Below the pieces are notes generated by a model. That model made no database searches. It worked only from the letters and a program-made list of their open reading frames with translations, and was not told the origin of the DNA. Positions 1 through 35,048 of a stretch of DNA of 35,048 nt are shown piece by piece (positions within the stretch are counted from its first letter, which is position 1; each line of letters opens with the position of its first letter). The position numbers and the translations under genes were made by a program. This DNA is from Plicaturopsis crispa FD-325 SS-3 (Eukaryota > Basidiomycota > Agaricomycetes > Amylocorticiales > Amylocorticiaceae): positions 1,799,342 through 1,834,389 of the forward strand of contig KN832560.1 in NCBI GenBank assembly GCA_000827205.1, read 5' to 3'.

Positions 1-884
1 ATCTTGAGATTATTTACACAACGAGAGCTGGATTATTGAAGCAACAAGATGATTATTACTGAAGTCAATCGAGCCCCCGCGTACGCTCGGCCCGAGTTTC
101 TCAGATGGTCTCAGAAACGTGCCAAAACTGACAGCTGCTGAGAGCGCTGAGACGTCTGAGAGCTATGCGAACATTTTCCCGTTTTACAGATGTGGATACC
201 AGGGCACCCGGCGCGACAGCGGAGGCTCGGCGGTGCGCGCCGTTGCCGCCCATCTGGCTTGAAGCAGCTCGCCTTCATGGTCATTCAATGGTGCGGGGGG
301 TCCATATGCGAGGTCGGCCCTGACTGGTTGGGCACGCACGGCGGCGGCGCGCCGCAGCGCGCGCACTAGTGGCCTATGCGTATCCGCGGACGTTCCCGCC
401 GCACCTTACACACGGTCATCCTTAGGATATCGTGATGAGGAGCAGCTGAGCCCGCCACACACGCATGGCTTGTCGCTCCCCGCTGTCACGGTCACTCATG
501 GCTCAGGGCACCCACACTGAGCGTCGGCACTGAAGGTTAGCGCGCCCGCGGCGGGGGCGCACCATAGCCCGCCGTGGTGCCGCCCACCTGCCACTATAGC
601 ACGACTCGGACGACCCGGTAGCTACTAGAAACATGTATAACTTTGTCAGTGTACTGCTACTGCATGTGACTGCTACTGCATGTGTCAAATGCAATGTCCT
701 TACCACCAACTTGTGTTTTCTTCGAGCTTTTGAGCATGTAAAATATTCTCGACCTTAGGAATGAACTTGTGAAAAATTGCAACCCAATACGCGCGAGCTT
801 GTGAGAAAATCCCTTGTTTTCCGACTTGTATCGCGAATAATTTTTTTACAGTATATCGCCCATATATATGTGCCATATGTTCCT
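1..884. other. No gene recognised
   Basis: This stretch lies outside the inverted duplication that starts near 885. Open frames here are short, overlap on both strands and show neither splice-consistent continuation nor a recognisable domain. I see no gene in it. Confidence 0.5.
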
Positions 885-1696
885 ATTCCTCGGCGCAATA
901 CGAATCCGAGATCAGAAAACTCAGTTGCGTCAACAAAGGTAGTTCGATGGAGGGTTGTACCGAATGAAAACAATTGGCCGCCACTACCTAGAGCGCAGTG
1001 CAGATTGAACTTCGTTAGAGATCTCGTAGTCGGCAAGATGCCTAGAACGCCAACAATAGATGCCTCTACCGTATCGTCGTCCGGCTCCGGAGTAAGGGCT
1101 TCTGTTGGTAGAGCTACAAGCAACCAACACTGTCGAGAACGAGTCAAGTGGGGGAGACCTCCTGAAAAGAGCACATACGATCTGATGCAACGCGAAAGCC
1201 TTTCTTGTCGATGAGAGCGAAGTGACGAAGATTTGGTGCGGACAATTTTCGGCGAAGTCCTTGGTTCGGGTCAGGCCCCTACAGATGATGCTGAGAGAGC
1301 AATCGGCAGAACGTTCTGCATGATCAGGAAAAAGCTCAAGACCAAAGCTAAGGAAATTGAAGTTCTACCTGACGCCAGCGGCGCGAGACTTGAGATACCG
1401 TGACCTGAAAGGCAATGACCCAGGCGACCATTCCGGTGGACCGTGCATGGCTATCTGTCAAAATCTCGTCAGGGACGTCGTGTGCTCCGCGTAACGGGCG
1501 TGCAAGCGACGCATGGTCTTCCGTACTTGATAACGTCGCCGCTGTAGGCGCCCCTCAGTTCTACCATCGCATCTTCTAGTTGCCGGTGTGACGGCCGCGG
1601 CGTGTGGCAGACGCTCAGGCATTGCGTGCAGTAAGACGGTTCGAATTCTAGTTGTCCGATGGTAGCGAGATTCTCTGCATGTTTATCTGTAGACAT
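885..1696 (-). pseudogene. F-box gene pseudogene (inverted copy of the 17076 gene)
   Basis: The start codon at 1696 opens a frame beginning MSTDKHAENLATIGQLEFE, nearly the same as the intact gene at 17076 (MSTDKHAEDLATIGELEFE). After that the match to the intact gene continues only in pieces and in changing frames. A middle block near 1000-1150 still reads EASIVGVLGIL, where the intact copy has EGSIVGVLGIL. Compared with the intact 539-codon gene, large internal parts are missing; one example is most of the stretch just after the LW of the F-box. The 3' part is absent, so homology fades near 885. This is a dead duplicate of a host gene, kept in the opposite orientation to its parent. Confidence 0.85.
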
Positions 1697-2089
1697 CGTG
1701 AGCTTGTCGGACGTTATTTGGGTTCACGGTGACGATTCTCGGCACAGACTGCTTACCTGCGGAGGATTCTGAATCCATTCTATAGAGCGGATAGACTGAA
1801 AGACCGACGCTCAATACGCGTCGTTGAAAAAGACACATAGGTGGACGGCTCACAAGAAATCACAAGGCGAAGAAATAGGATGAAAACTCAACGATATAAA
1901 GATTGATCGTCCGAGGCTCGCAAGAAAAAACTACTGTCTTATTGAGGGGTGAGTATCGTACGCTGTAGGAAAGCCTTTCAGCTGGACTGGCCGAGGAGTC
2001 ACGAATACGCACTGCAGCCTAACTTGAATGGCGTGCATAGCTACAAGGCAGAGTTAGCTGTTCACAGACGCATCAGCTTGTCGTAAAAT

Positions 2090-3070
2090 AGTTATACGAG
2101 CAAAATGGATGGTATGCACGCGCCTCTGGGACGATTCTGCCGTCGATATGACCGAGCAAACCTCAGCAAAGCTACCTGCAGCCTCAGAATGGACAATTTT
2201 GAAATTTGCCAGGACAAGGGGTATGCAGAGGGGGAGACCGCTCGGGGACCAACTATACGCGTAGACCTGCAGCAATTCATCTTGTAAACAGGCGCTGCGT
2301 ACGGAAATCGAGACGCGCGGGCAACACGCGGGAGATAGAACTCCGACTTCTACTCCGACTCCGCGAAAGTCCGTGTGTTTCCAGTGCATAGAATCGCACT
2401 CATCGAACATTGCACGACACCGTAACAGGTAGCCCCCAGCTCACCATAAAGAGCTCCGGAAACGCGCTATAGACCATGCACATACAATCAGGTGCATTAA
2501 TTTGCAAGGGATCTACACTAACACTAGTATCATCGTAGGCTAGTCTCAGCAACGCTGTAGTTTATTCGAAAGCAAAGGGCCTCGGGAATCTGCCATGCCC
2601 CCACAAACGATACAAAGAGGTCATCATCGTCCACAATGGCGTACCTGATCGGATTGCCAGTACGATTCATCGCGAAATGGGAGCGGGCCCGGACACCCAG
2701 CGCACATTACGATGCAACCGTGCTGCGTGCAACATAGAGCCCGGTAAGAGCGATTCGACGCATCTCCTGCCACTCGCGCTCACAATTCTCATGGAAATAG
2801 CAGTCAGATAACCTCCATATGATAGTCGCAAAGTCATACGCGATACACCAAGTAAGGTCTGCACTAGTCAATGCTATAACACGCAAGTCGCGCAGTCGAA
2901 GATCTACGCTATTCTGTCCCGGAGCTGTACGGCGATGTGGAGAAACAGCCGTGGGTCAATCTGGAGCGGGCAAACGCCTGGGCGACGGAGGCTGCCACCG
3001 ACTCTGACATGTCGTACGACGATATGGACCGACTCCTCGACACTGCGCTCGCTTTGTCATCTACATATTG
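2090..3070 (+). pseudogene. Decayed unrecognised gene, partner of the F-box copy (left arm)
   Basis: Two pieces on the plus strand keep readable protein-like frames that also exist in the right arm. Around 2098-2270 the frame contains TRLWDDSAV and GRPLGDQLYA (right arm: TRLWDDSVV, GRPLGDRLYA). Around 2890-3070 it contains LRYSVPELYGDVEKQPW and ends in DRLLDTALALSSTY before a TGA at 3068-3070. The right arm has SRYSVLELYGDAEKRKR and DTALASSSTNRR. The gene would run divergently from the F-box gene in both arms. I do not recognise the family. The opposite strand of the first piece is also open in both arms, so the coding strand there is not certain. Confidence 0.4.
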
Positions 3071-3190
3071 ACGGCAAAGCACCGGATCGCCCATCCACGC
3101 GTTGACGTCTTTTGCGCGAAGCCGAGGAGTGCATCTCAGCGTCTTTCAGCGCCTCCGGCAGGCACGACCCTAATGCGCGCAGTGCACACA

Positions 3191-3825
3191 AGCATTCTCC
3201 GATGGACCATTCGAGCGCTTGACAGTTGGGCTGGAGTGTGCAGGATGCGAGCGGCAAGCTACGAACGGCTTTCAGTGCAGGGCACGGCAAGGGACCCGTC
3301 TCGCTCCTCGTTACGATGTCGCTACCCTCTTAGGGCTCGTGCATTCACTGTATGAGGAGATGTACCCACTGTGATAATCAAATCCCGCACCATTATATGC
3401 GAGCACAAGGGAACGAGAGCGCCAAGGACTACTTCATCATCACTGATTTTGGTTACGCGCACGACTTGACTCTCAAAATGCTGACAACAACTCAACAGAA
3501 ATAGGATTACAAGACGCAAGCGTTCAGACTAAAACAAAGAGACACATGCAGGTGGTGCAGACGATATCAATGACACAGGCAAGCAGACGATGAGCGAGGC
3601 GATGCACATGCAAATACAGCAAGATAGAGGGCGAATAAATAGATGGTGGGGATGCGCAGGTGGGAAGCGATGGGGCAAGATACGACGATCGTGGGCAGAG
3701 CAGAGTGCAATGTCAGATGAGGGAATCGTAGAGGAAAGTCCGATGATAACAAGAAAATGTTCCAAGAAGCGAGCGCATGATCGAGATATGAAATGGGTCG
3801 AGAAATGGGGAGGAGGGGGTGCGAG
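3191..3825. other. No gene recognised
   Basis: This is the spacer between the inverted-duplication arm and the 3' end of the four-finger gene. The open frames present are short and mutually overlapping, with no domain. The right part probably holds the finger gene's 3' UTR, but no clear polyadenylation signal was identified. Confidence 0.45.
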
Positions 3826-5862
3826 TCAATCCAGCAAGCGCAGCGTGTCGCCCTCGAAGGCCAGAATGCCCCGCGCCTTCAGCGTAGCCGCCGCACGCAC
3901 GACCTCGGCCGTGTCAAAGTCCTCATGCTTGTCCGGCGGCATCGCGGCGTTGACGTATGTCAGCAGCGACGAGATCGTCATCTCGTCCGTGCCCTCGTAC
4001 GTCGTCGTGAACAGGTGGTCGAGGGACGTCAGGATGAAGTCCTCCCTATGCGTCATCACACACCGGTCAGTAAACCGAGAATAACACAGGGTAGGTGAAC
4101 AGAGAACTTACCGGCCACGTCGGGAGTCAAGGTCTGCGAGAGTGTGCGACGACACGGATGGGGAGGACTGGCTGCGCGTGTCGTCCTCAGAGGAGATGTC
4201 GGAGTCGCCGCCCTGGGACGAGCTGTTCGACGGCCCCGCCCGCCTGCGCGAGCGTCCGTCCATGTTGTCATCAGAGTCGAGCTCGTACTCCTCTTCGTCA
4301 TCCGACGGCGAGGGACGCCGAGCATGGCTGGAGCCATGACCCGTGCCTTTCGACAACTTCCAGCGCGTCACCTGCGCCGCCTTGTGCACGCGTCTCTGAC
4401 TGCAATTCACGACAAAAGTGGGTCATTAATTATGAAGTCAAGGAAACAGAGGAAGACGACGCACTGCCTCATGAGACACTTGCCGCGATGCTGCAGCCAC
4501 GGGTACGCGCAGTACGAACTGTCCTGGCGGAGCTGTACCCACTTACGGCAGAGCGAGCAGAATACCCTGTTCGGCTCAACCGCGCCCACCAGCTCGTCGT
4601 CGTGCAGAATCGCCGCGCGCTGCTCGGCGTTGCGCCGGCGGGACTCGTGGCCGGGGTAGTTGGCGGGCGTGAAATCCTTGATGCGTGAATGCGATGAGAA
4701 GCCGGGTGGGTGGGGGTATTCGGGGGTGGAAGCGGAGATGGACAGCGAGTGCGGAGACGCAGGGCGCATGCGCGGCGGTGGGGGGAGAGACAGAGAGGAG
4801 AGTGTACGGGGCTGAGATGGGGATGGCTGCGGCTCCTCGTGAGCGGGTCTGGTGCGTTGATACGTTCATTAAGTACTTTTCAGAGAGGTTTCAAAGCACG
4901 ACGCACCCGTAAAATCGACTAGGCGTGGTGCTCGATGATGACGAGGTCGGTCTCGCCTTCGCAGTCCTACTGCTGGTAGCAGGCGCCGGAGTTTTCCGAC
5001 ACGACGCCCGATGAGCACGCCATTTACGAATGCCGTCTCCAACGTCATCGGCGCCGCTAATCGTGATCCACTCGTGGCAGTTGTTGCACAAGACGCGCTC
5101 GGAATCGAATTTGCGCACGTCGGGGTCCATGGCGAAGAGGGTGTTGCGCTCGTCCAGAGCGCCCATTTTACTGTGAGTGCGTGCGGTGGTAAGCCGCGTG
5201 AACGAAGAAGAGGTTGAGTAGACTGACAGCTTCCTGGCGAGACAGCTTTTCCGATGCGCATCCCACGGAATCGAGCAATACGTGGAGTTCGGACGCAAAC
5301 GAATCCATCGGTCACACGAAGAGCATAGTACCCTGTATGCCTCGAAGTCGGCTATGTATGGGTCCGAGCGCAGGTATTCAATTCGCTCCTCTTCAGTGCG
5401 CTTCGCGCGTCGGCGCTTGATCGGTGGGTGTGCGAGAGCCTGGGCAGTACTCTCCGGCGTCGAGATCACATTGCTGTGGCCGTCTGGCTGCAGCGTGGAT
5501 TTGTGACTGCGTCACCGAAGAATGATAAGTAAAGAAATATCACTGGAAAAATAAATTGAACTGACCACCGCTCACGATGGCTGTCCCAATGCTTCACCGT
5601 GAATACGCCGGTAGCGTCGTCCCTGAATAAAATGGCGTCCCCGCACACCTGGCAGATGACACGACCCGTCTTGTACTCGCCCTCGGTGATCTCAGGCATG
5701 GTCGCAGAGCCGGTGGCGAATTTCCTCGAGGGCGACTCCTGCTCGTCTACTGGAGCCCTGCGCTTCTGCGGGACGCTGCTGGCGCTACTGAGCACACATT
5801 ATTTAGCGCGTGCGGAGGCGACGAAGGCTCTGGACGTACGATGATGAGGTCGAGGAGGACAT
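3826..5862 (-). CDS. Nuclear-type protein with four C2HC zinc fingers (7 exons)
   Basis: Spliced model: exons 5862-5840, 5787-5566, 5506-5228, 5170-4907, 4848-4465, 4399-4112 and 4045-3826, giving 559 residues. All six introns are GT-AG, 52-66 nt, in phase 2. Four repeated fingers of the form C-x2-C-x(n)-W-x2-H-x3-C are visible at about residues 53-82 (CQVC...WDSHRERC), 143-170 (CSSC...WDAHRKSC), 203-232 (CNNC...WRAHRASC) and 360-387 (CSLC...WLQHRGKC). The final Cys of finger 1 is split by an intron, which supports the splice choice. A basic stretch (KRRRAKR, about 111-117) and an acidic, serine-rich region (about 410-470) suggest a nuclear protein. The C-terminal 70 residues look folded but were not recognised. 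The start at 5862 gives a serine-rich N-terminus; the longer open frame at 5795 begins with GTG and is not a start. The fingers suggest nucleic-acid or protein binding, but that is inference. Confidence 0.8.
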
Positions 5863-7436
5863 CCTGGTACAGGTAAGCATCCGGTCGACATCCCAAGAAA
5901 TATGACGGTTGACTGACTGGCTCCGATCCATATGGTCGCCGGAGAAAGTATCGGATAGTTCGGGGCAAGTAGTAACGTTAGAAAGTGTTCGCCGTTGACG
6001 AGTTCTCTCACGAGATGTGAAAAACGGACACGAAAACGGGCGGGGAAAAGGGAGGCGATGGGATACCGGAAACGCCAGAACACATTGCGGTTTTAAGGAA
6101 GAGGATCATCATGTTTTTATGCAGTTGTTCGGGTCCTCGCTGATGTCGATATGTGTTGCTTTCCTGAATGTTCGTTGAATTCCCGAAGCGGGTCAATGTA
6201 TTTTCAAACTCCGCATAATTAACACGTCCGCCCGTTATGGAAATCGTGAAATGGTTTGCTCCCGGCGACCGTCCCACCTCTCCCTCCTTGTTGTTTTCAT
6301 TCGCTTGTATGTCGGGCACGCTGCTGTCGTAACCAGAATGAATGCCTGTCTTGGGCAGTATGTATTGGTGACTTGTCGCTGTTCATGAAGCTCTTTTTCT
6401 CATAACGCGACGGAAGGAACATGGCGACGATCATCGGCGGCGAACGAACAATGCACTCCAGAATTGTTCCCCACCTCACGGTCATCGTCCATGTTTACTG
6501 CCCCACGACATCCCCAAATGCAGACCCGACTGCTGCTACGAGACTCGAATATACTCCTCCGCGGTGCAGTGTGGTGCAACCAAGGCTAACTTTTCGAACT
6601 CTCTGGGCGCTCGTTTCCAACTTGTCTTCCAGTGCCCCCCTGTATCATATTCTAGCTCAAACATTGCAATGTCTCCCGAAAACAGCCGTATTCTCAAGGT
6701 GATCGTCCTTTTCCGGACCATCGCATTACATCACTAATTGTCCTCGTATTGTTCTCGCTGCAGGCTTATGTTTCTGCTCTGTTCAGGAGCACGCAATGTT
6801 GTCCGTCACGCTCGCCTTCTGGAGCGCTATACACTTCGTGTTTTCCATTCCACACGTCTGCTGGCGCGACGCCGCATTTTTTCGACCGCAAAGGGACCTG
6901 TCACAGCTTTTTTCGCAACGATCACGGACCCGTGCCGCCGACGTTTTGGCTCGCATCGGGGCGCCTGCACTGGGCCAGGCTCCCGCCTATGTCATGGAGA
7001 CTTCCATTCCTCTGTTCACGCGGTTCGACATGAATTGTGGCCCTTTCCTCGCGCGTAATAGGGCACCGCAGAAAGGTTCGCGGATTCATCTACTGGGTCT
7101 TTCCGATCGACGCTTTTCCCCCGATTACATGTTACGTGCGTCCGCGGCGGAATGAAGGCTGCAAAACGCCGGGTGCTAGCGTGCCAGCAGACACTGCGAG
7201 ACACTGATTTCCGCACGTTTTGCGATCAATCTATCGCATTTAACATTTTATCTGACTGATTAGACGGCCCTAATGCCTTGCAACCATTGAATCGGGGTTT
7301 CGGGGAATCTGTACGCGCGAGCACATTATATCTGTTCATCTACGAATTAATTTCATCGGTCATACGACGGCTCAGCCTGGTACGCACATGGGCTCGTTGC
7401 TGTGTCGATCTGCTGCTCACGATTCCCTCTTGTAAA
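5863..7436. other. Upstream region of the finger gene, otherwise empty
   Basis: The first few hundred bases must hold the promoter and 5' UTR of the finger gene that starts at 5862 on the minus strand. Open frames between 6400 and 7200 (for example 6796-7155, plus) have no domain, no codon preference like the real genes nearby and no splice-linked partner. I see no supported gene. Confidence 0.4.
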
Positions 7437-7812
7437 TCAGCATCGCAGGGGCGCTGCATTGTATTGTACATACCCCGATACGTCTGCTGTACATACACAC
7501 CGCAGTACGCCGCCGCGTTTACGAAACACGGCAACGTGCTGCAGTATCATGTCTGAGGAATGCACACAAGTTCTAGGGCCCTACGCCTCCCGCAAACAGC
7601 CAAGTGCTATCTCTCGCTTGTTTCTTACCCTGAGGGGAACAGATCGAGTCCGCACTATCGGGCGCTGGCGACATGTGGGCGCTGGAGGTGCTGCCGTTTT
7701 CGTATGTCGGCGGTTGGTCGGGCGCGTGGGCGTCCGCGGAGCTCTGGCTTTGGCTTTCGGGAGTTCGAGGGAGAAGAAGATGGAACGCGCGCCACAATAC
7801 GCGAGTGATCAT
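7437..7812 (-). CDS. Putative small two-exon gene with a PPTY motif
   Basis: Candidate exons are 7812-7629 and 7552-7437, giving 99 residues. The donor (GTAAGA) and the pyrimidine-rich acceptor (ttcctcag) are both good, and the frame stays open across them. Exon 1 reads MITRVLWRAFHLLLPRTP and then a Ser/Gln/Pro-rich stretch with APDQPPTYENGS. Its codons there have the G/C third bases typical of this genome, unlike its surroundings. PPxY is the ligand of WW-domain ubiquitin ligases. Exon 2 has weaker codon bias. No homologue is recognised. It could be a short orphan protein, part of a longer gene whose other exons I missed, or chance. Confidence 0.3.
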
Positions 7813-10800
7813 GTTATTGTTCGGATAATGCTGAGACTCGGATAGTGGCTGGAAAAGTGCTCTGGTCGCGTACACGAAGAGCTGTCGCGTTCGACTGTGA
7901 ATATTATTCAAGCTGTATGTCTGCCGCTGTGCGAATACATGTTCGAGTTGCAAAGCCACACCATTTTACGGTCCCGAAAGTCAACGACAAAACGACAGTG
8001 CAGAGGCCACCGTATGCAAACTGTATTGTACACCCCCTGCGCCGCAAGATAAAGCAATCCAGGATGGACCCATGACGATACATAAACCGAACAGAGGCTG
8101 ACACTCAGCGCATCCGGACGCACGCACGCATAGAGTACAGCTGATATGCCTTGTTTTCGGTTAGGCTCGCGCAGAACAAAAAGGCGCGGTTGCGGCACGG
8201 ATCTCCCAATAAGTGGCTGGCGGCGACGAAAACAGGAAGAACCCCCTCGAACGCGCAGCCGGGGAAAGCGTTGGCCGTGGCGGTGGAATCAAATAAAACG
8301 TTAACCGTGTTGAAACGCGGGGAGTGATGGGGATCTTGGGGATCGGAAGTCATTCTGGTTCGGGTAAGGCGCGAGAGGGCGAATGCGCATCCGCTTCGAG
8401 AAGGGCGCAAGTGCAAGGCGACGTACAACACGATACGTTCGAGGATGGGAAATCCCATTTGCGTGCAATGAATCGCGCTGTCAGGGAGCGTCAGCCTAAA
8501 TGAATGACCGTCAGACAGGCAGGGACCTACTGAACGCGGTAGCACTAAGTGCTTCATTCGAGTAAGCGCAAAATAGCGATGGCGGTACTCGATAGACCGT
8601 AGGATTGCGCCTCGTTGCCAACAAGATGGATGGCTGTACTCCTTGTCGAAGCACGGCGGCAGATGTTAGACCAGAATGCTAGGCAGGGGGAAACCGCTGT
8701 GACTCAAGATAAGTCGACGGCAAAGATGTGGAGATGGTGAGCGAAGGTAAACGAAACGTGCGGCGCCAGGCTCCAGCGCTACGAGTTCCCCGTATGTGGT
8801 TGGTGGTGCGACCTAGGAGCCCAAAGAAAAGGAGAGTTGTCGACGTCGTCAAGATAACGGAAATAAATGCAGCACCCTACGTGCCTTTTCCTGTCGGCGC
8901 AATGCCATTCGCCTGTTTAGTGTTTCGTTTTGAACAAGCCCGTCGCGTGCATAGAGGAGGCGATGTCTGGCCTGATCCCTGTGACAACAGGTGGGTAGCC
9001 GGGGAAACCGACGAGATGAGGAGATAAAGATAGCGGTGATAAACGAGCCACGGTTGCCCACCCGGGAGATGGCTATCGATGGCGCAAGATCAATGGAGGG
9101 GCGCCTGAACGCTGGGCCCCTCGCGTGCACGCGTGCTGATAACCTTCGTAAAACACCCATTAGTGCAAAGAACGGGAGAACCAGTTCTCAGAGGCTCACC
9201 GATCAAGGAGCCATACGTATGTATCCCGCAATACGAAGCTAGAGCGATGACTCTCAGACAAGAGGACGGGCAGCGTTCCGAGGTGCGCAGTACGAACGCG
9301 GCTGTGATAAAGGTGGAGTAAGTACAGTGAAAGGGTTAGCGGGACCAAAGATTAATCTTGACTGTGGCCCGACTGGGATGATAGTGACTCACGCGTTGTT
9401 AGTGTACGTGGTTTTGACATGAACACTAGTGGAAGATTGCGGTGTCCATGTGAAGAGGAATAATTTGGCGAGAGGGAAAGCTCCCGCCGATATGCAAGAC
9501 GACACGATTGGCGTCGAGGATGAGGGAAAGGCCTGTGAGCGTAGCGCTGCGGCTACTAGGTCAAGGCTGCGTGAATACTGTACGCTTACAGATGTACACA
9601 TTTCCCATGGCTACGCAAGGCGTCCAGGACGGCTACATATACATGCTAATCTAAAGCCGACAATCACAATCAGCAATGAATGGTTTTCGCGCAGTCGGAA
9701 ATTGCAGACGCACCAGGGCAGCAGCGGTTGCAAAACACCACCGACGTGCGTCTGTCCCTCCAAACGGAAGTACCGTAGACCATTTCCTGCGTGCCGCGAT
9801 ATGTCGCCTTTGGCCTGGACCCACTCGCGGCGTCCCCATCGTCGGCGCCGCCGCCGTAGTAGTAGTAGTAGTAGAAAAACCCGCGCGTGCCTCGAGGCAA
9901 AGAGGTGGCGGGGCTGTAATCGAGACTGCGCCCCGCTCGGTTCGTATTCGGGGAGCGGGACGTGGAAAGTAACTTGGCTGCGAGCAGCCAGAGAGGTACA
10001 GAAAATCAGACCTGCTGCCCGTGGCGGGCGGCGCTGTTGATGGACGTACAGTATGGCTGTGTCACGTCGAGCGTTTCCCGTGCAACTAGCAGCGTCCTGT
10101 AGAAGAAGGAGTACGCCAAGCAGCGGAGGTGAGATGGACTAGGCCCTGATATTCCGTCAAGCGTACCAGAAACAGAGCTCTTCGCAGCCCGGAAATCGGG
10201 AGGGCCTATTTTCTGGGGATCGAGCGCTGAGACGGTCATAGCGACAGAGATCCGGCGCATGGACAGGAACTTCATAGAGGAAAATGCGCAAGCATAAGTA
10301 TTCCGAAGAAGGTACACGACGCGAGAGGTGCTTACGCGCTGCGGACGAGCTCTCGACGCGGCGACCCAACGAGAGGATGCGCGCAGGCCCTCGTATCATG
10401 CAGGACATTAATGCACACTAGCACTGTCCGCGTAGCCAGACGAGCTGCACACGGTCTTGTCAGCGAAATCCGTTCAGCGCAGGCGAAAAAAAGGGTTACC
10501 GTAGCGGCTAACAGTGGTGCTGAGTCGAATAACGACTCCAAGGACAGTCGACGTCCCACTGGCAGTGCATGACGCGCCACAATTCCACACTGGCAGCCCC
10601 GAGATCACTAGAGCGTAATCAGATATCACTAGTACTGGCAGGGAGATTCGACCGACGCTCTGCTCAGCTAGCACTAGTCCTAAAGCGTTCCGGCGTGTTT
10701 GCGACCGGTCGACCGATGCTCAGTACGCGGTGTATGAGTTGCTGTTCAACGTTGAACTTCGGAAATTACTTTCATCTTCCGCTGCCGTTTTCCTAGCACG

Positions 10801-11152
10801 TGGCACGGACTTGTATCAATTTCGCGGTTGTGTCTCGGAAGAGGACTTGATTCAGCAGAGGAGAGCAGTATATGGGCTACATATGAAAAACGGTATAACG
10901 GAGGTCGGACAGGCTACACGATGATGAGAAGCTACATCCTAACTAGAACGGGAGTAAGGTATAACGAGCCACTATTGTCCGCAAACTGTCCAGGCCGAGT
11001 GAGTATCGTATATGATGAGAGTCGTGTATAGTCGTAGACGGCAGAGTTCGTATGATGTTGGAGTGCACGATAACCGCTACTGGTGCTCGCGGAATCCACC
11101 GACGTAGTGACCCGTTTCACCCTATACACCGCATGAGTACACCGACCTCGAC
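7813..11152. other. Gene-poor region, no supported gene
   Basis: A stretch of 3.3 kb without a convincing coding region. The longest frame (9429-10040, plus, 203 codons) is Arg/Ser-rich, crosses a trinucleotide microsatellite and has no recognisable domain. The frame at 8105-8557 (minus) is similarly unsupported. Small unannotated exons cannot be excluded by eye. Confidence 0.4.
9856..9874. repeat. GTA trinucleotide microsatellite
   Basis: Six perfect GTA units plus one base, directly after a GC-rich GCC run. On the minus strand it would read as a run of Tyr codons inside a spurious open frame. Confidence 0.9.
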
Positions 11153-11833
11153 TCAAAGATATACGGTAAAACTCACAGAAGGGTGTGCAGCAGGTGGCGG
11201 CGGCGGGCCAGTAGGCGGCGCGTACGTAGGCTTTGGCTCCTGTCCGTACGCAGGAGGCTCGTCTCCGCTCTGCGTCGCCGGCGGCGGGGGGTACACGGGC
11301 GCAGAATAGCTGTTGCCCTGGTACGACTGCGGCACTTGGCCCGCTTGCCCTGGACCGGAGTACGACGGCTGGCCTGCACCGTACGACGGCTGGCCTGTAG
11401 CGTACTGAGGCTGGCCCGACGAGTACTGGGTGGGAAGGTTCAAGTTCGGGTTCGGATTCGGGTTGTTCGCCTGGTACGGGGGCGCAGGCTCCTGTTTCCC
11501 CGGACGGAAGAAACCGATGGGGCCTGGTATGTTCTGCGTGTGCCCGAACATCGTCTGCGACGCCCTGCGGCGCTTACGCGCTGCGAGCCCGCAGAAGCAC
11601 AGCGCGAGCGCCAGGACGACGGCTGGTGGTGCGTAATTAGCAAGTTAAAATGATTAGTGGTGCGGTTCGGGAAAAGGGGAAAGGGGCAAGGACGTACCGA
11701 TGACGATGCCGCCGATTGCGCGCCCTGCGAGCCCGGTGTTGTTGCCGTTGTTGTAGTACGGCGAGCCGTACTGTGCACGGGCGGTGTGTGCGAGAGAAAA
11801 GACGAGGAGGAGGCGGGGGTTGGTGAAGGACAT
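11153..11833 (-). CDS. Small type I membrane protein with proline-rich cytoplasmic PPAY tail
   Basis: Exons 11833-11698 and 11622-11153 give 201 residues. Residues 1-20 (MSFTNPRLLLVFSLAHTARA) look like a signal peptide. A short Tyr/Asn-rich luminal segment follows, then one membrane helix at about 38-60 (IVIAVVLALALCF) closed by the stop-transfer run RKRRR. The remaining 135 residues are Pro/Gln/Tyr-rich, with degenerate repeats of GQPSY near 120-145 and a PPAY motif (DEPPAYGQ). The layout resembles yeast Rcr-type adaptors, whose PY motifs recruit Rsp5-like ubiquitin ligases, but sequence identity to that family was not established. The intron is 75 nt (11697-11623), phase 1. An upstream in-frame ATG near 11914 would hide the signal peptide, so the 11833 start is preferred. 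A good donor (GTGAGT) near the end could give an alternative tail four to seven residues shorter. Confidence 0.75.
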
Positions 11834-12241
11834 GGTGGTTGGTGAAGGGTTGCAATTGGGACTGTCTTCCGCATTGTGGTCCTCGGCAGACCGGATGCGG
11901 CCTCGCGGGGCCAAATACAGGAGCTCAACGCCGGGCGGCGCAGTTGTGGACCGTCGTGCAAAGAGGGCGGCGTCGCAAGGGCCGAATTCGATGACGTTGT
12001 TGCCGGATATTGGCCGGCAGTTTCGTGTATGAATCGTTCACTGCAGGCAGCCAACATTTTTTGTTCAGTTAGGGGACCCTGACTTCATACAGGGTATTTC
12101 GGAAAGACAGACGCAAAGAAAGCAAGCTAGAGATTAGAGCACAATGGACAACAAACTACGCCGTCAATATCATAGCAAATCCATATGCACAGAGTGTGGA
12201 AGTACATACTACAGACCACGCAAAGACCACGATACCCGCAG
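11834..12241. other. Intergenic between two minus-strand genes
   Basis: Holds the promoter of the membrane-protein gene (starts 11833, minus) and the 3' UTR of RPF2 (ends 12242, minus). Nothing else was recognised. The plus-strand frames here are shadows. Confidence 0.5.
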
Positions 12242-13455
12242 TTATTGCGATCTACGCTTTTTCCGCTGCCCACCGTCCTCTTCCCCACCGCTGTCCTCCA
12301 TACCGCTGTCCTCTCCGCCGCTGTCCCCTCCGTCGCTGCCCTCGTCTTCCTCCACGCCCCCCTTCAGCCCCTTCATCTTCCTGGTCTGCAGTCTCCCCAG
12401 GTCCTGCTTCGCCACATGCACCCGTCCCCTTAAGTCGCCCATCTCGTCCACCTCCAAGTTCTTCCGCTTCTTCCCGAGACCCTTCTCCACATCCGTCTTC
12501 TTCATCTTCGGCTTCCTCAGCGCCGCCTTCAATAGCTCGGGGTCCGGCGCCGTATGCCTCCTTAGCGAGAGGTCCAGCGACGGGCCCATGGGCACGAGCT
12601 CGACGCGGGGCACGCGCGTCCCCGAGCCGAGCAATTTCGTCGTGTACGTGCGCACGTGCACGGCGGGGAGGTTTTTTGCGTCAGCGGCGGCGTCGGTGGT
12701 GAGGCCCGCGGGCGTGGGCGCGAGGGTGACGGAGATGACGTGCTCGAGGCCCATGAGGCAGATCGAGTCGACGCACTCGCCGTTGAAGAGGGACATGAGC
12801 AGCGATTTGAGCTGCACGTACCGCGGGTGCGTGTCGAAGAGCTCGGACGCGAAGTGCATTAATGGCTTGTGGCCCGGCGTCGATTTGGGCGTCTGTGTAA
12901 GCGTTGGGGTGTAAGTGTGTGGTGTGTGGGGGAAGAGGGAAGGGGGAGAGGGAGGACGGACCTTGAACTCTGCCATGCTAACGAACTTGTCCACGCCGAC
13001 CTCGCACATGTCGAGCACCCGCCCGTCGAACGTGCGCGCCATTATGAGCCCATTCGGCCGCTTTTTCGTGCTCTGTCCAACGATGAAGAACGATGCGTCG
13101 TTCTTAGCCGCCCAGAACTCGAGCGAGGAGGCGTCCTCGAATGGGCGCACGGCGTTTTTCTTCGAGAATGCGATCGCGTGCGGTTGTTTCAGCGCCATCT
13201 GTTATCGAATACATGAGTACGGAATTTCCTCCGGGAGGTGTGGTGTATGCGACGTACGAGCTCGCGCATGACCCCGTTGACGACATCGCCCGTATGTGTG
13301 CCCTTTACGAATATCGCGGTGCGGGCGTCCTCGACCTCCTTCGGCTCGCGCTTGTCCATCGCTCGTTTTGACCGCGCATTTTTTGGTTTCCTGTATTCTA
13401 GCTATCAGAAGGTGTCGAGATGGTAGGGGTACGATGCGTACACTGTCCGGAGCAT
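12242..13455 (-). CDS. RPF2: Ribosome production factor 2 (Brix domain)
   Basis: Exons 13455-13442, 13390-13258, 13198-12962 and 12892-12242 give 344 residues, about the size of yeast Rpf2. The N-terminus MLRTVKPKNARSKRAMDKRE and the Brix core (TAIFVKGTHTGD, LMALKQPHAIAFSKKNAVRP, FEDASSLEFWAAKNDAS) are characteristic. The Brix domain covers about residues 30-240. A lysine-rich and then acidic tail (DEGSDGGDSGGEDSG) ends in KKRRSQ. In the known family, Rpf2 works with Rrs1 in the nucleolus to load the 5S RNP (5S rRNA, uL18, uL5) onto the pre-60S particle. Introns are 51, 59 and 69 nt. The first exon encodes only four whole codons, a feature easily missed by gene finders, which would start at the internal Met at 13198. 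Upstream lies a telomere-like box (see 13531). Confidence 0.95.
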
Positions 13456-13530
13456 TGTGCAGGATGATTGAAGGTTAGACTTGTTACAGAAAAAGCAGAT
13501 GCGACGATGGATCGTAGAAGAAAATAGTTT

Positions 13531-13546
13531 GTAACCCTAACCCTAA
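13531..13546 (-). promoter_or_regulatory. Telomere-like box (TTAGGGTTAGGG)
   Basis: On the RPF2 sense strand this reads TTTAGGGTTAGGGTTA, two and a half TTAGGG units, about 75-90 bp upstream of the RPF2 start codon. Telo-box motifs in promoters of ribosomal and ribosome-biogenesis genes are well known in plants, and telomere-repeat-binding proteins such as Teb1 and Tay1 act in some fungi. A regulatory role here is inference; the alternative is a scar of telomeric sequence. Confidence 0.6.
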
Positions 13547-13582
13547 AGTCGATCAGTCTCAGCCACAATTTTACTGCAACCG

Positions 13583-13599
13583 TTCAAGTTCAACTTGAA
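13583..13599. repeat. Perfect 8-bp palindrome in the RPF2 divergent promoter
   Basis: TTCAAGTT, one spacer base, then AACTTGAA: a perfect inverted repeat. It sits at the start of a 60-bp run rich in GTTCA words (13581-13640). It may be a dimeric regulator site; nothing more can be said from sequence. Confidence 0.5.
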
Positions 13600-13911
13600 A
13601 CTGTTCAGTGTTCAACGTTCAGCGCTCAGCGTTGCTTCAGCGAGTTGGACCCTACAACTCGCTGCATAATCTCGGTAAGTGGACCTAGATTTCCTTGCTC
13701 GTAGCTGCACTTATCTCGTTCTGTGGCTTGCCGTGCCTATGTAGTATGCTACCAGGTTGCGCTCCTGTCCGATTACGGACTGTGTTCTGCGCATTTCGTC
13801 GCGTCGAGAATGCATCTCTTAGTACGGTTCCAATGGTACGACCATAAAACTATCACTGTCGCGGGCATCGGAGCTTGCCTGCTCAACATTTCACCTCAGA
13901 ACTTCAGGCCC

Positions 13912-15319
13912 ATGCCGCGGTTCTATTGCCGCCCCTCCCGCACGATACCGCCAAACGCCATTTCGACGCTCGACGCTCATAAACTAAGCGCGTCCGATTT
14001 CATAGACTGTTCCGGAATGCGAAATGTGAGGATTGAGGCACGCCTTGCGCATCCCGAGCGGCAGGAATTGCAAAGCACTCGCTCATACATGCGGGTCGCT
14101 TTCTTCGACGAGGCGCGCGAACGACGCGGGTTCTTCTACTACCACCCAGCACCAAATGGAAGTCTTGGGGAAGTCAGATTTCGCATCACAGAGTCTGGAG
14201 ACCCGTCTGCTTTCCAGCGCGGTACGGACCTGGTGTATCCTCTCGATAGTCCAAAACATCGAGGGGAGGTCTGGGCCGTGTCGCCTCGACGTATAGCGCG
14301 CTGCGCGAGCCATACCCTGTTCCGACGCCTTCTATTGCAAGACGGGCTGGTCTCTCCGGGGCTGCTGGCCATGCCCAAGTCGTTCTTCCGTGAGACCGGG
14401 CGCCAGGCAATCTCTACGCTCGACCCTCGCAAGCTCCGCACGTCAGATTTCCAAGACCTGTCGGGCCAACGCAGAGTCCAAATTCCCCTGGTTCTCCCTG
14501 GCTTTGAACCGGCCTACGCACAACTCTACCTGGCAAACACCGTTGGCGGTACTCCCCGGGGGACTCACGGGTTCCTCTACTACGATGCCGGGGGTGGGGA
14601 TGCCGCGCAGGGGACCCCAGGCGAAGTTCGATTCCGCGTGACCGAGTCCAGCGACCCTGCGAGCTTCCCGCATGGACAGGACATGCCGAAATACTTATCG
14701 AGTTTTGAGCCGTGGTCCCTCCCCCTCACCCACATTGCGCACATTCGTTTACATTGTGCCCTGCGGGTGCTTCTCGAAAAGGATGGCCTGGTGGTCAGCT
14801 GGCAGGCAGTGCCGAATCCTGCGTCCAAGCGGATCACTATCAGCGCGCTGGGCGAACCGTTCAGAGTGAAATTCGGGCGGACGCCCCCGCTGACGGTGAA
14901 AGGCGCACACTCTGAGGCGTCATGTTGCCTGGTCCTCATCCGCCCAGTCCCTCCAATTCCGCCCGGCGTTACGCGCCATCCCGTTGTAGGTGAGTGCCAA
15001 GATGCGGATACCATTCACCTCACCGCATCTCTGTCCCTCTTGACACTGTGTCCGGGGATGACTCAACGTAGACTTATTTGCGACAGGTTCTGCCCTGTGC
15101 TGCTTTGAGCAATCGCAAGATGCAAATCTGCTTGTTATTCGCGTGTTGAAGATTATCGAGCCGCCGCGGTATTCGCATCCGACATATGAGGGCAAGATAT
15201 CCCTACCTGTGGAGGGCGATATATTGCGGGGCCCAGGCGGGATACCACGGACCTACCCCTTGAACCGGAGATCGAAGATCGCAGGGACTCTACGACTATT
15301 AGTCCCCACGCAATGGTAA
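13912..15319 (+). CDS. Unrecognised protein with a tandemly duplicated ~150-residue domain
   Basis: Two exons, 13912-14989 and 15087-15319 (97-nt intron, phase 1, donor GTGAGT), give 436 residues from the Met at 13912. The frame is open back to 13723, but the two repeats both begin just after a Met-Pro (MPRFYCR and MPKSFFR), so 13912 is preferred. Repeat A covers about residues 1-150 and repeat B about 163-300. Shared landmarks are AISTLD..KL..SDF.D.SG, a GF.YY strand, GEVRFR(I/V)TES.DP and a closing (L/K)DGLV. The C-terminal 130 residues do not repeat. There is no signal peptide, membrane helix or catalytic motif that I recognise. It looks like a lineage-restricted basidiomycete protein that grew by internal duplication. 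It is transcribed divergently from RPF2. Confidence 0.7.
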
Positions 15320-15528
15320 GCCTCTGTGCTTCGAATTCGCAACGAGGAGCTGGACAGCGCAGATCGCAAAACCGCCATCAAACACTAGAGATCATGTCTA
15401 TTCATCAAGGAATGCATATATGCCCTGCGCGCACTGGCTGGTCGTCCCTACCGGAGGAGTAGAGGGGCGCTCGGATGCGGTCTCGTATGCGCGCAGAATA
15501 TTATCACGTAGACGGTCGATCCGGTGCG

Positions 15529-16660
15529 CTACCGTCGATTTGTAGATGACGATGCGAGCGCAGTGTCCCCAGCGCTAATGGTTAAGGAGTCTACAGTATG
15601 TCGTAACCACAACTCGTCGTGTCCAAGAGGGTGGCCGACTTCATCGCGCAGGCGTTTGCGTTTCTCCGCATCGCCGTACAGCTCCAGGACAGAGTAGCGT
15701 GAATCTTCGACTGCGCGAGGCGAGGGCATCCTCGAGTAGCGCAAGTTTCTGGAGGCTGTAGGCCAGGCAAATGTAAGTATCCAAATCATGACAACCGTTG
15801 GGAACCTTGCTTCGGTGTATCGATTATGGTCCTGTGCCAGTAGTCCACAGCTGCCTGGTATGTTCTTGAAAGTCGTTAATGCGAGGGACCCCAGGATATG
15901 TGTCGAGTGGTGCGTAATACTGAGCTCTAGGTTGCACGGTTGCATTGTGCCGAGCGCAAGGTTGCCAAATGCGCTCCAATTTCACGAGGAATTACACCGG
16001 TGTATCGTTTACTATACTGTTGTAGACCATACTAGCCTCTTTTTATCGTTTGTAGGGACATTGCGAGTTCCCGAGGGCCTTTGCTCTCGAATAAACTGCG
16101 GCGTCAGTGAAATTAGGCTACGATGACAGGATTAGTGTAGATCCCGCACTGAAATTGATGCACCTGATTGCATGGTTTCTACCGCGTTTCCGGAGTTCGT
16201 TATGGTGAGATTTGGGCGACCTGTTCCTGCGATACTTATCGAAACCAGTTCGACGAGTGTGATCCTAAGTATGCACTGGAGACACGCACAGTCGCGGAGT
16301 CGGAGTAGAAGTCGGAGTTCCATCTCCCGCGCGTCTCGATTTCTGTCCCCCGACTCTTCGCCTCCACCGCGACTTGACCGCGACTTCGTCGCGTCCATCC
16401 AGAATCCATACGTGAACCTACACTGCGCCTGTATACAAGAAGAATTGCTGCCGGTCTACGCGTATAATCGGTCCCCGAGTGGTCTCCCCATCCGCAGACC
16501 GCCTGTTTTGGCAAATTCCAAAATCGTCCACTGTTTTGAGGCTGGAGGTAGCTTTGCTCGGTCGTCGACGACAGAATCGTCCCAGAGGCGCGTAAATACC
16601 ATCCATTTTTCTCGTATAACTATCTTACGACAAGCTGTCGCGTCTGTAATCAGATAACTC
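15529..16660 (-). pseudogene. Unrecognised, probably decayed gene divergent from the F-box gene
   Basis: Minus-strand frames conserved with the left arm: near 16480-16640 (IREKWMVFTRLWDDSVV, then GRPLGDRLYA) and near 15529-15720 (AVEDSRYSVLELYGDAEKRKR, then DTALASSSTNRR and a stop). The pieces are not in one frame and no clean splice model joined them, so it is called a pseudogene with doubt. An alternative plus-strand frame of 161 codons (16172-16657) overlaps the first piece and is also partly conserved in the left arm. No family was recognised. Confidence 0.4.
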
Positions 16661-17015
16661 TGCCTTGTAGATATACACACTGCGTCCTTATCCTCAATTG
16701 GGTGGCTTCTCTCATCGTTGTACACTGTCTGACTCCGGAATACGCATAATTCGGGATAGGTTGCAGTGCGTATTCGTAGCTCCTCGGCGAGTCTAGCTTC
16801 TCTCCCTATAGCGTACGGTGCTCACCCTCAATAAGACCGTAGTGCTTCTTTACGAGCCTTGGACGACCGATCCTCATATCGTTGTGTTTTCATCCTATTC
16901 CTTCGCCTTGTGACTCCCTGTGAGCCGTCCACCTACGTGTCTTTCTCAATGACGCGTGTTGACCGTCGGTCTTTAGTCTATCCGCTCTATAGACCGGCTT
17001 CAGAATCCTCCGCAG

Positions 17016-17068
17016 GTAAGCGATCTTCGCCGAGAATCGTTGCCGTGAACCCAAATAACGCCCGATAG
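17016..17068 (+). other. Putative 5' UTR intron of the F-box gene
   Basis: CAG followed by GTAAGC at 17016 and a GATAG acceptor at 17068, seven bases before the ATG at 17076; length 53 nt, the usual size for introns in this window. The donor is also present in the decayed left-arm copy. Splicing is inferred. Confidence 0.5.
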
Positions 17069-17075
17069 GTTCACG

Positions 17076-18695
17076 ATGTCTACAGATAAACATGCAGAGG
17101 ATCTCGCTACCATCGGAGAGCTAGAATTCGAGCTGTCTCAGCTGCACGCAATGTTTGAGCGTCTGCAACAGCCGCCTCGGCCGCCACGCCAGCAATTAGA
17201 AGATGCGATGGTAAAACTACGGGTGCGCCTACTGCGGCGACGTTATCAAGTACGGAAGACCATGCGTCGCTTGCACGCCCGTTACGCGGATCACACGATG
17301 TCGTTGCCGGACGAGATTTTGGCAGAGATATTCATGCACGGTCCGCCGGAATGGTCGCTTGGGTCATTACCTTTTCAGGTCACGGTCTCTCATGTCTCGC
17401 GCCGCTGGCGTGCGGTAGCACTTCAATTTCCTCAGCTTTGGTCTCGTATACATCTGGCTGATCTGCAAGAAGCCGAAGGGCCCAAGTACCACAAAGAGCT
17501 GCTTCTCGCTCATATAGCACGCTCTGCAGAGTGCTCCCTCAGCATCGTCTGGAGGGGCCTGGTCAGAAACAATCTGGACTTCGCGAAACTCACTGCGCTG
17601 GCACATCGCTGGACATCCTTCACCGGCCATGGCCAATTGGCTCATTATGCGTATCACTTGGCTGACTGGTCCGCACCAAATCTCCGTCACTTCGCTATCA
17701 TCGACAAGAAAACCTCTCGCCATGCATCACACTCATATGTGCTTTTCGAAGACGGCCTCCCTGACTTGTCTAGTCTCGTTCTCGACGGTTTCGGTTGCTT
17801 GCGGTTCTATCAACAGAATCCCTTACGCTCTTTAAAGCATCTCTGCATCAGCGACCAGGAGCCGGACAGCAATACGCTAGAGGGATCTATTGTTGGCGTT
17901 CTAGGCATCTTGGCGACCGCTAGATCTCTGACGACGTTCAGTCTGCGCTGTGCTCTGGGCAGCAATGGTCAACTGTTTCCCTTCCCAACAACCCCCATCG
18001 ATCTACCTTTGTTAACGCACCTGAGTCTCCATATATCGGACCCGTACTGTAGCGAGCAACAGCAACATTACCTATCGCCCATCCTCATAGCGCTTACCGC
18101 GCCATCACTGGCCCATTTGACCATTCGGGAGGCGCGGTATTCGGACGTTCTTCATCTAGGTCGTACACTTCTAGACAACGATCCTGCTGGCCGGTATCCG
18201 AGTCTCCGCACGCTGTCGCTAGAGGTGTGCTTCGCGCCCCTAGCTAACTTACATCAAGACGACGATGTCCACGATCCCCGCTTCAAAGATCTCTTCAAAC
18301 TGCTGATGCTAGGGCTTCCAAGCATTCGAGACGCTACGATTATCGCGGAATACAGGATGCTACTCGTACTACTAGAGGACGCCACGCCAACGGCCGATGA
18401 TGGCTACGCAGCGCTCTGGCCCTCCTTGCAAACTCTTACAGTTGAGAATCCTTTCGGGTGGATGCGCGATCATGAAGGCATGGTACTGCACCCCTCCGCC
18501 GTGCTTCAAAGTCGCATTGCAGCTGGAAGTCGCCTCACCAATCTCACGATGAAGATGCACCATCTGTACTTCCCCGAGCACCAGAGCATCGAAGATCTGC
18601 GGCAACATGTTCACTTGGAGCTCGTCGATACGAGTACGAATGTGCGTGCATTTCACGCAATATTTGTCGATGTTCAAGGCTCGGTCCATCGCTGA
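17076..18695 (+). CDS. F-box / leucine-rich-like protein
   Basis: A single uninterrupted frame of 539 residues. The N-terminus (1-70) is a short helical segment with a proline-rich break (QQPPRPPRQQ). The F-box lies at about 76-125: SLPDEILAEIFMHGPPEW, then VSHVSRRWRAVALQFPQLW, the typical agaricomycete form. The rest has irregular leucine-rich segments (DLSSLVLDGFGCLRFY, LRSLKHLCISD, LPLLTHLSLHISD, LAHLTIREARYSD) of the kind that bind substrates. F-box proteins join Skp1 in SCF ubiquitin ligases; the substrate is unknown, and this family is greatly expanded in agaricomycetes. The gene exists as a decayed inverted copy at 885-1696. Its last ~30 codons start a threefold tandem repeat downstream (18600-20280). 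Confidence 0.88.
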   Translation: MSTDKHAEDLATIGELEFELSQLHAMFERLQQPPRPPRQQLEDAMVKLRVRLLRRRYQVRKTMRRLHARYADHTMSLPDEILAEIFMHGPPEWSLGSLPFQVTVSHVSRRWRAVALQFPQLWSRIHLADLQEAEGPKYHKELLLAHIARSAECSLSIVWRGLVRNNLDFAKLTALAHRWTSFTGHGQLAHYAYHLADWSAPNLRHFAIIDKKTSRHASHSYVLFEDGLPDLSSLVLDGFGCLRFYQQNPLRSLKHLCISDQEPDSNTLEGSIVGVLGILATARSLTTFSLRCALGSNGQLFPFPTTPIDLPLLTHLSLHISDPYCSEQQQHYLSPILIALTAPSLAHLTIREARYSDVLHLGRTLLDNDPAGRYPSLRTLSLEVCFAPLANLHQDDDVHDPRFKDLFKLLMLGLPSIRDATIIAEYRMLLVLLEDATPTADDGYAALWPSLQTLTVENPFGWMRDHEGMVLHPSAVLQSRIAAGSRLTNLTMKMHHLYFPEHQSIEDLRQHVHLELVDTSTNVRAFHAIFVDVQGSVHR

Positions 18696-19206
18696 TTGGT
18701 TTCTTTCAGTTCGAAACTGAACTCGTGCCGTCTGAGCTCTAGAGGTCGGAGACTCTAATCACCACTTAATGACGTGCGAGTCTATCTACGCATCCACGTT
18801 TGTTGCTGAGACCCTTCCTTGTCACTTCCCCGCACGAACCTGCCCCCCTTTCTCACGTCGCGCATGTCTTTCATCGTCACCGTCAAATGCCCCGACACGC
18901 TTCCTCTGTATCTCGTGCCACGGTCACTGGACTTAGATTCTCGCTCAATCTGCTCCTTCGCAACCGTACTCTCTCCTCTGCATGTTCCGCCCGTCCTCGC
19001 CGTCGGACGCTCATGCCTGGTATCTCGCGACACGGACTTTCGCGACACGGACTCCAGACCTGTAAATCCTTGGCCTTCGATACTCGCATACGAACCGCTT
19101 CCCCAACAAATACGTCCCGTTTATCTCTGTTCGCGCATGTTTTTCTCGCCGATTTCTGCAGCCTGTTTTTCTTTTTTGTGATACACGGACACTGGCCCTG
19201 TACTGG
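18600..19206 (+). repeat. Tandem repeat unit 1 (F-box 3' end plus downstream)
   Basis: Starts inside the F-box coding region at the bases encoding QHVHLELVDTS and runs through the stop and about 500 bp of downstream sequence. Shared downstream words include the block after CTCGTGCCGTCTGA, a CTAGAGGTCGGAGAC motif and a TCTCGCTCAATCTGCT block. About 605 bp, the longest of the three units. Confidence 0.85.
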
Positions 19207-19742
19207 TAATTCGGCAACATGTTCACTTAGAGCTCGTCGATACGAGTACTCAAGTGCGTGCATTTCACGCAATATTTGTCGATGTCCAAGGCTCGATCCA
19301 TCGCTGACTGGTTTCTTTCAGTTCAAAACTGAACTCGTGCCGTCTGATCCCTAGAGGTCGGAGACGCTCATCACCACTCAATAACGTGCGAACCTGCCTC
19401 CCTTTCTCACATCGCGCATGTCTTTCATCGTGCTCTCTCTGTATCTCGTGCCATGGACCCTGAACTCACATTCTCGCTCAATCTGCTCATTCGTAACCGT
19501 ACTTTCTCTGCATATTCCGCCCGTTCTTGTCCGTCCTCGCCGTCGGTCGCTCTTGCCTGGTTTCTCCCGACACGGTCTTCTGGCCTGTCAATCCTCGTTG
19601 GCCTGCAATACTCGCATACGGACCGCTTCCCCACGAACCTGTCGCCTTTTTCTCCCTTCGCGCATGTTTCTCTCGCCGAATTTTGCAGCCTATTTTCCCT
19701 TTTCGTGGTGAACACGGACACTGGACTTGTACTCGTGTTCAA
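19207..19742 (+). repeat. Tandem repeat unit 2
   Basis: Repeats unit 1 from the same coding point. The copied gene end stays readable (HVHLELVDTSTQVRAFHAIF, then DVQGSIHR and a stop), followed by the same downstream words in the same order. About 536 bp, shorter than unit 1 through internal gaps. Confidence 0.85.
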
Positions 19743-20280
19743 TTAGAGCTCGTCGATACGGGTACGAGAGTGCGTGCATTTCAGGTAATATTTATCGATG
19801 TCCAAGGCTCGGTCCATCGCTGACTGTTTTCTTTTAGCACGAAACTGATCTCGTGCCGTCTGAGCCCTAGAGGTCGGAGACGCTAATCATCACTCAACAA
19901 CGTGCGAGTCTGTATACGCATCCCTCATCCCTTCCACCGCCAATTGCCCCGACCTGCTTCCCTCGTATCTCGTGCCATGGACACTGTACTCGCATTCTCG
20001 CTCAATCTGCTCTTTCGCAACCGTACTTTCTCCTCTGCATATTCCGCCAGTTGTTGTCCCGTCCTCGCCGTCGGTTGCTCCCGCCTGATTTCTTGAGCCC
20101 CGGACATCGGACCTGTAGTTTATGCATGGCCTGCAATACTCGCATACGAACCGCTTCCCCAGGAATCAATCTGTCGCCTTTTTTGCTCTTCGCGCATGCT
20201 TTTCTCGTCGATTTCTGTAGCGTTTTCTCTTTTCGCGGTGACACGGACATTGTACCTGTAATACCTGCCTAGCCTGTAGA
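19743..20280 (+). repeat. Tandem repeat unit 3
   Basis: The third copy. The gene-end piece reads LELVDTGTRVRAFQVIFIDV and ends in QGSVHR and a stop. The downstream words continue to about 20270, where the repetition ends. It is more diverged than unit 2 in the terminal part. Confidence 0.8.
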
Positions 20281-20484
20281 CTCCTCGCATACATATAGTT
20301 AATTCCGAGTACGAATATGTTGGTCGCATGAGTTATCTCTCCCGCTAGTGTACATACTGCCCATTGCGCGCCTCGCATAGTCTAAGTGAAAACCTAACCT
20401 CAGATGTGCATGTGACTCCCGACACGAAAAAATCCTCGCGCGCGTCGAGATCATCTCTGCCTCGTCTCTCACCATCCATAACTT

Positions 20485-21895
20485 ATGTCTTCAAACTCGC
20501 AACAAACAGACCCCCACGCTCTCCCCCCACCGTCAACCCTCACCTTGCCTCACCACGGACACTCCACCTGGAACTTCCTCCTCCGCGCCGAGCAACGCGC
20601 TTTAAATCAGCCGTCGACGTCGACGTCGGCGATATACAACACGGACCTGGTAGCAGTCCGCGTACTGGGACACCTCCTCGCGGATTTCTGGGGGCATAGC
20701 GGTCAACACGCGTTCTTCCTGAGCGCGTATGAGGGTCTCGTGGAAGCTATCGACGGGTGCCGTGTCGTTGAGGATGAGCTGCGTCGGCAGTATGAGTACC
20801 TCCTCGACCTTGGGATCCTTTATAGGAATCGGATCATGGGCATTTGTGCGTACACGGATCCCGCGATACTTGAGCGAAGACTTACTGACGACTTCGCAGT
20901 CCGTCCGTATAACGAATGGGCACCTCTGCCCGGGACCCCCAGGCCCGAATCTCCCCCGTCCTTCGCCGGTACTCTGAAAGACATCAACACCGTCTCCAAG
21001 ACAAAGTCGGAAGCGAAAACCAAGGCAAGTGCGCGCGCAGCATTTCTCGTCATCAGTGTACTGTTCTCATTTTGAGCTCTAGGCATTGGTCAGAGACGGC
21101 TATAGATGCATGATCTGCGGCGTGTTCGACGTCCATACGCTGGAATCGGACCGAGAACTCATGAAGAGAGCGAGGGCCGGCACCCTCAAAGTGAAGGCTG
21201 GACACACGCAGTGTGTTCACCTTTTCCCAGAGCCAGTGCCGCCGCAGGATGGGGAAGAGGTATGTTCCGTTCTGTTCCGCCTTGTGTTGTTACCCTGTAG
21301 GTGTTGTGTTGCTGATATCGCTCGAAGTCTGTAGAAGACGGGACAGCTGCTTATGAGATACTGAGATCGTTTGGCTTAGGGGACTTCGCCGACGAACTCG
21401 AGAACGGCCAGGGAGTCCATGATCTCCGCAATGTGATGACCATGTCCATGGTTCTGCGCACGCAATTCGATGAACATAATTTCTGGCTCGAGGAAGTCCC
21501 AGGACAGGTGAGCATTCTTCCTCCAAGCCGCCACAATCGCGTTATTGACAAGTTCTTTCCATTAGCCCCATACCTACGACATACACGCCCCGCCCCACTC
21601 CATGATCCCTTACCTCGTCGAACTGCAGGGCATCCGCCGGGTAACCTTCGCGCTCTCGCAGGACGTCATCGACGCAGTGGCCCCAGGTGGCCCGCTGCCT
21701 CCACTACCCGACCCCCGCCTCATCGCCGTGCGCGCCTCGTGTGCACGCGTCGCTCGGGCGTCGGGCGCTGTTCAGCAGATGAAGCAGGTTTTAAGTGATA
21801 TGGAGGATAGTACGGTTTTGGCGGGAGATGGGAGTGCAGCTGAGGTTCTTGCTGCTCGGCTTAGCTACGCGTCTATCGTTCCGACTGGAGCGTAG
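20485..21895 (+). CDS. HNH-nuclease-domain protein, paralogue 1
   Basis: Five exons, 20485-20845, 20900-21024, 21083-21259, 21328-21507 and 21566-21895, give 390 residues. The HNH_2-like core opens at about residue 163 with ALVRDGYRCMICGVFD. It continues with VHLFPE (first His present) and ends with NVMTMSMVLRTQFDEHNFWL. There the usual His before x2-FD (LHxxFD in paralogue 2) is Arg. The C-terminus (PHTYDIHAPPHSM..., then PLPPLPDPRLIAVRASCARV) matches the agaricomycete HNH family layout. Intron 2 (21025-21082) is GC-AG with the strong donor AAG|GCAAGT. Intron 1 lies at the same place as in paralogue 2; reading through it also stays open, so it is less certain. The family role is unknown; a DNA-cutting role would need the His that is missing here. 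Confidence 0.82.
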
Positions 21896-22142
21896 GCGCA
21901 GCAGGGTGTAGACCTGCAGCGGTTTGAACGCTTTCGGACACAAGCTATTTGTACAGTATACTCTACATACTAGTGCTATGTACTACTTCTAACTTACTTA
22001 CGATTCAATTTATGGACGTCATAATCTTTACGGCCTCGAGTTGGAGGCGCGACCCAGTGCATGTGCATATGCATGTGACTTCGGACACGAAAAAAAAACC
22101 GCGTCCGAGTCCGCGCGTCGAGAAACTGACTCTCAACGATCC
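21896..22142. promoter_or_regulatory. Duplicated upstream region of HNH paralogue 2
   Basis: The 80 bp before the ATG of paralogue 2 (22060-22142) resemble those before paralogue 1 (20405-20484): both have a GCATGTGACT word, a GACACGAAAAAA run and a CGCGCGTCGAGA word. The duplication therefore carried at least part of the promoter. Confidence 0.65.
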
Positions 22143-23525
22143 ATGTCTTCAAACCTCCAACAACCCGATCCACACGCTCTACCCTCTCTGCACTCCCTCG
22201 GCTTAGACCCCCACGGACAAACCGCCTGGCACATTCTCCTCAGTGCAGAGAAGAGCGCTTTGGCAAATCAACCCTCTCGGCGGAAGTACAACAGCGATCT
22301 TATAGGCGTTCGCGTATTGGGATGGCTCCTCAAGGACTTGTGGGATCACAGCCAGCAGCTTCCGTTCTGCTTGACCGCGTACGAGGGTCTTGTCGGAGAT
22401 ATCAACAGATGCGGTGTCGAGGACGGGGAACGACATCGGGAAATTTTCGACGTTGGGATATCGTACAGGAATGCTCTTATGAGCGTTTGTGAGTAGAACC
22501 CTCCGAATGGCCCGTAAATCAAATACTTACCGCGCGGCAGACCGTCCCCCTCCAGAAACCACGCCCGCGCCCTTCACCCACCGCTCTGACCCGTCCTTCA
22601 CCCAGGTACGAAAGCAGGCCCTGAGAGAAATGGATGTCGTCTCTGAGACGTATCCCGAAGCGACGATGAAGGCGAGTGCGCTTCATATTCAACCTTATCT
22701 CTGCTCGTCTCATTCTCTAAATAGGCGTTGATCAGAGACGGCTATCGATGCATGCTCTCCGGCGCGTTCGACTTGCCGTCGTGTAGGGCGGACGCAGACA
22801 TAGCAGATGCAGCAAGGGCAACATCTGCCGGCCCTCCCAAGTTCGTCCTGACACAGGGTGCCTACCTCTTCTCGGAGTCCGCGCAGGACACGGGTCCCAA
22901 GGTATGTTCGTTCTGCCTTGTCATTTTCCGTCTCGCTAATGCCGTTTCACAGCCCCCCGAATACACAGGATCTGCGTTTGCCATACTCCGCAAATTCGGC
23001 CTGGGAGACGTCGCTACCAACCTCATGAGCGGCCAGGGAGTCAATGATCTTTCCAACGTCATGACCCTGTCCACGTACCTACACGCGGAATTCGATGAAT
23101 TCGAAATATGGCTCGAAGAGGTCCCGGGCCAGGTACGCTTTCCGCACTCATCCATCCCATTGCCTCAATAATCGCGTTACTGATTCGCTTTCCGCTAGCC
23201 CCACACGTACGACCTCTGCGCGCCGCCGCGCTCCCTAGTCTTTAACCTCATCGAACTTCAAGGGGGCGCTCGTCGGGTGACGTTCGCGGTCTCGCAAGAA
23301 GTGATCGACGCGGTCTCGCAAGACGTGGTCGACGCGGGTGAACCGACGCCTCCGCTACCCGACCCCCGCCTCCTCGCCATACGCGCTGTGTGCGCACGCG
23401 TTGCTCATGCCTCGGGCGCTGTGGAGCAGATGAGACAGCTCTTGCGAGATGTGGAGGATAGTACGGTGTTGGCGAGTGATGGGAGTACGGCTGAGATTTC
23501 AGCGGCTCGGCTTAGCTTTGCTTAG
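22143..23525 (+). CDS. HNH-nuclease-domain protein, paralogue 2
   Basis: Five exons, 22143-22488, 22541-22671, 22725-22901, 22953-23132 and 23199-23525, give 386 residues. Exons 3 and 4 have exactly the lengths of paralogue 1 (177 and 180 nt), and all introns are in the same phases. The core opens with ALIRDGYRCMLSGAFD. At the place of the first HNH His (HLFPE in paralogue 1) it has YLFSES. The last His is kept (NVMTLSTYLHAEFDEFEIWL). Intron 2 (22672-22724) is again GC-AG, donor AAG|GCGAGT. The second Cys of paralogue 1's CMIC is Ser here. A gene finder that refuses GC donors would break both genes at this point. The product is probably nuclease-dead or altered, unless another residue serves. 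Confidence 0.82.
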
Positions 23526-24508
23526 TCGGGAGGCTTGCAATATGTCTCGCAAAGTGCGTATCTTCGCCGTGAACGCTAAAAAGCAGTGTTCATGCACCCA
23601 TAGGATGGAACGCCACGTCGGCAGCTCAGTACGATGCTAGCGCTGGACGAGATCACGTCTCCGCGACGTCCCATCCCCTCGTCAACTGTAGCTGTCGCGT
23701 TCAGAGCCCCGTCGCCACGTCGACCCACCCTGGACGCTTGCACGCCAAATCCCTCCCGTCAGCGACCCGCGCGGGTTCTTGGCGAGAACCTCCTATGCTG
23801 ATCGAGTATCATGTGAAGGTGTTTCAGTGGAACTGGCGAGACAGAACTCGGTTGCATGCCCGGATGTTGTGGCGTTATACACGCCGGTGCGTCCCCGTCG
23901 TATCTTGCCTTATGCGCCATACTTACTCATAGTATGAGCTAGAGCTGAGAGGCGAATACGTGCTCGTCTGTATCGACGAACACCATGCTGCAGTTCAACC
24001 CAGTATAGCAGAAATGTCTTGCGGGGTCATGATGTAGCGGTCTAATATTGCCATTCAACTTGAGCTTTTGCGAGTTACTGGATGCTACACACATTCTTTG
24101 ACAGTAAACGGCTCGACATATTCGCGCCATCTCCCTGATATGACGCCACCATGAACTACGTTGATTGTGCACAACAGACAGGGCTACATTTCAAAATCAA
24201 TCAGCCGACAGAAAGTGTTCATCATTTGCACGTCTAAGATACAGTAGTGCGCAGACAGCAGAGAAATGTTAAAACACGGGAGGAAATGCGTGTGACATAT
24301 ACGTATAGAAAGATAGGTTGCGGGGTAAGTAAACGAGACGGGGATGTAGTGAGAATGAGAAAACAAGCAGCGCGACGAAAGGGATGGATGTGAGAAAATA
24401 CGCGACACACAACGGACGAATGTAGAAACCGGGAAACGAAACCGAAACCAAAAGCACCTCCAGCCAATACAATTAACCATTTACTACTTCTTCTTCTCGC
24501 GAGGCCGC
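23526..24508. other. Convergent intergenic region, no gene recognised
   Basis: Lies between the 3' ends of HNH paralogue 2 (plus) and the SR-protein kinase (minus). The part from about 24180 to 24508 is likely kinase 3' UTR. Frames here are short and without domains. Confidence 0.5.
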
Positions 24509-28282
<3,774 letters not shown>

Positions 28283-30654
28283 ATGGACTATCCAGGCGAT
28301 CAGTCCGAATCTTCCCCGTCCTCGCCAAACGACAATCCTCGGCCTCCGCCGCCACGCCGCTCCCGCGCCTCCTCCCAGTCCCAGGGCCGCCGCTCCCGCC
28401 GCCCCAGCGAATCCGACCCCGCCTCCGCCACACCCGCCAAAGAGCGCATCCTCTCCTTCGGCTCGCGCGACCGCGAGGCCAAAAAAATGACCACCGTACT
28501 ATACATGCTCTCGGACGAGCTCGACGCGGAGCGCGCGCGTGCGGTGAGTGCGGAGGCGGACAACGCGGAGCTGCGAGTGCAGATGCGTGCGCTCATTGCG
28601 GAGCGCGACCGGGCAAGGACAGAGGTCGTGCAGGTGCGCCGCGCGCTGGAGGAGTGGCAGCGCCGCTGCGGAGAGGCGCAGCAGGAGATCTTTCGCGGGC
28701 AGGCGATATTGGACAGGGTCGAGGCGCAGCGGCTCGATGCGGAGGCGGATGCGGCGCGCTCGCGCTCGACGGCGAGGCAGTTCAAGGAGGAGCTGCTCGT
28801 TATACGCGCGAGGGAGGAGGGGTTTGAGATCGGGTTCAAGCGTGGATTCGCGCGGGCGAGGAACGAGGCGGCGGGTGGGAATCGGTATGGGCAGGAGCTC
28901 GTTCGGGAGGACAGCGATGAGAGTGACCCCTCCATCGAGACGGCGTTCACCACGGAGCTGCCACCGCCGCCTCCGCCGCCTATCGAGCGTCCACGCCGCT
29001 CCCAATCCGCTAGGTGCGTCTTGTGTCTACTGTCCCAGTTCCACACTAACATACTTGCAGGCCGTCGACTAGCTCACGCCACAGCCATCGCACACACGAC
29101 ACCGCCCTGCACGCCCCCACGCTCCCCGTCCCAACGCTCACCACGCCCCTCCCCGTGCCCTCCCCCTCTCATGCCCCGCCCTCGCGCGCCGCCTCCCGCA
29201 CGCCCGTCCCCATCCCCGTCCCCGCACCGCTCCACGCGCCCGAAGAAATCCACCCCATCCCCTCCCGCTGGCACTCCCGCTCGCCCTCCTGCAAGTCCGC
29301 CGCGGACATCCCGCCCGACAACTGGATCCCCGTCTCGCACGGCGGCGGCGCCATGGACATCCCGCCCCCACACGAGATGGCGCCGCCCCCGCCGTCGCCG
29401 TCCCCGCGCCCCATCCCCGCGCCGCCCATCCCGCCGCCCGAGGAGGGCATGCTGTTTCAGCCGGTGCGCGCGAGGGATTATGCGTACCCGGATGGGGCGC
29501 AGCGCCAGGGCCAGGGCCGTCGCTCGCGCGCGTCGTCGATGGCTTCGCGTGGGTCCACGCATATTTCTGAGCTCGATATAGTTAGCCCCCCGCGTGGCGA
29601 CCCGCGAAACTACCCTAATGACCCGCGCAACAACTACCCTAATGACCCACGAAACTCAAACTACACCAACGACCCGCGCGGCACGACCCCGCGCCCGCCC
29701 TCGCAGCAGCAGCGCCGGCAGACCGAGATCATCGCCGAGCAGTGGCGGAACGCGAACCCGGATGTGCATCGCGGCGGAGCAGCACGTGCGAATCCAGATG
29801 TGGGGGCAGCAGCAGCACGCAGGCACGATGTACGCTGATTTCTCTCTGTGGTCGTCGTCGTGTCGTGTCGTTTTGAGACGAGGCGCTTGCAGCTGTCGTC
29901 CCCGCGCGTGGGCGGGCCGCGCAGGCCGCGCGAGGTTGTGATGCCGACGCCGCTCGCGGGCGCGCCGTCGCCGTCGCCGTCGCAGCCGCTCGCAGGTGCA
30001 TCGCGGCAGGGAAACCCGCCTGCGGGTGGGCCGAGGAAGGTGCAGCCGCACCCGCAGGCGCAGTCGCAAGAGGATACGCGTCGCTCCCCGCTGGACTTCA
30101 TACGCAAGCGCTTCGTAAACCGCTCGTTTTCGAGCCCCGGCGTACCGAACATCAGCATCGAGCCACCTGTGAGTCTATTCTTTCCTTCGTCTATGCGCTT
30201 TTATTCACCCCTTCTGCTTGTGCAATAGTCGAAATCGCCCTCGAACGACTCGTCGACCAGCGGTGGCGCGCCGCAGCCGAACCTCCTCAGCCCCGATCTC
30301 AGCATGCAGCCGCTCCCAAGGGACGACGCCCAAAACCGCCCAGCGCCTCCACCTCGCATGCCCTCTCCCCACGACGGGCCGATGCCCGCAGGCTTCGTAC
30401 CCCTTGGCGGCCCGCCCGTCATCTCGCACTCGCCAGACTACTTTTCCTACGAACCGCGCAACGACCCGCTGCGCCCGAAGCGCACGCCGCAGTACCCGTC
30501 GCCGCCTGGCCTGGTCGAGTCGCCGCCGCGGCCGTCGTCGTCGGCGGGCGTGCGTGCTGCGAGTCCGTCGTCTGCGCGGACGCAGAGCCGACCGACGAGA
30601 AGGAGGGTATTCAGCCAGGGTGCTGAAAACCGTCCGTTCTCGGGACAGAATTAG
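28283..30654 (+). CDS. Coiled-coil, proline-rich protein with RS-rich N-terminus
   Basis: Exons 28283-29013, 29061-29829, 29893-30168 and 30229-30654 give 733 residues (introns 47, 63 and 60 nt). Residues 20-45 are rich in Arg-Ser pairs (PRRSRASSQSQGRRSRR). A long charged coiled coil runs from about 66 to 175 and is followed by the motif EEGFEIGFKRGFARARNEA (179-197). The rest (about 225-733) is disordered: proline runs, then a degenerate DPRN/YPND repeat near 440-465, an EIIAEQWR segment near 480 and a basic patch (DFIRKRFVNRSFSSP). No enzyme domain, signal or membrane segment is seen. It resembles uncharacterised agaricomycete proteins; a scaffold role is inference. The N-terminal RS pairs make it a conceivable substrate of the SRPK encoded next door. 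Confidence 0.85.
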
Positions 30655-32090
30655 CTTCGGTCGGTCATCGTACAATCCGGGATGCTGCTACTGCAATTTT
30701 CATCTGCCTCATGTACATGTACAATTCACTGTCTCAGTGCTTGCATCTTTACTCTGTCATCCATTCATACTTACGCTATATCCGCCCATGCTGTATCTTT
30801 ACTTACTCTCGTGTATGCGTATATCTGTATACCTTTTTGCATCTTCGAACAATTGTCTCTCATGTTGATCACCACACTTACTTATCTTGCTCTGTTCGGT
30901 GTACATGTCGTGTTGTACACCCAATACTGGCATGGTGCTTCATCACCTACCTGTAATGAGTGCCTAGCTATGATGCATACCAGCCTGTGATAACAGCTTC
31001 ATATGATGCACCATCTCACCTGTAGTCACAGCAAAAGCCAAACCTGGCCAATAGCCCCTCGAGCGCGCACCTGCAGGGCGCTTAATCAACGCACGGGCCT
31101 GTTACGCCCGCCGTATGCGTCGCTCTATGCACTATGGGCTTTGGATCATCTAAGCGGCGCTTCAATTGTGAGGATATGCTGATTGAGCTGAACGAACATG
31201 CACGAACCCCACGGCGCCTGTATCTTAATGTTTTTTGCAATGCACTCTTCAATGACTACTGAATATGCGCGGCGTTTCTTTTTGAATGCCATTGCAAATA
31301 CAATCCACGATGTAAACTGCAGAGAGAGCCTACCGAACACACAATAACACTCATGATATATGCTCTGCTGCTAGAATGAGGGCATCCAGGACAGTAATGA
31401 GAAAACAGCCACGAAATAGCGCCTTGCGATCGAAGAATTCCCTCAGTTTTACACTGTGGGAACAAAACACAATGAATTTCCGGATTTAGATCAATGACGG
31501 TACCAAATTCATTGTATTTTACGCTGATTCGGCCTACAATGGATTTCATTGTTTCGCCCGCACGGTCAAAAACATTGTGTGAATCAATGACACGAAAATC
31601 TCGAATACTTCCTACACTGGCTTTCATTGTAAGATACAATGGCAACTTTCTGCTTGCTGCAAACGCTCTGAAACTCTGCTGTTGCTTTCACCTCGCATAC
31701 CAGCGACTACTAGGCATGCCCTAAGCAGCTCGGGCACCCTACGAGTCCCCGAGACTAGCCCTTTCACGGGGACGGTCCTAGTACCCGATGCGACTCGAAG
31801 TGGCACTCGGTGAGTCGGTGGCCTCTTGTATTCATACGTCTCTCCCTCGTTGCATGCTAACCTATATGTGTACAAGTGCTACTGACACCCGGAAAAAGAA
31901 TGGGCGTCGCTATGAGACATCGAGGACAGCTATCAGGCTGCGCTGCACCCCTCGCTTGAAGCGCGAACGTGACACGAGTAAGCCAGCCGTTGACACCTTG
32001 AACTAGCCAGTATTGACTTCAGACAGAGGTTTATACCACCGAATCAAATGCTTGCTATGCACGCGGTAAATTCCCGTGCGTGCTGAGCGC
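30655..32090. other. Gene-poor, relatively AT-rich region
   Basis: Holds the 3' UTR of the coiled-coil gene and then sequence without supported genes. The frame at 31256-31645 (minus, 129 codons) has no recognised domain and overlaps the palindrome cluster at 31467-31641. Confidence 0.5.
31467..31641. repeat. Cluster of ACAATG/CATTGT inverted repeats
   Basis: About nine CAATG/CATTG words within 175 bp, several arranged as perfect inverted repeats: ACAATG-GATTT-CATTGT at 31536-31552, CATTG-TGTGAAT-CAATG at 31573-31589 and CATTGTA-AGA-TACAATG at 31625-31641. The word is close to the ACAAT core bound by HMG-box proteins. Function unknown. Confidence 0.7.
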
Positions 32091-32099
32091 CAGACAATG

Positions 32100-32660
32100 C
32101 AGGAGCAGACCACGCTCGCGGCGATCCTCGAGCTTGCGGTACCTTGTGCAGTGCTGGGGCGACGGCTCCATCTTCGACAAGAATGGCGCAAGCGCGAGGT
32201 GCGGGTGCGTCCCCTCCTCCTCCCACACATCCTCATTCCGACCTGACAGTGAACGGGAAGGAGGCCAAGGGCAACAAGGAGGCCGCCGCGGAGGGCAAGG
32301 ACGACGCGAAAAAAATCAAGGGCAGCGGTGCAGACGCCCTACGCCGCGCCATCGGCACACTCATGGGGTGCGACTCGAAGGTGAGCGCGGACGGCGCGTT
32401 CGTCGTGGAGCTCGACACTGCGGACTTGATGGATTTCAGTCTCGGTGTGGACGGTGCGGAGGATCTTGTGATCGGCACGGAGGGGCTCATCTCGCCCGAG
32501 CTCGCGGCAGCGCTGGGCAAGCGGGGCTCGATGTGCGCGGTGACAAAATGCGGATTAGCAGGAGGCCCCGCTCACCTGGGCCCGCGTACACATCGGCTGC
32601 GACTCGATGATTCCGCCCACGTTCGTCTCGCTGCCCCGTGTATGGATAAATGTATGTTCA
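32100..32660 (+). pseudogene. Orphan coding fragment, family not recognised
   Basis: From about 32230 to 32550 the plus-strand frame has the strong G/C third-base preference of real genes here and reads as a well-behaved protein (LRRAIGTLMGCDSKVSADGA, then FVVELDTADLMDFSLGVDG and ELAAALGKRGSM). After a break near 32550 another frame continues plausibly with EAPLTWARVHIGCDSMIPPT and FVSLPRVW to about 32650. No normal-sized intron joins the two, and no start codon or upstream exon fits. It looks like an internal piece of a larger gene that was copied or stranded here. I do not know the parent protein. Confidence 0.45.
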
Positions 32661-32690
32661 ATGCAAGTTTATTCAATCATTCAATGCAGT

Positions 32691-33765
32691 CTACAAGTTC
32701 TCGTCGTTCTGATCGTCTCCCGCCGCAACCGCTTCATCTCCGTCAGTGAAAACAGTACGTGCAAGGCCCCCACTGCGGTCGATAATGCTCCAACACCCGC
32801 GGTGCGCAATGCGGCCAACCGCAGCCCCAATTGTCTGTAAGTCAGTGACAACTTGTGTCGTGTAAGTAGTATACTTGGTTATGACTTCTGTCGCGTCCAT
32901 TCCTCGCGTTTGGCACGGAGTGATAACAGCAAGAAGGCGCTCCTGGTTTCGGAATACACCCCAGATGCTGTCCCCAGAGAGTCGGCAAACTAGAATCTTC
33001 TCAAGTCGTCCGTAGAAGACTTGCCGTGTCCACTCTGGTATCTTGGCGTCTCGTGCATGCGCGGGGTTTTTCACTTCGACTTCATACTGAACGCAGTATA
33101 CTGTGAGCGACATCTAGGGTAACAACAGATATATGTACACACCCTGACATAGGATGCGTTACGCTTGCCCCGCTCTGAGACGGTCGAACGGATGCTATCC
33201 CCTCCATGTAGGATGCGTACTTTACCCCAGACTGGCATATTGACGGGCAGTTTTGCCTTGACGAGTGCCTTGCTGTGGCCAATAACCTGGCAGAAATACG
33301 AGGCAATCTTTTCCCTCAAGGGATTGTCGGGTGTAAAGACGGCGATATACGGAAAGCGGAGCGCGCTAACGGGGTCTGCGGGATGGTGTTCATCAGGCCA
33401 GGGAGACAAAACCATCGATAGGAAACGAGTCGATGCAACGGCACTCACATTCAGCATACTGGGTCTCATGGCTTGATGGGATGTCAGTGAACTTTTTTAC
33501 TGTGGACGACAGTTCGTCCGCTAAGTCATATCTGGCGGCGAGCTGTCCTAGATATGCCCTGCGTAGCACACGGTTCCTTAGATTTGCCCACGGCTGACTT
33601 CTCGACTTCAAGCCCGAGCCTAGAAAGCCGCACATCCGCTCAAGGCCAAAACACCATGTTGCCCAGGAGGGCGCGCAGTAGGCGATGTCATCGGCAACAT
33701 GAAGGAGACCGTGTATAACCAAGGGACAGGCTGAAAGGCGATCTTCACGATACTGATAGTAGTAC
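32691..33765 (-). mobile_element. C-terminal remnant of a Tnp2-like (CACTA-type) transposase gene
   Basis: Three linked exons on the minus strand: 33765-33449, 33375-33139 and 33100-32691. They read LVIHGLLHVADDIAYCAPSW, CFGLERMCGFLGSGLKSR and ALRFPYIAVFTPDNPLREK, then FYGRLEKILVCRLSGDSIWG and VVTDLQTIGAAVGRI, and finally CWSIIDRSGGLARTVF before the stop. I associate this succession with the C-terminal part of Tnp2-type transposases common in basidiomycete genomes, from memory. The N-terminal catalytic part should lie upstream (33.8-35 kb) but is absent. No terminal inverted repeats were found. The last intron is only 38 nt by this model, so that junction is doubtful. This is a truncated, probably immobile DNA-transposon relic. 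Confidence 0.55.
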
Positions 33766-34110
33766 CTAGTAGGCGTACAATCAGTACACGGACCCTGAGC
33801 ATATGTCAGCCGCTGCAGCTACTGCGATCCTCAAAAAGTTCAAAGAATAGGGATTTTAAGTCATCAATTTTCCTCGCATAATTCAGGGATTTTGTCTCTC
33901 AGCAGGCCAGGGTTCGAGTCCCACTCTCGGATTTACTTTATTATGTTGTGGGCGATGCAGTCTCAAATTTTTTTATCAATGTACATGGATTCCAGATTCG
34001 CTATAGCCTTTGTCACCTAAACTCAAAACTCAAAACTGTATCTCGAGGTTCTTCGACACTTCTGATCTTAGCTTCTCATATAGAATACAAAGCTGTATTC
34101 CCTGCAGACG

Positions 34111-34311
34111 ATGGATCTTCCATTCCACGCTAACCATGGATCCTGCATTCCACGCTGACCATGGATCCTGCATTCCCCGTGCACCATGGGTTCTACAATC
34201 TGTGCAAATAATGGATTTTCCCTTCCCCTTGAAATAATGGATCCTACATTCCCTGCAAACATTGGATCCTGCATTCCACACTGGTTATGGATCCTACATT
34301 CCTTGATTAAC
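34111..34311. repeat. 25-bp minisatellite, eight units
   Basis: Units begin ATGGATCCTRCATTCC and recur at 34111, 34136, 34161, 34186, 34211, 34237, 34262 and 34287, a period of 25 bp with one 26-bp unit. Most units keep GGATCC. Units differ by several substitutions, so the array is not recent. It is non-coding; the open frames through it are by-products. Confidence 0.9.
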
Positions 34312-34598
34312 ATCTATGCATGCCAACTTTGGACTGATCATAGATTCCATAAGATAACAAAGGATCCTAACTTCCCGTCAAAATTGATACTATATGATCT
34401 CTATTTCGCTGTCGGCGTGCATAGATTTTTGTAAGTGCTGAATATATTTTGCTGCTCATATACTTGTAGTGCCTTGTGAGTCGTAGAGCTTCATATACTG
34501 TCGTCCATTCAGCATTGTTGTGTTGTCGTGTATACACATGCACATATTTAACAGCTTCTCTACGCCAAGCCTGCAGGAAACCGGTACAATTGCTGCTT

Positions 34599-34613
34599 TA
34601 TTTAGGGTTAGGG
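34599..34613 (+). repeat. Short telomere-like motif (TTAGGGTTAGGG)
   Basis: Two perfect TTAGGG units preceded by TTTA and followed by TGG. No gene start was recognised close by, unlike the copy at 13531. It may be an interstitial telomeric scar or chance. Confidence 0.6.
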
Positions 34614-35048
34614 TGGTAGTTGTCGAAAAAAGTCGCTGGAGAAGAGGTTGGCGAAAGACAGGCAACAGGATGCTGGGGGTCCAACATCGATCCTGTTTCG
34701 CCTTTATAGGCTCTTCAGGTCTGTCTTAGTAAATTCGGTGAGTAAGCGCCAAGTCCGATTGGTGAGCGGGCGCATAGCATTCGTAAGAATCATTAGTAAA
34801 CCCGCGCCCGATCGGGCGCGGCCTTAATCAGCGTCGTGCTATTATTAGTAACAGCTTACTGATCGCTGATTGATCGTCATGTGATTAATCGCCTCTGGAA
34901 TGTTCCAGGCCTATGATGTCACGGAACCTCCACGTGGTATGTGGGTCACACGTGGGCCATGCACCACCGGGGATACTACCGCCATGCCGGAGTAAACCCG
35001 GACCTGTCCTACCGGTTAAGGTTAGGTAACGATAATAAAACACGCGGG

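Follow-up and report, generated by a model that had tools for sequence, protein, structure and literature searches.

Two neighbouring genes of Plicaturopsis crispa FD-325 SS-3, designated HNH1 and HNH2, are read as retained HNH_2-like paralogues that are probably impaired in catalysis (pseudonucleases) and that may serve a non-catalytic role, a reading drawn from sequence comparison and given a probability of roughly 0.57. In a family alignment from the same genome, the motif states were H-N-R for HNH1 and Y-N-H for HNH2, and both frames have stayed open.

Gene models and motif residues

The window, i.e. the whole stretch of DNA analysed, corresponds to the terminal 35,048 bases of contig C7 (1,834,389 bases) of a 33.2 Mb assembly in 49 contigs. 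HNH1 and HNH2 lie in tandem, both on the + strand, and HNH2 ends 11.5 kb from the contig end (Table 1). Each gene carries four introns, the positions of which match between the two. The first intron of HNH1 (54 bases) is in frame and the unspliced reading is also open; its splicing is supported because HNH2 has a matching intron. The acceptor of the third HNH1 intron (ending CGAAG, at 21327) is unusual and was the sole frame-keeping acceptor found. In exon 5 of HNH2, a tandem duplication of a 24-base unit was observed (2.2 copies, 23285-23337), at which the alignment has extra HNH2 residues.

Table 1 Features of the HNH1/HNH2 locus (positions in the window)
Feature	Position	Strand	Basis or remark
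Upstream element of HNH1, 24 nt, contains CACGAAAAA	20408-20431	+	54-77 bp before the HNH1 ATG
HNH1 gene, 390 aa	20485-21895	+	5 exons, stop included, spliced by shared sites
HNH1 exons	20485-20845, 20900-21024, 21083-21259, 21328-21507, 21566-21895	+	
HNH1 second intron, GC-AG	21025-21082	+	
HNH1 first His kept, His208, motif QCVHLFPE	21218-21220	+	alignment; general-base column
HNH1 Asn of HNH kept	21430-21432	+	alignment
HNH1 last His replaced by Arg265 (CGC), motif VLRTQFD	21457-21459	+	alignment
HNH1 Asp, four residues past the last-His column	21469-21471	+	motif layout
Upstream element of HNH2, 24 nt, contains CACGAAAAA	22071-22094	+	49-72 bp before the HNH2 ATG
HNH2 gene, 386 aa	22143-23525	+	5 exons, stop included, spliced by shared sites
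HNH2 exons	22143-22488, 22541-22671, 22725-22901, 22953-23132, 23199-23525	+	
HNH2 second intron, GC-AG	22672-22724	+	counterpart of the HNH1 GC-AG intron
HNH2 first His replaced by Tyr206 (TAC), motif QGAYLFSES	22863-22865	+	alignment
HNH2 Asn of HNH kept	23055-23057	+	alignment
HNH2 last His kept, His262, motif YLHAEFD	23082-23084	+	alignment; metal-ligand column
HNH2 Asp, four residues past the last-His column	23094-23096	+	motif layout

Motif codon positions were counted by hand from the sequence. Compared with a catalytic HNH motif, the first His (general base) is present in HNH1 and absent from HNH2, the last His/Asn/Lys (metal site) is present in HNH2 (His262) and absent from HNH1 (Arg265), and the middle Asn is present in both. 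The codons CGC of Arg265 and TAC of Tyr206 are each one transition from CAC. AlphaFold2 was run on a 136-aa stretch of HNH2 (22725-23132) with a 3-row alignment, the input rows being the contiguous HNH2 stretch and two HNH1 exon peptides; the mean pLDDT was 39.2, too low for the model to be relied on, with 17 of the 136 residues being intron-coded.

Relatives in the genome and history of the pair

All family comparisons were made within this one fungal genome. Further copies were collected by genome searches with HNH1, HNH2, three relatives and the Pfam family, so that the counts are lower bounds: copies were found on contigs C13, C2 (three), C4, C8 and C14 (four, with no more than a C-terminal exon recovered for one of them). 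Exon-by-exon matches tie the pair to the copies on C13, C2 and C4, and a C2 copy to that on C8. In a nine-member alignment, the two His columns of the pair are His and His (H/H) in six of the seven other members; the remaining one, C14:755k, has Tyr and Cys there, i.e. both His are lost, and the middle Asn is invariant (9/9). When C14:753k and the last-His exon of C2:87k were added to the nine aligned members, 8 of 10 readable members had His in the first-His column, the exceptions being HNH2 and C14:755k with Tyr, and 9 of 11 had it in the last-His column, the exceptions being HNH1 (Arg) and C14:755k (Cys). For these counts, the last His of C14:753k was taken from a frame that is shifted, and both columns of C14:750k as well as the first-His exon of C2:87k (locus largely N) were left out as unreadable. 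The counts do not come from independent members, since two of the C2 copies are 98% identical. H/H members with each piece in one frame are those on C2 (two), C4 and C13 (pieces without second exons). At the fourth residue past the last-His column, Asp occurs in HNH1, HNH2 and the C13, C4 and C14:734k copies, Glu in two C2 copies and Ser in the C8 copy.

The preliminary description of tandem HNH paralogues with full coding frames and splicing was borne out (390 and 386 aa, introns matching), and spliced translation and alignment confirmed that the first paralogue has His at the first and Arg at the last position and the second Tyr and His, respectively. Its assignment of these positions to the catalytic histidines agrees with the H/H state of the same columns in six of seven other members. 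Its contrary case, that the positions are non-catalytic or variable in active members, did not emerge as far as an alignment can show, six other members being H/H and C14:755k Y/C.

The related copies on C14 form a cluster of four at 734-755 kb. C14:734k has a TGA directly after FDRF of the HNH motif, C14:753k has a frame break, and of C14:750k only a C-terminal exon was recovered; C14:755k has an open frame in the pieces read despite the loss of both His. The C8 relative (C8:45 kb, L024) keeps both His, shows a frame change in its last exon (2587-2593) and has four residues missing after RCV. Loss of predicted catalytic residues with open frames was seen in two branches of the family, namely the pair and C14:755k.

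Both full proteins were searched against Pfam at E values up to 1, and HNH_2 (PF13391) was the sole family matched, with 17.9 bits for HNH1 and 19.6 bits for HNH2, both below the curated cut-off of 21; no SRA domain was found in either protein in the same search. Partial peptides of relatives scored 35.0 (C2) and 33.2 (C4), above the cut-off, and 16.6 (C13, H/H), below it. Since an H/H member also falls below the cut-off, the weak scores of the pair do not stem from the lost His alone, and its link to HNH_2 is also given by homology to the members above the cut-off (C2, C4). The H/H members resemble HNH_2 in having a small residue-His-Ile, Asn and His, whereas HNH1 and HNH2 differ from it in score and in each lacking one catalytic His. 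Sequence searches of the PDB gave no HNH enzyme among the matches listed, tblastn against plasmids gave one weak Vibrio match only (E 0.7, 32% of the query), and no relative was confirmed by profile scans of viral contigs (with a single C2 protein) or of genome contigs (with four H/H rows). In the literature, searched in part and by title or start of abstract, fungal HNH_2 proteins of this kind were not described; PF13391 is named once in the available part of one fungal genomics paper (PMC6525431).

In the trees, which took in the C8 C-terminal peptide joined across its frame change, HNH1 and HNH2 were sisters with a support of 100/99, or 100/100 with both His columns masked, and with branch lengths of 0.45 and 0.28, respectively. 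Judged by these comparisons, the pair arose by an old tandem duplication within a small family of HNH_2-like genes. A minimum of two changes at each His column is required by parsimony, and loss of a different His in each copy after duplication is the simplest history because the other branches are mostly H/H; by parsimony, the His losses would therefore postdate the duplication.

A member lies within 60 kb of a contig end in five of the six contigs with members (chance 1e-5, or 8e-5 at 90 kb), a statistic based on the nearest member per contig, with a threshold set post hoc and with contig ends that are not shown to be telomeres. The best reading is an HNH_2-like family of fast turnover that is located mostly near contig ends. 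Several repeats were observed in the window. Imperfect direct repeats with a spacing of 516-612 bases (18600-20165) begin within the terminal part of an F-box gene and extend towards HNH1. The arms of an inverted repeat (952-2146 and 16565-17994) share six stretches that are 80-92% complementary, and the right arm enters the F-box gene (17076-18695; F-box-like, E 2.9e-8); because of this overlap, the left arm looks like an inverted partial copy. A 25-base minisatellite (34075-34327) is located near the contig end, and two consecutive TTAGGG units are present at 34602, with no telomere array closing the contig.

Retention of the frames and the shared upstream element

Pairwise comparison of HNH1 and HNH2 gave a dN/dS of 0.41 by NG86 (bootstrap 0.31-0.56, 200 samples) and of 0.34-0.44 by three other methods, values which, being pairwise, allow for one branch having been unconstrained part of the time; dS was 0.79-0.96, with 0 stops in either frame. 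The pair is taken to be retained because dN/dS is about 0.4 and stops are absent at such a dS. By region (NG86), dN/dS was 0.43 for the N-terminal part, 0.46 for the HNH core (bootstrap 0.27-0.72) and 0.28 for the C-terminal exon. Neutral simulation at 0.44 changes per site yielded about 10 stops per copy and 0 stop-free runs out of 500 per gene; when the divergence was lowered to 0.1 changes per site, stops were absent from about 5% of the runs. Set against the zero stops observed, a long neutral past is therefore excluded for each frame and a short recent one is possible.

Other members of the family look broken (C14:734k, C14:753k, the partial C14:750k and the frame change on C8), and these copies, together with the position of members within 60 kb of the end in 5/6 contigs, would suit a decay still under way, in which HNH1 and HNH2, as members of a birth-and-death family close to contig ends, are ageing and without lasting function. 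For the pair itself such a decay is considered doubtful, as it is opposed by the 0 stops at a dS of 0.8-0.96, by the dN/dS of about 0.4 and by an upstream element that is identical at 22/24 positions.

Between HNH1 and HNH2, 59/117 residues of the HNH core and 73/102 of the C-terminal exon are identical. Set beside three H/H pairs whose C-terminal peptides are contiguous, the core of HNH1 and HNH2 fares relatively worse (z 1.34, 3.55 and 3.43), these comparisons being few and overlapping in members, and the z of 1.34 being weak; three further comparisons, with the C8 copy (z 3.19, 1.04 and 2.85), were discounted because its C-terminal peptide had been pieced together over a frame change. In sets of columns on which three H/H members agree, the H/H member left out of the set keeps 21/21, 21/27, 21/29 and 21/27 residues, HNH1 18/21, 19/27, 20/29 and 20/27, and HNH2 17/21, 18/27, 18/29 and 20/27. 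Apart from the His, the core is therefore eroded only slightly more than in H/H members.

Exact matches to GCATGTGACTNNNGACACGAAAAA were found in a genome search only in the two upstream elements of HNH1 and HNH2. The 100 bases 5' of each ATG align at 64/76 positions (z 12.8 vs. shuffles), and the next 100 bases give a z of 0.1. The identity of the element has a chance probability of 0.0002-0.002 at a neutral divergence of 0.81-0.96 (synonymous level; 77 places allowed for), and of 0.03 if neutral divergence is only 0.6. In the intron alignments, z was 9.1 for intron 4 and -0.7, 2.6 and 2.5 for introns 1-3; as intron 4 also aligns well, local conservation is not limited to the upstream region. 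The common element suggests that HNH1 and HNH2 may still be co-regulated. It contains CACGAAA, the Swi4/Swi6 box of yeast. CACGAAA or CGCGAAA occurs within 250 bp upstream of four of nine family starts (HNH1, HNH2, one C2 copy and C4), the background rate being 0.137 per 250 bp (one upstream stretch comprised 197 bases), an excess that is not clearly above chance because the HNH1 and HNH2 copies are common by descent. A putative G1/S-box role of CACGAAA is regarded as a lead. Scans for sigma-70 promoters and terminators are irrelevant to a fungus.

Known HNH enzymes and the function of the pair

In the available parts of the account of phage GVE2 HNHE, the role of general base is assigned to the first His and the positioning of the strands to the Asn, and a contribution to metal binding is ascribed to the third residue (His, Lys or Asn), at a position called variable. 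Its abstract gives nicking losses upon change to Ala of 94% (H93A), 60% (N109A) and 83% (H118A), whereas in its discussion N109A and H118A keep about 50-80% activity. For TagI, a modification-dependent restriction endonuclease of the SRA-HNH type, the accessible text (PMC6212794) describes the first His as activating water and the last His as binding the metal, with an Asn that is needed though without a catalytic role, and terms all three residues essential; base, Asn and metal His all lie inside one beta-beta-alpha motif. An Ala directly precedes the first His of TagI, and Asp258 is a metal ligand, numbered four after His254 and placed three downstream in the text (PMC6212794).

The fungal proteins resemble TagI, as far as its text was available, in the small residue (Ala, Cys or Ser) before the first His of the H/H members and in the Asp of the pair, which occupies the place of Asp258 by residue numbers; they differ from it in the Glu of two C2 copies and the Ser of C8 at that place, and HNH1 and HNH2 in the absence of an SRA domain by Pfam. 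Because the PDB searches gave no HNH enzyme, the likeness to TagI is confined to motif layout. By analogy, residue changes equivalent to those of the pair cripple GVE2 HNHE and TagI according to these partial sources, which would support an impaired pair: without the metal-binding His in HNH1 and without the general base in HNH2, each protein would be a nuclease of little or no activity.

Some activity may persist in HNH1 because of the values in the GVE2 discussion, where H118A keeps much of its activity, and because the third position is called variable. HNH1 combines base and Asn with an Asp where TagI has a metal ligand shortly past the last His, and it might thus bind metal without the last His, leaving at least one active nuclease in the pair. 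This appears improbable, given that Arg is absent among the third residues named in these partial sources (His, Lys, Asn), that the GVE2 abstract reports an 83% loss for H118A, that the last His of TagI is termed essential, and that the last-His column is His in 9/11 members.

An active site shared between HNH1 and HNH2 is unlikely. Cooperation as a heteromer, in which one protein contributes the general base and its partner the metal His through a swapped helix or a shared site, would draw on the complementary losses, the tandem arrangement, the common upstream element and, from the TagI abstract, a DNA site built jointly by two nuclease domains. Given one loss per copy, a complementary outcome has by simple arithmetic a probability of 1/2, and the pattern alone is therefore no evidence of cooperation; C14:755k has lost both His, and in the available TagI text base, Asn and metal His fall within one motif, so that such a heteromer is very unlikely. 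Less credible still is its strictest form, an obligate split nuclease in which a single swapped heteromer site combines the base from HNH1 with the metal His from HNH2, and which, if true, would cut only when both co-regulated genes are expressed, neither protein cutting alone.

Of the three readings offered in the preliminary description, the non-catalytic role fits best, given the open frames, the dN/dS of about 0.4 and the more diverged HNH core; parallel loss holds as the history of the pair, with at least two changes per His column; and for the cooperating pair nothing positive was obtained beyond the tandem position and the common upstream element, with complementarity at 1/2.

In the preferred reading of retained, impaired paralogues, both proteins would be maintained for a function other than catalysis, most likely the binding of DNA or of a partner, possibly via the N-terminal region and the better conserved C-terminal exon, and HNH1 and HNH2 could perhaps damp or guide active paralogues elsewhere in the genome. 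Repeated active-site loss in fungal nucleases has a precedent in Dis3L2/Ssd1, where the available text (PMC8097288) reports repeated independent loss, sometimes after gene duplication, with non-nuclease domains kept; the likeness is that of a fungal nuclease family with repeated active-site loss, whereas Dis3L2/Ssd1 belongs to a separate nuclease family, RNase II. The pair illustrates, in two genes, how catalysis may be lost from a fungal nuclease family whose genes are kept, and the H/H copies of this genome serve as controls.
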